A DNA stretch of 64,000 nucleotides from Anaerolinea thermophila (GTDB taxonomy: Bacteria; Chloroflexota; Anaerolineae; Anaerolineales; Anaerolineaceae), in NCBI RefSeq assembly GCF_020723905.1, contig NZ_DYHZ01000003.1:124001-188000 (forward strand). Reading direction: 5' to 3'. The notes beneath the pieces were generated by a model. It had not been told where the DNA came from. It saw only the letters and a list, made by a program, of their open reading frames with translations, and searched no databases. Position numbers and translations under genes: made by a program. Shown here one piece after another: positions 1 to 64,000 of the stretch (the stretch's first letter is position 1; every line of letters begins with the position of its first letter).

Positions 1-1176
1 GCGGATAGAGGGCAAAGCCCGTTTCCATGCCAGATCCAGTGCCTGTGTGAAGGTCCGACCAGCGCGCAATTCTTCCTTCAAGCGCTCAAAAATCAGAATG
101 TTCGCGTCCAGAGCGCTCCCTGTACTGAGTAAGAAACCGGCAATGCCGGGCAGGGTCAGAGTGACGGGGATGAAGCGGAACAGGGTAAGCGTGATGAGTG
201 CATAAACAAGCAGAGACAGATCCGCCATTGTACCGGGTAATCGGTAGTAAATTCCCATGAACAGAATCACAATGGTAAAGCCGACAAACCCAGCCAGAAG
301 ACTCTTCTGCAAAGAGTCGCGCCCCAGTGTTGGGCCAATAACCCGACTTTCTACCACCTTGAAGGGAATTGGTAAGGCGCCATAGCGCATTTGAATGGCA
401 AGGTTGTTGGCAGTTTCGATGGTGAAATTGCCAGTGATTTGTCCCTGCCCACTGGGAATACGTCCCTGTACGCGGGGAGCAGAGATAATTTTCTTGTCTA
501 ATACGATTGCCAGAATCTTTCCAATGTTATTGCTGGTGTATTCATCAAAAATCTTTGCCCCTTCATCCGACAAGGTGAAATCAATCACGACTTCACCGGT
601 TGTGGGGTTACGCGAAACCACCACGCTCTTAAGATCTTTCCCCGTCATGATGGTGTGATACACCGTAGTGGAAGCAGGTTGTGCCTCTGCTTCTGTGCCT
701 GGGGCGGTGGTGGTATCTGCAGGCTGGCTGGAAGCGCTGGTTTGCCCGAAATCGGTCAAAATGACATCCCCTTCCTTGAGGTTTTCTGGATTGTCTTGCA
801 AATCCACAAATTCCAGCAAGCCAGTTTCTTTGATGACTGCTAAAACTTTTTCAGGGTCACTTAAGCCAGGGAATTCTGCCACAATCCGGCGTTCTCCAGC
901 AACCTGAAAGAGGTTTTCACTGACGCCCAATGCATTGGTGCGATTTTCGAGAATGGTGCGAGCATCTTCAAGGGCTTGGGGGTCAATGGGGGTGTTGGCA
1001 GGTAAATCGGCTTCCAGTAAGACCTGAACGCCGCCCTGCAGGTCGAGACCTAGAACCAGGTCCATACTGCGTTCAAAATTACCAATTTTGATTTGTGGGT
1101 GTCCCGGGACATTGAACCAGATGGTCAGTCCAAGCAGGAGGACAATTAGAGCCAGAGTGAAATAGTAACGCCTCAT
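1..1176 (-). CDS. secD: Protein translocase subunit SecD (C-terminus cut by window edge)
   Basis: Membrane subunit of the SecDF complex, which uses the proton motive force to help release exported proteins on the outer face of the membrane. The gene runs off the left edge, so about 392 N-terminal residues are visible. An N-terminal membrane segment follows the start ([16 protein letters not shown]), then the family motif [20 protein letters not shown]. The large P1 domain is next, and the transmembrane block begins with the [16 protein letters not shown]-like segment and ends near [14 protein letters not shown]. The ORF track omits it because it is open at the edge. The ATG at 1176 has a strong GGAGGAAAGG site. 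A TATAAT box at 1227-1232 could be a -10 element, but no clear -35 is seen. Confidence 0.95.
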
Positions 1177-1235
1177 TCCTTTCCTCCGATGCATACAAAT
1201 GCCAGCCTGCGGCTGGCGCTGGAGCGATTATACCC

Positions 1236-1619
1236 TTATTGAGGGGGGATGAGTAGGGGAAAATGTTTTTGAAGAAATTCGTAAACTTGTTGAAAAACCT
1301 CTTCCTCTGTGTAAGGGTCGGTCAGAAGATAAAAGTGACAGTGTGCGCGTGCATGGCGTAAACGTCTTTGCTGTTCCAGGTATTCCCCTTCCGTCCAGTT
1401 AAAAGTGCGCCGTTTGAGGCTGACCGGATAACTCACATCCAGAAAAATCAATACATCTGGATTGGTCAGTCGTTGCCACATATCCTGCACGTAGGAATGT
1501 TCCTGGGCAATATGCCGTGCTGGTATATTGTGGCTTGCCAGATTGCGAATCAGAGTGGACTTTCCAGCAGTACAGGGACCGACAACTCCAATAACAGGAA
1601 AGGACTTAATGGTTTTCAT
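1236..1619 (-). CDS. Small P-loop NTPase/kinase-like protein
   Basis: A 127-residue protein with an N-terminal Walker A motif (GVVGPCTAGKST) and a later LIFLDVSYP strand that resembles the second core strand of nucleoside and nucleotide kinases. It also has an arginine-rich segment (SLKRRTFNW) that could act as a lid. At this length it is much shorter than thymidylate or deoxynucleoside kinases (about 200 residues), so the substrate cannot be named. The ATG at 1619 lies inside the end of the upstream RCK-domain gene (14 bp overlap), which suggests translational coupling. The track's start at 1625 is a TTG two codons earlier. Confidence 0.6.
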   Translation of the reverse strand: MKTIKSFPVIGVVGPCTAGKSTLIRNLASHNIPARHIAQEHSYVQDMWQRLTNPDVLIFLDVSYPVSLKRRTFNWTEGEYLEQQRRLRHARAHCHFYLLTDPYTEEEVFQQVYEFLQKHFPLLIPPQ

Positions 1620-2652
1620 TGACAATCAAATGGATTTGTCCTGGAGGACCAAATATTGCCAGCGAAGCACCCTGAGCGATTTTGAGATGCCCTTCGGGGT
1701 GAAAGGCTATCTGCCCGTTTTGTTGTAAAAATACCACACTGACGCGAAATTGTTCTTCTACCTCATTGATACTTCTTCCAATAAGACTGGAAGAAGGGGT
1801 GACCAGAATCTTTGCCAGGGTATGCGGTTTTCCCTCGATAGAGATAGGAGGAGTCATATCAATCCCGGCGGCTGTAGCCGCAAATATGGGGGCTGCAAGA
1901 CCAGTAGCGCTAAAGGCTTGGAAACCGAACTGTTTCTGAAGCGAATCGGCAAACTCATCATCAAAAATACGCACGATCACCTGAATGGCCGGGTTAATTT
2001 TTCTGGCTTTCAAAGCCATCTCCAGATTCAGGCTATCATTTTGGGTAAGGAGCATAATGGCTTTTGCTCTGGAAACACCAGCCGCCAGGAGAACTTCTTC
2101 CCGAGTGGCATCATCCTCGATTAGGGGGATATCCAGACGATGGAGCAGACTTTTTAAGTCGTTTCGAGGTGCAATTTCAATAACCACGGCATCTTCTTCC
2201 AGATCCTTTAACAGGGTGACGACTCGTATTCCAAGGTGTCCCAGTCCCACGAGAATAATATGTTTGTTATACGTAGAAGCAACAGCCATTTGCCATTCCT
2301 TGTTTCTTGCGCGGCGATTGAAAAATAAAATTCCGAATTCGGTTAACCCCTGTGCCAGTACGCTGAGTCCCAGTAAAGGCATGAGAAAATAAAAAATCTG
2401 CAGGTACCATGATTGAGGGTAAGGTTGAATAGGCTGAAGAAAAATCAGCGTTAAGACGGTGTACAACGCTTCAGAGAAACTATGCGTAGGTGTCTCGGTG
2501 GTTTGGGAGAGGATATGATAACATAACCCTCCCACGAAAAGAATCACTGAGAAAACAAAAACAGGGAATCGAAACTCCCGGAACAGGAGTAAAGTATCCC
2601 GCCATGAGGCACGGATAGAACGGAGAAAAGAGGGTCTTTTATTCCCTCGCAT
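1606..2652 (-). CDS. Membrane protein with TrkA-N/RCK domains (ion-channel-like)
   Basis: 348 residues. Two hydrophobic segments (about 28-50 and 85-105) flank a loop at the position of a K+ channel pore. The loop reads LTLIFLQPIQPYP and lacks the TVGYG-type selectivity filter. A Rossmann TrkA-N domain follows (HIILVGLGHLGIRV, then DDATREEVLLAAGVSRAKA), and then a TrkA-C-like domain near 260-345. Known relatives are ligand-gated RCK channels. Without the filter, ion conduction is doubtful, and a nucleotide-sensing membrane role is an alternative. It starts 6 bp after the phosphatase gene and overlaps the small P-loop gene. Confidence 0.75.
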   Translation of the reverse strand: MRGNKRPSFLRSIRASWRDTLLLFREFRFPVFVFSVILFVGGLCYHILSQTTETPTHSFSEALYTVLTLIFLQPIQPYPQSWYLQIFYFLMPLLGLSVLAQGLTEFGILFFNRRARNKEWQMAVASTYNKHIILVGLGHLGIRVVTLLKDLEEDAVVIEIAPRNDLKSLLHRLDIPLIEDDATREEVLLAAGVSRAKAIMLLTQNDSLNLEMALKARKINPAIQVIVRIFDDEFADSLQKQFGFQAFSATGLAAPIFAATAAGIDMTPPISIEGKPHTLAKILVTPSSSLIGRSINEVEEQFRVSVVFLQQNGQIAFHPEGHLKIAQGASLAIFGPPGQIHLIVNENH

Positions 2653-2658
2653 GGTTTT

Positions 2659-3381
2659 TTAGAATTCGTTCTCGTCTGGTCCTACGGGTAAACGGACAAT
2701 CATGCGCCGAATCAGGTCATGTTTATGATGGGAAACCCGTAAAACCACAATGCTCATGTCGTCATTGGGACGGTTTTGATCCAGTTGAATGGCTTGGGCA
2801 AGGATGGAGTCGGCGATAATCTGGGCGGGTGGGTCCTGGTCTTCCAGGAAAGAACCTAAAATTGTGGGAATATCCAGCTGTTCTCCATACCGTTCGCCTG
2901 CATGGAGAAGTCCATCCGTAAACATCACGATGGTAGTTCCACCCTCCAGAGGAATTTCAGATATATCAGGGCGGATATTGCGAGATGTACCAATGGCAGG
3001 TGCTTGGGATACCAGGGTTTCAATCGTATCTCCACGTGCAACGTAAATGGGGCAGTGATTGTTTCGTGCAATGACAATGGTGTTCGTTTGCAGGTCTGCG
3101 GAAAGAATGTTTAACGTTGCGGAGACTTTTCCGCTTTTTTCTGTGTAAAGGTAATCCGAAGCAGCACGAGCGGCGGCACCATCCCGTACACCTTCAGCAA
3201 GGAGCGTGATGACTTTTCGAACCACCATGGAGGATATGGCTTTGGCTGCTTTTCCTGAGGTTTGCCCATCTGCCAGCACAACCGAAACGCCACCGTTCGG
3301 GCGCTCAATAACTTCCAGTGTGTCACCGCTTTCGCTAACTGCGTATTTATTGGTCTTGGCAACCGCAATTTGAATTTCCAT
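2659..3381 (-). CDS. SpoIIE/PPM-type serine/threonine phosphatase
   Basis: 240 residues matching a stand-alone SpoIIE (PP2C-like) phosphatase domain. Metal-binding aspartates are visible in VVLADGQTSGKAA, in VMFTDGLLHAGERYG and in the C-terminal NDDMSIVVLRV. Such proteins usually dephosphorylate anti-anti-sigma factors or other signalling proteins. There is no sensory or membrane domain, and no partner anti-sigma gene nearby. It lies between the methyltransferase (20 bp gap) and the RCK gene (6 bp gap) in a compact minus-strand run. The target is unknown. Confidence 0.85.
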   Translation of the reverse strand: MEIQIAVAKTNKYAVSESGDTLEVIERPNGGVSVVLADGQTSGKAAKAISSMVVRKVITLLAEGVRDGAAARAASDYLYTEKSGKVSATLNILSADLQTNTIVIARNNHCPIYVARGDTIETLVSQAPAIGTSRNIRPDISEIPLEGGTTIVMFTDGLLHAGERYGEQLDIPTILGSFLEDQDPPAQIIADSILAQAIQLDQNRPNDDMSIVVLRVSHHKHDLIRRMIVRLPVGPDENEF

Positions 3382-3401
3382 GTTTTGATTTTACAACAAT
3401 C

Positions 3402-4061
3402 TTAACGAGTTTGAACAGATTTTACCGCAACCAATACCAGAATCTTTCCGGAAGAACAGGGCTTCCACTCTGTATTTACCTGCTGAAAACCGCATCCTTC
3501 GACTCTCTGCTGCACGATTTCCAGAAAATCAGTTGGTGTTACAAAGATCTTAAGCCCTTGCGTCAACCATATATGAATACGTTCTAAAACCTCAGGGAGT
3601 GCAGGGATGGCTGAAAGGAGAAAGATGATGCTTCCATTTTCCTTCAGGGCAAAAAAGGCACCTTTTAATGTCGTTTCCTCGAAAATATATGGGGCAGGGA
3701 AGGTGGCGACGATATGGTCAAAAGTACTTTCTTTAAAAGGCATGGCGCGTCCATCTGCTCTTACCAGAAATGGGGATGTGTGATTGGATGTGTTGATTCG
3801 TTCTTGAGTGAGTCGAATCATCTGATGGGAAAGATCTACTCCAATAATTTTCTTACCGGGATGGCTCAAAGCGTGCAGGAGGTGCCCGGTACCGAATCCC
3901 AATTCCAGAATGGTATCTCCCTGCAAATACGGGATTACTTCCTTCACCCACTTTTTCCATAAATTAAATGACACAACCGCAGCAACGAAATCATATGCCC
4001 AGGCAAATGAGTGGTAAAGAAGGTCAAAAAGAAAGAAAAGAAGGCGTCTTCTCCAATTCAT
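3402..4061 (-). CDS. Class I SAM-dependent methyltransferase
   Basis: A 219-residue methyltransferase with motif I ILELGFGTGHLLHAL, the acidic motif II GVDLSHQM and a later DHIVATFPAPYIFEE segment. The first 30 residues are hydrophobic (LLFFLFDLLYHSFAWAYDF), as in the UbiE-like or phospholipid methyltransferase families, so membrane association is possible. The track's 315-residue version starts inside the neighbouring MFS gene. The ATG at 4061 gives a normal N-terminus and leaves a 14 bp gap to that gene's stop, so I chose it. The substrate cannot be named. Confidence 0.8.
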   Translation of the reverse strand: MNWRRRLLFFLFDLLYHSFAWAYDFVAAVVSFNLWKKWVKEVIPYLQGDTILELGFGTGHLLHALSHPGKKIIGVDLSHQMIRLTQERINTSNHTSPFLVRADGRAMPFKESTFDHIVATFPAPYIFEETTLKGAFFALKENGSIIFLLSAIPALPEVLERIHIWLTQGLKIFVTPTDFLEIVQQRVEGCGFQQVNTEWKPCSSGKILVLVAVKSVQTR

Positions 4062-4075
4062 ATCACTTGTGTTCG

Positions 4076-5308
4076 TCACTTGTGTTCGCGGACAAAAAAG
4101 TGAAGAATGATCAGACAGAAGATTGCGGCGGCTGAAGAAGCCCAGAACGTCGCCGGATAGCCAAAGGAGTTTGCCAGCCACCCTCCCAGAATGGGTGCAG
4201 TAAAAGTAAATGGAGTGATCAGGGTATTTGCCATCCCCACATACAGAGGTTTTTGTCGTTCCTCCCCAAACGTTAGCACATAAGCCATCATGATCGTCCA
4301 CATGGCAGTATTTGAGATTCCTGTAAAGAACATCACGGGATAAAACCATGTAAAGGACGGAGCGAGCGCAGCGAGAATTGCGCTCAGAAACATTGCCATT
4401 ACCCCAATCTCAAGCACTTTCCTGTGTGACCAGTGATCTGCCAGCCATCCCAGGAACAAATTCATAACCACGGAGGAGATCATCAGCACGCTGGTTAAAA
4501 TGCCGGCTTCCGTTTTGGAGGCTCCCAGTTGATTTACAGCATATACGCTATAGAAAGAAGAAGCCATCATCCCAAATGTACCTAAAATTCGTACCCCAAG
4601 TACAGCAATAAAGTTGGGGTCGGTTTGAAAAATTGTGATCATAGATTTCCACAAAGAAGGCGAATTTTGTTCTGAGAAGGGATGTTCTCCTTCAGGTTCT
4701 CTGGTGGCATTTAAGAAAGCATAAGAAATGGCAAGCCAAAAACTGGCAATCAGAAACGTAAGAGCGTAATTATGAGGATAAGGAATACGATCCAGAAGTA
4801 ACCCTGAAATGACCGCGCCTGCTGCGGCGAGTAAGTTCATTGCCGCGGCTTGCATGCCAAAAAAGGTCGTGAGTACCTCAGGGAAGATAATCTTATGAAT
4901 CATCAATTGCCAGGGATTTGCTGTAAAGCCGCCACCAATGGCTTGCCAGGTTAACATCAGAAATGCCAGAACAATTCCCCAGGTATTCCCGATGGTTGGG
5001 ATCAGAAACGCCACAACCGCAAGTCCTAAAAAAGGTAACCGCTCCTGGAGAGTAAAAACCATAACCAGGGGTTTGAAGTATGTTTTCCTTGCCAGCCATG
5101 GCGCAATGAATAATTGCGGCAATTGCCAGCCAAGCACATGCACTGCAGAAACCATTCCGATAAGTATCGCTGAATCGGAAAGGGAAGAGATGAACAAGGG
5201 AATGACAGTGGAGAAGGACGCAAACCCCAATGCCATTCCAAACATAGCGCCGTCCAGAATATTTACAGTGAAGTTGAAGCGGTGTTGTTGTACTTTTTGA
5301 GATTGCAT
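4076..5308 (-). CDS. Major facilitator superfamily transporter
   Basis: 410 residues with about 12 hydrophobic segments typical of MFS permeases, including a loop GWLADHWSHRKVLEIG that matches the GxxxDRxGRR-type cytoplasmic signature between TM helices. The substrate is not apparent. GAGGG sits before the ATG at 5308. The small Cys4 gene upstream is separated from it by an intrinsic terminator, so this gene probably has its own promoter and heads the methyltransferase-phosphatase-RCK run. Confidence 0.85.
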   Translation of the reverse strand: MQSQKVQQHRFNFTVNILDGAMFGMALGFASFSTVIPLFISSLSDSAILIGMVSAVHVLGWQLPQLFIAPWLARKTYFKPLVMVFTLQERLPFLGLAVVAFLIPTIGNTWGIVLAFLMLTWQAIGGGFTANPWQLMIHKIIFPEVLTTFFGMQAAAMNLLAAAGAVISGLLLDRIPYPHNYALTFLIASFWLAISYAFLNATREPEGEHPFSEQNSPSLWKSMITIFQTDPNFIAVLGVRILGTFGMMASSFYSVYAVNQLGASKTEAGILTSVLMISSVVMNLFLGWLADHWSHRKVLEIGVMAMFLSAILAALAPSFTWFYPVMFFTGISNTAMWTIMMAYVLTFGEERQKPLYVGMANTLITPFTFTAPILGGWLANSFGYPATFWASSAAAIFCLIILHFFVREHK

Positions 5309-5320
5309 CGGACCCTCGTT

Positions 5321-5370
5321 AAGAAAAGAAAACGACTCTCGGGTTCAAGCAGTCCTTTACCCGAAAGTCG
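5321..5370 (-). terminator. Intrinsic terminator after the Cys4/acidic-tail gene
   Basis: On the minus strand CGACTTTCGGGT pairs with ACCCGAGAGTCG (one mismatch) around a 14-nt loop. TTTTCTTTTC follows directly. It lies downstream of the stop at 5409 and upstream of the MFS start. Confidence 0.75.
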
Positions 5371-5408
5371 ATGGGAGTTCTTTGAAAGAAGAGGCTCTCT
5401 GAAGGGGT

Positions 5409-5651
5409 TTAATATTCTTCTTCGTCTTCGTCTACCCAGAGGTCTTCGTCTTCTTCTCCCTCTTCGAGTTCGAGTTCATCCCACTCTTCCAATTCTTCTT
5501 CGGTTTCGTCCCATACGTCTTCAGAAGAGGATTCGGGGTTAGGACTGTAAGTGAGACAGCCTTTATCAGGATCGATCTCTACTTGAGCAGCGCTGCAATA
5601 ACCTTCGTCCCAGAACACACAGTCAAGGTAATGGCATCGAATTCGCGGCAT
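5409..5651 (-). CDS. Small Cys4 protein with a long acidic tail (DUF1540-like)
   Basis: 80 residues. Cysteines at 6, 11, 19 and 32 (C-x4-C-x7-C-x12-C, RCHYLDC...EGYC...KGC) look like a small metal-binding knuckle similar to DUF1540 proteins. Residues about 43-80 are almost entirely Glu/Asp with a few Trp and Leu. The gene has a good GGAGGG site before the ATG and its own terminator. The function is unknown. The acidic tail could bind basic proteins, mimic nucleic acid or bind cations. The DUF1540 assignment rests on the cysteine pattern only. Confidence 0.7.
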   Translation of the reverse strand: MPRIRCHYLDCVFWDEGYCSAAQVEIDPDKGCLTYSPNPESSSEDVWDETEEELEEWDELELEEGEEDEDLWVDEDEEEY

Positions 5652-5782
5652 GAGATTTTTATCCCTCCAAGGTATTAAAATTTTTCTTCAGACTTTTCTC
5701 CCCACTGAGCCTTGGGGATGAAACATAAACCTGGCAACGGTTCATTCGGTTTACCCAATCTCGGCTAATTCTACATGAAATT

Positions 5783-7018
5783 TTAACGAATGAACCAAAA
5801 ATTTACCTCTGTTCCAGCGGGGAGAGATTTTACCCCAGAGGGCAGAATCAGTAAAGCATTTGCTTTAGACAAAGAGGTTAAATTACCGGAACCCTGGTGT
5901 CCTTCCAGTTTTGCCCGATATCCTGTTGGGGTAAGTGTGACATTCCCGCGCAAATAACTTTCTCTGCCATCGGATTCAATGGCTTCCTCTAGAATGGCTG
6001 TTTGAGGCGGAGGTGGTGTGGGAGGTAAACCTGATAATTTTTTGAGAATGGGAACGACAAAAACAGTAAACCCTACAAAGGAAGATACAGGGTTACCCGG
6101 TAAACCGATAAATGGGATATTCTTGAAAAGTCCAAAAGCAAGCGGTTTTCCTGGACGCATGTTTACCCGCCAGAAATTTAGTGTGCCATTTTCTTCAACA
6201 ACGCGTCGAACAAAATCATAAGTACCCACTGAAACCCCCGCTGAAGTTAGGATAAAAGCAGGATGGTGCTCTATACCCTGTTCCAGGGATTGGAGAATTT
6301 CTTCAGGATCATCTCTCAATACCCCAAGAGGAATGGCAAGCGCACCATGAGCCTTCAACAGGGCGGTAAGCATTGGAAGATTGGAGTCGTAAATTTTGCC
6401 CGGCTCTAAAGGCTGTCCCGGTGGAACAATTTCATTCCCCGACGAAAACAGCACAACGCGAGGTCGCGGGAACACCCGTACCTCTGTTTTTCCTACCGAT
6501 GCCAGAAGACCAATATCCTGTGGGGTGATTTGCGTTCCAGAGCGAATAATTGGCTCTCCCGCTTGAAGATCCTGTCCTTTCCTTCGGACATATTGTCCGG
6601 GGTGCGCTGGAGCAAAAATGCGCACTTCTCCAGGCAGGGCAGTCTGGCTGAAAGGATAGGCATCTGTGTGTTCCACAGGCACTACACAATCTGCACCGGG
6701 TGGTACCGGCGCTCCAGTCATAATGCGTGCGGCTTCTCCTCTGTGAATTGGGGTAACGGGGAAGGTCCCCGCAGGGATATCTTGCACGATCTTTAGAATA
6801 ACTGGTTGCTCTGGAGAAGCAGACTGTACATCTTCAGAATGGAGCGCAAATCCATCCATGCTGGAATTGTTGAAAGAAGGCAGATCAAAAGGGGCTGTAA
6901 TGTCTTCTGCCAGAACCAGTGCAAGCGAGTGTTCAAGGGGAACGGTTTCTGCGGGAGGTACTTGAAAATATTGCAGGATACGTTCCTGGGCTTCTTTGAC
7001 CGAAATGAGTGAATCCAT
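5783..7018 (-). CDS. moeA: Molybdopterin molybdenumtransferase MoeA
   Basis: Inserts molybdate (or tungstate in tungsten users) into adenylylated molybdopterin in the last step of cofactor synthesis. 411 residues, normal for the family. Motifs include GAPVPPGADCVVPVEHT, the MoCF-domain SAGVSVGTYDFVRRVV, MRPGKPLAFG and GLPGNPVSSFVGF, with the MoeA C-terminal beta domain at the end. The ATG at 7018 follows AGAGGTTGAAG. The track's start is a TTG two codons earlier. It lies 13 bp after the relA/spoT stop. A pyranopterin enzyme of the AOR family is encoded at 36.9 kb and could use the cofactor. Confidence 0.95.
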   Translation of the reverse strand: MDSLISVKEAQERILQYFQVPPAETVPLEHSLALVLAEDITAPFDLPSFNNSSMDGFALHSEDVQSASPEQPVILKIVQDIPAGTFPVTPIHRGEAARIMTGAPVPPGADCVVPVEHTDAYPFSQTALPGEVRIFAPAHPGQYVRRKGQDLQAGEPIIRSGTQITPQDIGLLASVGKTEVRVFPRPRVVLFSSGNEIVPPGQPLEPGKIYDSNLPMLTALLKAHGALAIPLGVLRDDPEEILQSLEQGIEHHPAFILTSAGVSVGTYDFVRRVVEENGTLNFWRVNMRPGKPLAFGLFKNIPFIGLPGNPVSSFVGFTVFVVPILKKLSGLPPTPPPPQTAILEEAIESDGRESYLRGNVTLTPTGYRAKLEGHQGSGNLTSLSKANALLILPSGVKSLPAGTEVNFWFIR

Positions 7019-7031
7019 CTTCAACCTCTAT

Positions 7032-9233
7032 TTATCCGGGCTTGACGCGGTGTGCCTCGGTCACATTCGGTAAATTTTCAATTCGGGTAAGTACCCGGCT
7101 TAATTGAGCAATATCGCCAATTTCCAGGGTGAGATGTATGGTAGCAATGTGGTGACTTACCTTTAAGTTAACATCGAGAATATTGATGTTTTCTTCTGCC
7201 AGGATCTGGGAAATATCTCCCATCAATCCCTGTCGGTCATAGGCTTTCACTTCAACAGGAATGGGGTAGGTTTTTGGAGCGCTTCCCCATGATACTTTAA
7301 TCAGCCTTTCACGCTCTTCAAGTCGTAAAACATTTGGGCAATCTTTTCGATGGATGGTTACTCCTCGACCTCGGGTGATGTAACCGATGATATCATCCCC
7401 GGGGATTGGTTTACAGCATCTTGCAAAGGAAGTCAGTATGCCTTTCAATCCCAGAACGGTCACGGTTGCCGTGGAGGTGGTTTTGGTCTCCGGCGAGGTG
7501 GTGGGAGCGAGCAGAGGGTCGGTGATTTTTTCTTTTCCAAAGTCAACCAGTTTATTGACAATTTTTCCCAGTGAGATATCCCCGCATCCAATCGCTACAT
7601 ATAAGTCTTCTGGTGTTTTCAGGTTGAAGGCTTCGGCTAATTTTTGCGGGTCAATTTCCAGCCCAAGCCGGCGTAATTCCCGCTCCAGAATGCTTTTACC
7701 ATGATTGAGATTTTGTTCCCGGTCTTGCCACTTGAACCATGCCCGGATTTTGGCTCTGGCGCGCTGGGTTTTGGTTAATCCAAGATTGGGATTCAACCAG
7801 TCGCGGCTTGGACCACCATGTTTTGCAGTAAGAATCTCGACCTGATCACCTGTTTTTAATTCATAATCCAGTGTGACCAGTTTCCCGTTAACCTTTGCTC
7901 CCCGACAGCGGTGACCAATTTCGGTATGGACATGATAGGCAAAATCAATCGGGGTAGATCCTTGTGGCAGATCAATAATATCCCCCTTGGGTGTAAAGAC
8001 GTACACACGATCATTGAATACATCGGTGCGAACTCCCTCCATAAACTCTGCGGCGTCAGTCACCTCCTGTCGCCAGTCCATCAAACGCCGCAGCAAGTTC
8101 ACCCGTTGTTCATAATCCTCTTCAATTTTTCCGTGCTTTTCTTTATACCGCCAGTGAGCCGCAATTCCATACTCGGCGTTTTGATCCATCTCAGGTGTGC
8201 GAATCTGGACTTCCAGTGGTTTCCCATCATCGTAGATGACCGCAGTGTGGAGGGATTGATAGTTGTTGTCTTTAGGAGCAGCGATATAGTCATCAAATTC
8301 CTGAGGGATAGGACGCCAGTGTGTATGGATGATTCCCAATGCGGCATAACAATCCTGGGTAGTCGGGACGATCAACCTCACGCCTCTCAGATCCATCAGC
8401 GAGTCGAAAGAACGTGATTTTTCCACCATTTTCTTGTAAATAGAATAAATGTGTTTGGGGCGTCCCGTAATTTCTGCCTTAATTCCTGCCTGATCTAAAA
8501 CAACTTTCAAACGGGAAATTATTTCTTGAATTTGCTTTTCACGGTCGGTACGTTTCTGTGCCAGCAGTTCTGCAATTTCCTTGTACTTTTCAGGATTGAC
8601 GTACCGAAAAGCAAGATCTTCCAATTCCCATTTGATTTGCCATATCCCCAGACGGTTTGCAAGAGGTGCAAAGATATCCAGCGTTTCCTGAGCAATGCGC
8701 CGCCGCCGATTTTCTGGCAGGTATCCAAGGGTACGCATGTTATGCAGGCGGTCAGCCAGTTTAATCAGTACTACCCGGATATCTTCGCCCATGGCGAGAA
8801 AAGTTTTACGCAAGGTTTCCTGGGCAAGTTGTTTCCTGCGGGTGTCTTCCGATGACTCGATGGCCAGCCCAAATTCTTCAATATCCAGAGGGGATTGATC
8901 TTCCTTCGATACCCGCGGCAGATGGGTCAGTTTGGTGACGCCATCGACGAGTTTGGCGATTTCATCGCCAAATTCTCTTCGAATATCCTCCAGGGTAACG
9001 GGGGTATCCTCGACGGTGTCATGTAAAAGTCCGGCAACGATCAGGGCTGGAGGCACACGGATATCAGCCAGAATTGCCGCCACGGCTTCGCAATGCGTGA
9101 TGTACGGCTCGCCAGAAAGCCGCTTTTGCCCCTGATGTGCCTGTTCGGCTAACTGATAAGCCCGTGAGATCATTTCCCGATCAGCGGCGGTATAATTTTC
9201 TGGCAATTGACTTAAAAGAGATTCAAGCGTCAT
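7032..9233 (-). CDS. Bifunctional (p)ppGpp synthetase/hydrolase (RelA/SpoT)
   Basis: Makes and degrades the stringent-response alarmone (p)ppGpp. 733 residues with the full Rel order: an HD hydrolase domain (about 45-190, GLLHDTVEDT, VLIKLADRLHNMRTLG); a synthetase domain (about 240-390, LMDLRGVRLIVPT and EFDDYIAAPKDNNYQSLHT); a TGS domain (VFTPKGDIIDLPQGSTPIDF); a zinc-finger-like segment (ARCCKPIPGDDIIGYITRG); and a C-terminal ACT domain. HD and synthetase residues both look intact, so it is probably bifunctional. It is followed by moeA, 13 bp downstream. Confidence 0.96.
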   Translation of the reverse strand: MTLESLLSQLPENYTAADREMISRAYQLAEQAHQGQKRLSGEPYITHCEAVAAILADIRVPPALIVAGLLHDTVEDTPVTLEDIRREFGDEIAKLVDGVTKLTHLPRVSKEDQSPLDIEEFGLAIESSEDTRRKQLAQETLRKTFLAMGEDIRVVLIKLADRLHNMRTLGYLPENRRRRIAQETLDIFAPLANRLGIWQIKWELEDLAFRYVNPEKYKEIAELLAQKRTDREKQIQEIISRLKVVLDQAGIKAEITGRPKHIYSIYKKMVEKSRSFDSLMDLRGVRLIVPTTQDCYAALGIIHTHWRPIPQEFDDYIAAPKDNNYQSLHTAVIYDDGKPLEVQIRTPEMDQNAEYGIAAHWRYKEKHGKIEEDYEQRVNLLRRLMDWRQEVTDAAEFMEGVRTDVFNDRVYVFTPKGDIIDLPQGSTPIDFAYHVHTEIGHRCRGAKVNGKLVTLDYELKTGDQVEILTAKHGGPSRDWLNPNLGLTKTQRARAKIRAWFKWQDREQNLNHGKSILERELRRLGLEIDPQKLAEAFNLKTPEDLYVAIGCGDISLGKIVNKLVDFGKEKITDPLLAPTTSPETKTTSTATVTVLGLKGILTSFARCCKPIPGDDIIGYITRGRGVTIHRKDCPNVLRLEERERLIKVSWGSAPKTYPIPVEVKAYDRQGLMGDISQILAEENINILDVNLKVSHHIATIHLTLEIGDIAQLSRVLTRIENLPNVTEAHRVKPG

Positions 9234-9322
9234 AACAAATGTGCCTCATTACATTCACTGCAGTTGTTCAATATCATACTCTCTCTACCGGTTGCATGAC
9301 AAGGGAAATACATAGATGACTT

Positions 9323-9347
9323 AAAAAAAGCCGGGGCTATGCCCGGC
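9323..9347 (-). terminator. Intrinsic terminator after the FAD oxidoreductase operon
   Basis: GCCGGGCATAGCCCCGGC forms a stem on the minus strand and is followed by seven T residues. It lies 20 bp beyond the stop at 9368 and upstream of relA/spoT. Confidence 0.85.
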
Positions 9348-9367
9348 AAATTTCTGCCTGTTGTGTT

Positions 9368-10531
9368 CTATTTGAGTTTTTCCTGCCCGACAAATTCACG
9401 ATAGGGAGAGAGAATAGATAATATCTCCTCATCCCCAGGAGAGAGGGTATTTGTAACCATTCGGGTTAAAAGTTCACCCAGCCCGGGACCAAGCATGTAG
9501 CCCTGACCACACATTCCAACAGCAAGTAAAAGACCTTCCGCTTCTCTTGACCATCCCACAATGGGGAATCCATCGGGAGTCATTGGGTATAAACCGCGCC
9601 ATGTCCGTCGAATGCGGATGTGACGCAGGCTGGGCATGACCTCCACCATACGTTTGGATACCATTGGCAGGAAGGCGCTGGTTTCCCGAATATCAAATCC
9701 CCAGATGTTTGGACTGGGAGTAATACAAAAAAGAATTTGCCCGGTTTTATGTTGATAAAAATAGAAATTCGCTGATCCTTGAGCCGGGCGGATATCTACA
9801 ATCATGGGGTCGAACATTCGTTGCACCGGCTCAGTAATTGCGGCTTCGTGCGAGTCGGGTTGAACAGGGATTTCAATACCTATCGGGTTCATAAGGGACT
9901 TCGCCCAGGCACCGGAAGCATGGATCACCACAGGGGTTGAGTACATGCCCTTGCTGGTCTTTACCCCCTGAATTTTTCCTGAACGCACAATAATTTCTGT
10001 TACCGGTTCGTTGAAATGAAACTCAGCACCGTAGTTGCGAGCCTGTTTATAAAAGGCATGGATAGAGAGCAGAGGGGAAGCGCTACCATCGTTGGGGGAG
10101 TAAGTGCCTCCAATCAACCCTTCCGGGTTCAAATGGGGAATGAGTTTGCGCAAATCGCCGGAATCGAGCCAGGAGATATTCAACCCGTAGGCTTGTTGTT
10201 TTTGGAGAAGGGTCTTGAGGGTTTGCTCTTCTTGCTCGCGGTAAGCCACAAACACATATCCCCCTTTGTACCATTCAATATCATCTCCGTAAACTTCTTT
10301 CCAAGTAGAGAAGATTTCTATACTGCGCAGGCAAAGCCGAATTTTGGCGGGATCAGAGTGGGTTGCTCGAATTCCTCCAATGGCATGCTTGTTGGAGCCT
10401 TGTCCTGCGGAAGGCATAGCATCCAGAACCAATACCTTTAGCCCGGCTTGAGCCAGCGATAGTGCCGCGGGGGTTCCTACAGAACCTGCTCCGATAACAA
10501 TCACATCATAACTCTGAGGATAATCACTCAT
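9368..10531 (-). CDS. FAD-dependent amine/amino-acid oxidoreductase (DadA/SoxB family)
   Basis: 387 residues. An N-terminal dinucleotide-binding motif (VIVIGAGSVGTPAALSLAQ) is followed by the DAO-type fold and a C-terminal GMCGQGYMLGPGLGELL segment. This matches catalytic beta subunits of multi-subunit proline, hydroxyproline, sarcosine or opine dehydrogenases. The ATG at 10531 overlaps the stop of the upstream Fe-S flavoprotein by 8 bp and has CAGGAGGAG before it. The track's longer start lies inside the neighbouring gene. The pairing suggests a heteromeric dehydrogenase of a cyclic or secondary amino acid. The exact substrate cannot be read. Confidence 0.85.
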   Translation of the reverse strand: MSDYPQSYDVIVIGAGSVGTPAALSLAQAGLKVLVLDAMPSAGQGSNKHAIGGIRATHSDPAKIRLCLRSIEIFSTWKEVYGDDIEWYKGGYVFVAYREQEEQTLKTLLQKQQAYGLNISWLDSGDLRKLIPHLNPEGLIGGTYSPNDGSASPLLSIHAFYKQARNYGAEFHFNEPVTEIIVRSGKIQGVKTSKGMYSTPVVIHASGAWAKSLMNPIGIEIPVQPDSHEAAITEPVQRMFDPMIVDIRPAQGSANFYFYQHKTGQILFCITPSPNIWGFDIRETSAFLPMVSKRMVEVMPSLRHIRIRRTWRGLYPMTPDGFPIVGWSREAEGLLLAVGMCGQGYMLGPGLGELLTRMVTNTLSPGDEEILSILSPYREFVGQEKLK

Positions 10532-12632
10532 GCTTCTCCTCCTGTTTTTCGTCCACATGGATTCCCGCAAAAATTCCTAAAGGTGTTTCGACGAATAATG
10601 GACGCTTTGAGGAGGGAGTAACCTCGTTCAGTGGAATGCCTTCTTCCCGGAAAATGCGCAAAATAAGAGAAGAGCATGTCTTGGATCCACAGGCTCCCAT
10701 ACCCGCCCGAGTTATGGCTTTTATTTCATTGAGATCTCGATATCCCTCTCGAATGAGGGCGCGGATTTCTCCAGCGCTGACCCTTTCACACCGACATACA
10801 ATGGTTTTATCCTGCACCGTGGGGGTGTATTGGGTTTCAGCCCTGGAAACTTCTTCAGGTTGAATGCGGATACCTGCGACCTCCGGCGCAATTTCTCTGG
10901 GTGCCTGTACAAGAACGACCAGCGTGCGATCGTTATCCTTAATACCAACGATATTTTGTACCACTGAAGTTCCCAGTTCTTCACCTTCTGTACTCATCAG
11001 GATCACAGTATCCCCTTTATGGAGGGTTTCTCGATGAAACTCGTAAGGGATGGCAACTCTCGGGTTTTCCGGATCGGCACGGTAGTCTACCAGTGTAATT
11101 GCCAGACCTGGACAACCGGCTACACACCGCAGACAGAAAGCACAACTGTGTGAATCCCCCATGAATACAGGAATATTGCGAATATCTTCTTGAGGGATAA
11201 AAATCAACCCTTTACTGCAAAGAGTAGAGCAGGGATTACAGGGGATTTCCTGCGTGCAATGGATTATGGGTATGACGCCTTCGGATATATCAGGCACTGT
11301 CTCAGGGTAATTTTTCCCAGGACGAGACTTCAAAATTTCAGCGGCTTGGAACCATGTCTGCGGAATGGGTTCGCTGGATGGATTAATTTCGTTCAAAATG
11401 GTCAATCCGGCAATTTTTCCTGAATATATCGCCGCAGAGGCTTCTGCAATTTCCTCTGCGTCTCCGGCAACAAAGGCTTTCATCCCAAATTCCCTGGCTT
11501 TGACATAGAACTCATTGACTGGGTCCAGTCCTACGGCAATCAAGACGCTATCGCATGAGAAAGTTTTCTCAGTTCCTGGAATGGGTTGGAACTTCTCATT
11601 GATTTGTGCAATGGTTACCGATTCAACTTTTTGATCTCCATTGGCGCTCAAAATGGTGTGCGAAGTGTATATCGGCACACCCATTCGCACTAACTTGTCC
11701 CGATGGACTTTGTATCCACCTACTTCAGGCATGGCTTCAGCAAGTCCTACAACTGCAATACCTGCCTGCAGGGCATGATACCCCGCAATTAATCCGACAT
11801 TGCCTCCTCCTACAATAAACAGCCTTTCGGCAGGTCGGACCAAATCCCGATTGACCAGGGTTTGGAATGCCCCGGCTCCATAAACTCCGGGCAGGGTATT
11901 TCCAGGAAATGCCAGGAATTTCTCCCGTGCTCCGGTAGCCACCAGCAATACATCAGGTCGTACCAGCACGTATTCCGTGCCTTTTTTCCAGATGCCCACA
12001 TTGCGGTCGCTGAATACGGCTAAAGCCGTGCTTTCCAGCCAGACGGTGACATTACGGAATTGGGAAAGTTCCTTTTCAAGCCTTGAGGCAATATCAATTC
12101 CTCGAGTTCCTGCATATACTGCCTGAGTAGATCCAAAGAATCGATGGGTCTGGAGGACCAGTTTTCCACCCAGACGGTGTTTATCGTCAATGAGCAGAGT
12201 TTCAATCCCGTGTTTGCCCAGTTCAATAGCCGCAGAAAGCCCGGCAGGCCCACCGCCAATGATTAAGACGGGTACCTGCAGTTGAGGAATATCTTTTACC
12301 TCGGGTGGATGGGTTTCTACGGGAAGGGAAGGCAGCCCATCCAAGGGGGTTATCTGCATGTTGGGTTTTACCAGAGTCATGCAGGCTTTAACAGGACGTT
12401 CATCTGCCAGGACCATGCATTGGGAACATTGCCCATTTGCACAAAAAATCCCCTGCGGAGAGTGATCGCGGGGATGGTAACCAAAAACATGGATGCCGTT
12501 TGCAATCAATGCGGCGGAGATGGTCTCCCCTTCAAATGCGGATAGGGGCTTTCCTTCCCAAAAAATAGAAATCGGTTTTCTTTCCGGTATAGAGAGAATA
12601 GGGTGTTTTTCGATGCGATGGGAATTCATCAT
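10524..12632 (-). CDS. Fe-S flavoprotein, alpha-type subunit of an amine/proline dehydrogenase
   Basis: 702 residues in one chain. The domains in order are: an N-terminal [2Fe-2S] domain (C-x4-C-x2-C-x11-C, FCANGQCSQCMV); an FAD/NAD(P) oxidoreductase (VLIIGGGPAGLSAAIELG and LFIVGGGNVGLIAGYHAL); a cysteine-rich part (CNPCSTLC and CAFCLRCVAGCP) that could hold [4Fe-4S] clusters; and a C-terminal BFD-like [2Fe-2S] domain (VCRCERVSAGEIRAL ... GACGSKTC). Known relatives are SoxA/HcnAB/LhpB-type electron-transfer subunits, often split over two or three genes and here fused. It is the first gene of a two-gene operon, overlapping its partner by 8 bp. The ribosome site is weak. Confidence 0.88.
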   Translation of the reverse strand: MMNSHRIEKHPILSIPERKPISIFWEGKPLSAFEGETISAALIANGIHVFGYHPRDHSPQGIFCANGQCSQCMVLADERPVKACMTLVKPNMQITPLDGLPSLPVETHPPEVKDIPQLQVPVLIIGGGPAGLSAAIELGKHGIETLLIDDKHRLGGKLVLQTHRFFGSTQAVYAGTRGIDIASRLEKELSQFRNVTVWLESTALAVFSDRNVGIWKKGTEYVLVRPDVLLVATGAREKFLAFPGNTLPGVYGAGAFQTLVNRDLVRPAERLFIVGGGNVGLIAGYHALQAGIAVVGLAEAMPEVGGYKVHRDKLVRMGVPIYTSHTILSANGDQKVESVTIAQINEKFQPIPGTEKTFSCDSVLIAVGLDPVNEFYVKAREFGMKAFVAGDAEEIAEASAAIYSGKIAGLTILNEINPSSEPIPQTWFQAAEILKSRPGKNYPETVPDISEGVIPIIHCTQEIPCNPCSTLCSKGLIFIPQEDIRNIPVFMGDSHSCAFCLRCVAGCPGLAITLVDYRADPENPRVAIPYEFHRETLHKGDTVILMSTEGEELGTSVVQNIVGIKDNDRTLVVLVQAPREIAPEVAGIRIQPEEVSRAETQYTPTVQDKTIVCRCERVSAGEIRALIREGYRDLNEIKAITRAGMGACGSKTCSSLILRIFREEGIPLNEVTPSSKRPLFVETPLGIFAGIHVDEKQEEKHE

Positions 12633-12653
12633 GTTTGTTCAGGGAGCTTAATT

Positions 12654-12690
12654 GGGATTGGATTAGGCACAATTGAATTGTAACAATCCC
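12654..12690. promoter_or_regulatory. Nested inverted repeats upstream of the Fe-S flavoprotein operon
   Basis: GGGATTG (12654-12660) and CAATCCC (12684-12690) enclose the perfect palindrome CAATTGAATTG (12670-12680). The site lies 22-58 bp upstream of the operon start, where an operator would be expected. No regulator gene is adjacent, so this is a structural observation only. Confidence 0.35.
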
Positions 12691-12741
12691 TTCGGAGAGT
12701 CGGTACTGAAGATTGACCGGACTTACAGGATTGACTGTCAT

Positions 12742-12771
12742 AAAAAAAACACCGCGTTATCGCGGTGTTTT
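12742..12771 (-). terminator. Intrinsic terminator after prfB
   Basis: Stem AAAACACCGCG/CGCGGTGTTTT with a 4-nt loop, followed on the minus strand by a run of eight T. It lies 8 bp after the prfB stop and could also work weakly on the plus strand. Confidence 0.88.
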
Positions 12772-12779
12772 CAGAAGAG

Positions 12780-13881
12780 TTACGAATTATCCGGTTTGGC
12801 TTTCTGACTGCGTAGATAGGCTTCAATGAATCCATCCAGCTCTCCGTCCAGAACCGCCTGGGTATTCCCGGTTTCGTATTCGGTTCGATGATCTTTGACC
12901 AACTGGTAAGGATGTAAGACGTAGGAACGGATCTGGCTACCCCATTCGGCTTTTATGTATTCTCCGCGCAGTTCTGCTAATTGACGTTCCTGTTCTTGCC
13001 GCTTTAATTCGGCTAACCGAGCTCTTAACACCCGCATGGCATTTTCGCGGTTTTGCATTTGCGAACGCTCGTTCTGGCAGGATACTACAATACCGGTTGG
13101 AATATGGGTGATTCGCACCGCTGTTGCATTCTTTTGAACATTTTGACCACCGGCACTCGAGGAACGATAGATGTCAATTCTCAGATCGTCTGGGTTAATC
13201 TGAATATCGCTGTCGCCATTTGAAATATCAGGCAGGACTTCGACTTGTGCAAATGAGGTGTGCCGGCGGTGAGCGGCATCAAAGGGGGAAAGGCGCACCA
13301 GACGGTGGACACCTTTTTCTCCTCTTAAGTACCCGTATGCATACGGTCCTGTCACCGCAATTGTGACCGACTTAATTCCGGCTTCTTCCCCTTCGGAGAA
13401 ATCTAAAATTTCAGATTCATACCCACGGCGTTCACACCATCGCAGATACATTCGCATGAGCATGGATGCCCAGTCCTGCGAATCCGTTCCGCCTGCACCT
13501 GCGTTAATTGTGAGCAGGGCATTTTCATGATCATAAGGACCGCTTAAGAGAGTGGTTAATTCCCTTTTCTCTAATTCTTTCTCCAGGGTTAAGATTTCTG
13601 CTTCCAGGTCTTCCCGTAAACTTTCATCCTCGCTTTGGGCAAGTTCCAAACCATCCTGACAACGCTTGGTGAATTGTTTCCATCCTTCAATTTCCTCTCT
13701 TAATTCAGCGATCCGTTTCATCAACCGTTGTGCACTGGATGGGTCTTCCCAAATGTCGGGGTTTTCTGCTTCTTTTTGCAATTGTTCCAGCAAGGCTTCG
13801 CGGTTGGGTAAGTCAAAGATGCTCCTTTAGTTCAAGGGTGCGATTAAGACATTGCTGGTAACGGCTGATTAAGTCCTGCAT
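12780..13881 (-). CDS. prfB: Peptide chain release factor 2, made by programmed +1 frameshift
   Basis: Recognises UGA and UAA stop codons and releases the finished peptide. The track's 337-residue ORF (to 13793) lacks the N-terminus. A 22-codon leader ORF starts at the ATG at 13881 (MQDLISRYQQC) after an AAGGAGG site and ends at a UGA at 13813-13815. A shift into +1 there continues directly as DLPNREALLEQLQ, giving a full-length RF2. The GGQ loop is present (SSSAGGQNVQKN), and the SPFDAAHRRHTSFA segment matches RF2. The gene is autoregulated through the in-frame UGA. It lies 12 bp downstream of ftsY. Confidence 0.96.
13812..13828 (-). promoter_or_regulatory. RF2 programmed +1 frameshift site
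   Basis: The minus strand reads AAAGGAGCATCTTTGAC. An internal Shine-Dalgarno (AGGAG) sits exactly three bases before the slippery CUU, which is followed by UGA and C. This is the same arrangement as the classic E. coli prfB site (AGGGGG-UAU-CUU-UGA-C). Low RF2 lets the ribosome pause at UGA and slip +1. Confidence 0.95.
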
Positions 13882-13893
13882 GGAAAAGCCTCC

Positions 13894-14814
13894 TTACTGC
13901 CCATTTTTCTCTAAAATACCATTGACAAATGCTTCACGGTTAAAGACTTGCAAATCTTCGGGTTTTTCCCCTAAACCTGCGTACAGGATTGGCAAACCAA
14001 GACTTTGCTGGATGGCGAATGCCATTCCCCCTCGAGCAGAGGAATCCAGTTTGCTCAAGATAATGCCCGTTACGTGAACGGCTTCTTTGAATGCCTTTGC
14101 CTGCTGAAGAGCGTTTTGTCCTGTGGTTGCATCCAGTACCAGCCAGACGGCGTGAGGTGCGCCCGGCAATGCTTTTCCCACTACACGATGGATTTTCTTC
14201 AACTCTTCCATTAAATTGTAACGGGTATGCAAGCGTCCTGCAGTATCTACCAGGACGATATCTATTTTCCTGGAAATTGCGGATTGGATTGCATCGAATG
14301 CCACAGCGGCAGGATCAGCGTTAGGCTGTCCGGCGATTACCGGTAATCCTAATCGGTCTCCCCATACCTGAAGTTGATCCACTGCCGCAGCGCGAAATGT
14401 GTCAGCGGCGGCAAGCAACACAGTTTTCCCGGTCCGGGAAAACTGCCACCCCAATTTTGCAGCGGTGGTGGTTTTACCAGAGCCGTTTACCCCAACCAGA
14501 AGGATGACCATCGGTTTGTGGGATGAGAAATCAATGGTAGGGGTGGGATCCAGACGGCTGATGAGAACCTCGCGGAGAGCGTTTTGGAGTTCTTCTGTCC
14601 GGGTAAGCCCCTCTTGAACAACCCTTTGCTTGAGTGCTTGAATAATTTCTTCTGTGGTTTCTATTCCCAGATCGGCTTGAACCAGAATGGCTTCCAGTTC
14701 ATCCCAGGTATCTGAATTGATTTGCGTCGCTCCAAACAGAGTCGCAATCCGCCCAAAGGTGGCTTTACGCGTTTTTTCTAATCCTTCTTTCCATTTTGAA
14801 AACAGGTCTGCCAT
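13894..14814 (-). CDS. ftsY: Signal recognition particle receptor FtsY
   Basis: GTPase that docks SRP-ribosome complexes at the membrane. 306 residues, essentially the NG core. The short N domain is at about 1-90. The GTPase has GVNGSGKTTTAAKLG (P-loop), DTFRAAAVDQL, VLVDTAGRLHTR and the ILSKLDSSARGGMA guanine-specificity region. The long acidic A domain found in proteobacteria is absent, as in many other bacteria. The stop lies just before the prfB leader ORF, so the two genes probably form one transcript. Confidence 0.95.
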   Translation of the reverse strand: MADLFSKWKEGLEKTRKATFGRIATLFGATQINSDTWDELEAILVQADLGIETTEEIIQALKQRVVQEGLTRTEELQNALREVLISRLDPTPTIDFSSHKPMVILLVGVNGSGKTTTAAKLGWQFSRTGKTVLLAAADTFRAAAVDQLQVWGDRLGLPVIAGQPNADPAAVAFDAIQSAISRKIDIVLVDTAGRLHTRYNLMEELKKIHRVVGKALPGAPHAVWLVLDATTGQNALQQAKAFKEAVHVTGIILSKLDSSARGGMAFAIQQSLGLPILYAGLGEKPEDLQVFNREAFVNGILEKNGQ

Positions 14815-14829
14815 AGGTGCAAGATTATA

Positions 14830-15885
14830 TCATCCTTCAGAAGTTTGAGCGTGTTGGGTGGCTAATTGACCACATCCAGCCTGGATATCAATACCACGGC
14901 GAAGACGAATGGTAGCGGGAATACCTGCTTTTTGCAGGATCTCACAGAAAATTTCCGCTCTTTCTCGTGTGGTGGCTTCGCCATGATATTTTTGGGTCGG
15001 ATTTAAAGGAATCACATTTACGTGACAAAGTAAACCTTTCAATAACTGAGCCAGTTCACGTGCATGCTCTGGTGTGTCGTTAATATCCCGAATTAAAGCC
15101 CACTCGAAGGTAACCCTCCTTCCAGTTTGGGCGACATAACGGCGTACAGCGTTCATCAACACGGAAATGGGATATTTTTTGTTAATAGGAAGCAAACTGG
15201 AACGCAGTTCATCATTTGCCGCATGTAAACTGATTGCCAGGTTGATCTGATGATTTTCTTGAGCAAACCGCTCAATCATGGGTACAAGTCCAACAGTAGA
15301 GATGGTAAAACGGCGCGCACCCAGGTTGAACCCCTCCGAATGATTAAGGCAGGCAATGGCTTTGAGGGTATTATCGTAATTGTGAAAAGGTTCCCCCATT
15401 CCCATCACAACCACATTAGTGACAACTTCATCTATTTTTTTCAACTGGCGGGCAAAATACACCACCTGTTCAACAATCTCTCCGCTGGAGAGATGTCTCC
15501 CGAACCCCATTTGTCCTGTAGCGCAAAAGACACACCCCATTGCACACCCTGACTGGGTGGAAATACACAACGTACGCCTTTCTTTATATCGCATCAATAC
15601 CGTTTCAATAGAACGAGAGTCGGGTAACTGAAAGAGAGTCTTGGAAGTTTCTCCGTCTCCCGATTCAAGCGTTTGAACAGGAGTAAGGTGAGAAAAGGAA
15701 AAGGTTTCAGCCAGACGATTGCGAAGGGATTTGGGCAAATTGGTGAATTCTTCCGGTTGATTCCAGAGAGAATGATATAACCCTTCCCAGATTTGTCTGG
15801 CTCTAAAAGCAGGTTCTCCCCATTCTATCAGGGTATTCTGCAGGGTCTCAAAATCAAGATCGTAAATGAGAGGGTGCTCAGTCAT
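14830..15885 (-). CDS. rlmN: Dual-specificity rRNA/tRNA adenine-C2 methyltransferase RlmN
   Basis: Radical-SAM enzyme that methylates C2 of A2503 in 23S rRNA and A37 in some tRNAs. 351 residues, the usual length. The CX3CX2C cluster site is in [18 protein letters not shown], followed by [16 protein letters not shown]. The C-terminal region has the family's conserved cysteine ([11 protein letters not shown]). It lies between the NagD-like phosphatase (3 bp gap) and ftsY (15 bp gap). Confidence 0.95.
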
Positions 15886-15888
15886 TTT

Positions 15889-16680
15889 TCACTTCTCAAA
15901 GCCCTCTTTCAATAAAGGGATTAAGTCTGATAAATTTTCAAGAATTAAGTCTACCGGTGGTGTCCATTGCTGGATTTCCTCTAAAGTTGATACTCCTGTA
16001 AGCACAGCCGCCGTTGCACACCCGGCGTTTTGAGCACCAAGGATATCGGTGTCCAGTCGGTCGCCAACCGTCAGCACAACGGAGGGTTCCAACCCCATTC
16101 TTCGTAAGGCAAGTTCAAATAAAAACGGTTGGGGTTTCCCGGTGATGATCGGTTTTACATCGCTACCGGTTTCAAGAAATGCCAGGACTGCCCCTGCGCC
16201 AGGAGTTAGCCCCTGAGGAGATGGAAAACTCTTGTCTGGATTGGTACCGATAAACAACGCTCCGTCACGAATTAACTGGCATGCGCGGGAAAGTTTGGGG
16301 TATGTCAGGGTTCGATCCAAACCAGCAACCACTGCAAGCACATTTTCCTCTGCCGGATAAAACCCGGCTTCTTGAAGCGTGTCAATCAGTCCCTGCTCGC
16401 CAACGACAAAAACGGGTCCCCCATCGGGGAATTGCTTTTTCAAGTAATATGCTGCCGACATGGCAGAATTGACAATCTGTTCCGGGTGAAGGGTAACGCC
16501 GTACCTTGAGAGTTTCTCAAGGTATTGGGAAACGCTCTTGGTAGCATTGTTTGTCGCCAATACGACTTGAATTCCGAGCATTTCCATCTGACTGAAAAAC
16601 TCTTGCAAATTCAGCAAAGGCTCTTTGCCCCGCCAGAGGACACCATCCATGTCCAGAATCAATCCACGAATCTCTTGCAT
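15889..16680 (-). CDS. HAD-superfamily phosphatase, NagD/PGP-like
   Basis: 263 residues with the HAD motif I LDMDGVLWRG, motif II VVLATNNATKSV, the Lys of motif III in the IITGKPQPFLFELAL region and motif IV TVGDRLDTDILGAQNAG. A C2-type cap lies between motifs II and III. Relatives hydrolyse sugar phosphates, nucleotides or phosphoglycolate, often as metabolite-repair enzymes. The natural substrate is unknown. It starts downstream of the clpP terminator and probably leads the transcript that continues into rlmN and ftsY-prfB. Confidence 0.88.
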   Translation of the reverse strand: MQEIRGLILDMDGVLWRGKEPLLNLQEFFSQMEMLGIQVVLATNNATKSVSQYLEKLSRYGVTLHPEQIVNSAMSAAYYLKKQFPDGGPVFVVGEQGLIDTLQEAGFYPAEENVLAVVAGLDRTLTYPKLSRACQLIRDGALFIGTNPDKSFPSPQGLTPGAGAVLAFLETGSDVKPIITGKPQPFLFELALRRMGLEPSVVLTVGDRLDTDILGAQNAGCATAAVLTGVSTLEEIQQWTPPVDLILENLSDLIPLLKEGFEK

Positions 16681-16696
16681 TCCTTGACCTCTATAA

Positions 16697-16740
16697 TAAA
16701 TTAAACACCAAGCCGGATTTTAATCCAATCCGGCTTGGTG
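16697..16740 (-). terminator. Intrinsic terminator after clpP
   Basis: A perfect 14-bp stem CACCAAGCCGGATT/AATCCGGCTTGGTG with a 7-nt loop, followed on the minus strand by TTTAATTTATT. It lies 22 bp downstream of the clpP stop. Confidence 0.85.
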
Positions 16741-16761
16741 ATAAAGATACCCCACAATGCT

Positions 16762-17367
16762 TTATTTTGCAGGGGGTTCAAGAACTTTATCTACCAGCCC
16801 GTACTCCACTGCCTGGTAAGAGTCAAGGTAGAAATCTCGCTCTGTATCGTGTTCAATGACCTCCAGTGGCTGTCCGGTGCATTGAGATAAAATTTGATTC
16901 AACTGAGATTTCAGGCGCAGAATTTCGCGGGCTTGAATTTCGATATCCGATGCCTGACCCTGTGCTCCGCCCAGTGGTTGATGCATGTGAATGGTTGCGT
17001 GTGGCAATGCATATCGTTGTCCTTTCGAGCCAGCGGCCAGAAGCACCGTCCCAAAAGAGGCTGTGACACCTACGGCAACCGTGCTGATTCGGTTGGGAAT
17101 CATTTGCATGGTGTCGTAAATCGCCATTCCTGCATAAATCAGTCCGCCCGGACAGTTAATGTACATCTGGATATCCTTTTCAGGATCTTCCCGGCTGAGA
17201 AAGAGCAATTGCGCCACGATTAAATTGGCAATTTGATCATCAATGGGGGTGCCAACAAAGACAATACGCTCTTTCAACAGAAGAGAGTAGATATCATATG
17301 CACGTTCTCCACGTGCTGAGGACTCAATCACCATAGGGATGACCGAGCGAAAATCAGGAATGGACAT
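16762..17367 (-). CDS. clpP: ATP-dependent Clp protease proteolytic subunit
   Basis: Serine peptidase subunit that forms the tetradecameric barrel fed by ClpX or ClpA/ClpC. 201 residues. The catalytic Ser is in [14 protein letters not shown], the His in [13 protein letters not shown], and the Asp in the [17 protein letters not shown] region. The dimer-handle region [12 protein letters not shown] is normal. It follows the trigger-factor gene by 27 bp, the common tig-clpP order. No clpX follows here, and a strong terminator ends the unit. Confidence 0.96.
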
Positions 17368-17394
17368 ACAACCTCCTAAAACTTACCCAACAGG

Positions 17395-18858
17395 TCACGC
17401 TTGCGGTTCCGTCGCCCCGGCTGAAACCTCATCAGAAGATTGTGAGGCTTCGATGGCTTCCGGGCTGGTTTCCTCCGATTGAGGGGGTTCCTCAGGTTGT
17501 GGTTGCTCGTTGGCTTTTCCGGTAGCGATGGCGTGCAAACGGTTAATTAATCTTTGATTGAAAATTTCGTTAATGCTCATGCGAGCCATAGTATCGGCAA
17601 GTTGCTTGGTATTCATTCGCTTTCCCGCCAACTGCCGCAATTCTTTGTCATTTCGAGCCTGATTCAAAGCAATATCGTAAATGGTTTGAATTTCAGAAGC
17701 TTTGATTTGAATCTGCTCTTGCCGCGCGAACTCTTCCAAGACAAGATTGCGTTTGACATTTGCTTCTGCGGCTGGGCGAATTTCCTGATCGATTAACTGT
17801 TCGCGGGTAATCTGGCGTGCTTTAAGATAAGCCTCCAGATCCATTTGCTGTTTGGCAAGGTCTTCCCGGAAATGGCTCAGCAAATGCTCTACCTCATCTT
17901 CAACCATAACGGGAGGGTATTTCACCGAAGCCCCGTCCACTAACCGGTCCACCACCTTGTCAATGTAATTTCGTTGATATTCTTCCATCTTTCCGCTAAG
18001 GAGTTGCTGGCGGATGTCGTTCTTCAGGGCTTCAAGAGTTTCATATGGACCCATCAGATGGGCGAACGAGTCGTCCAGTTCGGGCAAAACAATTTCTTTG
18101 ACACTCTCGACTTCGATGATGAACTCTGCTTCTTTGCCTGCAAGGTCATCAGAAAAGTCACTGGCGCTGAAGGTGTGTTTAATTACCTTCTTCTCCCCGG
18201 CAGAAACGCCGATGAGTTCCTGAACAAAACCGGGGAAGGGCCACTCGTAGCCATCTTCATCCGTGTGCTCTTCGGAAACGCCAGCGACCATTTCAAAATG
18301 GTTCTCTTCAATCAGAACTTTCTCCTGCCCTTCTTCAGGGCTGACCAGGTGAGCCGACATTTTGATAGCGACCAGATCACCCTGTTGGGCAGGACGCTCT
18401 ACCGGAACAGCCGTTCCCGCACGGCGGCGTAGTCGATTCAGGATCTTCTCTACATCTTCCTCTGATACTTCGGGAGGAGCATATTCTTCTCGTAACTCGC
18501 GATAATTCCCCAAGTCAACTTCAGGTTGCAGCGGAATCAGGAAAGAAAACTTGGGTGGATCCATGCTGATGATTTCATCAAGTTTTCCAGGACCATAAGG
18601 TTCAACCTTGGCTTCCTCGATAATCTTGGGATAGGTTTCATCGATAAGAAGCTCGATAGCCTCCTCGAGGATAGCCGCATCCCCGATAATCCGGCGAACC
18701 ATTTCATAAGGCGCCTTGCCGGGGCGAAAGCCAGGGATTTTGGTGCGTTCGGAAATTTTCCGTGCCGCTTTACGCTTGAATTTTTCCAGCGTTTCTGAGT
18801 CAAATTCTGCAATGATTTGCTTCTGGTGATCATCACGATCGAGAATTTCGAGTTTCAA
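17395..18858 (-). CDS. tig: Trigger factor (ribosome-associated chaperone/peptidyl-prolyl isomerase)
   Basis: 487 residues. The N-terminal ribosome-binding domain carries the signature region around KISERTKIPGFRPGKAPYEMV. The FKBP-like PPIase domain is at about 155-245, and the alpha-helical chaperone arms follow to about 440. The last 45 residues are a low-complexity Pro/Glu/Ser tail (QPQPEEPPQSEET) beyond the usual family end, probably disordered. The promoter at 18938-18965 fits this gene. Confidence 0.95.
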   Translation of the reverse strand: MKLEILDRDDHQKQIIAEFDSETLEKFKRKAARKISERTKIPGFRPGKAPYEMVRRIIGDAAILEEAIELLIDETYPKIIEEAKVEPYGPGKLDEIISMDPPKFSFLIPLQPEVDLGNYRELREEYAPPEVSEEDVEKILNRLRRRAGTAVPVERPAQQGDLVAIKMSAHLVSPEEGQEKVLIEENHFEMVAGVSEEHTDEDGYEWPFPGFVQELIGVSAGEKKVIKHTFSASDFSDDLAGKEAEFIIEVESVKEIVLPELDDSFAHLMGPYETLEALKNDIRQQLLSGKMEEYQRNYIDKVVDRLVDGASVKYPPVMVEDEVEHLLSHFREDLAKQQMDLEAYLKARQITREQLIDQEIRPAAEANVKRNLVLEEFARQEQIQIKASEIQTIYDIALNQARNDKELRQLAGKRMNTKQLADTMARMSINEIFNQRLINRLHAIATGKANEQPQPEEPPQSEETSPEAIEASQSSDEVSAGATEPQA

Positions 18859-18937
18859 GGCTTACCTTCCTGTTATGTGAAATTTTCAATGCTGCTCCTG
18901 AACATCAGGAGAAACTTTTCTATGCAGTGCAGAGGCA

Positions 18938-18965
18938 ATTATAGCCGAATGTGTCAGGTTGGCAA
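18938..18965 (-). promoter_or_regulatory. Sigma-70-type promoter for tig-clpP
   Basis: On the minus strand TTGCCA and TATAAT are 16 bp apart, 80 bp upstream of the tig start. Confidence 0.6.
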
Positions 18966-19044
18966 GGATAGTGTCATGGGATGCAACGCTTTCCTTACTA
19001 GGCATCAAAAAATCCCGCACACATTGTTGACGGGATTGTAGAAA

Positions 19045-19126
19045 TGGGGAAGACGGGACTTGAACCCGTACGCCTTGCGGCACATGATCCTAAGTCATGC
19101 CTGTCTGCCAGTTCCAGCACTTCCCC
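19045..19126 (-). tRNA. tRNA-Leu (anticodon UAG)
   Basis: A class II tRNA. The acceptor stem is GGGGAAG/CTTCCCC with an A discriminator. The anticodon arm CATGA-CTTAGGA-TCATG gives anticodon TAG. A variable arm (TGCCGCAAGGCGT) and a T arm with GGTTCAAGTCC are present. The 3' CCA is not encoded, so it must be added after transcription. Confidence 0.95.
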
Positions 19127-19166
19127 TTTGGCGGAAAAATTATACCACAACCGGTGTGACTGAATT

Positions 19167-19197
19167 TTGCCTTGGGGATCAGGAAATACGGTATAAT
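19167..19197 (+). promoter_or_regulatory. Putative promoter for the 139-residue unknown gene
   Basis: An exact TATAAT at 19192-19197 with TTGCCT at 19167-19172 (19 bp spacer, slightly long). It lies 30 bp upstream of the ATG at 19227. Confidence 0.5.
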
Positions 19198-19226
19198 CCC
19201 CCAGAATTTTCACCATGGAGGAGACA

Positions 19227-19646
19227 ATGGGACGGGTAATAAATCCCGATAGCGCAGGCAAAGAAAGGACACGATTGACCAAAGCCACAGTTCTGGCTTT
19301 GCGGGCATTAATGCGGCAAACCCAACCCGATGATACATCCCGAGACCTGGCTTCTTTTATCTCAATTGCTTTAATTCAAATTTCAGAAACCATTGATGTT
19401 TCAGTTGAAGCCTGGGAAAAGCGTGGGTATTGGTTGAAAGCCGATCGTTTTCGCCGGGAGTGGGAATGGGCAAAACAGGCTGGTAAGCAGATGCAAGATG
19501 CCGTTCTGCAGGAGAACTGGGCAGAGATAGCCAGAATTTCTGCGTTTGTTGGTGGAAAGTTGATGAAAGTAGTCGTTTCGGATAAGCATCGTTTGGGCAC
19601 GCCGTGGGTTGGCGCATATCAGTTATTGCGCAAATCAAGCCAGTAA
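19227..19646 (+). CDS. Unknown small helical protein
   Basis: 139 residues, not recognised. It is basic at the N-terminus (GKERTRLTKATVLALRALMRQ) and predicted mostly helical, with several Trp residues in the middle (EAWEKRGYWLKADRFRREWEWA). It has no signal peptide or membrane segment. The track's start at 19215 overlaps the ribosome site: ATGGAGGAGACAATG provides GGAGGAG for the second ATG, so I chose 19227. It is monocistronic, with a promoter in front and a terminator behind. Coding bias and conserved signals suggest a real gene. Confidence 0.75.
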   Translation: MGRVINPDSAGKERTRLTKATVLALRALMRQTQPDDTSRDLASFISIALIQISETIDVSVEAWEKRGYWLKADRFRREWEWAKQAGKQMQDAVLQENWAEIARISAFVGGKLMKVVVSDKHRLGTPWVGAYQLLRKSSQ

Positions 19647-19650
19647 AAAA

Positions 19651-19685
19651 AACACAAGGCTGGAAAAAACCAGCCTTGTGTTTTT
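19651..19685. terminator. Bidirectional intrinsic terminator
   Basis: ACACAAGGCTGG and CCAGCCTTGTGT form a perfect stem with a run of A on the left and T on the right. It serves the plus-strand unknown gene and the minus-strand acyl-CoA synthetase, which converge here. Confidence 0.9.
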
Positions 19686-19700
19686 ATTTAATGAATGAGT

Positions 19701-21812
19701 TTACTTCTTCCTCAAAATGATGCGTGCGTCTACGACTTTCACCCCTTTGCCTTCGGCGTAAACCAGCACCGGGTTGGCATCCGATTCGCTGATTTCATCC
19801 GCGAGGTCCAGAATCATTGTGGAGTAAGAGCAAATCGTTTCAGCCAGGGCTTGCTTATCGCGAGGTTCTTCACCACGGACACCAGCCAGAATAGGTGCGC
19901 CGCGAATTTCTCCCAGCATGCGCAGGGCTTGCGAGGTGGATACCGGTGCAACGCGGAAGGTAACATCTTTCAGAACCTCAACAAAGATACCACCCAGACC
20001 GAACATCATGGTAGGGCCAAAGGTGGCGTCATTGACAGAACCGAGGATAACTTCGGTGCCCCACGGCGCCATTTCCTGAATGGCAATACCATGAATGCGC
20101 GCATCGGCTTTGTAGGCTTTTGCATTTGCCATGATCGTTCGGAATGCTTCGCGAACAGCATTTTCGTCTTTCAGGTTGACCTTTACGCCACCGGCGTCAG
20201 ATTTATGCAGAATGTCAGGGGAGACAATTTTCATCACAACCGGATAGCCAATTTCCTGAGCAAGGCGGACGGCTTCGTCTTCCGTTTTTGCCAGTGAGGT
20301 CCTGGTGACAGGCAAGCCATACAAAGCAAAGACCTGTTTGGCTTCGATCTCAGTGAGCGAATCCCGCCCTTCTGCGCGCGCACGTTCAATGATTTGAAGG
20401 GCTTCATTGCGATTTTCTCCACCACACAGAGTGATGGGTTCAGCGAGTAAGGTCTTGTTGCGGGCATATTCATTCAAAGCAGCAATGGCATTCACAGCAC
20501 GATCGGGAGCGCCGTAAGCAGGAATGCCGTTATCTACCAGCCAGCGCATGGCTTTGTCGGAGCGCTCGCCACCCACAAAGGAAACTGTTACAGGTTTCCC
20601 GTTGGCTCCTGAGTTGTCAATGGCGCTTTTGATGCCCTGAGCAATTTCCATCGGGTCGGTTACCGCGGTTTCACAGTACAATACCACCAGACCATCCACC
20701 CACGGGTGAGCGTAGGCGAACTTGATTGCATTGTGATACCATTCAGTGCCTGCCATGCCGGTCAGGTCCACCGGATTCTTGGCAGAGCCAAATTCGGGCA
20801 TGTGTTTTTTCAGTTCTTCCTGAACTTCCGCAGGCGCAAATTTCAACGGTACCCCATATTTCTCGGCTGCATCGGTTGCCAGCACGCCCACGCCACCGCC
20901 ATTGGTGATGATCAGAAGATTGTCGCCTTTCATGGGGGGCTGCAGAGATAAAGCCAGGGTGCGGTCGAAGAGATTATCCAGGTCGCTGGCTTGGACCACG
21001 CCGGCTTGCTGGAACGCCGCGCCATAAACTTTTGCCGCACCTGCCAGCGAACCGGTATGGGAGGCGGCTGCAGCGGCTCCATGGGAGGATACCCCGGCTT
21101 TTAAGGCAATAATAGGTTTATTGGTGCGACGGCAAACGTCCATGAAACGACGCCCATTTTTGAAACCTTCAATATAAAGGGTGATCGCCGTCGTGTTGGG
21201 GTCTTCATTCAACCATTCAATGATGTCTGCAAAGTCGAGATCAGACATGTTGCCAATGGAAATGAGTTTGTCGAAACCAACCCCGCGTACATAAGTGGCT
21301 GCGTCGATGGCAATCAGGAGAGCACCCGATTGAGAAACCAGGGATGCCTTTCCAGGAAGAGGAAGGTAAGGTGCAAAAGAGGCATTCATTCCAGAGGAGT
21401 TAGCCAGTACACCCACAATATTGGGGCCCAGGATGCGCATATTGTACTGATGAGCCTTCTGGACCAGTTCCTCTTCCAGTTCACGCTTACCGACCTCGCT
21501 GAAACCCGAGGTGATGATGACTAACCCTTTCACTCCCTTTTTTCCGCATTCTTCAACAGCAGGAATAACAAATTTTGCCGGGATGGTCATTACTGCCGCA
21601 TCAATATCTTCTGGTACATCAAGAACAGACGGGTAGGCTTTCAGACCCAGAATTTCTTCAGCACCCGGATTGATTGGGAAAATTTTGCCTTTGTATCCCT
21701 GGTTAATTAAGTTTGAGAGTACTGTGTAACCAATTTTCCCGGGGGTGCTGGATGCGCCGATCACAGCAATGGAACGCGGTGTCATGATCCCATTTAATGC
21801 TTCGTGCTTCAC
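19701..21812 (-). CDS. ADP-forming acetyl/acyl-CoA synthetase, fused alpha-beta subunits
   Basis: Converts acyl-CoA + ADP + Pi to acid + CoA + ATP, an energy-conserving step in fermenting anaerobes. 703 residues. The CoA-binding and ligase (alpha) part is N-terminal (IAVIGASSTPGKIGYTVL; the probable phosphorylated His is in AAASHTGSLAGAA). An ATP-grasp (beta) part starts near residue 480 (SLTEIEAKQVFALYGLPVT). Archaea often encode these parts as separate subunits. The start is GTG at 21812, with GGAGG five bases before it. The track's start at 21824 is a TTG in the ribosome site. Confidence 0.92.
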   Translation of the reverse strand: MKHEALNGIMTPRSIAVIGASSTPGKIGYTVLSNLINQGYKGKIFPINPGAEEILGLKAYPSVLDVPEDIDAAVMTIPAKFVIPAVEECGKKGVKGLVIITSGFSEVGKRELEEELVQKAHQYNMRILGPNIVGVLANSSGMNASFAPYLPLPGKASLVSQSGALLIAIDAATYVRGVGFDKLISIGNMSDLDFADIIEWLNEDPNTTAITLYIEGFKNGRRFMDVCRRTNKPIIALKAGVSSHGAAAAASHTGSLAGAAKVYGAAFQQAGVVQASDLDNLFDRTLALSLQPPMKGDNLLIITNGGGVGVLATDAAEKYGVPLKFAPAEVQEELKKHMPEFGSAKNPVDLTGMAGTEWYHNAIKFAYAHPWVDGLVVLYCETAVTDPMEIAQGIKSAIDNSGANGKPVTVSFVGGERSDKAMRWLVDNGIPAYGAPDRAVNAIAALNEYARNKTLLAEPITLCGGENRNEALQIIERARAEGRDSLTEIEAKQVFALYGLPVTRTSLAKTEDEAVRLAQEIGYPVVMKIVSPDILHKSDAGGVKVNLKDENAVREAFRTIMANAKAYKADARIHGIAIQEMAPWGTEVILGSVNDATFGPTMMFGLGGIFVEVLKDVTFRVAPVSTSQALRMLGEIRGAPILAGVRGEEPRDKQALAETICSYSTMILDLADEISESDANPVLVYAEGKGVKVVDARIILRKK

Positions 21813-21944
21813 GTTTTCCTCCAATTTTCAGGTCTTTTTATATCTTTTTCTATCACAAAAGACGCCACAAACAACCTTATTTTAAGCATTTTTTCCTTTA
21901 CTAAAGTAACGAGTTTGTTCGACATTTATCATAACAGAAATAAT

Positions 21945-21978
21945 CCCCTGCCTCTGTTTTTAACGGGTGAGACAGGGG
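21945..21978 (-). terminator. Probable terminator after htpG
   Basis: CCCCTGTCTC pairs with GAGGCAGGGG (one G-T wobble) around a 14-nt loop, followed on the minus strand by ATTATTTC. The T tract is weak. Confidence 0.5.
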
Positions 21979-22000
21979 AGATCGGGTTGAATTGACCAGT

Positions 22001-23848
22001 TTATTCCAGACTGCTCAGCATAATTTGCTCAATTCTCTTAATCATGCCGGGAGGGTTGGGGTGGATCCCCTCTGCCAGTAAGATATTTTCGTAAATTTGC
22101 TCAATAAGCGGTGGAAGACGCGGATCGTTTTCAGGCAATTCAGCCAGTTTTTTGATAATGGGGTGGCTTGGATTAATCTCTAGCGCCTTTTTAAAGTCCT
22201 GAACTTCTTTTTGCAATACGCGGTAAACGTGTTGCAAGGTTGGATCTTCGTCTGGTTGTATGCTGACCAACCGTGCGGGTGAGTCTACTAAACGGTTAGT
22301 GACTCGCACTTCTTCAACTTTATCAGCCAGCACCTGCTTCATGAATTTCAATAGCCGATCGACATTCTCTGCTCCCAGACTTTCTGCAGCCTTTCCATCT
22401 GTAGTGGGAGGGATAAAAGGTGTTTCCTTGCTGGCGTTAGCGAATCGCACATTTTGATATTCCAGCATGGATAACATCATCAAACCATCTAGAGGATCGG
22501 TCATGAGAAGCACATCAATACCCTGGTGTCTGAAGATATCCAGGTGAGGGCTGTGTTGAACTGTGAGAGGATGATCGCCAAGGATATAGTAAATTTTGTC
22601 CTGCGAGGCAGGTTTATTTTGTAAGTATTCGTCCAGTGATACCAGTTGATTTGGGTGGAAGAGGGTTGGAAAACGCAGAAGCGGAGTCAGTGAAGGAACA
22701 AATTCCTGGTTTGAAATGATTCCTTCTTTGATGTAATGTCGGAACTCGTTCCAGAACTTCGCATAGTCATCAGAGCGGGTCGACAAATCCCTGATCATGT
22801 CCAGTACGCGATGAGTGATCAGGCGACGGAGATGAGGAAGAAGCGGGCTGGCTTGCAGGGTCTCACGGGAAACATTGAGGGGTAAATCTTCCGAATCTAC
22901 TACACCCTGGATGAACCGTAAGAAATCAGGCAAAAGATCTCGGCAATATTCCTGGATCAGCACCTTTCGCGCGAATAACTTTAAACCATCCTCTTTTCTC
23001 AGAGAGAAGATTCCACGTTCTGGGGATGGAGGAATAAATAGCAGTGCATACAACTGAACGGGTGCGTCAACATTGAGGTGGGTATAGGCAAGCGGTGGAT
23101 TCACTTCTAACGTGAACTGCCGATAAAAATCGTAAGCCTCTTCTTGAGTAATTTCTTTACTGGCTTTGCGCCAGATAGCCATTCGTTGGTTCACAGGTTC
23201 TTTTTCGGAACCAAGGTAGATGGGAAATGGAATGTAGTCGGAATGTTTTTTGATAATTTCCCGTAAACGCTCAATGCGGGTAAATTCCTGAGCGTCTTCT
23301 CTCAGCTTTATTTCCACTGTAGTTCCACGGTTTGCTCTCTCGGCTGGTTCAACAGTAAAAGAATCTTCCCCGCGAGAGAACCAGACTGCACCTTGCCCTT
23401 CAGGTCGAAAAGTTCTTGAGATCACTCGAATCCATTCTGCGACCATAAAAGCAGAGTAGAATCCAACCCCAAATTGTCCAATAATATCGGTCATTTTCTG
23501 CTGAGAAGTCTGTGCGGCTTCAAGAAAGGCTTTTGCACCGGAATGAGCAATGGTTCCAAGATTTTCAACCATTTCCTCAGCAGTCATTCCGATTCCAGTG
23601 TCGCTAATCTTCAAAACACGGTTCTCAGGCTCTGTCTCGATTCGAATTGCCAGTTCTGCATCTGGATCCAATACGTTGCGATTGGTGAGCATTTCAAATT
23701 GTAACCGGCTCAAAGCATCACTGGCATTGGAGATTAATTCTCTGAGGAATACTTCGCGTTCGGAATAAAGAGAATGAATGAGGATGTTCAATAACTGCCG
23801 GGTCTCTGCACGGAAAGGAATTGCGGGATTGACAGTTTCTTGAGACAT
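22001..23848 (-). CDS. htpG: Chaperone protein HtpG (Hsp90)
   Basis: Cytoplasmic ATP-dependent chaperone. 615 residues. The N-terminal GHKL ATPase has RELISNASDALSRL, ISDTGIGMTAEEM and GQFGVGFYSAFMV. The middle domain contains the conserved catalytic region GVVDSEDLPLNVSRE. A shortened C-terminal dimerisation domain follows. GGGAGG precedes two nearby ATGs. The one at 23848 has better spacing than the one at 23854. Confidence 0.96.
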   Translation of the reverse strand: MSQETVNPAIPFRAETRQLLNILIHSLYSEREVFLRELISNASDALSRLQFEMLTNRNVLDPDAELAIRIETEPENRVLKISDTGIGMTAEEMVENLGTIAHSGAKAFLEAAQTSQQKMTDIIGQFGVGFYSAFMVAEWIRVISRTFRPEGQGAVWFSRGEDSFTVEPAERANRGTTVEIKLREDAQEFTRIERLREIIKKHSDYIPFPIYLGSEKEPVNQRMAIWRKASKEITQEEAYDFYRQFTLEVNPPLAYTHLNVDAPVQLYALLFIPPSPERGIFSLRKEDGLKLFARKVLIQEYCRDLLPDFLRFIQGVVDSEDLPLNVSRETLQASPLLPHLRRLITHRVLDMIRDLSTRSDDYAKFWNEFRHYIKEGIISNQEFVPSLTPLLRFPTLFHPNQLVSLDEYLQNKPASQDKIYYILGDHPLTVQHSPHLDIFRHQGIDVLLMTDPLDGLMMLSMLEYQNVRFANASKETPFIPPTTDGKAAESLGAENVDRLLKFMKQVLADKVEEVRVTNRLVDSPARLVSIQPDEDPTLQHVYRVLQKEVQDFKKALEINPSHPIIKKLAELPENDPRLPPLIEQIYENILLAEGIHPNPPGMIKRIEQIMLSSLE

Positions 23849-23923
23849 ATTCATCGTCCTCCCTGCGAGGTCATTATGTTTTTATCTTACAAATGGAACA
23901 TAAAAATTTTATAAACACGGAAA

Positions 23924-23961
23924 TGAAAACTCCGCCAGGATGAGAATACCTTGCGGAGTTT
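23924..23961 (-). terminator. Intrinsic terminator after the 180-residue unknown gene
   Basis: AAACTCCGC pairs with GCGGAGTTT around a 17-nt loop, followed by TTTTCATTTCC on the minus strand. It lies 22 bp beyond the stop at 23983. Confidence 0.7.
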
Positions 23962-23982
23962 AGTGTGAGATAAGTTGAATCT

Positions 23983-24525
23983 TTATCGTCTGGCAAAAAT
24001 GGCGGTTTCCTGCCGGACAAGAACATAGGGTACTCGAATATTTCCCAGATTCGGCAGTAAAAGGTTGGTGATTTCAGCGTCGTAGACAGGGGTGTACAGT
24101 TCGTGGGTTACCTCTAAAAATTTTTTCACATTGGAGGTTGTGGATAAGCGCAGGAATCCTTTGAATTGAAACGAGCCAAGCAAAACAAGCACGGGCTCCA
24201 TTTTTCGGTTGGGTTCGGTTGGATCGTAATCGATGGGATCTTGTTCAGGTGGAATCAGATGAAAGGCTTGTATTTGGGATAGGGGAATATGGAGCTCTGC
24301 GTACGAAGTAGGGCTGACCTGGCCCCCCGTTGTAATCATTCCTTTAGCGTTATAAAGGGTGATCCGATCTGGAACAGCGTTGGTTCTCAACCAGGTGCTG
24401 ACCCGAATGATTGTCTTGGTGATTAATTCTCCCCAGTAAATGCCTGAAAGCGTATATGCCATGACATGAGAGATTTTCTCGTCGGTGTCTGGGCGGGGGG
24501 ATGTTCCGGCAGGTTGTTCACTCAT
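23983..24525 (-). CDS. Unknown protein, 180 residues
   Basis: Not recognised. The protein appears soluble, with alternating beta segments. An early patch reads MAYTLSGIYWGELITKTII and a Pro/Asp-rich stretch follows (PPEQDPIDYDPTEPNRKMEP). Hydrophobic strands come after it (VLVLLGSFQFKGFLRLST). The ATG at 24525 has AGGAG in front. The track's longer start at 24555 overlaps the upstream gene. It follows the threonine-dehydrogenase-like gene by 10 bp and is probably co-transcribed with it, but nothing links the functions directly. Confidence 0.65.
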   Translation of the reverse strand: MSEQPAGTSPRPDTDEKISHVMAYTLSGIYWGELITKTIIRVSTWLRTNAVPDRITLYNAKGMITTGGQVSPTSYAELHIPLSQIQAFHLIPPEQDPIDYDPTEPNRKMEPVLVLLGSFQFKGFLRLSTTSNVKKFLEVTHELYTPVYDAEITNLLLPNLGNIRVPYVLVRQETAIFARR

Positions 24526-24535
24526 AGCACACTCC

Positions 24536-25564
24536 TCATGAGGATTGATTCGCATATCGTTGTCGAATTGCCGGGATCAGGTATTCTTCAAAAGCCCGAT
24601 TGAAATCATAGTCGGGTTGCCATCCCCAGTCTTGTCGCGCAGTACTGTCATCAATATCGGCTGGCCAGGAATCCACAATTTTCTGGCGACTTAAGTGGGG
24701 GGAAAACTCCACCTGCGCATGAGGAAAATATTTCCTCACGGCTTGGTAAATTTCTTCAGCAGAAGGGCTGAAACTGGTTACATTATATACCGTTTGCCTG
24801 AGTTTTTCTCGAGGGGCTTCATGGAGCATTAATAAGGCTTTAACTGCATCAGGCATTGCCATGAAGGGCAGTCTGGTATCCGGGCGGACAAAGCACCGAT
24901 AGGGGAGGTTTTGAGCGGCATGGTGAAGCATCTCGGGACCATAATCGCTTGTTCCACCCGTGGGAATGGTCATCGCACTGATCAAGCCGGGGAAACGCAG
25001 GCAGCGGAAGTCTATACTGCTTTTCTCAGGTTCGGCAGCCAGTTGCCGGTAATGATAGGCGTAGTATCTACCCAGATGCTCGCAATACAATTTGTTGCAT
25101 CCATACATGGTGATGGGATTTCCCCATTCGTTTTCTTTGACCTTACCTAGAGAGTTTTTTACCTCCAGCGAGGGAATACCATAGGCTGCAATCGAACTGG
25201 GATAGATGAACTTGACAGGTTGTCCCTGCCATTGGGATTGTTCTACTGCCAGACGCAAAAGATTCAGCGTTCCTTCGACATTGATTCGGTGGGCTGTTTC
25301 GGGGTTATATTCCGCTTTGGTAGAAAGAATGGAGGCTAAATGGAAAATACTGCGAATTTCGAACTCGACGACCATCCTCCCAAGGAGCATTTGATCCAAA
25401 ATGTCTCCCTGAATGGTCCGCATACAATAGGGCTTTAGTTCTTCATCGAGCGGCTGGACATCAAGGGCAATGATATTTACGTTTCCTTGCTGTCCCAAAT
25501 GGGTAATTAACCCGTGTCCAATTTCACCGTTGGCTCCGGTTATTAATACAACTTCTTTTCGCAT
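24536..25564 (-). CDS. Extended SDR oxidoreductase, L-threonine 3-dehydrogenase-like
   Basis: 342 residues. The N-terminal Rossmann motif is VLITGANGEIGHGLITHL, with NVEGTLNLL, a Ser-containing strand (FIYPSSIAAYG) and the catalytic YxxxK (MYGCNKLYCE). The stretch GGTSDYGPEMLHHA followed by CFVRPDTRLPFMAMPDA closely resembles SDR-type bacterial threonine dehydrogenases rather than UDP-sugar epimerases. Those oxidise threonine to 2-amino-3-ketobutyrate. A UDP-sugar epimerase role cannot be excluded. GGAGGGG precedes the ATG. Confidence 0.75.
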   Translation of the reverse strand: MRKEVVLITGANGEIGHGLITHLGQQGNVNIIALDVQPLDEELKPYCMRTIQGDILDQMLLGRMVVEFEIRSIFHLASILSTKAEYNPETAHRINVEGTLNLLRLAVEQSQWQGQPVKFIYPSSIAAYGIPSLEVKNSLGKVKENEWGNPITMYGCNKLYCEHLGRYYAYHYRQLAAEPEKSSIDFRCLRFPGLISAMTIPTGGTSDYGPEMLHHAAQNLPYRCFVRPDTRLPFMAMPDAVKALLMLHEAPREKLRQTVYNVTSFSPSAEEIYQAVRKYFPHAQVEFSPHLSRQKIVDSWPADIDDSTARQDWGWQPDYDFNRAFEEYLIPAIRQRYANQSS

Positions 25565-25650
25565 ACCCCTCCCAGGCGAGAAACAGAATGGATGTTTTTA
25601 TTGTAATGGATTGGATAGAGAATTGAACTGGTCAAATATCACCCTTAAAG

Positions 25651-25681
25651 AAAAAAAACCTCCGAATTTTTTTATCGGAGG
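25651..25681 (-). terminator. Intrinsic terminator after the rhodanese gene
   Basis: The stem CCTCCGA/TCGGAGG is followed by eight T residues on the minus strand. It lies 17 bp after the second (true) stop of the rhodanese gene at 25698. That position fits a gene ending there and not at the UGA at 25821. Confidence 0.88.
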
Positions 25682-25697
25682 GTACAACCTTACAACC

Positions 25698-26183
25698 TCA
25701 AGGCTCGATTGGGTATTTCGCATCTACCCAGGCTTTTAAACCGCCTGATAAAGGCTTCACTTTTTCATATCCTTTGCTGAGAAGAATGTCAGCCGCACGG
25801 GCTGAACTGTTTTCGGCTGGTCAGGTGCAATATAAAATGATCCATTGATCTTTGGGTAGTTCATTCAGCCTGGATTCCAGAACCCCAAGGGGGATATTAA
25901 TAGCCCCTTTAATGTGCTGTTGAGCATACGAGTTTGAGTCCCGAACATCAACAAAAATGGCACTTTGAGTGTCGAAGGCTTTTTTGGCGTCTTCAAGAGA
26001 AATCCGTGGAATATTCGCAAAGGGAATTCCCAGATCTGGAGTTGCAGTGATCGTGGGGTTGCTGGGGGGATTGAACACCAGCCACATAAGCAATCCTATC
26101 AGAATTAACCCTGTGCCACCCAATAATAACACCATGGGTGAAAGATGCGATGGTTTTCTTTTCTTTGGTTGAGACGATTTCAT
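25698..26183 (-). CDS. Membrane-anchored rhodanese with in-frame UGA (probable selenoprotein)
   Basis: 161 residues if the UGA at 25821-25823 is read through. A basic N-terminus (MKSSQPKKRKPS) and one membrane segment (MVLLLGGTGLILIGLLMWLV) anchor a rhodanese domain: FVDVRDSNSYAQQHIKGAINIP, then WIILYCT-[UGA]-PAENSSARAADILL, and a normal family C-terminus ending in GGLKAWVDAKYPIEP. In the CxCP-type relatives the UGA position is usually Cys. A SECIS-like hairpin follows directly, and a terminator follows the downstream stop. Selenocysteine is the likely reading. A recent nonsense mutation or base error is the alternative. The track lists only the upstream part (to 25821). Confidence 0.75.
25788..25823 (-). 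promoter_or_regulatory. Candidate bacterial SECIS element
   Basis: After the UGA the RNA can fold as GU(U)CAGCC-CGUGC-GGCUGAC: a 5-bp upper stem, a single bulged U and an apical loop CGUGC. The loop begins 22 nt after UGA and has G as its second base. These features fit the general bacterial SECIS model (loop 16-37 nt from UGA, G in the first two loop bases, bulged U as in E. coli fdhF). Confidence 0.6.
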
Positions 26184-26278
26184 AAGGACCTTTTCTTTTG
26201 TAACACGACTATTTTTATCGAATTATACACCGGGATTAAAGAAATATATTTTCCAAAAGGGAGGTTGTAAGAAAATAC

Positions 26279-27541
26279 TTAATGATTTTTATCGATGAGG
26301 AAAAGAAGAAAGCCCAATATGCTGACGGAGCCGCTGATGATCAATGCTGCATTGAATCCCAGTATGCCTGCGAGAGTGGTTCCAATGAAGGGTGCAATGA
26401 TAGAAGAGACATACTGAATACTTTGCGCAGTGGAGACAAATATGGCACTGTATTTTTCAGGAACTGTGCGCATTAATTCATCGAAGAACACCAGATTCAA
26501 CCCCGCTTGAAAGATACCCGCCAGCCCTGCATAAAACGGAATGGGCCATACCGTGTGAGTGATCCCAGTGAGAATCGGATAGAGAGATACCCCAAAAGTG
26601 GTGGCAAGTAAAACCCGCCTGGAACCGTACCGACGCGACTGTCTGGTCCACAGGAAATAACCCAGAATGAGAATGGCCGTTTGTGCGGTGTTAATTGTCG
26701 CAATCCAGCTATCGGGTGCATGCAATTGACGCACAAAGTAAAGCGGAAACAAGGGCGCTGCCATGGTGGTGCCAATGGAGAAGACAAACCGTTTTAGATT
26801 GAAAGAAACAAACGACTTTTCTTCAAGAATAAGATGCAAAAATTCACGAAGACCTTCTCTGAAGGAAGAAGGACGTTCTGTGGATACCTCTTGAGGGGGG
26901 ATATTTAAATGGCTTGAAAAGTAATAACTGATCAGCCCTCCAGCAGATAAAGCCAGAAAGACAATTTGATAGTTTAATGGGAAAGAGGGTATGCGATCCA
27001 GCGCTTGTCCAACCAGAATGACAGTGAGTGTAGTGGTTAATCCCAGGATGGACCATCTTCGTGTCATCAACTCATAACGTCCCACGGGCCCTGCAACGGA
27101 ATTCATCACCACATTGAAAGAAATTGAAAGCAGTGTTTGAGGAAAGGTGGCAAAAGCCCAGATGGCTAGAATCCCAATAACTGCAGCGTGATCCTTTACT
27201 ACAAAAGTGATTAAACCGGTTAGGGCATAACAGGCAATTACCAGCAATCGGGCAAGGCTAAACCACGGCACAATGTTTCTTTGACGTTGAAGGAATTGCC
27301 CCAGAGGAATAGAAAGAAGCAAGCCAGTCACGGCTGGCATAGAAGTCAGCAATCCAACTTCAAAAGAAGAAGCGTGCAGGCGCGTTAAAAATACGGGAAG
27401 AAACGGTGCAGCAGCGCTGGCAATCCCGACTCCAATTGCATCCACCTGAACATTTATGAAATTTCGCCGTTGAATCTCTGAAGAAATTTCAGGGGTGGTA
27501 AACCATTTGTGAATTTTCTTCTGCCAGAATTGTATGGTCAT
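26279..27541 (-). CDS. Major facilitator superfamily transporter
   Basis: 420 residues with about 12 hydrophobic segments. After the first helices comes IPLGQFLQRQRNIVPW, the position of the MFS A-motif, although poorly conserved. The start lies only 3 bp after the stop of the HEAT/WD40 gene, so it is probably the last gene of the 36.7-26.3 kb operon. Nothing in the protein reveals the substrate. The downstream side has no obvious terminator before the rhodanese gene. Confidence 0.82.
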   Translation of the reverse strand: MTIQFWQKKIHKWFTTPEISSEIQRRNFINVQVDAIGVGIASAAAPFLPVFLTRLHASSFEVGLLTSMPAVTGLLLSIPLGQFLQRQRNIVPWFSLARLLVIACYALTGLITFVVKDHAAVIGILAIWAFATFPQTLLSISFNVVMNSVAGPVGRYELMTRRWSILGLTTTLTVILVGQALDRIPSFPLNYQIVFLALSAGGLISYYFSSHLNIPPQEVSTERPSSFREGLREFLHLILEEKSFVSFNLKRFVFSIGTTMAAPLFPLYFVRQLHAPDSWIATINTAQTAILILGYFLWTRQSRRYGSRRVLLATTFGVSLYPILTGITHTVWPIPFYAGLAGIFQAGLNLVFFDELMRTVPEKYSAIFVSTAQSIQYVSSIIAPFIGTTLAGILGFNAALIISGSVSILGFLLFLIDKNH

Positions 27542-27544
27542 GGA

Positions 27545-29785
27545 CTAGATCTCGATGTCAAATTCTCCCACAGAGATCAATGCTGGTTCACCTACTTCTA
27601 TGTCATACCTGGAAATCCACTTCCAGAAAGCCAGAATGAACTTTGCCCACGGTAAGTCGTTTGGATGTACCTTCCCTTTTTCTATTTGTTCTTCCAGGTT
27701 GGGGATTGGCAATGGAGAACCTGGAATGCGGATGAACCGCGTCCATAGATATAAGGTATTATCCCACAAATGAATAATCCCTGCATCGTTTGCGCCAGCA
27801 ATCATATTTCCGCTTGTTGATAAAGTTAAAGCCGTAAAGGGAGAGTCTTGAACGATCATCTGGGAAGCCGCTGAAGGATTGGACACGCGGAGAAATCCCA
27901 AAGTTCCTGATGCCGTTCCAAACATAAGATGTTCGCCATCTGGATGTAAAAACATACCAACAGGCGGCGATGAAAGAGGTCCAGATTGCCAGAGGAAATG
28001 TCCTGTCCTTCCATTCCATGCCCGCAAGATGCGGTCCTTACCAGAGGCGATTAATATGTCTGAAGAAGAACTTCCTGCCAGTAAGAAATTCCCTTCAGGA
28101 CATGCAGGTATGGTATGGACAAGTCTCAAGTCTGGCAGATTCAGGATTTTTATTTCTGCAAAATATCCAGCCACAGCCAGCAATTTCCCATTTGAGAAAG
28201 GAAGGATAGAAAAAATCTCTTTATCCTCGAAACTGGTCTGATAGAGTTCTTTACCCATAGGAAAGCGCCAAACCCGTACTGTTCCATCAAATCCAGCGCT
28301 GTAAAGCAATTTCCCGTCCAGCGAAAAGTGCATGCTTTTCACTTGCCCACGGTGTCCATCAAAGGTTTTGATGACACTCTGATTCGACATCCGGAAGACC
28401 CGTAACCGATGATCTCCGCCTGCTGAAACGAGATATTCTCCATTTTCGCTGAAAAGCAGGACACGGTGATTAGGGTACGGTGAAGCGGGGGCGGGCATAA
28501 CGGGTTTTCCCTCTGGAAGTTCCCAGACAAAAATGGATTGTCCCGAACTTCCTGCCGCAAGGAATTTTTCTTGAGGGTGAATTGCCAGAGATGAAACCTG
28601 GCGTTCTATGGCAACGAATTTTTTAAGTAAGGAAGGTTTGGGTAAAGTCCCGGCACACGCTTGAGCCAGTTCACATAATTCTGTAAATTCTTCCTTCTCT
28701 CCAGCATGTGAGGGATGCCAGTTCTTATTCATTAAAAGGGTAAGGATGACTGTGCTCCAATAAGGAGAAGCGTGCTGTGCCAATTTCCAGAGGTCTTCAT
28801 ATCGATCTGTCTGTACAAGGCTTTTCAAGGTTGTTTCCCATTCCGCATCGCTCAAATCGGCTAAGAAACGAACCTCCCCTCTCTCAGCCCCCAACCGTTG
28901 TAACCATGCAATTTGTCCGGTTCGACGCGCCTGTTGCAGGATACGGTATCTTAAACTTTTGTCCGCTCTTTGATAAGCATCCAGCAGGAAAGCGTTTTGA
29001 TAATCCGCTTGCTGGTACTCTTCCATTCTGGAGGTAAAAAACAAGTATAAAGCCCGGATCTGAGGGTCTTGAGGAGTGTAATGTTCATTTTCGAGAAACT
29101 CTACCACCGCAGATAGATCGTAGTGGATGTGGAGGTGTGCAAGCGCATCAAAGGCTGATGGATTTCCTTCCCGGGCTTTCATGATCAGGGCAACAATGGC
29201 AACCTTTCTTTCTTTTTCTGATAGGGTATTGAACTCGTGAATCAGATCAGGAATGTGGCTTTCATTGAAGTTGAAAATGGTAGTGATGAGATGTGCCCAA
29301 CGTTTAAAAGGAGTATTTCGGGCATGGTTGAGCAGGGTGTTTTGGAGTTCCGGAGAGTAATACTGGAAAAAAGCCCGGGTAAGTTCAGGAAGGTGTTCGA
29401 GATTTTCTGGAGATGCTTCTACCATCCATTCCAGGAGCAATTTCAAAGAATGATCTTGTGGAAGGTAGGGCCTGGTTAAGAGCCATTGTCTTAATCCTTG
29501 CTGGTTCTCTCTGAGCGCAAGTTGATACAGAGCATCAATTGCCGGCTGGTTTTCTTTGCTTGCCAGGCGCATCAATGCCTCTCTGGCAAAACGGGAAATT
29601 TCTAAGGAGAAATTGTCTGCAATTTGATACAAACCGAAAATTGCTTCCCCGGTTGCTTTTTCCTCCAACAACAGGATGGCGCCGATTTTCGTTAAGGCAT
29701 CAAGTTGCTTGGATGAAAAATTGTGGTTTTTGCCTTCCAGTAAAGTGATTAACTCAGATTCCGAGAATTCACTAGAGGTTATCAT
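27545..29785 (-). CDS. Helical-repeat (HEAT-like) plus WD40 propeller protein
   Basis: 746 residues. The first 370 are helical and HEAT/ARM-like (LDALTKIGAILLLEEKATGEAI, ALMRLASKENQPAIDALYQLA). From about 385 there are WD40 blades: VSSLAIHPQEKFLAAGSSGQ, VKSMHFSLDGKLLYSAGFDG and FTALTLSTSGNMIAGANDAG. The C-terminus ends in YDIEVGEPALISVGEFDIEI, which closely matches the tail of the 883-residue protein at 32.6-35.2 kb, so the two are paralogues flanking the same operon. The start overlaps the radical-SAM stop (ATGA). A scaffold or client-binding role is inferred. Confidence 0.82.
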   Translation of the reverse strand: MITSSEFSESELITLLEGKNHNFSSKQLDALTKIGAILLLEEKATGEAIFGLYQIADNFSLEISRFAREALMRLASKENQPAIDALYQLALRENQQGLRQWLLTRPYLPQDHSLKLLLEWMVEASPENLEHLPELTRAFFQYYSPELQNTLLNHARNTPFKRWAHLITTIFNFNESHIPDLIHEFNTLSEKERKVAIVALIMKAREGNPSAFDALAHLHIHYDLSAVVEFLENEHYTPQDPQIRALYLFFTSRMEEYQQADYQNAFLLDAYQRADKSLRYRILQQARRTGQIAWLQRLGAERGEVRFLADLSDAEWETTLKSLVQTDRYEDLWKLAQHASPYWSTVILTLLMNKNWHPSHAGEKEEFTELCELAQACAGTLPKPSLLKKFVAIERQVSSLAIHPQEKFLAAGSSGQSIFVWELPEGKPVMPAPASPYPNHRVLLFSENGEYLVSAGGDHRLRVFRMSNQSVIKTFDGHRGQVKSMHFSLDGKLLYSAGFDGTVRVWRFPMGKELYQTSFEDKEIFSILPFSNGKLLAVAGYFAEIKILNLPDLRLVHTIPACPEGNFLLAGSSSSDILIASGKDRILRAWNGRTGHFLWQSGPLSSPPVGMFLHPDGEHLMFGTASGTLGFLRVSNPSAASQMIVQDSPFTALTLSTSGNMIAGANDAGIIHLWDNTLYLWTRFIRIPGSPLPIPNLEEQIEKGKVHPNDLPWAKFILAFWKWISRYDIEVGEPALISVGEFDIEI

Positions 29786-30351
29786 AGCAAAGGATCAATC
29801 CCGGTAATGAAAGTGTTTCCATCTGAATCAATGGTGACTTCGCAGACAGGAATATCTTCAAAATCCTTAAAAGAATACCTTCCGGTCAGAAAATGGAATT
29901 GTTTGTTTGCTGAGCCAGTGAAACTGTGGGCTACTCTTTTGTCTTTCTTGTATCTTCCAGAAATCAACACATCAATATACGGGAGCAATCTGGCTCCTTT
30001 TGAACGGATGATTTCCTCCCATTCAAATCCTGTCAACATAATCACTGAAAGCGTACTTTGATTTCGGATCGAAACAAGCAAATATTCCAGTGCCTCTACT
30101 TGAAACAGGGGTTCTCCTCCGGTAATGGTGATTCCTTCAATTAGATTCTCCCGTGAGCAAATTTGTTTTGCCAGTTCGAGTGGATTTATCCAGGTTCCCT
30201 GGTGAAAGGGATGTGTTTGTGGATTAAAACAACCTTCGCATCCCAGAGAGCACCCCTGAACCCAGATGACTGTGCGATTCCCCGGTCCATTTGCAAGGCT
30301 TTCTCTGACAATGGAGTGAATATTTAACCCTGGAAGGTCGGGAGTGATCAT
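29782..30351 (-). CDS. Radical-SAM enzyme, small activase (NrdG/PflA)-like
   Basis: 189 residues. The [4Fe-4S]-SAM motif CX3CX2C is in VQGCSLGCEGCFNPQTH, followed by ITGGEPLFQVEALEYLL, the GGE motif of the fold. There is no SPASM extension. Size and motif resemble activating enzymes of glycyl-radical proteins, but no glycyl-radical partner is encoded in the window. The gene overlaps its two neighbours by 4 bp (ATGA at both ends), so it is tightly coupled to DUF2997 and the WD40 protein. A role in modifying or activating another protein of the operon is inferred. Confidence 0.85.
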   Translation of the reverse strand: MITPDLPGLNIHSIVRESLANGPGNRTVIWVQGCSLGCEGCFNPQTHPFHQGTWINPLELAKQICSRENLIEGITITGGEPLFQVEALEYLLVSIRNQSTLSVIMLTGFEWEEIIRSKGARLLPYIDVLISGRYKKDKRVAHSFTGSANKQFHFLTGRYSFKDFEDIPVCEVTIDSDGNTFITGIDPLL

Positions 30352-30557
30352 TGGGAGAGAGAAAGGGTGTCGGACTGATCAATTGCGGTGGGCGGTTCTT
30401 GAAATTCTGCCGTCATTTCGCGAAGTAGAATTGTCCCCCCCAGGGCTTTTTCCATCTCAGCCGTAAGGTCCAGGCAGGCTTGCCCTTTAACCCCATGAAC
30501 TCTCACTTCCACTTTCCCGTCAGGGAGAATCTGGACTTCAATCTCTTGAATTTCCAT
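30348..30557 (-). CDS. DUF2997 small protein
   Basis: 69 residues. The N-terminal half (EIEVQILPDGKVEVRVHGVKG) forms beta strands. It is followed by QACLDLTAEMEKALG and a C-terminal tail rich in Glu, Thr and Ser. This matches the DUF2997 pattern (I-x-I-x2-DG-x-V-x2-V-x-G-x2-G-x2-C), a family known next to DUF1257 in cyanobacteria. The conserved single Cys is at about residue 28. It sits between DUF1257 (13 bp gap) and the radical-SAM gene (4 bp overlap). The function is unknown. Confidence 0.8.
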   Translation of the reverse strand: MEIQEIEVQILPDGKVEVRVHGVKGQACLDLTAEMEKALGGTILLREMTAEFQEPPTAIDQSDTLSLSQ

Positions 30558-30570
30558 GGTATTCCTCTTT

Positions 30571-30951
30571 TCAGGACTGCATTCGTCGGAGTAAAAGACG
30601 AATTTGTCCAGTTTCTTTTACTTCTTCTTCTACCAGGGTAAACCCTTGCTTTTCCAGTTTGGAGCGGGTCACGTGATATGCGTATCGTTGTTTCAATTGC
30701 GTTAGAAACTGGTCGCGCTGGATACCACGGACTCCAAACCAGTCGGCCACCAGTTCGTATCCGTTTGCGCCTTTCCGAAAACCAATGTCGTAACTTAAGG
30801 GCAAAGAGACGCGAATATCTACTTTCATTTTGCCAGCAAACCCTTTGATGGATAGATCTCCTTCCTGGTACTCCATTCCCAGGTCTTTCAGTGCCATGAG
30901 CAGGTATTCTTTCTCCATCAAAGCGGTTTGAATACGGGAAAAGTGAGACAT
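30571..30951 (-). CDS. DUF1257 (Ycf35-like) protein
   Basis: 126 residues starting MSHFSRIQTALMEKEYLLMALKD. This N-terminus and the later YDIGFRKGANGYELVADW and HVTRSKLEKQGFTLVEEE segments match DUF1257, known as Ycf35 in plastids and cyanobacteria. The ATG at 30951 has AAAGGA in front. The track begins two codons earlier at a GTG. The molecular role of the family is not established. Here it lies between the Hsp70-like gene (12 bp gap) and DUF2997. Confidence 0.88.
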   Translation of the reverse strand: MSHFSRIQTALMEKEYLLMALKDLGMEYQEGDLSIKGFAGKMKVDIRVSLPLSYDIGFRKGANGYELVADWFGVRGIQRDQFLTQLKQRYAYHVTRSKLEKQGFTLVEEEVKETGQIRLLLRRMQS

Positions 30952-30963
30952 GGTCACATCCTT

Positions 30964-32553
30964 TCAGGTTAATCGTACAACAGGGAATTCCTTAAGGACA
31001 AGGCTTCCTGTCTTCAAATCACGAGCAGTAATGAGAAGCCGCTTGTTGGCATCAATAGTGAACTCCACATCAAAACGCGGTTCCCCTTGCACGCCAGGTG
31101 GATCGGCATCTAAAAAAGTCGGAGAATGCTCATTCATCCAGAACAAAGTACGTTCTTCGATTTCCTGAGATGTTAAAGGTGTCAGGCGTGCTCCTCCGTG
31201 AGTGTCAAAGATGAGTTCGTAGGAGGTTGAGTTTTGTGGACGCTTTTCCCCCACCTCAAAAATTGCAACACCCAGACGCGTTTGTCCATTATACGAGGCT
31301 TTCACAGAGATGCGAGAAACAGGTTCACGTGTTGGATAAGGCGTACCTTTTTTGACGATGGGATAATAGTCATAAGTTTGCTTTTGAGGGTTGATGTATC
31401 GAATGGCATAATCGTGCTGGATGTAATCATAAAAATCCACCCCGGCAACGAATGCGGCGGCACCACGCGCAACCGCATCCAGTGGTCGATTGAAAAACAC
31501 TCGTTCTTTCCCGAAAGATTGACGAAGTAGCCGCTGCACGCTGGGTATCTGACTGCTTCCTCCAACCATCAGGACGGCTTGAATTTCTTCTTCACGGTAA
31601 CCTCTTTCTGCCGCAGACTGGATGGCAGATCGGATGAGGTGATTCAATTGAACAAAAAAGTCATGCTCATCCAGCAGACTTTCAAATTGCTCGCGAGTGT
31701 ACGAGGCGCAAATCTGCAAATCCGATCCTGGTGGAGAGAATTCCAGAGAAGTGGTTTGGTTAGAAGAAAGATTTTCTTTAAGTCGCTGGCATTCAACAAG
31801 TAGGGCTGTGCTCCATGGACGTATACGAGGATCTCCATCGGTGAGCTGATTTTTCTGGAGAACATCCTGGAAAAGCCATTGATCAATTGTGGTGCCGCCA
31901 ATGTTCTTCCCCGACTTGCCAAGCACACGGCATCTTCTCCCGGTTTGTGCCTGATCTTCACTTTCAATCAGGATAACCGAGGCGTGCATGGTGCCGCCGC
32001 CAAAATCGAAGATCAAATATACATTTCCAGGTTGAATGTTGGCGCCGTAGCCAAGCGCTGCGGCAGAAGGCTCGTCAATAAGACGGAATCGAGGCATGCC
32101 CGCCTGTTCAGCCACTGAAACCAGCCAGTTTTCATAATGCTCAAAGGCTTCTACCGGAACGCTTAAGCCAACTTCTTCTTCCTTGAAGTCAATTTGTTGG
32201 TTTGCAAAGAGGAGAATGGTACCCAGGAAATCTTTTCCGGCGTCTTGAGGGGTAATCTCTCGATCCCCTATCTTAAACCGAATAGGACTTCGGTTGCTGA
32301 TATATTTTTTCATCCATCGCAATGTTTGTGGGGAGTCCTGTAAGGAGCGCTCGATAACCTGTTGTCCAATCCAAACACGAGAGTCTTCTGTGTAATGAAT
32401 CAGGGAGGGAATCACAGAGATGACTTCTTCATTTTGCACCTGAGAGAATCCATATTCTGGAATATGGAGAGGAATCCCCTGTTGGGTGGCTTCATCCCAG
32501 AGTGCCAGCACAGTATTGGAAGTGCCAAAATCAATTCCTAATCTACCACTCAT
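30964..32553 (-). CDS. Hsp70/DnaK-like ATPase
   Basis: 529 residues from the ATG at 32553. The nucleotide-binding domain shows LGIDFGTSNTVLALWDEA, the loop RLIDEPSAAALGYGA, the phosphate-2 motif YLIFDFGGGTMHASVI and ADENOSINE-type VLMVGGSSQIPSVQRLL. The linker and a short beta-rich substrate-like domain follow (RISVKASYNGQTRLGVAIF ... RLLITARDL), without the long alpha lid of DnaK. It is not the housekeeping DnaK, because it is shorter and sits among uncharacterised genes without grpE or dnaJ. It lies 19 bp after the 883-residue repeat protein. Confidence 0.88.
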   Translation of the reverse strand: MSGRLGIDFGTSNTVLALWDEATQQGIPLHIPEYGFSQVQNEEVISVIPSLIHYTEDSRVWIGQQVIERSLQDSPQTLRWMKKYISNRSPIRFKIGDREITPQDAGKDFLGTILLFANQQIDFKEEEVGLSVPVEAFEHYENWLVSVAEQAGMPRFRLIDEPSAAALGYGANIQPGNVYLIFDFGGGTMHASVILIESEDQAQTGRRCRVLGKSGKNIGGTTIDQWLFQDVLQKNQLTDGDPRIRPWSTALLVECQRLKENLSSNQTTSLEFSPPGSDLQICASYTREQFESLLDEHDFFVQLNHLIRSAIQSAAERGYREEEIQAVLMVGGSSQIPSVQRLLRQSFGKERVFFNRPLDAVARGAAAFVAGVDFYDYIQHDYAIRYINPQKQTYDYYPIVKKGTPYPTREPVSRISVKASYNGQTRLGVAIFEVGEKRPQNSTSYELIFDTHGGARLTPLTSQEIEERTLFWMNEHSPTFLDADPPGVQGEPRFDVEFTIDANKRLLITARDLKTGSLVLKEFPVVRLT

Positions 32554-32572
32554 ACCTGTACCCGGTGAAATT

Positions 32573-35224
32573 TTAACCGATATCTTCATCTAGTAAGATA
32601 TCAAATTCTCCCGGTTGGATGGAAACGGGCTCTGCAACATAGATATCGTATTGGGTACGATATGTTAAAACCAGATCTAAAAAGGTGAGCATCCATTTGA
32701 GGTTGGGGGAAAGGTGAGGGCTTTTCCGGAAAGCACGAATGACTGTTAAGTCTTCGACAGTTAAGGTGGAAAGGGGGTGGTTTAGCCATTTCCATAAGAG
32801 AGGGCTACGTAAATCCCAAAAAGTAATCAGACGATGTTCGTGACCAATAACCAGAAATTCCCCTTTGTTAAAAACTTCTGCAGTTGTGACTTCGCCATAT
32901 GGCAGTTTTTCCATATTTGTTTTGAGCACTTGATAATTGTCGTCAAACCACAGAAGAGAGCCGTCTTTGGCAATTGTAAGAAATTTTCCCTGTTCCGTTA
33001 GATATTCGCAAAATTGAATAGGCGCATTCAAACTCCCTATGTAACGGCTAATGGAAAATTTGGGGTACAGTTGAATGGCGCCGTTTCTTCTGCCTACCAG
33101 TAAGGCATCTTCAGAAGGGGAAAAGGTTAAAACATTTGCCACGCCGTTTGCTTGTTTAAGTAATCTGATCTGGTTATAGACTCCAGAGAGGATCTCTTGG
33201 GATTGAAGATTCACGCAAAAAGGATATCGGTTGTTAATCAATGCTACGATTGAATGATCAGTATTGATTGCGGCGGCTCTGGGAGAGAATGCAATGGGAA
33301 ACCGGAAAAATGGTTGTGAAGGGTAATAATGAATGTTTCCCAAATAGAGGTCACTATTTTTGTAAACGAGTAAGAAACTTCCTGGATCAAGCGGAAAAAT
33401 CCCAACCGCAGCATTGGGATGTTCTCCAATTTTTTTAACCTGATTCTGAATAATGGAATATATTCCACAGGGCGTGTTACCTGTGCTTCGTTCTACAGCC
33501 ACCAGAGCATCTTGAGAGAGTGGTACCACTCTTGCAAGTGAATGCTCAAAACCTCGAATCCGTTCTTTAATCTGCGCCTGTTGAAAATCCCACAAAAGGA
33601 TTTGCCGGTTTGAAGTGGCTATGGCTATCAGATGGGTATTGGGGATGGTTGCAAAATCATTTACTCTTCCACCAACGTGAACTGTTGCCTGGTGGAGAAG
33701 CGGGGGAAATTCTTCATGGATTCTGGAGAATTCGGGTTCAGGCAGTTCTCTTAATTCATGGGTTAACTTCTGGAACAATGAATCCTGGGTGTCGGGTTTC
33801 CATTCTTGCTGTTTAAAAAGCAGGGACAGAATGAACATTCCATACGTGGGGGGGACCTGAGGCACGAGATGCCATAACTCATTCCACTGTTGGTGTTCCG
33901 AATAAATACGGATGGCTGTTTCTATGACTTCGGGTTGGAGAGAAGAAAATTCTCTCTGAATTTCGTGGATTGCCAGGATTTTCACCAGTGAGGGATGAGC
34001 AAGCCTCTGAATCTGGCGATGAATGCGCGAGCGCATATCTGGTGAGGAGGTTTGATAGAAGAATTGCATTAACCGCTGCTCGTAGTCAAACTGCAAATAT
34101 TCTTCCAGTTGATCCGTAAATAAAAGCAGGCAGGCTTGAAGTTCCGGTTTTGAACTTACAAAGCCAAAATCTTTCCAGAGTTCTAACGCTTGCTGATTCC
34201 CCTCAAGGGCTAAAGATCCTAAATGATCAAGATGCTGTTGAGGTAGTTTCTGTAGGAGGCGGCGTGCTTGGGTCTGGATTTCATGATCTTGGTCAAAACA
34301 AAGGGCCACTAACGCTTTCACGAGATGAAATGGAAAGTCATCAGTCTGAATTTCATTTCCCCGTTTCAGGGCTACTGTCAGCCAGACAAAGGTGCCAGGC
34401 TCGGGAAGAAATACCCCGCGTTTAATCCATTCTTCTAAGAAAACCGGTCGTTTCTTTACCCATGCATTAAAAAGGGAGTTGATGGTTTCCTGATTTCGCA
34501 GGAAAGGAAGAACGGATAACGCACGCTCACGAATCTCCGAGTCTTGATCCGTGCAGGCATGGAGTAATTCATCCAGCTGTGCTGGAGAGCAATCCATGAC
34601 TTCTGTCAGCCGGTTTGTCTTCAGGCAGGTGAGTATATAGCCTTTTTGTAAAGGTTCCGGAACATAGCGTGAAGCGCACAAGATTTCTTCAACGAGAGGA
34701 GTGCGGCTTTCTGCCCAGTAGGCGCAAAGTGCATTGATCGTGGCTTGTGACCGTAATTTAGCCAGTCCTCTGCGTGCAACCTCCGCTATGTGAGGATCTC
34801 CATCTTCACATGCACGAATTAAAGTGTCTAACAAATGAGGCTGGATCTGGGTGATTCGTTTGAAATCACCTTTCAATATCCAGGTATAAACAATCCAGGG
34901 AGAAGATGGTTCGGGAAATACCTGATTGGTAAGAAGAAGTTGAATCAAAAGCAGATCTCGCGATCCATACCATTGCTTCCACAGAGCCTGGATTCCTTGC
35001 TTATGGTGAATTCGTTTGACTGCTCGAGAGAGGTTTTTTAATAAAAGAGTGGAAGGTTTGCAGGCAAGAACTTTACAAAAAGCCAATACGGCTTGATCAT
35101 TTCCTTGATTGATAAAGGGAACCAGTATCCAGATCAGAAAGGGGGAAAGAAATGGAAAACGAAGACCAAGAGCCTCAATTCCAGAAAGAAATAGAGACGA
35201 TACCGAGTTAATAAAAGAGCCCAT
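32573..35224 (-). CDS. HEAT-repeat plus degenerate WD40 protein, paralogue of the 746-residue gene
   Basis: 883 residues. HEAT-like units of about 35 residues recur in the first half: LDTLIRACEDGDPHIAEVAR, LDELLHACTDQDSEIRERAL and VKALVALCFDQDHEIQTQAR. The second half (from about 500) consists of weak propeller blades (VLTFSPSEDALLVGRRNGAI, ITFWDLRSPLLWKWL). The tail QYDIYVAEPVSIQPGEFDIL matches that of the other repeat protein. It lies 15 bp after the AAA+ gene. A binding platform for the AAA+/Hsp70 pair is inferred. Confidence 0.82.
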   Translation of the reverse strand: MGSFINSVSSLFLSGIEALGLRFPFLSPFLIWILVPFINQGNDQAVLAFCKVLACKPSTLLLKNLSRAVKRIHHKQGIQALWKQWYGSRDLLLIQLLLTNQVFPEPSSPWIVYTWILKGDFKRITQIQPHLLDTLIRACEDGDPHIAEVARRGLAKLRSQATINALCAYWAESRTPLVEEILCASRYVPEPLQKGYILTCLKTNRLTEVMDCSPAQLDELLHACTDQDSEIRERALSVLPFLRNQETINSLFNAWVKKRPVFLEEWIKRGVFLPEPGTFVWLTVALKRGNEIQTDDFPFHLVKALVALCFDQDHEIQTQARRLLQKLPQQHLDHLGSLALEGNQQALELWKDFGFVSSKPELQACLLLFTDQLEEYLQFDYEQRLMQFFYQTSSPDMRSRIHRQIQRLAHPSLVKILAIHEIQREFSSLQPEVIETAIRIYSEHQQWNELWHLVPQVPPTYGMFILSLLFKQQEWKPDTQDSLFQKLTHELRELPEPEFSRIHEEFPPLLHQATVHVGGRVNDFATIPNTHLIAIATSNRQILLWDFQQAQIKERIRGFEHSLARVVPLSQDALVAVERSTGNTPCGIYSIIQNQVKKIGEHPNAAVGIFPLDPGSFLLVYKNSDLYLGNIHYYPSQPFFRFPIAFSPRAAAINTDHSIVALINNRYPFCVNLQSQEILSGVYNQIRLLKQANGVANVLTFSPSEDALLVGRRNGAIQLYPKFSISRYIGSLNAPIQFCEYLTEQGKFLTIAKDGSLLWFDDNYQVLKTNMEKLPYGEVTTAEVFNKGEFLVIGHEHRLITFWDLRSPLLWKWLNHPLSTLTVEDLTVIRAFRKSPHLSPNLKWMLTFLDLVLTYRTQYDIYVAEPVSIQPGEFDILLDEDIG

Positions 35225-35239
35225 TTTTGCAGTTATGTG

Positions 35240-36727
35240 TTACTGTAGTGATCCAGATGCAGATTGGGCTCTCCCTTCACGGAGCCACCCCCTCAGAGCC
35301 TCAATAATTTCGCGTTGTGAAACGGATAAGGGCACCTGCCGTTTCAAGGCATGAAGAATATCCTCAGTGGTAAATTCCCGTTCTCCATCATTGAAACCGA
35401 GATACATGGCATCAATCACGGCTTGTTCAATTTCTGCCCCGACATACCCTTCCGATTGACTTGCAAGTAATTCCAGATCATAGTCTTCAGGTAAACGATT
35501 CCGCTTCTGTAGATGAACGGCAAAAATCTCAATTCGTTCTTCAAAATCGGGAAGATCCAGGAAGAAAATCTCGTCGAATCGTCCTCGACGTAGTAATTCA
35601 GGAGGAAGGCTGGAAATATCATTGGCTGTAGCCACCACAAATACCGGTGCGCTTTTTTCCTGCATCCATGTAAGAATATTTCCGAATACCCGCGTACTTG
35701 TTCCGGCATCAAGCCCGCCATGTGCCAGCGCTTTTTCCATTTCATCAATCCATAAAATGCATGGAGCAATGGTTTCCGCGAGATGAAGCGCTCGCCGGGT
35801 TCGTTCTTCCGATTCTCCAACGAGGCTGCCAAATAATGCTCCCACATCAAGTCTCAGTAAAGGCAAATGCCAGAGCCCACCAATGGTTTTTGCTGTCAGG
35901 CTTTTCCCTGTTCCAGGGATACCAATTAATGCAATCCCTTTGGGGACCGGTAAGCCGTATTGTCTGGCGCGTTGGGAGAAAGCCAGTTCCCGCATACGTA
36001 ACCATTCTTTTAACGCCTTTAAGCCACCAATATCATTTACGGTTTGTGTGACCGGGTAAAATTCCAGTGCTTCGCTTTCACGGATGATCTGGCGTTTTTC
36101 TTCTGTAACCAGATCAATATCTCTATCATCCAGCACCCCATCTGTCACAATGGCTCGGGCAAATACACGTTGTGCCTGAGAAGCAGTCAATCCAAGGGCG
36201 GCTTGGATTAATTTCTCTTTGCCCAAAGGCGTTAGATTCGTTCGCACGCCTGAATTTGAGGTTAATGAAATCAATACTTCCTGAAGTTCTTCTGCTTTAG
36301 GAAGGGGAAACTCTAAGATAACGATTTCGTCTCTGATTTCTTCGGGTACTTTAGAGACATGGGTGGTAATCAGGATCGTCTTTCGGGTGAACTTCAACCG
36401 TTGCGCCAGGTTTTTAAGTTTTCTTTTGATTTGGGGGTTATTCCATACTTCATGGAAATCTTTCAGGACAAAAACTGTTTGATTCTGGGGGTCGGCTTTA
36501 TCAATCTGTTCTAGGGCTGTCAGGGCATCTCGGGCAGTAGGTACAGGTTGATTGGATGGGGTGAGCCATTGAAAAAAGTCTGCTACATCCCATGTCAGAC
36601 ACGTTCTCTGACTTTTTTCACAGGCGTTCCGAATAGATTGCAATACTCTTTCTTCTTCGTTGGATTGAACGACAATCAGAGTAAAGCGTGCTCGAAAGTA
36701 AACATCTAATTGCTGGGCAAAGTTCAT
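35240..36727 (-). CDS. AAA+ ATPase, Ycf46-like
   Basis: 495 residues from the ATG at 36727; the track's start adds 16 weak residues. The N-terminal half is a degenerate P-loop-like domain (FTLIVVQSNEEERVLQSI, VFVLKDFHEVW, ILITTHVSKVPEEIRDEI). The C-terminal classical AAA module has Walker A GIPGTGKSLTAKT, Walker B CILWIDEMEKALA, sensor 1 VVATANDISSLPPELL and Arg fingers LLRRGRFDEIFF. This two-part layout and length match Ycf46/FtsH-like cyanobacterial and plastid AAA proteins without a protease domain. It is the first gene of the operon. The upstream gap (124 bp) is shared with the divergent AOR gene. Confidence 0.9.
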   Translation of the reverse strand: MNFAQQLDVYFRARFTLIVVQSNEEERVLQSIRNACEKSQRTCLTWDVADFFQWLTPSNQPVPTARDALTALEQIDKADPQNQTVFVLKDFHEVWNNPQIKRKLKNLAQRLKFTRKTILITTHVSKVPEEIRDEIVILEFPLPKAEELQEVLISLTSNSGVRTNLTPLGKEKLIQAALGLTASQAQRVFARAIVTDGVLDDRDIDLVTEEKRQIIRESEALEFYPVTQTVNDIGGLKALKEWLRMRELAFSQRARQYGLPVPKGIALIGIPGTGKSLTAKTIGGLWHLPLLRLDVGALFGSLVGESEERTRRALHLAETIAPCILWIDEMEKALAHGGLDAGTSTRVFGNILTWMQEKSAPVFVVATANDISSLPPELLRRGRFDEIFFLDLPDFEERIEIFAVHLQKRNRLPEDYDLELLASQSEGYVGAEIEQAVIDAMYLGFNDGEREFTTEDILHALKRQVPLSVSQREIIEALRGWLREGRAQSASGSLQ

Positions 36728-36850
36728 ACAACTCCGAAAGGTTACTTTAATCGGGAAAGCCAGTGACAAAAGCAAAAGGGGAACAAACTTTGGATTTATT
36801 ATAATTGAACTTAGAGGTTGTTTTTACCCCATTGGATTTAAGGAGAACAT

Positions 36851-39019
36851 ATGGCTCTTCCAAGTGTGGATGCTCTGCGCCAATCTCATCGGCTGTTGGC
36901 AGAATATCGCTATGAGATTCTGCCTGTAGTACGTGGTTACGCCAATCGCACCCTCTACATCAATCTCAACGATATGCGGATTCTGAGTAAACCAGTGACC
37001 GAGGAAATGAAGAAAACCTTCACTGGCGGCAGAGGGTTTGGCTTATGGTTGCTCTGGAATGCCACCACTCCACAGACACGATGGGACAGTCCTGAAAATG
37101 AACTGATTATTACAGGAGGTCCCATTGGAGGAATTACGCAATATCCGGGTACAGGAAAATGTACCGTACTTGCAATTTCTCCTCTTACTCATACTGTTTG
37201 CGACAGCAATGGTGGTGGCTATTTCGGACCATACCTGAAATTTTCTGGATGGGACGCGTTGGAAATTCAGGGTAAAGCCGAAAGAGATGTCATTATCTTC
37301 ATTGATGGGGATGAGGGAATGGTTCGAGTGGAAGAGGCTCCCCTTGAGGTTCTGGACACCCACATTTTGAACCGTCAGTTAACCGAGATGTATGCAAAAG
37401 ATGAAGAAGATTGGCGTTCCATTTCGGTGATCTCGTCCGGTCAGGCGGCAGACCATATACCAATGTGTGGTTTGAATATCAGTTATTACGACCCCAAGCG
37501 GAAGGACATTCGCATCAAACAGGCTGCCCGCGGCGGAATGGGACGGGTTATGCGGGATAAACACATCAAGGCGATTGTGGTTCGCTACAGCCAGATGGGA
37601 CCTTTGAGCAATGGGCCTGCGAAACCGGAATTATTGAGAAAAGCCGGACAAAGAATTAACCGTGAAATAGCCCTGTTTGATGCCTCTCAAAATGACATGC
37701 GGCATACAGGTACTCCCTATCTGGTTGAGATCATGAATCGCTTTGATTTACTTCCCATAGAGAATTTCCGCTATGGTTCTCATCCAGAAGCCAGCCGCAT
37801 TAATGGAGAAGTGTGGAAGGCTCGTTTTGATACCAAGTACCCGGATGGATGCTGGTACGGCTGTACCATGTCGTGTGCCCACAGTGTACCGCATTTCCAC
37901 TTACGCACAGGGCCCTACAAAGGGGAACCCGTACGGGTGGATGGACCTGAATATGAAACCCTGGGAGCGATTGGGTCGAATTTAAAAATTTTCAATCCTG
38001 AAGATGTCCTCGAAATCAGTTTCTACGCAGATACATACGGGATTGATGTTATTTCATTAGGAAATTCTCTTGCATTTGCGTTTGAGTGTTATGAATACGG
38101 CGTTCTCAACAAGGACATTACGGGGGGCTTGGAACTGGTATGGGGTAATGCGGACGTAGCCCTGGAATTGATTCACCAGATGGCGCGCGGGGAAGGGTTT
38201 GGTGTCATTGTAGGGCATGGTGTTCGCTTTATGAAGAAATACTTTGTTGAAAATTATGGCGCCGATCCCCAACTCATGCAGGATATTGGCATGGAGGTTA
38301 AGGGGTTAGAGATTTCAGAATACATGTCAAAAGAATCTCTTGCCCAGCAGGGTGGCTATGCCATGGCAAACAAAGGCGCCCAACATGATGAAGCCTGGCT
38401 CATTTTTATGGAAATGGTTCATAAGCAGTTACCCACTTTTGAGGCAAAAGCAGAAGCCCTTCACTATTTCCCAATGTGGCGCACGTGGTTCAGCATTCAT
38501 GGATTATGCAAACTTCCCTGGAACGATATCATTCCTGAGAGTAACAAGACAGCAAAAGAACCACAAAAGGTGCCTGAACATGTGGAGAACTACACCTGGC
38601 TGTATGAAGGGGTAACTGGGGAACCCATTGACATTGATGGTATCATTCTCCAGTCCGAGAAGGTCTATAACTTCCAGCGTCTGTTCAACTTGCGTTTGGG
38701 ATTTGGAACACGTCAATGGGATCGCCCTCCATACCGGGCAATGGGACCGGTTACAGAAAAAGAATATACCTCGCGCCAGGAACGATACGATACTCAACTT
38801 CGCGAGTTGGGATTAGATCCGGATGGAATGACAATCGAAGAGAAAATCAAGGCGTTGAGGAAACAGCGCGAAGAACGATACGAACAGTTATTGGATGCCG
38901 TGTATAAACGTCGTGGTTGGAATTCTAACGGTGTTCCAACCTTAGAAACGGTTCGGCGCCTCGGAATTGATTTCCCTGAAGTAGTGGAACTGATTCAAAA
39001 AGCTTCTCAGGTTCAGTAA
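36851..39019 (+). CDS. Aldehyde:ferredoxin oxidoreductase family protein (tungsten-pterin enzyme)
   Basis: 722 residues, longer than the typical 600-650. The N-terminal cofactor-binding domain shows FTGGRGFGLWLLW, ITGGPIGGITQYPGTGKCT, CDSNGGGYFGPYLKFSG and GMGRVMRDKHIKAIVV. The cluster cysteines are in CWYGCTMSC (CX3CX3C, where family members usually show CX2CX3C) with a later Cys in HGLCKLPWND. A C-terminal extension of about 60 charged residues (KALRKQREERYEQLL) is unusual. Likely chemistry is ferredoxin-linked oxidation of an aldehyde or a related low-potential reaction. The substrate is unknown. Confidence 0.88.
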   Translation: MALPSVDALRQSHRLLAEYRYEILPVVRGYANRTLYINLNDMRILSKPVTEEMKKTFTGGRGFGLWLLWNATTPQTRWDSPENELIITGGPIGGITQYPGTGKCTVLAISPLTHTVCDSNGGGYFGPYLKFSGWDALEIQGKAERDVIIFIDGDEGMVRVEEAPLEVLDTHILNRQLTEMYAKDEEDWRSISVISSGQAADHIPMCGLNISYYDPKRKDIRIKQAARGGMGRVMRDKHIKAIVVRYSQMGPLSNGPAKPELLRKAGQRINREIALFDASQNDMRHTGTPYLVEIMNRFDLLPIENFRYGSHPEASRINGEVWKARFDTKYPDGCWYGCTMSCAHSVPHFHLRTGPYKGEPVRVDGPEYETLGAIGSNLKIFNPEDVLEISFYADTYGIDVISLGNSLAFAFECYEYGVLNKDITGGLELVWGNADVALELIHQMARGEGFGVIVGHGVRFMKKYFVENYGADPQLMQDIGMEVKGLEISEYMSKESLAQQGGYAMANKGAQHDEAWLIFMEMVHKQLPTFEAKAEALHYFPMWRTWFSIHGLCKLPWNDIIPESNKTAKEPQKVPEHVENYTWLYEGVTGEPIDIDGIILQSEKVYNFQRLFNLRLGFGTRQWDRPPYRAMGPVTEKEYTSRQERYDTQLRELGLDPDGMTIEEKIKALRKQREERYEQLLDAVYKRRGWNSNGVPTLETVRRLGIDFPEVVELIQKASQVQ

Positions 39020-39040
39020 TTAGTTTGTTAGAAAACACAG

Positions 39041-39070
39041 GAGCGGGCACCATGCCCGCTCTCTCTTTAT
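39041..39070 (+). terminator. Intrinsic terminator after the AOR gene
   Basis: The stem GAGCGGGC/GCCCGCTC with loop ACCAT is followed by TCTCTTTAT. It lies 21 bp beyond the stop at 39019. Confidence 0.75.
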
Positions 39071-39137
39071 AAATTACATAAAATTTTATAGTATGTTCTC
39101 GCAAACATTATGGTAAACTAATTGTCAAGAGGGTATT

Positions 39138-39533
39138 ATGGAAGAAGAGAATAAGAAAACTGTGGTGGTGTACATAGAGGATGATCTGGATTTGATCGAC
39201 CTCGTTACACGCATTTTAACCCCGCGAGGTTTTGAAGTGAAGGGGGCGCATGGAGGACAAAAGGGGTTAGACCTGATTTTCCAATCCCCTCCTGATCTGG
39301 TTTTATTGGATTTGATGATGCCCGGTATGGATGGCTGGGAAGTGTACCAGCAGTTGAAAGCCAACCCTGCCACGAAAAACATACCGGTAATTGTCATTAC
39401 AGCCAAGGCACAGGACATTGATCGTGTTCTTGGTTTGCACATTGCTAAAGTACAGGATTACATTTGCAAACCTTTCCGACCTCAAGAGTTACTGGATAGC
39501 GTAGACCGAGTTCTTCGAGAGGTGAAAGCCTAG
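39138..39533 (+). CDS. Single-domain response regulator (CheY-like)
   Basis: 131 residues, receiver domain only. The acidic pocket is VVVYIEDDLDLID, the phosphorylated Asp is in LVLLDLMMPGMDGWEVY, the conserved Thr is in VIVITAKAQDID, and the Lys is in YICKPFRPQELL. No output domain and no histidine kinase is adjacent. GAGGG precedes the ATG. The next gene starts immediately after the stop, so the three genes to 41.3 kb are probably one operon. The target of the signal is unknown. Confidence 0.92.
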   Translation: MEEENKKTVVVYIEDDLDLIDLVTRILTPRGFEVKGAHGGQKGLDLIFQSPPDLVLLDLMMPGMDGWEVYQQLKANPATKNIPVIVITAKAQDIDRVLGLHIAKVQDYICKPFRPQELLDSVDRVLREVKA

Positions 39534-39899
39534 TTGCACGTTCGAATTGTTAATCATACTCATCCATACACCCCGGAAATTACAGCGAAGTATTGTGATC
39601 GCTTTTTTTGTCGTTTAAGAGGGTTGATGTTTTCGCCTTTCTTAACGGATACAGAAGGTCTCCTTCTGGTAGAACCCAGAGATTCTCGCATTGGTTCCTC
39701 AATTCATATGTTTTTCATGCGCTTTGATATTGGCGCAGTTTGGATTAATTCAGCCATGAAAGTAGTGGATCGAAAAATGGCTTACCGCTGGCAGTCCAAT
39801 TTAACACCTTGTGCCCCTGCCAGATTTATCCTTGAAATACACCCTTCTCAATTGAATCATTTTCATATCGGTGATGAAATTTCTTTTGAAGCGGTATGA
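39534..39899 (+). CDS. DUF192 protein
   Basis: 121 residues with the DUF192 pattern CRLRGLMFSPFL, SIHMFFMRFDIGAVWIN and VVDRKMAYRWQSNLTPCAPARFILEI. The family is widespread and uncharacterised, often secreted. Here no signal peptide is visible. The start is a TTG directly after the stop of the response regulator, and its stop overlaps the next gene by ATGA, so translation is coupled on both sides. Confidence 0.85.
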   Translation: MHVRIVNHTHPYTPEITAKYCDRFFCRLRGLMFSPFLTDTEGLLLVEPRDSRIGSSIHMFFMRFDIGAVWINSAMKVVDRKMAYRWQSNLTPCAPARFILEIHPSQLNHFHIGDEISFEAV

Positions 39900-41293
39900 T
39901 CATTAAAAAACTGTCTCTCTTCTTTCTGATTAGCCTGCTCTTGCTTTTCAGTGTCTCTACTGTCAGTGCGCAAGACCAGACTCCATCTGCACCGGTGTAT
40001 ATTGTTCAATCCGGCGATACGATGTACACCATTGCGCTTCGATTTAATATTTCATTGAATGACCTGATTACGGCGAATCCTTCAATCAATCCTGATGTCC
40101 TACAGGCAGGTATGGAGATAGTCATTCCAGGTTTGAATGGTGTTAGTGGTATATTGAACACCGAATCCATCCCTTTAGGTCTGGGGTTGGATGATCTTGC
40201 GCGTTTCCGAAATGTCCCCAAAGACTTACTGATTAAACTCAACAAGATAACCAGCCCGGCGGAAGTATATGCGGGTTCAAACCTGATCATCCCTCAAGAA
40301 GAACAGCCTTCTTACATGGCGGGTTTGGGAAAATTATCCCCTCAACACAGTCTCCTTCAGGTAGCAGCAGAAAAGAGTTTGAATCCCTGGACAATTGCTC
40401 TGGCGCATCAGCAAAACAATCCACAGATCATTCTTTCAGGGGAGATGCTCTACTCACCCTCGAAAGAAGAAGTGCCGCCTCCTAATCCATTAATGCCTGT
40501 TGTGCAGTCGGTTGTGTTGTCTCCGTTACCTCTTGTTCAGGGACGTACGGTGGTGGTTACCGTTTCTACATCTCAACCGGTGGAAATTTCGGGTGCATTA
40601 AATGGCAGATCGCTTCAGTTTTTCCCAAATGGGGAAAATGAGGTGGTTGCCATACAGGGCATCCATGCCATGACAGAACCTGGATTGATTCCCTTTGGTA
40701 TCCAGGTGCAAACTTCAGATGGGAATGTTCTTCGTTTTCAACAGGATATTCTTCTCATGTCGGGGTATTATCCTCAAGATCCACCCCTCTCTGTCGATCC
40801 GGCTACGATAGCACCCGAAAACACTAAACCGGAAGACGACTTGATACGGGAAATTGTCTCAAAAGTCACACCTCAAAAATTATGGCAAGGTATGTTTACC
40901 TTACCTGTGGATGAGCCGGTTTGCATCCGCTCCGGATATGGTAATCGTCGTTCATATAATGGTAGCCCTTACACCTATTTCCATACAGGATTGGATTACG
41001 GGGTTTGCGCGAATTTAAATATTCGTGCACCAGCCGCTGGTGTGGTTGTTTATACAGGAGACTTAACTGTAAGAGGAAAATCTACCATCATTGATCATGG
41101 CTGGGGAATTTTCAGTGGTATATGGCATCAGCAGGAAATTCTGGTTAAGGTAGGAGACAAAGTTGAGCCTGGACAGTTGATTGGGCTGATAGGAGGCACG
41201 GGGAGGGTTACGGGACCGCATCTCCATTGGGAAGTATGGGCAAATGGGGTTCAGGTCAACCCTCAACAATGGTTAGAACAAAGTTTTCCCTGA
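39896..41293 (+). CDS. Secreted LysM and M23 peptidase (cell-wall hydrolase)
   Basis: 465 residues. A signal peptide (LSLFFLISLLLLFSVSTVSA) precedes two LysM-like units: YIVQSGDTMYTIALRFNISL with GMEIVIPG, and a weaker one near 90-130. A Pro-rich linker with an immunoglobulin-like region leads to a C-terminal M23 domain with metal ligands in HTGLDYG and HLHWEVW. It is predicted to be exported and to cut peptidoglycan cross-links or act as an amidase activator. It is third in the response-regulator transcript. Confidence 0.88.
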   Translation: MIIKKLSLFFLISLLLLFSVSTVSAQDQTPSAPVYIVQSGDTMYTIALRFNISLNDLITANPSINPDVLQAGMEIVIPGLNGVSGILNTESIPLGLGLDDLARFRNVPKDLLIKLNKITSPAEVYAGSNLIIPQEEQPSYMAGLGKLSPQHSLLQVAAEKSLNPWTIALAHQQNNPQIILSGEMLYSPSKEEVPPPNPLMPVVQSVVLSPLPLVQGRTVVVTVSTSQPVEISGALNGRSLQFFPNGENEVVAIQGIHAMTEPGLIPFGIQVQTSDGNVLRFQQDILLMSGYYPQDPPLSVDPATIAPENTKPEDDLIREIVSKVTPQKLWQGMFTLPVDEPVCIRSGYGNRRSYNGSPYTYFHTGLDYGVCANLNIRAPAAGVVVYTGDLTVRGKSTIIDHGWGIFSGIWHQQEILVKVGDKVEPGQLIGLIGGTGRVTGPHLHWEVWANGVQVNPQQWLEQSFP

Positions 41294-41338
41294 AATGTAA
41301 AGTATAATTGGAACGACTCCGAAGAATGCGGGTGAAAC

Positions 41339-42925
41339 ATGAAAGGAAATACCACAGGTTTGATCGAACGATACTGGCAGGACTTTAAAATTCAAGAAGA
41401 GGACCTTGAATTTATTTATAACTATCTTTTGGAAACCGAAATTCCTTTGACAACGGAAGAACTGGTATCTCTTCTGGTAAAAGAACGCATTCGTCGAGAG
41501 AAAGAAACCCTCAGGAAAAAACAAGAGAGTGCAGGTGCCATCTATTACCCCAGAGAGGTTTATTCTATAGGGCAGGTTATACAATTCCCGGTATTGAATT
41601 GGGAAAAAGGAAAAGTTCTCCAGATTCGCCCGGGGTATAACCCTGAATTACCCCCATTTCAGGTTATGGAAGTGCAACTGGAGAGCGGGGAAATGAAATC
41701 CTTTGCCATGGGATTGGACGCCCATGCTTTGAATGACCTTCCTGTACAGATAGATGAGGACACACTCTTTGACGAAAAAACGGTTTTCAGTCAGTTTGGG
41801 GTAATTTTACAGCGCCGGATTGAAGAACAGTTATCTTCTAATCCTGATCTGGTCCGAATTGCAGGAAGATGGTTCCCTCGGGCGTTGCTGGTAGATATTC
41901 ATGTAGGACATTTGAATCTTGCTGAAGCCATTTTGGAAATGGAAGGGGGCGGCCCACTTCCTACTCGGGTTCTTATGGAACAATTGGATTTACCCAAAGA
42001 TGTAAATCCGAAACTGATCGAGTTCTCGCTCAACCTTGCATTGCAGGAAGATGAACGCTTTGATGAAGTTGGTCCTGCGGGAAAAATTCTCTGGTTCCTG
42101 AAGCGTATGGAGCCGCAGGACGTTCAAACTCCCCCGGTCTACCTTCAATATACTCCACAACCTTATGATCAACAGCAAGTGCTTCCTCTTTTAGAGCAGT
42201 TTGAGGGTTCAGTTGTAGATGAACTTGACACCCAAATCTGCCCTAAGGTGGGAGAAGAAGAAGCAACACTTGCCCTCTTATATCCTCACTTCCGTTCCGG
42301 GACTTTGCCTTTGTGTGACGCATTTTATCGATTCTTCCCTACTGCCTATGAGTCCCCCCGTGTACAGTTTACGTTTGTAGACGAACAACGAGGAGAAAAA
42401 TTCTCTGGATGGGTGGTACGTCCATTTCGCTATGTGTACGGCTTGAGGGATTGGTTCTTAAAAAATGAGTGTATTCCGGGCTCTTTAATTACCATCCGCA
42501 GAGGTGCAGAAGCCGGAGAGGTGATTATCCGAGCCAATCGAAAGAGACCGACCCGTGAGTGGATGAGGACTGTTGTGATTGGTTCTGATGGGGGAATTGT
42601 CTTCACCATGCTGAAACACAATATCAGCACGCTGGTAGATGAACGCATGGGACTGGTGATCAGCGATCAGAATGCTTTGGATCAGGTTTGGCAAAGTTCA
42701 AAACACCGAAGTTCATTAAAAAATGTTACCCGTGCCATGATGAGGGAATTGGCGAAACTTAGCCCACAAGGACATGTCCACGCTCAGGAACTGTACGCTG
42801 CGGTCAATGTGGTCAAGCGTGTTCCCCCCGGACTGATTTTGAGCATTTTGCTGGAAAGTCCCTGGGCAACCCATTTGGGAGATCTGTATTTCCGCTTTGC
42901 TGAAATTTCAGAAAGTGAGGAATAA
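41339..42925 (+). CDS. Unknown 528-residue protein
   Basis: Not recognised. The protein is soluble and largely charged. An N-terminal helical segment (IEEDLEFIYNYLLETEIPLT-like, TTEELVSLLVKERIRRE) looks like a winged-helix or DNA-binding start. A middle region has small beta strands (GQVIQFPVLNWEKGKVLQIRPG). A C-terminal part follows (RAMMRELAKLSPQGHVHAQELYAAVNVV). There is no catalytic motif. It is followed 2 bp later by the 145-residue gene, so the two are probably co-transcribed. A TATAAT-like sequence precedes the start, but there is no convincing -35. Confidence 0.72.
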   Translation: MKGNTTGLIERYWQDFKIQEEDLEFIYNYLLETEIPLTTEELVSLLVKERIRREKETLRKKQESAGAIYYPREVYSIGQVIQFPVLNWEKGKVLQIRPGYNPELPPFQVMEVQLESGEMKSFAMGLDAHALNDLPVQIDEDTLFDEKTVFSQFGVILQRRIEEQLSSNPDLVRIAGRWFPRALLVDIHVGHLNLAEAILEMEGGGPLPTRVLMEQLDLPKDVNPKLIEFSLNLALQEDERFDEVGPAGKILWFLKRMEPQDVQTPPVYLQYTPQPYDQQQVLPLLEQFEGSVVDELDTQICPKVGEEEATLALLYPHFRSGTLPLCDAFYRFFPTAYESPRVQFTFVDEQRGEKFSGWVVRPFRYVYGLRDWFLKNECIPGSLITIRRGAEAGEVIIRANRKRPTREWMRTVVIGSDGGIVFTMLKHNISTLVDERMGLVISDQNALDQVWQSSKHRSSLKNVTRAMMRELAKLSPQGHVHAQELYAAVNVVKRVPPGLILSILLESPWATHLGDLYFRFAEISESEE

Positions 42926-42927
42926 TC

Positions 42928-43365
42928 ATGCCCGAAATCAAACGCTTTACCTTGATGAAACCTACAATGGATACTCCTTTCTACATTGACTTCAACTGGT
43001 GGAGTGAACAGGGACAGGATCCGAATGTATTCCTGCAGGAATATCTTTGCCCGGAACATCAGGCGGCGTTTGAACAAAATCAGAGCGTAAAAATTGATTG
43101 GGTTGACCCACAAACTGGGGAAGTCCTTTCTGTGGATGGTTTGCAACATGTCTTAATCCAGCATTGCGCCAGACAACCCGATTTTATTAATAAGCACACC
43201 TCTCTGGTTGACGCAGTATTTCGAATCTTATTAGCCAGCGGAAATACTCCTATGACACCTGTTCAGTTAAGCAAAGAGATTGGTAAACCCGCTGATCTGA
43301 TTTTACGGACACTATCCAGCGGCCGAATTTTTATGGGAATTCGCCCTAAATTTGTTCAAAAGTAG
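42928..43365 (+). CDS. Unknown 145-residue protein, possible winged helix
   Basis: Not recognised. The first half contains the hydrophobic-aromatic PFYIDFNWWSEQGQDPN and a CPEH motif. The C-terminal 60 residues (VDAVFRILLASGNTPMTPVQLSKEIGKPADLILRTL) look like a winged-helix domain, as in DNA-binding proteins. It starts 2 bp after the 528-residue gene and lies 3 bp before the YbaK-type gene. A role with the upstream protein is an inference from spacing only. Confidence 0.68.
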   Translation: MPEIKRFTLMKPTMDTPFYIDFNWWSEQGQDPNVFLQEYLCPEHQAAFEQNQSVKIDWVDPQTGEVLSVDGLQHVLIQHCARQPDFINKHTSLVDAVFRILLASGNTPMTPVQLSKEIGKPADLILRTLSSGRIFMGIRPKFVQK

Positions 43366-43368
43366 ACA

Positions 43369-43833
43369 ATGCAATTAACTTCTGCGGCGATTGAATACCT
43401 GAGACAAAAAAATATTCCATTTTCCACCATTATTCATCCAACGAATCTGACAACACTGGACGAGATAGCCCGTTTTCGTGGGCAAACGATTTCTCAAATA
43501 ATTCGTTCCCTTGTATTTCGGTACTCTGATAAAGACTACGTTCTTGTGCTTGCCCAGGCCGGAAATAATGTGGATTGGAAGACTTTGAGAGATACATTAG
43601 GGGTGAGAAGAATCACTACGGCGACACCGGATGAGGTGTTCAGAATTACCGGCTACATAACTGGCTCAGTTTCCCCCTTTGGACTGTTACAGAAAATACC
43701 GGTGTTTGTAAGCCGCAAAATCCTTCAAGAAGAAATTGTGTCAACAGGTTCGGGAATCCCTCAAGTTGCTTTGGTCCTTCTGGTGAAACATTTCTTTCAG
43801 GCATTGGAAGATTACCAACTGGCGGATTTCTAA
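43369..43833 (+). CDS. YbaK/EbsC-type aminoacyl-tRNA deacylase-like protein
   Basis: 154 residues matching the YbaK/ProX editing domain: IIRSLVFRYSDKDYVLVLAQ followed by GNNVDWKTLRDTLGVRRITTATPDEVFRITGY, and the SVSPFGL loop. Family members hydrolyse mischarged tRNAs such as Cys-tRNA-Pro. The Lys usually found in the substrate pocket is not certain here. It forms the end of a compact plus-strand group and overlaps the convergent histidine phosphatase gene by 4 bp. Confidence 0.85.
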   Translation: MQLTSAAIEYLRQKNIPFSTIIHPTNLTTLDEIARFRGQTISQIIRSLVFRYSDKDYVLVLAQAGNNVDWKTLRDTLGVRRITTATPDEVFRITGYITGSVSPFGLLQKIPVFVSRKILQEEIVSTGSGIPQVALVLLVKHFFQALEDYQLADF

Positions 43834-44540
43834 ACCGAACGCAGGTGTGGGGGAAGATAAGAAACAAAATTGTGAAACACCAAAACAGGTTCATCGCCTT
43901 CAAAGTCAAGGCGACTGATGCCTGCATTATTCAGGCGAAACCATAAGGGACGAAGTCCTTCCAGCCCCATCACTGCAACAAGGAAGTGCACATAAAAACC
44001 GGCATGGCTGACAACAGCCACGCAATCATCCGATCCTCCATGTCTTTCCAGAAGTTCTTTAAGCACTCTTCGTGCTCGCACATCTCTTTCCCCTTCTTCC
44101 TCAAAAGCACGATTCCACCAGCCATTTTCATGAATATAATTTTCTGTGAGCAGGTCAGGGAACCATTCCTGCACCTGCGCAAGGTTTATTCCCGGGCGAG
44201 GGTCTTTTTCTCCGGTAATCGGGTTTGTCAGATACATTCCACCGCATTCATGCCAGTCTTTCCACACCCTTAGAGGCTTTCCAATGGCTTGAGAAATTTG
44301 TGTGCCTGTAGCAATGGCTCTATACATGGGACTGCAGTAAAGATGTGTGATGGGAAATCCGCCCTGATTGTTTTTTTCAGTAGGATCACTGCCTCTATAC
44401 AAAAATTCGGCAAGCCGTTGGGCTTGTATCTTTCCTAAATCGCTTAAACGAGGGTCATCAGAACGTCCATTTTCTGAACCTGTTCTTTCATAGAGAGCAT
44501 TGTTTTCAGATTGAGCATGACGGATGAAATATAATTTCAT
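43830..44540 (-). CDS. Histidine phosphatase (phosphoglycerate-mutase-like)
   Basis: 236 residues. The catalytic RHG-type motif is FIRHAQSENNALYER, followed by LSDLGKIQAQRLAEFLY, SPMYRAIATGTQISQA and a second His in AVVSHAGFYVHF. These residues fit a phosphatase or a cofactor-dependent mutase. The central segment is long for the minimal family. The substrate is unknown. It is convergent with the YbaK gene and divergent from sdaA. Confidence 0.88.
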   Translation of the reverse strand: MKLYFIRHAQSENNALYERTGSENGRSDDPRLSDLGKIQAQRLAEFLYRGSDPTEKNNQGGFPITHLYCSPMYRAIATGTQISQAIGKPLRVWKDWHECGGMYLTNPITGEKDPRPGINLAQVQEWFPDLLTENYIHENGWWNRAFEEEGERDVRARRVLKELLERHGGSDDCVAVVSHAGFYVHFLVAVMGLEGLRPLWFRLNNAGISRLDFEGDEPVLVFHNFVSYLPPHLRSV

Positions 44541-44691
44541 TTACCCTGACCTTTCCTTGGAGTTTCGGAGTACAATTTTACCATTCTCATTTGAGTCAAT
44601 CATGGTGGTCCTTACCTCCATGTTATTGATTTGACGTTGTCTTTCTAAAAGGATTCTGGACAAGGAACTGCTTTTTTCAGGAAGGCAAACT

Positions 44692-45924
44692 GTGAAATCT
44701 ATCCGGGAACTCTATCGTATTGGACACGGACCCTCCAGCAGTCATACCATGGGTCCTCGCCGGGCGGCGGAAATTTTTAAACAACGAAATCCTGAAGCCA
44801 GAAAATTTCGCGTGGTCCTTTATTCCAGCCTTGCTGCTACAGGAAAGGGACACTTAACAGATGTTGCTATTCAGGAGGCTTTATCTCCTCTCCCTGTGGA
44901 AATTTTATGGTTTCCAGATCGACAACTTCCCCTACATCCTAATGGGATGGAATGGTTTGCCATAGGGGATGACGATGCGATTCTGTCCAGATGGGTGGTT
45001 TACAGCATTGGTGGGGGTGCCTTGCGCGTGGAAGGGGAACCTGAAGAAGATTTCCCTGATATCTATCCTCTTACTACCCTCCAGGAGATAATGAAAGAGT
45101 GCATTCGTTATGGCAAGACATTCTGGGAGTATGTTATAGAGGTTGAGGGGGAGGGAATATGGGATTATCTTCGAGAAGTGAATCAGGTGATGCATCAGGC
45201 TATACAGAGGGGCATTGAAACAGAAGGCGTTTTGCCTGGCGGATTGGGGCTTCCTCGCAGGGCGTGGACCTTTTATCGGAAAATTTCCTTAAGCGGCGGT
45301 TACCTGGTCAAAGAAGGCTACATCCCGGCATATGCTTTGGCAGTTGCTGAGGAAAACGCTGCAGGCGGTCTGGTCGTTACTGCGCCCACATGCGGTTCCA
45401 GTGGGGTCCTGCCTGCGGTCATCAGACACATTGAAGATACTATCCCTACGACGGAGTCTCAGGTCTTGAGGGCGCTGGCAACTGCGGGTTTAATCGGTAA
45501 TCTGGTCAAAGAAAACGCTTCCATTTCTGGGGCAGAAGTAGGATGTCAGGGGGAAATTGGGACAGCCTGTGCCATGGCAGCCGCTGCTGCGGCTCAATTG
45601 ATGGGTGGCTCAGTTCGCCAGATCGAATACGCCGCTGAAATGGGATTGGAACATCACCTGGGTTTAACCTGTGACCCGGTGAATGGATTGGTTCAAATAC
45701 CCTGTATTGAACGAAATGTCTTTGCGGCAACCCGGGCACTAGATTGCGCCACGTTTGCTTGTTACTCCGATGGCAATCATCGCGTATCTTTTGATGAGGT
45801 CGTACGCGTGATGAAGCAGACCGGTCATGATCTACCTTCTTTGTATAGAGAAACAGCGGTAGGCGGACTGGCTACCGCCTACCGGCTTCCTCCGCAAAAG
45901 CCAGAAAATCCTACTCCACTGTAA
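44692..45924 (+). CDS. sdaA: L-serine ammonia-lyase (iron-sulfur type), single chain
   Basis: Deaminates serine to pyruvate with a [4Fe-4S] cluster. 410 residues, slightly shorter than the 455-residue enterobacterial enzymes. The N-terminal beta domain starts [22 protein letters not shown]. The alpha domain has [34 protein letters not shown] and [16 protein letters not shown], which supply the cluster cysteines. The start is GTG at 44692 after AGGAAGG. The 3' end overlaps the convergent glmS gene by 14 bp. Confidence 0.93.
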
Positions 45925-47752
45925 CCGATTTTGCCAGATTACGCGGCTGATCGACGTCCAGACCGCGCAAGGTGGCAATATGATATGCAAGAATTTGTAA
46001 TGGAATCACCGTGATGACAGGGCTGAGCAGCCAGGGGGTTTCAGGGATCCACAGAACATAATCTGCCAGTTCTCTCGCTTTCTCATCCCCGTCTGTTGCC
46101 ACGACTACAACGATTCCCCCGCGTGCTTTAACCTGTTCAACCTGACTGATCATTTTATCATACCAGGGGTCTCTCGGGGCAATGGCAATGACAGGCATGT
46201 TTTTGTCCACCAGGGCAATTGGCCCATGCTTCATTTCACCTGCAGGATACGCTTCAGCGTGGATGTAGGAAATTTCTTTTAACTTGAGGGCGCCTTCATA
46301 GGCGATGGGCATGTTAATGCCCCTGCCCAGATAGAGAGCATTATGGGTGTCCTTCAGGGCATAAGCAACTTTCTTTATCTCTTCTTCTCGATCCAGACAT
46401 TTACCTGCCAGGTCGGGAATCAGAGATAAATCTGTGACCAGACGTTTTCTCTCTCTGGAAGTCAATTCCCCACGAAGGTCGCCCAGTAAAACTGCCAGCA
46501 TATAGAGATCAACCAGAGGAGCAGTGAATGCTTTGGTTGAAGCAACTCCAATTTCCGGACCCACCTGCATGGAGATACACCCATCTGCCAGACGCATGGC
46601 TTGAGATCCAATTGCATTGACGATGGACCAGAGCATAGCGCCTTTTTTGCGGGCTTCTTCCATTGCCGCCAGGGTGTCGGCAGTTTCGCCGGATTGACTG
46701 ATGGCTAAAACAACAGTATTGGAGTCTACCAATGGATCACGGTAGCGAAATTCTGAAGCAATATCTACTTCTACAGGAATTTTAGCAATCCGTTCAATCA
46801 TGACTTTTCCAACCATTCCCGCATGTGCCGCAGTGCCGCAAGCAGTGATGATTATTTTTTGAATCTTTCTGGCTTTTTCAGCGGTTATGTTGAGAGTGTC
46901 CAGATGAATGCGTCCTTCATCGAAATCAACTCTACCTGCAAGGGTATCTGTGAGAGAACGAACTTGTTCATGAATTTCCTTTTGCATGAAGTGACGGTAT
47001 TCGCCTTTCTCCGCTGCTACAGGATCCCATGAAATATTATGAATCTGAGGGGTTACCCGTTCCCCATTTAAGGTCTCTACCTTGACATCATGCTGAGTAA
47101 CAATGGCCATCTGCCCGGATTCAAGGAATATAACCCGTCGGGTGTGTTCTAAAATGGCGGGGATGTCTGAAGCAATGAACATCTCACCCTCGCCAAACCC
47201 TATGACCACGCCGCCAGCATTCCCTATTCTGGCAGCAATGATTTTATCGGGCTCTCGGGATGACATAATGACAATGCCATGTGCCCCTTTAAGTTGCTTT
47301 AGGGCTTGCCTGGAGGCTTCTACCAGTCCGGAGGAATTGGAATAGTATCGTTCTACAAGATGAACAATGGTTTCTGTATCGGTATCTGACCGGAATTGAA
47401 CGCCTTCTGAAGACAGTTCTTCTTTAAGTTCCAGAAAGTTTTCCACAATTCCGTTATGTACCACAACAAAATCGCCATTTGAACTCAGATGAGGATGAGC
47501 GTTTCGTGCGGAAGGCTCTCCGTGAGTTGCCCAGCGCGTATGTCCAATACCCATCTTTCCAAATACAGGTTGACTCTCAAGCAGAGCGGCCAGTTTGGAG
47601 AGTTTGCCTGCTTCTCGGCGAATCTCAATTTTTCCGTTTTGCATTACCGCTAATCCGGCGGAATCATATCCGCGGTATTCCAGTCTTTTCAGTCCGTTGA
47701 GGATGATCGGTGTGGCGTTTTGCTCACCGATGTACCCTACGATTCCACACAT
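45911..47752 (-). CDS. glmS: Glutamine-fructose-6-phosphate aminotransferase
   Basis: Makes glucosamine-6-phosphate, the entry step to peptidoglycan amino sugars. 613 residues. The N-terminal glutaminase begins MCGIVGYIGEQ with catalytic Cys, followed by RGYDSAGLAV and HTRWATHGEPS. Two SIS sugar-isomerase domains follow (SQSGETADTLAAMEEA, STKAFTAPLVDL). The track's start at 47782 adds ten residues. The ATG at 47752 puts Cys at position 2 and has AGGAGG in front. Expression is probably controlled by the ribozyme 87 bp upstream. Confidence 0.97.
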   Translation of the reverse strand: MCGIVGYIGEQNATPIILNGLKRLEYRGYDSAGLAVMQNGKIEIRREAGKLSKLAALLESQPVFGKMGIGHTRWATHGEPSARNAHPHLSSNGDFVVVHNGIVENFLELKEELSSEGVQFRSDTDTETIVHLVERYYSNSSGLVEASRQALKQLKGAHGIVIMSSREPDKIIAARIGNAGGVVIGFGEGEMFIASDIPAILEHTRRVIFLESGQMAIVTQHDVKVETLNGERVTPQIHNISWDPVAAEKGEYRHFMQKEIHEQVRSLTDTLAGRVDFDEGRIHLDTLNITAEKARKIQKIIITACGTAAHAGMVGKVMIERIAKIPVEVDIASEFRYRDPLVDSNTVVLAISQSGETADTLAAMEEARKKGAMLWSIVNAIGSQAMRLADGCISMQVGPEIGVASTKAFTAPLVDLYMLAVLLGDLRGELTSRERKRLVTDLSLIPDLAGKCLDREEEIKKVAYALKDTHNALYLGRGINMPIAYEGALKLKEISYIHAEAYPAGEMKHGPIALVDKNMPVIAIAPRDPWYDKMISQVEQVKARGGIVVVVATDGDEKARELADYVLWIPETPWLLSPVITVIPLQILAYHIATLRGLDVDQPRNLAKSVTVE

Positions 47753-47838
47753 GAGAACCTCCTGAATGTCTCGATCTATCAAAATATTGACCTACTTTCA
47801 AGGAAAACCCGAAAGCCGTAGAAATTAGACGATTAATT

Positions 47839-47985
47839 GGGGGGATGTCAGGATTCCTCCTGGAAGGCTTCCGCTGATCTCTCGATTTTCCCGGCTGTTC
47901 TGCCGGTTAGCTCCATCTTGCGATGGAGAACCTTCTTCCTCGTCAATCTATCCTCAACCCCCTGCGGATAGATCCATGCGCTTAA
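47839..47985 (-). promoter_or_regulatory. glmS ribozyme (self-cleaving, GlcN6P-responsive), with an insertion
   Basis: The minus strand carries the glmS ribozyme core. A cleavage A/G at 47982/47981 begins AAGCGCATGG. P2 is ATCTATCC/GGATAGAT. The invariant-type core ATTGACGAGG follows, then P3 (GAAGG/CCTTC), ATCGAGAGATCAGCGG and AGCCTTCC. Relative to the common form, which runs from GGUU straight to AUCGA, two extra hairpins are inserted here (CTCCATC-GCAA-GATGGAG and CCGGC-AGAACA-GCCGG). One core base pair (CG) appears lost (GCGCA, CAGCGG). Known role: glucosamine-6-phosphate triggers cleavage and lowers glmS expression. Confidence 0.85.
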
Positions 47986-48059
47986 ACATCCCATCTTCGA
48001 CAAATAAATATCTTATTATGTTTCGATAAGGGGCACCTCCATTTGCCAGAATTTGCCTG

Positions 48060-48065
48060 ATTATA
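48060..48065 (-). promoter_or_regulatory. Putative -10 box of the glmS transcript
   Basis: Exact TATAAT on the minus strand, about 80 bp upstream of the ribozyme cleavage site. No good -35 is visible at 16-18 bp. Confidence 0.4.
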
Positions 48066-48136
48066 ATGCAAAATCGGCGAGTCAGGATTTAAGGGCTTTT
48101 ACGGGGAGTGGATCAAAACTGGGTTAAGATAGAGGA

Positions 48137-48596
48137 ATGATCGAGTGCCCAAAATGCTATCGAACAGAACGACAAAATCGGGCTGGGAAAACAGAGAGCG
48201 AAAGTCAACGCTATCGCTGCATGTTTTGCCAGATTCGATATACACCGGAACCGAAGTCACGGGCTTACCCGGAAGAGATGCGGCAGAGAGCCATTCAGAT
48301 GTATGTGGATGGGATGAACTATTCATTTTCATCGGGGAGAAAAAACAATCTACATCTTCACCATTGTAGATCGGGCCACCCGTTGCTATCTGGGTTTCAA
48401 AGTGGTCTGGGGAAGAACGCAACACGCTGCTCAGGAGATGGTAGATGAAGCGTCCAAAGCTAGGCGCTGCTACCGCGATGCTTTTAATGCCTATGAGCGT
48501 CTGTGGTATCACGGGGGCATCTATGAAGTCTCCCAGGGCAAAACGGACACCTATTCCGTTGAAGGGGAACAACCCACCTTAATGTTTTTTCGATAG
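48137..48596 (+). pseudogene. Decayed IS1-like transposase
   Basis: The N-terminal part (48137 onward) shows the zinc-ribbon IECPKCYRTERQNRAGK and RYRCMFCQIRYTPEPKSRA of InsA-type proteins. The C-terminal part continues in another frame (TIYIFTIVDRATRCYLGFKVV and later AFNAYERLWYHGGIYEV, GKTDTYSVEGEQPTL), typical of the InsB catalytic region. The frames are broken near 48320 and a central part appears deleted. No intact terminal repeats or target duplication were found. It is not expected to be active. Confidence 0.8.
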
Positions 48597-48680
48597 TCCC
48601 CACTCAGTTGTTTTGTTACCAGATCATTTCCCCGGTTGTGATGTTCCTGTTCATTCCATGCCCGGGTTCATGTGCGACCT

Positions 48681-49421
48681 TCAGGATTCGATTGTGACCA
48701 ACCGAACCCCATTTGGACGAATCTGCCGAAACGTTGCCCCCTGGCGAATCAGAGGCAGAATACGTTCCGAATTTTCCACAAGGCTGCCTGAAAGTACGTC
48801 AATGCCGAAATCAAAGAGGAGCGGTGAAAGGGGGGTGCTTGGTCCCAGGAGAAGAACCTTTGCCCCCTGTTTGCGGAGGTTGAACACACTTTCAAAGGTG
48901 TGGTTGATCAGCGTGGTGGCGGTAATTGCCAGAATATCTGCCTGAGGGATAATTTCCGGTGCCATGGAAGCGGGCAAGTCCTCTCCCTGTGGATGAAGTT
49001 CCAGCACCCATAATTCTTTTACCTGATTTTTAAGTTGAGACACAAAAGGAAAATGTCCAATTAAGGCAACTTTTTTATCTTTGCCGTGTCTGATAATATA
49101 CTCCTCAGCGGGTAAATCTACAAAATGATGTACTGGTGGAAGTAAGGCGTTAATGGTAGCCAGACCGATTCCCGTCTCAGTGTAGCTCTGTGAATAAACC
49201 AGATGTGCCAGTTCAAGTGCAGAACGATTCTCTAACCGCCCGGCCTCCTCTACAGCAGGATAACGAGCATGCTCCCACTCCGGGTTTGTAAGTGTGGCGG
49301 CAAGCCCGCTTTTGACCTTCCCTTCCTGTTCTATCATCACCATCGTCCAGAAAAGCCCGACTTCTACACCGATGACCCGGGCATCTGATACTGTCTCAAT
49401 GAGTCGATCAAAAATTTCCAT
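48681..49421 (-). CDS. DUF364-type protein (putative metal-chelation related)
   Basis: 246 residues. The N-terminal part resembles the DUF4213 cap (IGVEVGLFWTMVMIE, ARYPAVEEAGRLENRSALELAHL). The C-terminal part is Rossmann-like (KKVALIGHFPFVSQLKN ... ADILAITATTLINHTFESVF, VLLLGPSTPLSPLLFDFGID). DUF364 proteins have been suggested to bind metals or pterin-like ligands. The biochemical function is not established. It is monocistronic between the IS1-like remnant and the XRE fusion gene. Confidence 0.8.
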   Translation of the reverse strand: MEIFDRLIETVSDARVIGVEVGLFWTMVMIEQEGKVKSGLAATLTNPEWEHARYPAVEEAGRLENRSALELAHLVYSQSYTETGIGLATINALLPPVHHFVDLPAEEYIIRHGKDKKVALIGHFPFVSQLKNQVKELWVLELHPQGEDLPASMAPEIIPQADILAITATTLINHTFESVFNLRKQGAKVLLLGPSTPLSPLLFDFGIDVLSGSLVENSERILPLIRQGATFRQIRPNGVRLVTIES

Positions 49422-49638
49422 CGAAACACCACCTTTTCTGTGTTAAAAAGCAAAAAGTTCTCTGGATAGCCGTTTTGAAAAAAGTATTCTGTCTTAACGG
49501 GTCCTCCAGGACAATGAGGAATGGGAAATTTCTTCATCTCCTATGAGCAGAAAATGCATGTTGACTGTCATTATATCTTTATTAATTTTCTCGGAGAATT
49601 TTTACATACTCTATATTCCTCACCGATCAGTCATCGAC

Positions 49639-49669
49639 AAAAAAATCGGGCAGGTTGTCCTTGCCCGAT
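49639..49669 (-). terminator. Intrinsic terminator after the XRE-cupin-NifX gene
   Basis: The stem ATCGGGCA/TGCCCGAT with a 9-nt loop is followed by a run of T on the minus strand, 19 bp after the stop at 49688. Confidence 0.85.
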
Positions 49670-49687
49670 GAGAAGCCTGAAATTGGT

Positions 49688-50737
49688 TCAGTGGAGCATC
49701 TCCAGGTGGTTGGCAAGCGTACCATCCAGATAAGCCTGTACGGCTTCATCTACTTCTCGCAGATCGGTTATAAAAGGTTGGATATTGAGCTGGCGTATGC
49801 TGTTGAATGCCCCCATTCCCATACCGCCGCAAATTAACACCTGGCAATCTGAAATGGCTTCTGCCATGCTAATATGCTTGAGATGAGAATTGGAATCTGT
49901 TCCATGACCTGCATTAGAAGGTTGTTCTTCTTGATTCTGGTGCTCTGCGCTGAATTGCCGGTGTCCTAATTTTTCCCGCATTTCGCGGTTCACAATTTTC
50001 CCTTCCTCAATGGTCAGTACCAGATAGTACTGAGCGCGGCCAAAGTGCTTGCTGATGGTCTTGCCGTCATCGGTAATCACTGCAATTTTCATGGTCGACT
50101 CCTTGTTCATTGACTCAAGTGAGAAGTGCCGCCCACCTGGCTCTTCACGAACATCTGATGGGTAAAAGATGAGTAAGATTTGAGCAGTGTCTTCGCTGCT
50201 ATTTTCCCAACAGTGTGGCAGGTGCGCTTCAAAAACCAGGCTGTCGCCGGGTTTTAATGTGTATTCCTCTTGCTCAATCTGGTACCGAATGGTCCCGCTA
50301 AGGCAATAGACAAATTCATGTCCGGTGTGGACGATCATCCGGTCTCCACTACCTGTGCCCGGTTTCAAAGTCACCACAAAAGGTTGAACAACGTTACCCG
50401 CCAGGTCTTTGCCCAGGTTTTCCATCTGCGTTCTTCCAAAGGCAGCCAGAGGACGTTGATCTGCGGGTGTGAAAACAACTCGCTTTTCTACCGGCTCTGA
50501 TTCAAAGAAAGTGACAATGGGCACTTCCAGTGCCAGGGCTAACTGCTGAAGCGTGCTGACCGAAGGGGACGATTTACCATTCTCTATCAGGCTGAGGGTA
50601 TTGACATTCAGCCCGCTCCGATCCGCCAGCGCGCGCAATGATAGGCCTTTGCGAGTGCGCAATTCGCGCAGTTTCCGGGCTACCAGCACTTCGGCACGAG
50701 TGTTTTTGTTGTCAATTGCTGAATCCAACAGATTCAT
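49688..50737 (-). CDS. XRE-family HTH regulator fused to cupin and a NifX-like domain
   Basis: 349 residues. HTH_XRE is at about 20-80 (LRALADRSGLNVNTLSLIENG), with a cupin at about 110-195 (VYCLSGTIRYQIEQEEYTLKPGD). From residue 216 a NifX/NifB-C-like domain follows (KIAVITDDGKTISKHFGRA ... CGGMGMGAFNSIRQ). That domain starts at an internal in-frame ATG (50092) preceded by AAGGAGTCGACC, a good Shine-Dalgarno with 6-nt spacing, so a separate 134-residue product may also be made. NifX-like proteins are usually separate genes. The start at 50737 overlaps OsmC by 26 bp. Confidence 0.85.
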   Translation of the reverse strand: MNLLDSAIDNKNTRAEVLVARKLRELRTRKGLSLRALADRSGLNVNTLSLIENGKSSPSVSTLQQLALALEVPIVTFFESEPVEKRVVFTPADQRPLAAFGRTQMENLGKDLAGNVVQPFVVTLKPGTGSGDRMIVHTGHEFVYCLSGTIRYQIEQEEYTLKPGDSLVFEAHLPHCWENSSEDTAQILLIFYPSDVREEPGGRHFSLESMNKESTMKIAVITDDGKTISKHFGRAQYYLVLTIEEGKIVNREMREKLGHRQFSAEHQNQEEQPSNAGHGTDSNSHLKHISMAEAISDCQVLICGGMGMGAFNSIRQLNIQPFITDLREVDEAVQAYLDGTLANHLEMLH

Positions 50738-51182
50738 TTACAGGTCTTCGCTCTACAATCAATTCGATGGGGGTTAAATTGTGGATATTATCTGAAATTG
50801 GACATCGAGCATCAATTTCGCGCAATAATTGCTCTTTCTCCTCCTGGGTCATGTCGGCATCAAAATTCACGTGAACACGGATACCGGAGAACCCCGCCCG
50901 TGCTTCGACGTTTTTGCCCATCAAGACATCTGTATCCAGTTCTCCTTCTACATGAACTTCGATTTTGCGCACAGGTAGCCGGCGTTGTTTGGCGATAATA
51001 TGTCCGATGGTGATAATGCAACCAGCCAGGGATACAAATAAGTATTCCAGAGGAGTAGGACCTGCATCCGTCCCACCACCTGTAACCGGCTGATCAACAA
51101 TGGCAACATGTTGCCTTGACCTTGTTTCGATTTTGAACCCCGAGATTTGAACCGCATCAACGCTTACGGTTTTGATCGCCAT
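50712..51182 (-). CDS. OsmC/Ohr-family peroxidase-like protein
   Basis: 156 residues from the ATG at 51182 (AAGGAG in front). The track's start adds 30 residues of improbable hydrophobic leader. Typical OsmC features are PLEYLFVSLAGCIITIGHII, with the first redox Cys, and a second Cys in IDARCPISDNIHN. Such proteins reduce organic hydroperoxides. An exact TATAAT at 51213-51218 on the minus strand lies 31 bp upstream. The 3' end overlaps the XRE gene. Confidence 0.88.
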   Translation of the reverse strand: MAIKTVSVDAVQISGFKIETRSRQHVAIVDQPVTGGGTDAGPTPLEYLFVSLAGCIITIGHIIAKQRRLPVRKIEVHVEGELDTDVLMGKNVEARAGFSGIRVHVNFDADMTQEEKEQLLREIDARCPISDNIHNLTPIELIVERRPVNESVGFSN

Positions 51183-51314
51183 AAAACTGCTCCTTGTAAA
51201 AGATTTACCAAAATTATAGTACAAAGTAATGCAAAAATGCAGAAAAACGCATAAAATAATTATATAAATCACTTGTTGAGCATGTCGTTACTCACTTTGT
51301 AGAACCTTACACTG

Positions 51315-51332
51315 ATGTATTATTAAATACAT
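51315..51332. promoter_or_regulatory. Putative ArsR-type operator
   Basis: Inverted repeat ATGTATT-N4-AATACAT in the divergent region between OsmC and the ArsR-like gene. Its position and AT-rich dyad fit autoregulation by the ArsR protein. Binding is inferred. Confidence 0.5.
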
Positions 51333-51376
51333 GCAAAGCATTGAATGTTTTTGGCTCTGGTTATTCCACGGAACCT

Positions 51377-51709
51377 ATGGAACTAAATTTGTCCTCCACC
51401 CGCGACATAGCTGACCTTGCGAGATTTTTACAGATGATTGGCAATCCACTGCGTCTGGAAATTCTGTTTTGTTTGCTTGAACAGCCTTGCTGTGTTTGCG
51501 AACTTTCGAGCAAATTAAACCACCGACAGCCTTGCATTTCACAACACCTGATGCGCTTACGCCAGGCCGGACTGGTGAATGCAAAGCGCGAAGGCTGGAA
51601 AAAATATTATTTCATCCCTTCCCCTGGTGTCAAAAAATATCTGCTTTGTTTACAAGAAAACTGGCAGGGTGGGTTATTCAATTTTCTGGAGCACGAAAAA
51701 AATGCATAG
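51377..51709 (+). CDS. ArsR/SmtB-family transcriptional repressor
   Basis: 110 residues. The N-terminal helix is followed by LQMIGNPLRLEILFCLLEQ and the winged helix CCVCELSSKLNHRQPCISQHLMRLRQAGLVNAKR. Cys residues in CCVCEL lie where the ArsR metal(loid) or redox sensor site often is. The track's 51341 start is a TTG with no ribosome site. The ATG at 51377 begins the usual domain. It probably controls the adjacent exporter and/or OsmC, with the AATACAT dyad as operator. Confidence 0.85.
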   Translation: MELNLSSTRDIADLARFLQMIGNPLRLEILFCLLEQPCCVCELSSKLNHRQPCISQHLMRLRQAGLVNAKREGWKKYYFIPSPGVKKYLLCLQENWQGGLFNFLEHEKNA

Positions 51710-51840
51710 AAGTTTAAAAAGACCCTGTACGTGCCTGATTAAATGCAAGATGCTCCCTTGCGTGGATTTATCTCCCCCGGCTTTTTGATTCTCGACGAAG
51801 TTTTCATACAGATCAATTTACAATCACGAAGGAGGTTAAG

Positions 51841-52746
51841 ATGAAAGACTGGTTAAAAACACAGATTCCAACGGCGGTGATTTTGCTTGTGATTGCGCTG
51901 GTTGCCGCGATATATTTTGGTCTGGGACAATATGCGGCTCCCGTGGGAGTACCTGAATTGACTCCGTTCCGTATGATCATTTTGATCATAGTGGGCTTTC
52001 TTGCTGGGGTTTTAGGTGGAATTATTGGTACTGGCGGTTGCAGCGTGATGTTACCGGTACTGCACTTCTGGATGGGATATCCTGCTCCAATTGCTGTGGG
52101 TACTACCCTGTTTGCGGTTATTTTTACTGCGATTTCCGGAGGATACGGGCATCTGGTGCGAGGAAACCTGGACAAGCGGGCTGTTGCTTGGCTGGGTGGA
52201 GCCGGGATCATTGGGGTTGTAATAGGCTCATGGTTGTTTACTTTTCTCTCCAGTCAATCTGCCTTACTTGGATTGATCCTGGGAATCCTTTTCCTCTGGC
52301 CTGCTCTGCGCATGATCTGGGAAGGTATTCGCCACTCCGGACTTCCTCAAAAAGAAGGCAATAAAATCAATGCCTCTGCTACCGGACTGGGAGTGTTTGG
52401 TCTGGTAGTGGGATTGGCAACCGGCGTTGCGGGATTAGGAGGCGGTTATGCTCTTGTTCCAGGGTTAATTTATCTGTTTGGTGCGCCGGTTTATATCACC
52501 ATGGGAACTTCCCTGGCAACTATGATTCCCCTTGCTGTGATTGGTGGCGGACTAAAACTGGCAGGCGGTTTTGTGGACCTGGCAGTCGGACTGCTGTTGG
52601 CGGCTGGCACGGTTATTGGCGCACAGGTGGGCGCAGCCGTGATCAAACGCTTCAAACCAAACACGCTCAAGTTAATCTTTGGCGTTTACTTCCTCTACGT
52701 TTCGGTGAAATTTATCACTGCATTCTTTGGTGTTAAAGTCTGGTAA
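51841..52746 (+). CDS. TauE/SafE-family sulfite/anion exporter
   Basis: 301 residues with about eight membrane segments. The family's repeated glycine-rich motifs are visible: GFLAGVLGGIIGTGGCSVMLPVL and a second copy GLVVGLATGVAGLGGGYALVPGL. Relatives export sulfite, sulfoacetate or other organosulfur anions. The gene has a strong AAGGAGG site and its own terminator. It lies 131 bp downstream of the ArsR-like gene. Control of transport by that regulator is possible but not shown. Confidence 0.88.
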   Translation: MKDWLKTQIPTAVILLVIALVAAIYFGLGQYAAPVGVPELTPFRMIILIIVGFLAGVLGGIIGTGGCSVMLPVLHFWMGYPAPIAVGTTLFAVIFTAISGGYGHLVRGNLDKRAVAWLGGAGIIGVVIGSWLFTFLSSQSALLGLILGILFLWPALRMIWEGIRHSGLPQKEGNKINASATGLGVFGLVVGLATGVAGLGGGYALVPGLIYLFGAPVYITMGTSLATMIPLAVIGGGLKLAGGFVDLAVGLLLAAGTVIGAQVGAAVIKRFKPNTLKLIFGVYFLYVSVKFITAFFGVKVW

Positions 52747-52748
52747 AG

Positions 52749-52785
52749 AATTTCCCCTTGATCTTTTCTGATCAAGGGGAAATTT
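52749..52785 (+). terminator. Intrinsic terminator after the TauE/SafE gene
   Basis: A perfect stem AATTTCCCCTTGATC/GATCAAGGGGAAATT with a 7-nt loop region, followed by TGTTTATAG. It begins 3 bp after the stop codon. Confidence 0.88.
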
Positions 52786-52812
52786 GTTTATAGAATATTC
52801 TCTTAAAATCTA

Positions 52813-52841
52813 TTGACACAAATAGAATAGTATGCTATCAT
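52813..52841 (+). promoter_or_regulatory. Strong sigma-70-like promoter for PadR
   Basis: TTGACA and TATCAT with a 17-bp spacer. The spacer/-10 region carries the small dyad ATAG-TATG-CTAT, a possible operator for autoregulation by PadR. Confidence 0.75.
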
Positions 52842-52878
52842 TATATCTGGATGATAGAACAAGATTGGAGGAGAAGGA

Positions 52879-53262
52879 ATGATGCCAAGACATGGAAGAG
52901 GTTGGTTAATGGGAGAGGGCTCCAATTATGGAGGACATCATTCTCCACTCACAATTTCAATCCTCGAACCGGCATTGCTTATCCTGCTGAAAGAGCAGCC
53001 ACGGCATGGCTACACCCTGCTTGGTGAGATAGAAACCCTGGGGATGTCCACAATCCATCCAAGCGTCGTTTATCGGACTTTGCGCGAGATGGAAAGGCTG
53101 GGATGGGTCCAGTCCGATTGGGACATTGATCAGACTCAGGGTCCTCCTAGAAGGATCTATCGTTTAACTGGGCAAGGAGAAGAAGTCTTACAAATCTGGA
53201 GGTGTGAACTGGAAAAAAACCAAAAGATGATTTCCGATTTGCTGAAAAGAATAAATGGGTAG
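52879..53262 (+). CDS. PadR-family transcriptional regulator
   Basis: 127 residues. A glycine-rich N-terminal stretch (MMPRHGRGWLMGEGSNYGG) precedes the PadR winged helix: ILEPALLILLKEQPRHGYTLL, HPSVVYRTLREMERLGWV and RRIYRLTGQGEEVL. The C-terminal dimerisation helix is short. GGAGGAG lies before the ATG. A good promoter with an overlapping dyad suggests autoregulation. DUF5320 genes follow, the usual context for this PadR subgroup. Confidence 0.9.
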   Translation: MMPRHGRGWLMGEGSNYGGHHSPLTISILEPALLILLKEQPRHGYTLLGEIETLGMSTIHPSVVYRTLREMERLGWVQSDWDIDQTQGPPRRIYRLTGQGEEVLQIWRCELEKNQKMISDLLKRING

Positions 53263-53271
53263 GAGACATTC

Positions 53272-53483
53272 ATGCCTGTGTAAGGGATGGAACTGTCCCT
53301 TCGGACATGGGATCCCCTGGTGGTCGAGGAATAGGGAATTGTAATTCCATCGGGGGTAATGCTAACCCATCCCCGGTTTCTGAAAATAACCACCCGTTTG
53401 GTTGGGATGGGCGAGTATGGAATGCCACAGTTGCTCGCCTGTTTAGACACAAATGCTTAATCGTGGGAATCGAAAAAAAATAA
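53272..53483 (+). pseudogene. Decayed DUF5320-like gene
   Basis: An ATG with AGGAG ahead opens MPV and then meets TAA. Shifted by two frames, the sequence continues RDGTVPSDMGSPGGRGIGNC. This is close to the (R)DGTGP-x-G-x2-GP-x-TGRG-x-G-x-C start of DUF5320 proteins and runs to a stop at 53481. It looks like a second copy next to the intact gene at 53509, inactivated by a frame change. The assignment rests on a short pattern. Confidence 0.4.
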
Positions 53484-53508
53484 ACCTGACTATGAAAGGA
53501 GGTTCAAT

Positions 53509-53778
53509 ATGCCTGGAATGGATAAAACTGGACCGTTTGGGACTGGACCAGTGGGAAGAGAAATGGGACCATGTAGCGGCGGCGTATCCTTCCAACAAGG
53601 CAAGGGTAGAGGAATGGGGAGGGGGTTTCGACGGGGAGGGGGTTTTGGCAGATTTCTACCCCCCATCGTTTCGAAAGAAGGAGAGAAAGATTTCCTCGAA
53701 AAACGTAAAAACTGGTTGAAGTCTCAGTTAGAGGCAGTGGAGAAACTGCTGGAAACCATCAATAAGTCTGAGAACTAA
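53509..53778 (+). CDS. DUF5320-like small Gly-rich protein
   Basis: 89 residues beginning MPGMDKTGPFGTGPVGREMG, the hallmark DUF5320 start. A Gly/Arg-rich centre (GRGMGRGFRRGGGFGRF) and a C-terminal coiled-coil helix (KNWLKSQLEAVEKLLETI) follow. AAAGGAGG precedes the ATG. Family members sit near NifX/NifB-like or metal-cluster proteins in anaerobes, and their role is unknown. It lies downstream of PadR, separated by the decayed copy. The ORF at 53453 in another frame is a shadow. Confidence 0.78.
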   Translation: MPGMDKTGPFGTGPVGREMGPCSGGVSFQQGKGRGMGRGFRRGGGFGRFLPPIVSKEGEKDFLEKRKNWLKSQLEAVEKLLETINKSEN

Positions 53779-53818
53779 TCTGGTTTTTAAAAATAGTGGT
53801 AAATCACTTCATCATTCT

Positions 53819-54332
53819 GGGGCTGTCCAAAAAGTAGGGGACAGCCCGTTTCTTTTTTGAGGAAAAGGTGATTCAATGGGGGAATGAAAAGGAAACCTGC
53901 CGCTCCAGTGTTCAAACCATACGTGATGGGCCAACCCTATCTGCTGCCACCCAGTTACGATCATCTCATTGAGCCAGGACACCTGGTGCGGGTGGTGAGC
54001 GAGGTGATAGACAGGCTGGACTTGAGCCCCCTGCTGGGGCAGTACAAAGGGGGAGGCGCCTCGAGTTACCATCCGAAGATGCTGCTGAAGGTGCTGGTGT
54101 ATGCCTATACCCAGAAGATCTACTCGTCGCGCAAGATCGCCAAAGCGCTGCGGGAGAACATCCACTACATGTAGGGGCTTTCTGGAAAGAAGACAGCCTC
54201 TTAACATTTTCCCACTTGATACCTGGTTTCATAGGTAAATGCCTATTTTAGCCCCACCAGATGTTTTTTCCCGTCTCAGTTTTCCCACGGAGAGCTGTCT
54301 AAAAGAGAAAACAAGCCTTTTTGGACAGCCCC
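53819..54332 (+). mobile_element. Deletion derivative of an IS1182-like element
   Basis: About 514 bp bounded by a 16-bp inverted repeat: GGGGCTGTCCAAAAAG at 53819 and CTTTTTGGACAGCCCC ending at 54332. Both ends also carry small inner hairpins (for example GGCTGTCC-N8-GGACAGCC on the left). Only the first 97 codons of the transposase remain. It could be mobilised only in trans by a full-length relative. No target duplication was recognised. Confidence 0.75.
53884..54174 (+). pseudogene. Truncated IS1182-family transposase (N-terminal part)
   Basis: 97 codons: YLLPPSYDHLIEPGHLVRVV, YHPKMLLKVLVYAYTQKIYSS and RKIAKALRENIHYM, the usual N-terminal domain. A TAG then replaces the expected Trp of the M-W-L-S-G-type continuation. 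The catalytic DDE part is absent, so the protein is non-functional. The base composition is more GC-rich than in neighbouring genes. Confidence 0.85.
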
Positions 54333-54383
54333 TTTTTTCCGCTGCTCAAAACGGACCTTTTTGACCTCTTTTTCCATGCCAAA

Positions 54384-54415
54384 GGGGCTGCCTGAGCGTT
54401 CTTCCAGACAGCCCC
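54384..54415. terminator. Hairpin downstream of the hydroxyglutarate oxidase gene
   Basis: GGGGCTG and CAGCCCC enclose a partly paired loop, followed on the minus strand by TTTGG only. It resembles the IS ends next to it and may serve as a weak terminator for the minus-strand gene. Confidence 0.4.
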
Positions 54416-54437
54416 CATGAAGAAATTTGAAGATAGG

Positions 54438-55649
54438 TTAACCGAGGGAAAAATTCTTTGATGCCATTTCTGCGATGCTTTTTCCAATGCTGATGGAAGC
54501 AGTGGCGGCTGGCGAAGGAGCGTTGAGTACGTGAATCATTCGAGGAGCCTCTGCAATGCTGAAATCATCCAGCAACCTGCCAGCGGAATCTAACGCCTGA
54601 GCACGCACACCTGCTCCAGAACGCTGGACATCCTGTTCCTGTAATTCAGGCATTAATCGTTGCAGGGCTTTGACAAAAGCCTTTTTACTGAACGAACGAT
54701 AAAATTCCCCCACAGCCGTTTGCCAGTATTTGAATCCCATAATCCAAAAACCCCGATAGGTGAAAAACTCAGTTAGATCTCTCAATGAGATGTCAGTCAT
54801 TTTATAGCCTTCCCGCTTGAAGGCAAGAACGGCGTTGGGCCCGGCTTCCACACCTCCTTTGACCATGCGGGTGAAGTGAACGCCAAGGAATGGAAAACGG
54901 GGATCCGGGACGGGATAGATGAGATTCTTAACAAGGTGGTGTTTCTCTGGAACCAGTTCGTAATATTCTCCCCGGAAGGGAATAATGCGGACTCCTGGAT
55001 TGACACCGCACATTCTTGCCACACGATCAGAATACAGGCCTGCACAGTTGATGAGATTTTTGCATACCACCTCTCCTTTGCTGGTAGAGAGAACAAACGC
55101 ATTTCCGCGGTTTTGGAAAGCCGTCACCCGGGCGCCTGTCCAGATTTCCCCTCCATTTTCCTTTACAATTTTCGCATAGGCATTAGTGACCCCGACGTAG
55201 TCCACAATACCGGTTTGAGGGACAAAAATCGCGGCAATTCCTGTGGCGTGTGGTTCGTATTCTTTGATTTCCTCTGCGCGCAGTTTTTTCAAGCCGCTCA
55301 GTCCGTTGGCAATTCCCCTTTCAAACAGACTATCCAGACGGGGCAGTTCTTCCGGTTCGGTTGCCACAATCAATTTTCCACAGTTTTCATGGGCTATCTG
55401 ATGTTGGGCGCAAAACTCATACATGGCAATGCGCCCTTCCACACAGTTTTTGGCTTTTAACGAGCCTGGTTTATAGTAAATCCCGGAGTGGATAACCCCG
55501 CTGTTATTACCCGTCTGGTGCGCCGCCAGCCGATTCTCTGCTTCCAGAACGATGATGGAATGGCTTGGGTACTTTTGAGTTAATGCCATAGCCGTGGCTA
55601 ATCCAACAATTCCTCCCCCGATGATGGCAATATCAAAAGATTTGGACAT
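54438..55649 (-). CDS. lhgO: L-2-hydroxyglutarate oxidase (LhgO-like)
   Basis: 403 residues, an FAD flavoprotein of the DAO fold. The N-terminus reads FDIAIIGGGIVGLATAMALTQ. The family signature is HQTGNNSGVIHSGIYYKPGSLKA, and the C-terminus contains HVLNAPSPAATASISIGK. It oxidises L-2-hydroxyglutarate to 2-oxoglutarate, usually feeding electrons to the quinone pool or another acceptor. AGGAG lies before the ATG. It appears to be a single-gene unit, with the hairpin at 54384 downstream. Confidence 0.9.
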   Translation of the reverse strand: MSKSFDIAIIGGGIVGLATAMALTQKYPSHSIIVLEAENRLAAHQTGNNSGVIHSGIYYKPGSLKAKNCVEGRIAMYEFCAQHQIAHENCGKLIVATEPEELPRLDSLFERGIANGLSGLKKLRAEEIKEYEPHATGIAAIFVPQTGIVDYVGVTNAYAKIVKENGGEIWTGARVTAFQNRGNAFVLSTSKGEVVCKNLINCAGLYSDRVARMCGVNPGVRIIPFRGEYYELVPEKHHLVKNLIYPVPDPRFPFLGVHFTRMVKGGVEAGPNAVLAFKREGYKMTDISLRDLTEFFTYRGFWIMGFKYWQTAVGEFYRSFSKKAFVKALQRLMPELQEQDVQRSGAGVRAQALDSAGRLLDDFSIAEAPRMIHVLNAPSPAATASISIGKSIAEMASKNFSLG

Positions 55650-55726
55650 GAGAGCATCTCCTGTGGAAAAGACTTTTAATGAATTATACTCACGAATGAA
55701 AACGAGAGCGATATTTTTACTCTTTA

Positions 55727-57139
55727 TTATCGGGTTTGGGAAAAGACTCGATCCAGTGTTTCTTCAACAAGATCTTCCAGTACTCCCAGTTCCCATGCCA
55801 GATCCAGAAGGGTATATCGCGGGCGATAAAAAAGACCTTTTGTCATGGCTTCAACGATTTCTTCTCTGGTACGTTGAACTGCATCCAGAGAAATGGGAAA
55901 TCCTACATCAACAAAGGTTTGTTTGACTTGCTCAAAAGGTGTCAAATAAGGGTCGAGAATTTCCCACAGGAATTGCCACTGCATTTTTACTCGTTGTACC
56001 CGTTGGACAATCTCCTCATCGCTTCGATATTTTTTCTCTAGAATCTGGTTAAACCGTTCGGCGGCATCTCCGTAAAGACGCTGGTTTTCTTCAACGAGTT
56101 GACCAAGGCTTTTCCGTTGTTTGAGAATGCGTTCAGGATTAAGCGAGTTTGGATTGATTTGCTTGAAGGCTTCATAGAAAGCAAGCATGATGAGTGTTCC
56201 AATTCCAACCTGGATGCCGTGCAAATTTTTGGGAAGCCCCCGATGGTGGGTGAGGAAATCCCAAAAGTGCGAAAGAACATGTTCTGCGCCTGAAGAAGGT
56301 GAAGTCTCCCCGTTCAAAACAGTCATTGAGTAGCCGGAGACGAGAATTGCATCTGAGAAAATCTGGAACGCTGACGCTTCCCGTTGGGCAATTCCTGGTG
56401 CCACAGCAAAGAGATTTTCCTGGTGTTTCGCGGTGAGATCATAAGGGAGTGGACAAAAATATGTCCCCAGGAAAAAATTTGCCAGCCGCCAATCGGCATT
56501 ACAGACTGCCCGGGCAGATAAATCACCCCATCCAGCCCAAATCATCTCCAGAGGTGCGTCTCGTTGCACATCTACATCCAGAAAGACGGCTTTGGCAGGT
56601 TTCAGCAGGTGGCTGATTTTCACCTCGCCTTCGGTGATGGTGGCTGTGATTGACGTATAAGCGTTCATCGAGGGGGCAGTGCCAGTGAGAGCAAAATCAA
56701 TTTGTCTTTGGGTGGCAATCCATTTTGTAAGATCGCAGATGACTCCAGAACCCGCCCCAATCAGAAAAGAAGCAGAAATGGGGAGTTGCTTCAAAACCTC
56801 CTGAGCCAGTTGAAGACTTGTATCCAGAAGGATTCCCGGCGCTCCAATGCCAATTGGTTTTATGGATAACCCGATATCCTGTAATGGGGCGATCACTTTC
56901 TCAAAAATGAGTGGTTCAATGGCACGATCATAAAGCAAAGGAACTGGAGAATCGGAACCGACAATCTTTGGCAATACCTCTGGAGCGCTCTTGTGAATCA
57001 CATCTGGAGAGGCATTCACAAATTCAAAAGGAATGCTGTGAACCTTACCGCAATACGGGCACTGCAAAGCAGAATTGGAGAGTTCGGAAGGGGTGAGGTT
57101 TTTGTATATCATTGGATCTGTATAGATTTTGGTGGACAT
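55727..57139 (-). CDS. sn-glycerol-1-phosphate dehydrogenase-like protein (AraM/EgsA family)
   Basis: 470 residues. The core is the iron-type alcohol dehydrogenase fold seen in AraM and archaeal EgsA: GAGSGVICDLTKWIATQ (NAD pocket), GTAPSMNAYTSI, and metal ligands in SGAEHVLSHFWD and LHGIQVGIGT. An N-terminal extension carries CPYCGKVHSIPF, a zinc-ribbon-like CX2C that is not part of the core, and the C-terminal helices are long. It may make glycerol-1-phosphate from dihydroxyacetone phosphate. A leaderless start is likely (see 57146). Confidence 0.82.
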   Translation of the reverse strand: MSTKIYTDPMIYKNLTPSELSNSALQCPYCGKVHSIPFEFVNASPDVIHKSAPEVLPKIVGSDSPVPLLYDRAIEPLIFEKVIAPLQDIGLSIKPIGIGAPGILLDTSLQLAQEVLKQLPISASFLIGAGSGVICDLTKWIATQRQIDFALTGTAPSMNAYTSITATITEGEVKISHLLKPAKAVFLDVDVQRDAPLEMIWAGWGDLSARAVCNADWRLANFFLGTYFCPLPYDLTAKHQENLFAVAPGIAQREASAFQIFSDAILVSGYSMTVLNGETSPSSGAEHVLSHFWDFLTHHRGLPKNLHGIQVGIGTLIMLAFYEAFKQINPNSLNPERILKQRKSLGQLVEENQRLYGDAAERFNQILEKKYRSDEEIVQRVQRVKMQWQFLWEILDPYLTPFEQVKQTFVDVGFPISLDAVQRTREEIVEAMTKGLFYRPRYTLLDLAWELGVLEDLVEETLDRVFSQTR

Positions 57140-57145
57140 ATTCTG

Positions 57146-57151
57146 ATTATA
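57146..57151 (-). promoter_or_regulatory. -10 box consistent with a leaderless start
   Basis: TATAAT on the minus strand ends 6 bp before the ATG at 57139. No Shine-Dalgarno is present, so transcription would begin at or near the A of the start codon. A possible -35 (TTGGGG) lies 19 bp upstream. Confidence 0.5.
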
Positions 57152-57162
57152 AAGCCAGAATT

Positions 57163-57197
57163 CCCCTCATCCCCAAATCAAGCGAGGGGATGAGGGG
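57163..57197. repeat. Perfect 12-bp inverted repeat upstream of the G1P dehydrogenase gene
   Basis: CCCCTCATCCCC and GGGGATGAGGGG are separated by 11 bp. It lies between the MFS stop (57206) and the -10 box at 57146. It could end MFS transcription, but no T run follows, or it could be an operator. Confidence 0.7.
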
Positions 57198-57205
57198 AAG
57201 GTAAC

Positions 57206-58456
57206 TCAGGGGCTTTTCTCCGAAGTCAAACTGATTCCTTGTTTCTCAGCGGCTTGATACAATGGTAAAACCGGAATGTTTAACAACCCAGTCAATAAAA
57301 TGGCAAACCTTAAGGACTGGTTACCGATTGCGCCAATGCCGGGCCCACCTGCTACCTGCCCGATGGCATTGGCTTGCCCCACCATTGAGACCACGGTTGC
57401 TCGAGTCTGTGAAGGAATGTTTTGGACAAGCCAGGCGTTGTACAGGGGACCGCTCAATGCTCCCATGACTCCCCGGGTAAGAATTGCCAGAATTGCCAGG
57501 TAGAAATGCCCCGTGAGTGCAAAAACGATAACCATGGCAATGGAAATTCCATGAAAGAAAACCAGGTATCGAGCCGATTGCCGTGAGGATTGGGATATGT
57601 TGGCTAATTTCTCCTTAAACAATCCCGTTACGGTGAAGGAGGCGATAGATCCCATGATATTCAAGATGCCAAACCATACCACTGGCTGTAATGCCCCTAA
57701 CGAAGGAAACCGAAAATTTTTCAGCAGGTGTGCACTGGAAAGTCGGTCATACCCTTCGCTGGCGGCTCCAATGAAAAATTCAACCAGCAGGAGAGATAGA
57801 AGGAGTGGAGATCTTCGAACCACATGTGCGCCTTCTTGAAAGGTCTGGAACAAAGCATGGAATGGAGTATATGCATGATGGGATTCTCGATGCGCCACAA
57901 AGCGAGTTTCGGGCATGGCGAAAAGGAGAAATATAGCCATCAGCAGGTAAATTGCGCCGCCGACCAGAATGGGAAGATTCAATGCCACACTGGCAATGGC
58001 TACACTGATTCCAGAGCCAGCGATTCCAAGAATACGGTTGATTTGACCGCTTTCGATGTTTATCCTTCCCACATTTTCTTCACCAATTTCGTCAGCGAGC
58101 CATGCTTCTGTAGCGCCGCTGGTGAACGTGTATCCAAGTCCCCAAAGGACTTGCCCTATGAATACAGCCCAAATTTTAGGAATGAATCCCACCAGTAGAA
58201 ATCCGCCTGCCATGATGAACCAGCCAGTTACGATGGATATCTTCCGGCTGAAAGTATCAGCAATGACGCCGGTTGGAATTTCAAACAGTAAAATTGAGCC
58301 TTCCAGCACTGTCCCAACGAGTACCAGTTGCAAAGGATTTAATCCAATTGTCTGAACAAAGTAGACCATATTGACTGTGAACATGATGGTGTCAGCCAGC
58401 GTGTTCCCACCACTCAAAATCAGATAGACAAGGTTGGTTGAGAATTTTTTCCTCAT
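57206..58456 (-). CDS. Major facilitator superfamily transporter
   Basis: 416 residues from the ATG at 58456, which has GGAGG in front. The track's start at 58519 adds an improbable leader. About 12 membrane segments are present, with the MFS A-motif in GVIADTFSRKISIVTG after helix 2. Nothing indicates the substrate, though the layout resembles drug or sugar exporters. It is followed by the 12-bp inverted repeat and the G1P dehydrogenase gene. Confidence 0.85.
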   Translation of the reverse strand: MRKKFSTNLVYLILSGGNTLADTIMFTVNMVYFVQTIGLNPLQLVLVGTVLEGSILLFEIPTGVIADTFSRKISIVTGWFIMAGGFLLVGFIPKIWAVFIGQVLWGLGYTFTSGATEAWLADEIGEENVGRINIESGQINRILGIAGSGISVAIASVALNLPILVGGAIYLLMAIFLLFAMPETRFVAHRESHHAYTPFHALFQTFQEGAHVVRRSPLLLSLLLVEFFIGAASEGYDRLSSAHLLKNFRFPSLGALQPVVWFGILNIMGSIASFTVTGLFKEKLANISQSSRQSARYLVFFHGISIAMVIVFALTGHFYLAILAILTRGVMGALSGPLYNAWLVQNIPSQTRATVVSMVGQANAIGQVAGGPGIGAIGNQSLRFAILLTGLLNIPVLPLYQAAEKQGISLTSEKSP

Positions 58457-58840
58457 GAAATACCTCCGCTCAGAACCCAGAGCCGTTCCGGATAAATGTG
58501 CTGAGTAAGGATGGACCATCCGTTTTTCAAATCAACAAACATAAAACACTCCACTTCAGAACAAAAACATCCCCAGAGGGATTCCGGGAGAGCAAATGAT
58601 CCAGCCCGAAAAAGCGGAGGCAAGGTTATTCAATTTGTTTCAGCGGGGAAATGCTTGATCAGTCTTGGGCGCCAGCGCTTCTTCCAGGGCAGGGATTAAA
58701 TAAATGGGTAGAAGAGAAAGAAGTTGTCATGGCGCACCTCAAAGAATTTAATGTGAACGGCATGATAAGTGCTACATATTAAAAAGTCAAGGAATTCCGA
58801 AGAACTCCTTGATGAAAGACAAATAGCCCCTGTAAAAAAG
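58457..58840. other. Intergenic region without a recognisable gene
   Basis: About 385 bp between the MFS start and the epimerase stop. The track's ORFs here (58511, 58696) lack ribosome sites and family resemblance. Apart from the terminator at 58781 and presumably the MFS promoter, nothing is seen. Confidence 0.7.
58781..58812 (-). terminator. Intrinsic terminator with UUCG tetraloop
   Basis: CAAGGAGTTC-TTCG-GAATTCCTTG (one wobble pair) is followed by CTTTTTAAT on the minus strand, 28 bp after the epimerase stop. Confidence 0.85.
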
Positions 58841-59845
58841 TTAAATACGAACGGATTTTTGCGTCTTTCGGAATTGCTCCAGCCACCACGCGATGGTGTC
58901 TCGCAGGGTCTCCGATAATTTTCGTGGTGCATATCCTAATTCCTGCCTGGCTCGCTGAATGCTGATTTGCGAGTTGCTCCAAAGGGTTTCGATAGAGTAA
59001 CGGGTAAATTTGGGGCGGGTGTGCGTCAACTTATAGTAAACCTCTGCCAGAGAGGCAAACCAGACAGCAAGTGTTCCCGGAAATTCAACCACTGGCGAAA
59101 ATAGTCCGCGAATTTCTTTTACAAGTTCACGGAGTTGAGCAACGGAAATCTGTTCTCCGCCAAGGATATATGTATGTCCTTTAACACCCAGGTCTCTTGC
59201 CAGAATATGACCTTTTGCAACGTCCCGAACATCCACAAAATCGAAACCCCCGTTCACGATCCAGTCCAGTCTGGATGACATCCAGTTGAGAATCATTTCT
59301 CCTAATTCGGAGCGTCGGTAATCATAAGGCCCAATCACGCCCGTTGGACAGACAATGACTGCGTCCAACCCTTCTTTTTGTACGGCTTCCAGTACCAGAA
59401 TTGAAGCCTCTGCTTTGGTACGATCGTAGGCTCCAGCGGGGTTCTGTGGATCAAAGGGTAAATCTTCCTGAATCATCACTCCATGGGGTGGACGGGTAAG
59501 CGCATGAATAGAACTGGTATATATAAGTCGCCTTACCCCCGCCTGTAAAACGGCTTGAATCACATTCCTTGTGCCTTCTACGTTGACCTTGCGGAGAATG
59601 GGCTCATGTTCCTCCAGTAAAGATACCAGCGCCGCAAGGTGAAAGACGGTATCCACCCCCTGGCAGGCGTCAATCAAAGAGGGAAGATCCAGGATATTCC
59701 CTTTTACTATTTCTACGGGCAAACCTTCCAGTGAACGTAAATCCTCTCCGGGTAATACCAGGGCTCTTACGGGTTCGCCTCTCGCAACCAGTTCTCTGAC
59801 CAGAACATTACCTAAATGTCCGGTTGCGCCTGTGACGAGATTCAT
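58841..59845 (-). CDS. Extended SDR NAD-dependent epimerase/reductase (dihydroflavonol-reductase-like)
   Basis: 334 residues from the ATG at 59845, which overlaps the TetR stop by 4 bp and has AAAAAGGAGG upstream. Motifs are NLVTGATGHLGNVLVREL, TVFHLAALVS, the Ser strand LIYTSSIHAL and the catalytic YDRTKAEAS. The family covers sugar-nucleotide epimerases, hydroxysteroid and flavonol reductases and hopanoid-associated reductases. The substrate cannot be named. It is probably expressed with TetR and regulated by it. Confidence 0.85.
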   Translation of the reverse strand: MNLVTGATGHLGNVLVRELVARGEPVRALVLPGEDLRSLEGLPVEIVKGNILDLPSLIDACQGVDTVFHLAALVSLLEEHEPILRKVNVEGTRNVIQAVLQAGVRRLIYTSSIHALTRPPHGVMIQEDLPFDPQNPAGAYDRTKAEASILVLEAVQKEGLDAVIVCPTGVIGPYDYRRSELGEMILNWMSSRLDWIVNGGFDFVDVRDVAKGHILARDLGVKGHTYILGGEQISVAQLRELVKEIRGLFSPVVEFPGTLAVWFASLAEVYYKLTHTRPKFTRYSIETLWSNSQISIQRARQELGYAPRKLSETLRDTIAWWLEQFRKTQKSVRI

Positions 59846-60450
59846 TGTCCACCTCCTTTTTGAAGGGCATCGAAAAGCCATTCAATGCTTTTGCCGGTTA
59901 CTTTGCTCCAGTCTTCGCCTTGAGGGTCAAAAAAGGCTTGTAAGAGCATTCCGAGTGCCAGAGCAAGGATTGTTCGCGCAATTGTACGGGGATCGACACC
60001 TTCTTTGAGTGACAGTGAGCCTTGCGACTCGCTGTCCTGAATGAGTTGCGTGAATCGTTCTAAGTAACGATAATACGGCGCAACGGCGGCTTGCCAGATT
60101 TCAGGCTGCCGGGTGGCTTGTATCCAGAATTCCAGGAAAATTCGTGCACGGGTATTTGATCCTTCAAATATGGCTTCGGTGGATCTGGCGAGTACAATCA
60201 GCCCCTCTGGAATGTTTGTATGACTACTGAGGGTCTGTTGTAATTGTTCATCCAGTTGTTTTAGCCATTCCTCCAGGAGAGCAAGAAAAACCGATTGTTT
60301 GGAGGGAAAATGATGGTAAAAAGCCCCTTTGCTCACTCCTGAGGCTGCACAAAGGTCTGCAACCCCGGTAGCATCGTACCCTTTCTGAGCAAATAAGACT
60401 TCAGCCGCTTGCAGAATTTTTTGACGAGTTTCTTCACTTCTCTGTTGCAT
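59842..60450 (-). CDS. TetR/AcrR-family regulator
   Basis: 202 residues. The HTH region is RQKILQAAEVLFAQKGYDATGVADLCAASGVSKGAFYHHFPSKQSVF, the canonical TetR N-terminus. The C-terminal ligand domain has RIFLEFWIQATRQPEIW. The likely operator lies 14 bp upstream. The genes downstream (epimerase) and upstream (LOG, SDR) are candidate targets. The ligand is unknown. Confidence 0.93.
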   Translation of the reverse strand: MQQRSEETRQKILQAAEVLFAQKGYDATGVADLCAASGVSKGAFYHHFPSKQSVFLALLEEWLKQLDEQLQQTLSSHTNIPEGLIVLARSTEAIFEGSNTRARIFLEFWIQATRQPEIWQAAVAPYYRYLERFTQLIQDSESQGSLSLKEGVDPRTIARTILALALGMLLQAFFDPQGEDWSKVTGKSIEWLFDALQKGGGQ

Positions 60451-60463
60451 AGATTAAAAAGAT

Positions 60464-60477
60464 ACCGACCGGTTTGT
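60464..60477. promoter_or_regulatory. Putative TetR operator
   Basis: ACCGACCGGTTTGT, an imperfect match to the ACCGACCGGTCGGT dyad found upstream of many TetR-family genes (right half 5 of 7). It lies directly upstream of the regulator's start. Confidence 0.55.
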
Positions 60478-60495
60478 TTATTTTATTATATCATA

Positions 60496-61083
60496 TTAAC
60501 GTTCAACCCATCGATTCAAATTCTCGGGAATTTTGAACCGGGTCAGTTTTTTCATCAGTTGTTCAGGATTTTCATCCTCGACAAATAATTGCACATGCTC
60601 GGGATAAATAAAACCTTCCTGTAACGCATGAGAGATCCACTGGAGAAGGGGAATATAATATCCACCGGTATTTAACAAACCAATAGGTTTCTGGTGTAAC
60701 CCGATTTGTGCCCACGTCAATGTTTCAAAAAATTCCTCCATTGTTCCATACCCTCCGGGCAGACTGATGAATGCATCTGCAAGCCGGCTCATTTGGGCTT
60801 TGCGGGTGTGCATGTCTTCTGTGACGATGAGTTGAGACAAGCCGTCGTGAATCAACTGGGGTTTGTTCAAATGATGGGGTACCACGCCAATCACTTTACC
60901 CCCGGCACTTAAAGCACCATTTGCCACTGCCCCCATCACGCCGGTTTTGCCTCCTCCGTAGACCAGGGTCATTCCGTTCTGGGCAATGACTTGCCCGGTT
61001 TGATAAGCGGCTTCAATATACTTTGGGGGAATATGATCAGCCGATCCGCTATAAACACAGATGGTTTGAATCGAATTTTTCAT
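60496..61083 (-). CDS. LOG-family nucleoside 5'-monophosphate phosphoribohydrolase
   Basis: 195 residues with the LOG signature: VYGGGKTGVMGAVANGAL, and LPGGYGTMEEFFETLTW (PGGxGTxxE). The known reaction releases a free base from a nucleoside monophosphate, typically cytokinin riboside monophosphate in plants. In bacteria it is often assigned to AMP or unknown nucleotides. It overlaps the SDR stop (ATGA) and lies 46 bp before the TetR start. Confidence 0.9.
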   Translation of the reverse strand: MKNSIQTICVYSGSADHIPPKYIEAAYQTGQVIAQNGMTLVYGGGKTGVMGAVANGALSAGGKVIGVVPHHLNKPQLIHDGLSQLIVTEDMHTRKAQMSRLADAFISLPGGYGTMEEFFETLTWAQIGLHQKPIGLLNTGGYYIPLLQWISHALQEGFIYPEHVQLFVEDENPEQLMKKLTRFKIPENLNRWVER

Positions 61084-62042
61084 GAGTCAGGTTTCCTTTT
61101 GAAGATGAAACTTGCCAACTGGAAAAGAGCCAGAACCACCATGCCCGTAGATACGATTCTCCAGGCACGGTCTGCTTTTTTACTGTTGAGGAGGAACCTC
61201 CGAACAGGAGTTACCGGGGTTGGGGGGGCTTTTCTCCAACTGAACATTTTGTTCAACAAAAACTGAAAGATTTTTTCTGGAAGGTACTTTCTTCCTGCAT
61301 CCAGAAACTTCGCATCCAACCCAACCAGTACACGCAATGGTGGATTTGGATGCTGAACAGTTTTGAGGATTGCCAGAGCCACCTGGCGAGGATCCCTGCC
61401 ATGGTCGATGGCATAGGTTTGAAGCGTATGGGTGAATGTTCGCCTTGGCTCATACTCGGGCAGAGGATGAGGTGGGCTCTGGATAGATTGACTTAATGCA
61501 GTCTTACAATACCCTGGCTCAATTAAGGTTACAGAAATATGGAAAGGAGCCAATTCTTTAGCAAGCGTTTCAATATATCCTTCCAGTGCATGCTTGCTGG
61601 ATGTGTAAGCCGAAAAGAAGGGCGGTGCGCCCACTTTTCCAGCAATAGAAGAAAGAACAATAATTTTTCCCTTATCTTGTTGTCGCATGAGAGGAAGCAC
61701 GGCGCGAATCAGATGGACTGTACCGAAAAAATTGGTTTGGAACACCTGCCAGAGGGCTTCGGAGGTTAATTCTTCTCCAGCCGCTACAGGTCCCATGGTT
61801 CCTGCGTTGCATACCAGAACATCTACCCTGCCAATGTCTCTTTTCAGATAACGAACGCAGGCATCAATGGATTCCTGGGAAGTGATGTCCAGAGGCACAA
61901 CAGGAAAAGGGAGATGTTGATATTTCTCTGGTGTACGGCTGGAACCAATGATCTGGAATCCTTTTTTCTTAAATAACAGCGCGGTTTCTAAACCAATTCC
62001 GGAGGATACACCTGTGATGAAAACGATAGGTTCAGTCATCAT
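61080..62042 (-). CDS. Classical SDR oxidoreductase with C-terminal membrane segment
   Basis: 320 residues. The Rossmann motif is VFITGVSSGIGLETALLF, followed by VLVCNAGTMGPVAAG, Ser in VLSSIAGKVGA and the catalytic YTSSKHALEGY. The last 50 residues include a hydrophobic segment (WRIVSTGMVVLALFQLASF) flanked by Arg/Lys, so the enzyme is probably anchored to the membrane by its C-terminus. The substrate is unknown. It is divergent from the rhamnosidase gene and heads the group continuing into LOG. Confidence 0.87.
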   Translation of the reverse strand: MMTEPIVFITGVSSGIGLETALLFKKKGFQIIGSSRTPEKYQHLPFPVVPLDITSQESIDACVRYLKRDIGRVDVLVCNAGTMGPVAAGEELTSEALWQVFQTNFFGTVHLIRAVLPLMRQQDKGKIIVLSSIAGKVGAPPFFSAYTSSKHALEGYIETLAKELAPFHISVTLIEPGYCKTALSQSIQSPPHPLPEYEPRRTFTHTLQTYAIDHGRDPRQVALAILKTVQHPNPPLRVLVGLDAKFLDAGRKYLPEKIFQFLLNKMFSWRKAPPTPVTPVRRFLLNSKKADRAWRIVSTGMVVLALFQLASFIFKRKPDS

Positions 62043-62268
62043 GCCCCGATATTATCACAGGATAAGCGAGAGGAAAGAGGATAGTCAAATTGCAGTGTCA
62101 TTAAATCATACGGAAAATTATCAGCCAGAAGTATCGTTATCTGGCAATCCAGACCTTAAAAGTCACTGAAAAAAACAGGTGCCTTAACATTCGTCAGTCC
62201 TTTTTTATCCTATACTATGCTTAATTCGAAAAATCAAATTCCCGATGCTCTATGTTAAGAGGCTGATC

Positions 62269-64000
62269 ATGCGCCCTTATGAATTGACTTGTGAAGGCCA
62301 GGTAAATCCTTTAGGGATAGATGAATTGTCACCCCGGTTCGCCTGGAAAATTCCTTTGCTCAGGCGGGGGATTCGACAGACGGCGTACCAGATTGTGGCG
62401 GAATCAGAAGGAAAAATTTTATGGGATAGCGGTAAAGTGGACTCTCCCCAGTCGATTGAAGTGGAGTATTGTGGTTTACCTCTGAAAACTCGCCAGAAAG
62501 TTTACTGGCGGGTACGATTCTGGGACGAATCTGGGAAAGTGAGTGATTACTCCGAGACAGCCTGGTTTCAAATGGGCTTGCTGAATCCTTCAGATTGGCG
62601 GGGCAAATGGATTGAAACCGGAATTATCGGCGGCGCCAGGGTGACAGCACCGGCACCTTACCTTCGCAAACCCTTTCAAGTGAAAAAGCCGGTTGCCTCT
62701 GCTGAACTGTATATCACCGCACTGGGTTTATATCTTGCCTCGATAAATGGTCGTTCGATTGGCGACGAAGTATTTGCGCCTGGATGGACTGACTACCATT
62801 GTCGAGTTCAGTATCAGGTTTATGATGTAACATCCCATCTTCAGTTTGGAGAAAATGTTCTGGGCGTAGTTTTGGGGGATGGCTGGTATTGCGGGCATAT
62901 TGCCAATATGGACCGACAGCAGTATGGAGACCGTCCACGCCTGTTAGCACAGTTGATGATCCAGTACATGGATGGCTCTTTCGAGATCGTCCCGACGGAT
63001 GAGACCTGGAGATACACTTCGGGTCCCATTTTAGAAAGTGATTTAATCATGGGAGAGAGTTACGATGCTCGCCTTGAAATGTCGGGATGGGATACGCCGG
63101 GGTGGAACGATACCGGTTGGTTTCCTGTGCATACAGTACAGTTGTCTTCTCTGAATCTGGTTGCCCGGAAAAATCCCCCGGTGAGAAGGCAGGAAGTGCT
63201 TCGCCCCGTTCAGGAACCTGTAGAATTACGCGAATGGAACCGGTCCCGGTGGATTTTTGACCTGGGGCAGAATATGGTGGGGGTTATCCGGTTGAGAGTA
63301 AAAGGAGAACGGGGACGGACCATCCGTATTCGATATAGCGAGGTGTTGAATCCAGATGGAAGTCTGTACACACAGTCTCTGCGGTCAGCGCGTGCCACCG
63401 ATTATTATACTTTAAAGGGAGGAGAGGAAGAAATTTTTGAACCCCACTTTACCTTTCATGGTTTTCGTTATGTAGAACTGACAGGTTTTCCTGGTGTTCC
63501 CACTCGGGAAAATATTGAGGGGGTTGTTTTGCATTCAGATACCCCCATCAGTGGTACGTTCATCTGTTCTGATCCATTTCTGAATCAATTACAACACAAT
63601 ATTGAGTGGAGTCAGAAAGGAAATTTCATTGAAGTCCCAACAGACTGTCCTCAAAGAGACGAACGTCTGGGGTGGACAGGGGATGCTCAGGTATTTATTC
63701 GCACGGCAACGTTTAATCGCAATGTATCTCGTTTCTTTGAAAAATGGATGCAGGATTTTGCTGATGCCCAGTCTTCCAGTGGTGCCATTCCTCCCGTGGT
63801 TCCTAAAGTGTTTGCCTTTGGACAACTGGAAGATGGCGGTCCTGCATGGGCAGATGCCGTATTGATTTGTCCCTGGACCATTTATCAGGTGTATGGCAAC
63901 AGGAGAATTCTGGAAAGGTATTATCCTGTTTTTCAAAAATTTATTGAATATTTGAAGAACACCAGTGTTGGATGGATTCGCTCCCATCCTGACTGGGTAG
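62269..64000 (+). CDS. Alpha-L-rhamnosidase (GH78), C-terminus cut by window edge
   Basis: 577 visible residues and open to the right. The N-terminal domain begins YELTCEGQVNPLGIDELSPRF, the family entry, followed by the accessory beta domain (RRWIF-type WIFDLGQNMVGVIRLRV). The catalytic signature is DCPQRDERLGWTGDAQVF, including the probable general acid, followed by the (alpha/alpha)6 barrel start. No signal peptide is visible, so the enzyme may be cytoplasmic. The ATG at 62269 has AAGAGG upstream. An in-frame ATG at 62245 is an alternative. Confidence 0.9.
   Translation, partial: MRPYELTCEGQVNPLGIDELSPRFAWKIPLLRRGIRQTAYQIVAESEGKILWDSGKVDSPQSIEVEYCGLPLKTRQKVYWRVRFWDESGKVSDYSETAWFQMGLLNPSDWRGKWIETGIIGGARVTAPAPYLRKPFQVKKPVASAELYITALGLYLASINGRSIGDEVFAPGWTDYHCRVQYQVYDVTSHLQFGENVLGVVLGDGWYCGHIANMDRQQYGDRPRLLAQLMIQYMDGSFEIVPTDETWRYTSGPILESDLIMGESYDARLEMSGWDTPGWNDTGWFPVHTVQLSSLNLVARKNPPVRRQEVLRPVQEPVELREWNRSRWIFDLGQNMVGVIRLRVKGERGRTIRIRYSEVLNPDGSLYTQSLRSARATDYYTLKGGEEEIFEPHFTFHGFRYVELTGFPGVPTRENIEGVVLHSDTPISGTFICSDPFLNQLQHNIEWSQKGNFIEVPTDCPQRDERLGWTGDAQVFIRTATFNRNVSRFFEKWMQDFADAQSSSGAIPPVVPKVFAFGQLEDGGPAWADAVLICPWTIYQVYGNRRILERYYPVFQKFIEYLKNTSVGWIRSHPDWV

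Follow-up and report, generated by a model that had tools for sequence, protein, structure and literature searches.

Rhodanese-related selenoproteins with a CxU motif, in which U denotes selenocysteine (Sec), have been listed in reviews as rhodanese-like form 3, CxU (NF041203; PMC13188914) and as COG0607 form 2 CxU (PMC9312934), in both cases as predicted and not functionally characterised. A gene with this motif was found in the window, i.e. the whole 64,000-nt stretch of Anaerolinea thermophila DNA analysed here. The complete CDS (26183..25698) was on the minus strand, for which the original prediction gave no strand; it started with an ATG at nt 26183, ended with a TGA at nt 25700..25698, and encoded a putative rhodanese selenoprotein of 161 residues. 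Its sole internal stop was one TGA (nt 25823..25821, minus strand) in the context ILYC-T-[UGA]-PAENSSARAA (translated with TGA as Sec), which was assigned as the probable codon of U121 based on the conserved UGA in relatives. Cys119, the first C of CxU, is the catalytic cysteine canonical for rhodaneses; its codon was at nt 25827..25829 (minus strand), and this position was occupied by C or U in every relative. The active-site stretch, C119-T-U121-P-A-E-N-S, was 2 residues longer than the loop of ordinary rhodaneses. A plain ORF finder returned only a 120-aa fragment ending at the UGA. As had been proposed, the rhodanese frame was open on both sides of the UGA, with the Pfam rhodanese match (PF00581, residues 63–154, 1e-18) crossing it; a GGLKAW tail was found downstream, and beyond the true stop the repeat arms CCTCCGA and TCGGAGG plus a run of eight T residues formed an intrinsic-terminator-like element (nt 25681–25651, minus strand). 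This repeat, read directly from the sequence, has a 9-base loop, outside the 3–8 limit of the scanner.

The deduced protein consisted of a basic N-terminus (charge +5 across residues 1–14), one hydrophobic helix, a linker, and a rhodanese domain. The helix (residues 15–37; nt 26073..26141, minus strand), with a hydropathy peak of 2.45, was predicted to be transmembrane and was also present in the AlphaFold2 model (pLDDT 91), which comprised this membrane helix plus the rhodanese domain (nt 25722..25997, minus strand). Assignment of the domain to the rhodanese superfamily was supported by a PF00581 score of 68.1 versus the gathering threshold of 22.2 bits, and its fold by a best Foldseek match to 6mxv (5e-10, probability 1.00); the best PDB matches, 6mxv, 3tp9, Alr3790, YgaP and GlpE, were all rhodaneses. 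In the model, with residue 121 represented as Cys, C119 and residue 121 were situated in the active-site loop between the strand 114–118 and the helix starting from 122. A 32-row alignment, with U written as C, showed that R60, D79, R81, C119, residue 121, E124, S127, A128 and P158 were invariant. From the positive-inside rule alone, the rhodanese domain is probably outside the cytoplasm; the lipoprotein-like N-termini of the Acidobacteriota proteins and some of the order relatives (...AVIAGCQS, ...LTALACN) agree with this placement.

The genome (3.29 Mb, 99.96% complete) was searched for selA, selB, selC and selD, as the original prediction had suggested, and all four were found. There was one tRNA-Sec match (68.7 bits; next-best Rfam match, tRNA-Ser), confirmed by ARAGORN with the anticodon UCA, and SelB, SelA and SelD scored 339, 549 and 366 bits, respectively. 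Because tRNA-Sec (UCA), SelB, SelA and SelD were all identified, the organism is predicted, by every sequence criterion, to decode UGA as Sec, and an absence of tRNA-Sec or SelB, which would have spoken against a selenoprotein, did not apply. SelB over the cut-off was detected in 26 of the 27 genomes possessing the UGA gene versus 47 of the 74 genomes lacking it (Fisher p 5e-4), the sole exception among the 27 being a genome 77% complete. The selD gene of this organism (L067; G000 C5:63188-64123, minus strand) is itself a selenoprotein gene, with an in-frame UGA (SCAGUASK) followed by a hairpin-forming sequence.

A search of 101 relatives showed that every top match (34 rows, down to 4e-22) contained at least one in-frame TGA; matches weaker than 4e-22 had none. 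The loci extracted amounted to 43 sequences (42 distinct); nine of them were distant loci retrieved with a protein pattern, and among these nine were eight Acidobacteriota loci with the motif. These relatives, belonging to the same family, the same order and Acidobacteriota, had frames intact on both sides of the UGA, which was located at the identical codon in all 42 distinct loci (43/43 sequences) within Y-C-[T/S]-U-x-x-E-x-[S/T]-S-A, and a stop codon was observed 39 to 63 codons past the UGA in all 43. Thus, the alignment of homologues that had been called for gave UGA throughout, and the sense codons that would have weakened the case were not seen in the close relatives, which retained UGA. 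In 400 genomes of the phylum, scanned with a DNA pattern allowing any TGN codon at both positions, a hand count of the listed matches gave 65 CxU and 7 UxU genuine matches; UGA was present in all 72, and the remaining pattern matches were due to chance. Neither a Cys codon (TGC/TGT) at the Sec position, among the 72 genuine matches, nor a TGG form was seen in these 400 genomes. Apparent CxC and CxW matches were rejected as an unrelated reading frame and an unrelated protein, and plasmid-borne rhodaneses were rejected as Cys homologues because their loops differed; a search of phages yielded ordinary rhodaneses only. The expectation that CxCP-type relatives have Cys was therefore not borne out, since the phylum yielded no Cys form with a matching loop; the nearest relatives lacking the UGA had a CRSGNRS-type loop 2 residues shorter. 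That Sec was used almost exclusively, the Cys form being absent from the 400 genomes scanned, suggests a requirement for selenium in this reaction and not an optional gain over Cys.

Several individual loci were also observed. One relative (L080; G302 C34) had no UGA and a loop of CEGPPGGAS, having apparently lost the Sec position, and its genome also contained a UxU copy. In Pyrinomonadaceae (L048, 2754 and 3187), two UGA rhodanese genes were adjacent in tandem, with the sequences YCSUGGEHTSAS and YCSUPNENTSAR. Identical UGA-rhodanese proteins were encoded in three genomes of two genera (L093, L095 and L096 in G216, G152 and G071, respectively), suggesting recent transfer, near-identical chromosomal segments, or cross-contamination.

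A putative bacterial SECIS hairpin was located at nt 25805–25789 (minus strand), with a 6-bp stem, UCAGCC/GGCUGA, and the loop CGUGC at nt 25799–25795; the sequence is TCAGCC-CGTGC-GGCTGA, and, counted from the UGA, nt 16–21 pair with nt 27–32. The distance of 21 nt from the UGA to the loop, with G as the second loop base, was exactly as originally predicted. A bulged U, predicted as well, exists in the window copy (U15, with G14-C33 beyond) but is not conserved, the outer pairs being retained in roughly 50% of the relatives at most. Bacterial SECIS elements have been defined by a loop of 3 to 9 nt, a stem of 4 to 16 bp, a G within the first two loop bases, a spacing of 16 to 37 nt, and an MFE of -7.5 or lower (PMC13188914). 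All values of the hairpin lay within these limits (5-nt loop with G second, 6-bp stem, 21-nt spacing, -8.9 kcal/mol), and the hairpin was the minimum-energy fold of the local 31-nt segment. However, an isolated 49-nt piece folded into a rival pairing, CAGCCG/CGGCUG, with a stability similar to that of shuffled sequences (z -0.12). The single-sequence fold was therefore dropped as proof of a SECIS, and the comparative data are taken as the evidence. An Rfam scan of the segment gave no SECIS match, and the sole weak match, PVT1_3 (17.9 bits versus a gathering threshold of 45), was regarded as due to chance.

The loop position was constant across relatives. In 40 distinct sequences, the third bases of the Ala codon at nt 19–21 and of the codon at nt 25–27 covaried (C-G in 32, U-A in 8, mismatch in 0), the codon pairs GCC..GCG and GCT..GCA changing jointly in 8/8 cases; the window copy had UCA/GCU in place of the AGC/GCG of others, with an A-U pair restored. 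When synonymous codons were permuted among sequences within each column (5000 trials), which left the protein sequences and the codon usage of each column unchanged, the Watson-Crick cells numbered 167.3 ± 3.7 versus 200 observed, and the mean stem was 3.96 ± 0.17 versus 5.4 observed; none of the 5000 trials reached 200, a count that is not to be read as a probability as this null ignores phylogeny. In a sliding control, in which relatedness was kept, the paired fraction fell from 82% to 22–47%. RNAalifold, unprompted, returned the same five inner pairs, and a few relatives had just 3 to 4 contiguous loop-proximal pairs. The hairpin has thus been kept with compensatory synonymous changes, and the lack of hairpin conservation that would have argued against the prediction was not observed.

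In seven phylum genomes (loci L139 to L145, in G362, G225, G217, G302, G249, G333 and G201, respectively), the codon of the catalytic Cys was also UGA, giving U-[T/A]-U (UxU). These loci possessed the same hairpin, 21 nt past the second UGA and 27 nt from the first, and one SECIS apparently serves both UGA codons. SelB over the cut-off was present in six of the seven genomes, the seventh being fragmented and 82% complete, with SelB split across contigs; tRNA-Sec over the Rfam cut-off was found in four of the seven, so that the evidence for the machinery is weaker for the remaining three. An 80-row tree placed UxU as three changes, at least two of which were forced by strong branches, one change being nested beside a CxU paralogue of the same genome. 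L116 (G143), initially counted as UxU, was discarded owing to other stops in frame. A CxU rhodanese was also observed as the C-terminal part of long membrane proteins (L071, L072, L075, L077, L085, L086, L089, L091, L160 and L161); in L072, a Pfam scan identified a Na+/H+ exchanger (PF00999) on the N-terminal side of the rhodanese, which contains the UGA. We consider it likely that these sequences represent an overlooked, phylum-wide CxU branch in which the catalytic Cys was changed to Sec at least twice, one SECIS serves two Sec residues, and fusions with Na+/H+ antiporters occur. The UxU protein is possibly a diselenide enzyme. UxU is absent from the motif list of a 2026 review (PMC13188914), and a full-text search of open-licence papers did not find it combined with rhodanese selenoproteins, which is weak evidence of novelty. 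These relatives raise the questions of whether two Sec insertions one residue apart can be directed by a single SECIS, and of what the function is of a rhodanese with Sec as the catalytic residue.

The in-frame TGA could in principle be a nonsense codon in an ordinary rhodanese, arising from pseudogene formation or from a sequencing or assembly error, as one stop splits the gene into two halves of which standard gene finders call the first only. Nevertheless, UGA at this codon recurs in dozens of genomes that span many genera and were assembled independently, the protein past the UGA shows purifying conservation, and the covarying hairpin constrains the codons on the 3′ side, leaving such an origin a negligible chance. 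Because the UGA is conserved and the hairpin covaries and lies within the SECIS limits, the gene is regarded as encoding a selenoprotein and not as a pseudogene or an error. A further alternative is non-specific read-through of the UGA (by leakiness or as Trp), or its use for the synthesis of two products. UGA is generally the leakiest stop codon, and the 120-aa fragment ends just past C119; however, Sec machinery accompanies the gene in 26 of the 27 genomes carrying it, the hairpin conforms to the model of bacterial SECIS elements, residue 121 occupies a redox position close to the catalytic Cys, a TGG form was not seen in the phylum scan, and the UGA at the catalytic Cys codon in UxU relatives is well explained by Sec only, so that read-through is very improbable. 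The machinery, the conserved UGA and the covarying hairpin thus uphold the original proposal of a probable selenoprotein, and judged from sequence comparison the gene almost certainly encodes one.

On this comparative basis, UGA codon 121 would be decoded as Sec by SelB and tRNA-Sec, directed by the downstream hairpin. In the reaction that we envisage, C119 would take up sulfane sulfur or become oxidised, U121, being more nucleophilic, would attack C119, sulfide or the reduced substrate would depart as a selenylsulfide forms between C119 and U121, and this bond may then be reduced by a thioredoxin-like partner. The protein would thus not be a simple sulfur shuttle but a persulfide/sulfane-sulfur reductase or a thiol-disulfide oxidoreductase; the chance that this mechanism holds as described is about even. 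Carrying persulfides is the classic role of rhodaneses, selenium is handled by some of them, and the fold here is that of an ordinary rhodanese; a selenoprotein acting as an ordinary sulfurtransferase with Sec tuning C119, or as a carrier binding Se instead of S, is accordingly a possibility of some weight, though not the expected one. The acceptance of Sec at both positions in UxU relatives, in favour of CxU chemistry, suits a redox pair better than tuning. As a whole, a membrane rhodanese selenoprotein with hairpin-directed Sec121 and a proposed CxU persulfide/redox chemistry is very probably the appropriate description. An MFS transporter gene was situated directly upstream (window nt 26279–27541, minus strand) and adjoined the rhodanese gene at six loci within this genus or family; the neighbours in other loci were GcvH/GcvP, tRNA-edit or FtsH-like genes. 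No consistent partner gene was observed across the neighbourhoods of the relatives, MFS being restricted to close kin, and the varied neighbourhood was therefore rejected as a functional clue, lending no support to an enzymatic role.

Compared with known systems, single-domain rhodaneses such as GlpE, PspE and YgaP share the fold and the catalytic Cys with the window protein, but have a shorter loop and neither Sec nor UGA. The non-Sec paralogue of the same genome (L063; G000 C13:339282-339584) is likewise a membrane-anchored rhodanese with 44% identity, but has a CRSGNRS loop and no UGA. TsoB (NF045694, rhodanese/DsbD fusion-like) shares a rhodanese domain with Sec, whereas its motif is UxxxxU with two Sec residues and it is much longer, the window protein scoring 34 bits versus a cut-off of 805. 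The closest is NF041203 (rhodanese_LYCAU; reference TKB26178.1), sharing the rhodanese fold, a single Sec and a CxU motif that includes the catalytic Cys; it was the best family match of the window protein (1e-25, nearly the whole model), yet the score of 89.8 bits fell below the curated cut-off of 115, and the motif is YCAU versus YCTU/YCSU here, with a membrane anchor in the present protein. Relatives scored 76.6 to 113.7 bits on this model, the Acidobacteriota relatives tested were also below the cut-off, and none of 301 phylum genomes passed it; because of these scores, the CxU branch is probably widely mis-annotated, with truncated calls in many genomes. The window gene, whose own novelty is modest, therefore belongs to the known kind of CxU rhodanese selenoprotein while standing outside the present NCBI model, not as a strict member of the NF041203 equivalog, since that family is its best match and its score is nonetheless under the cut-off.
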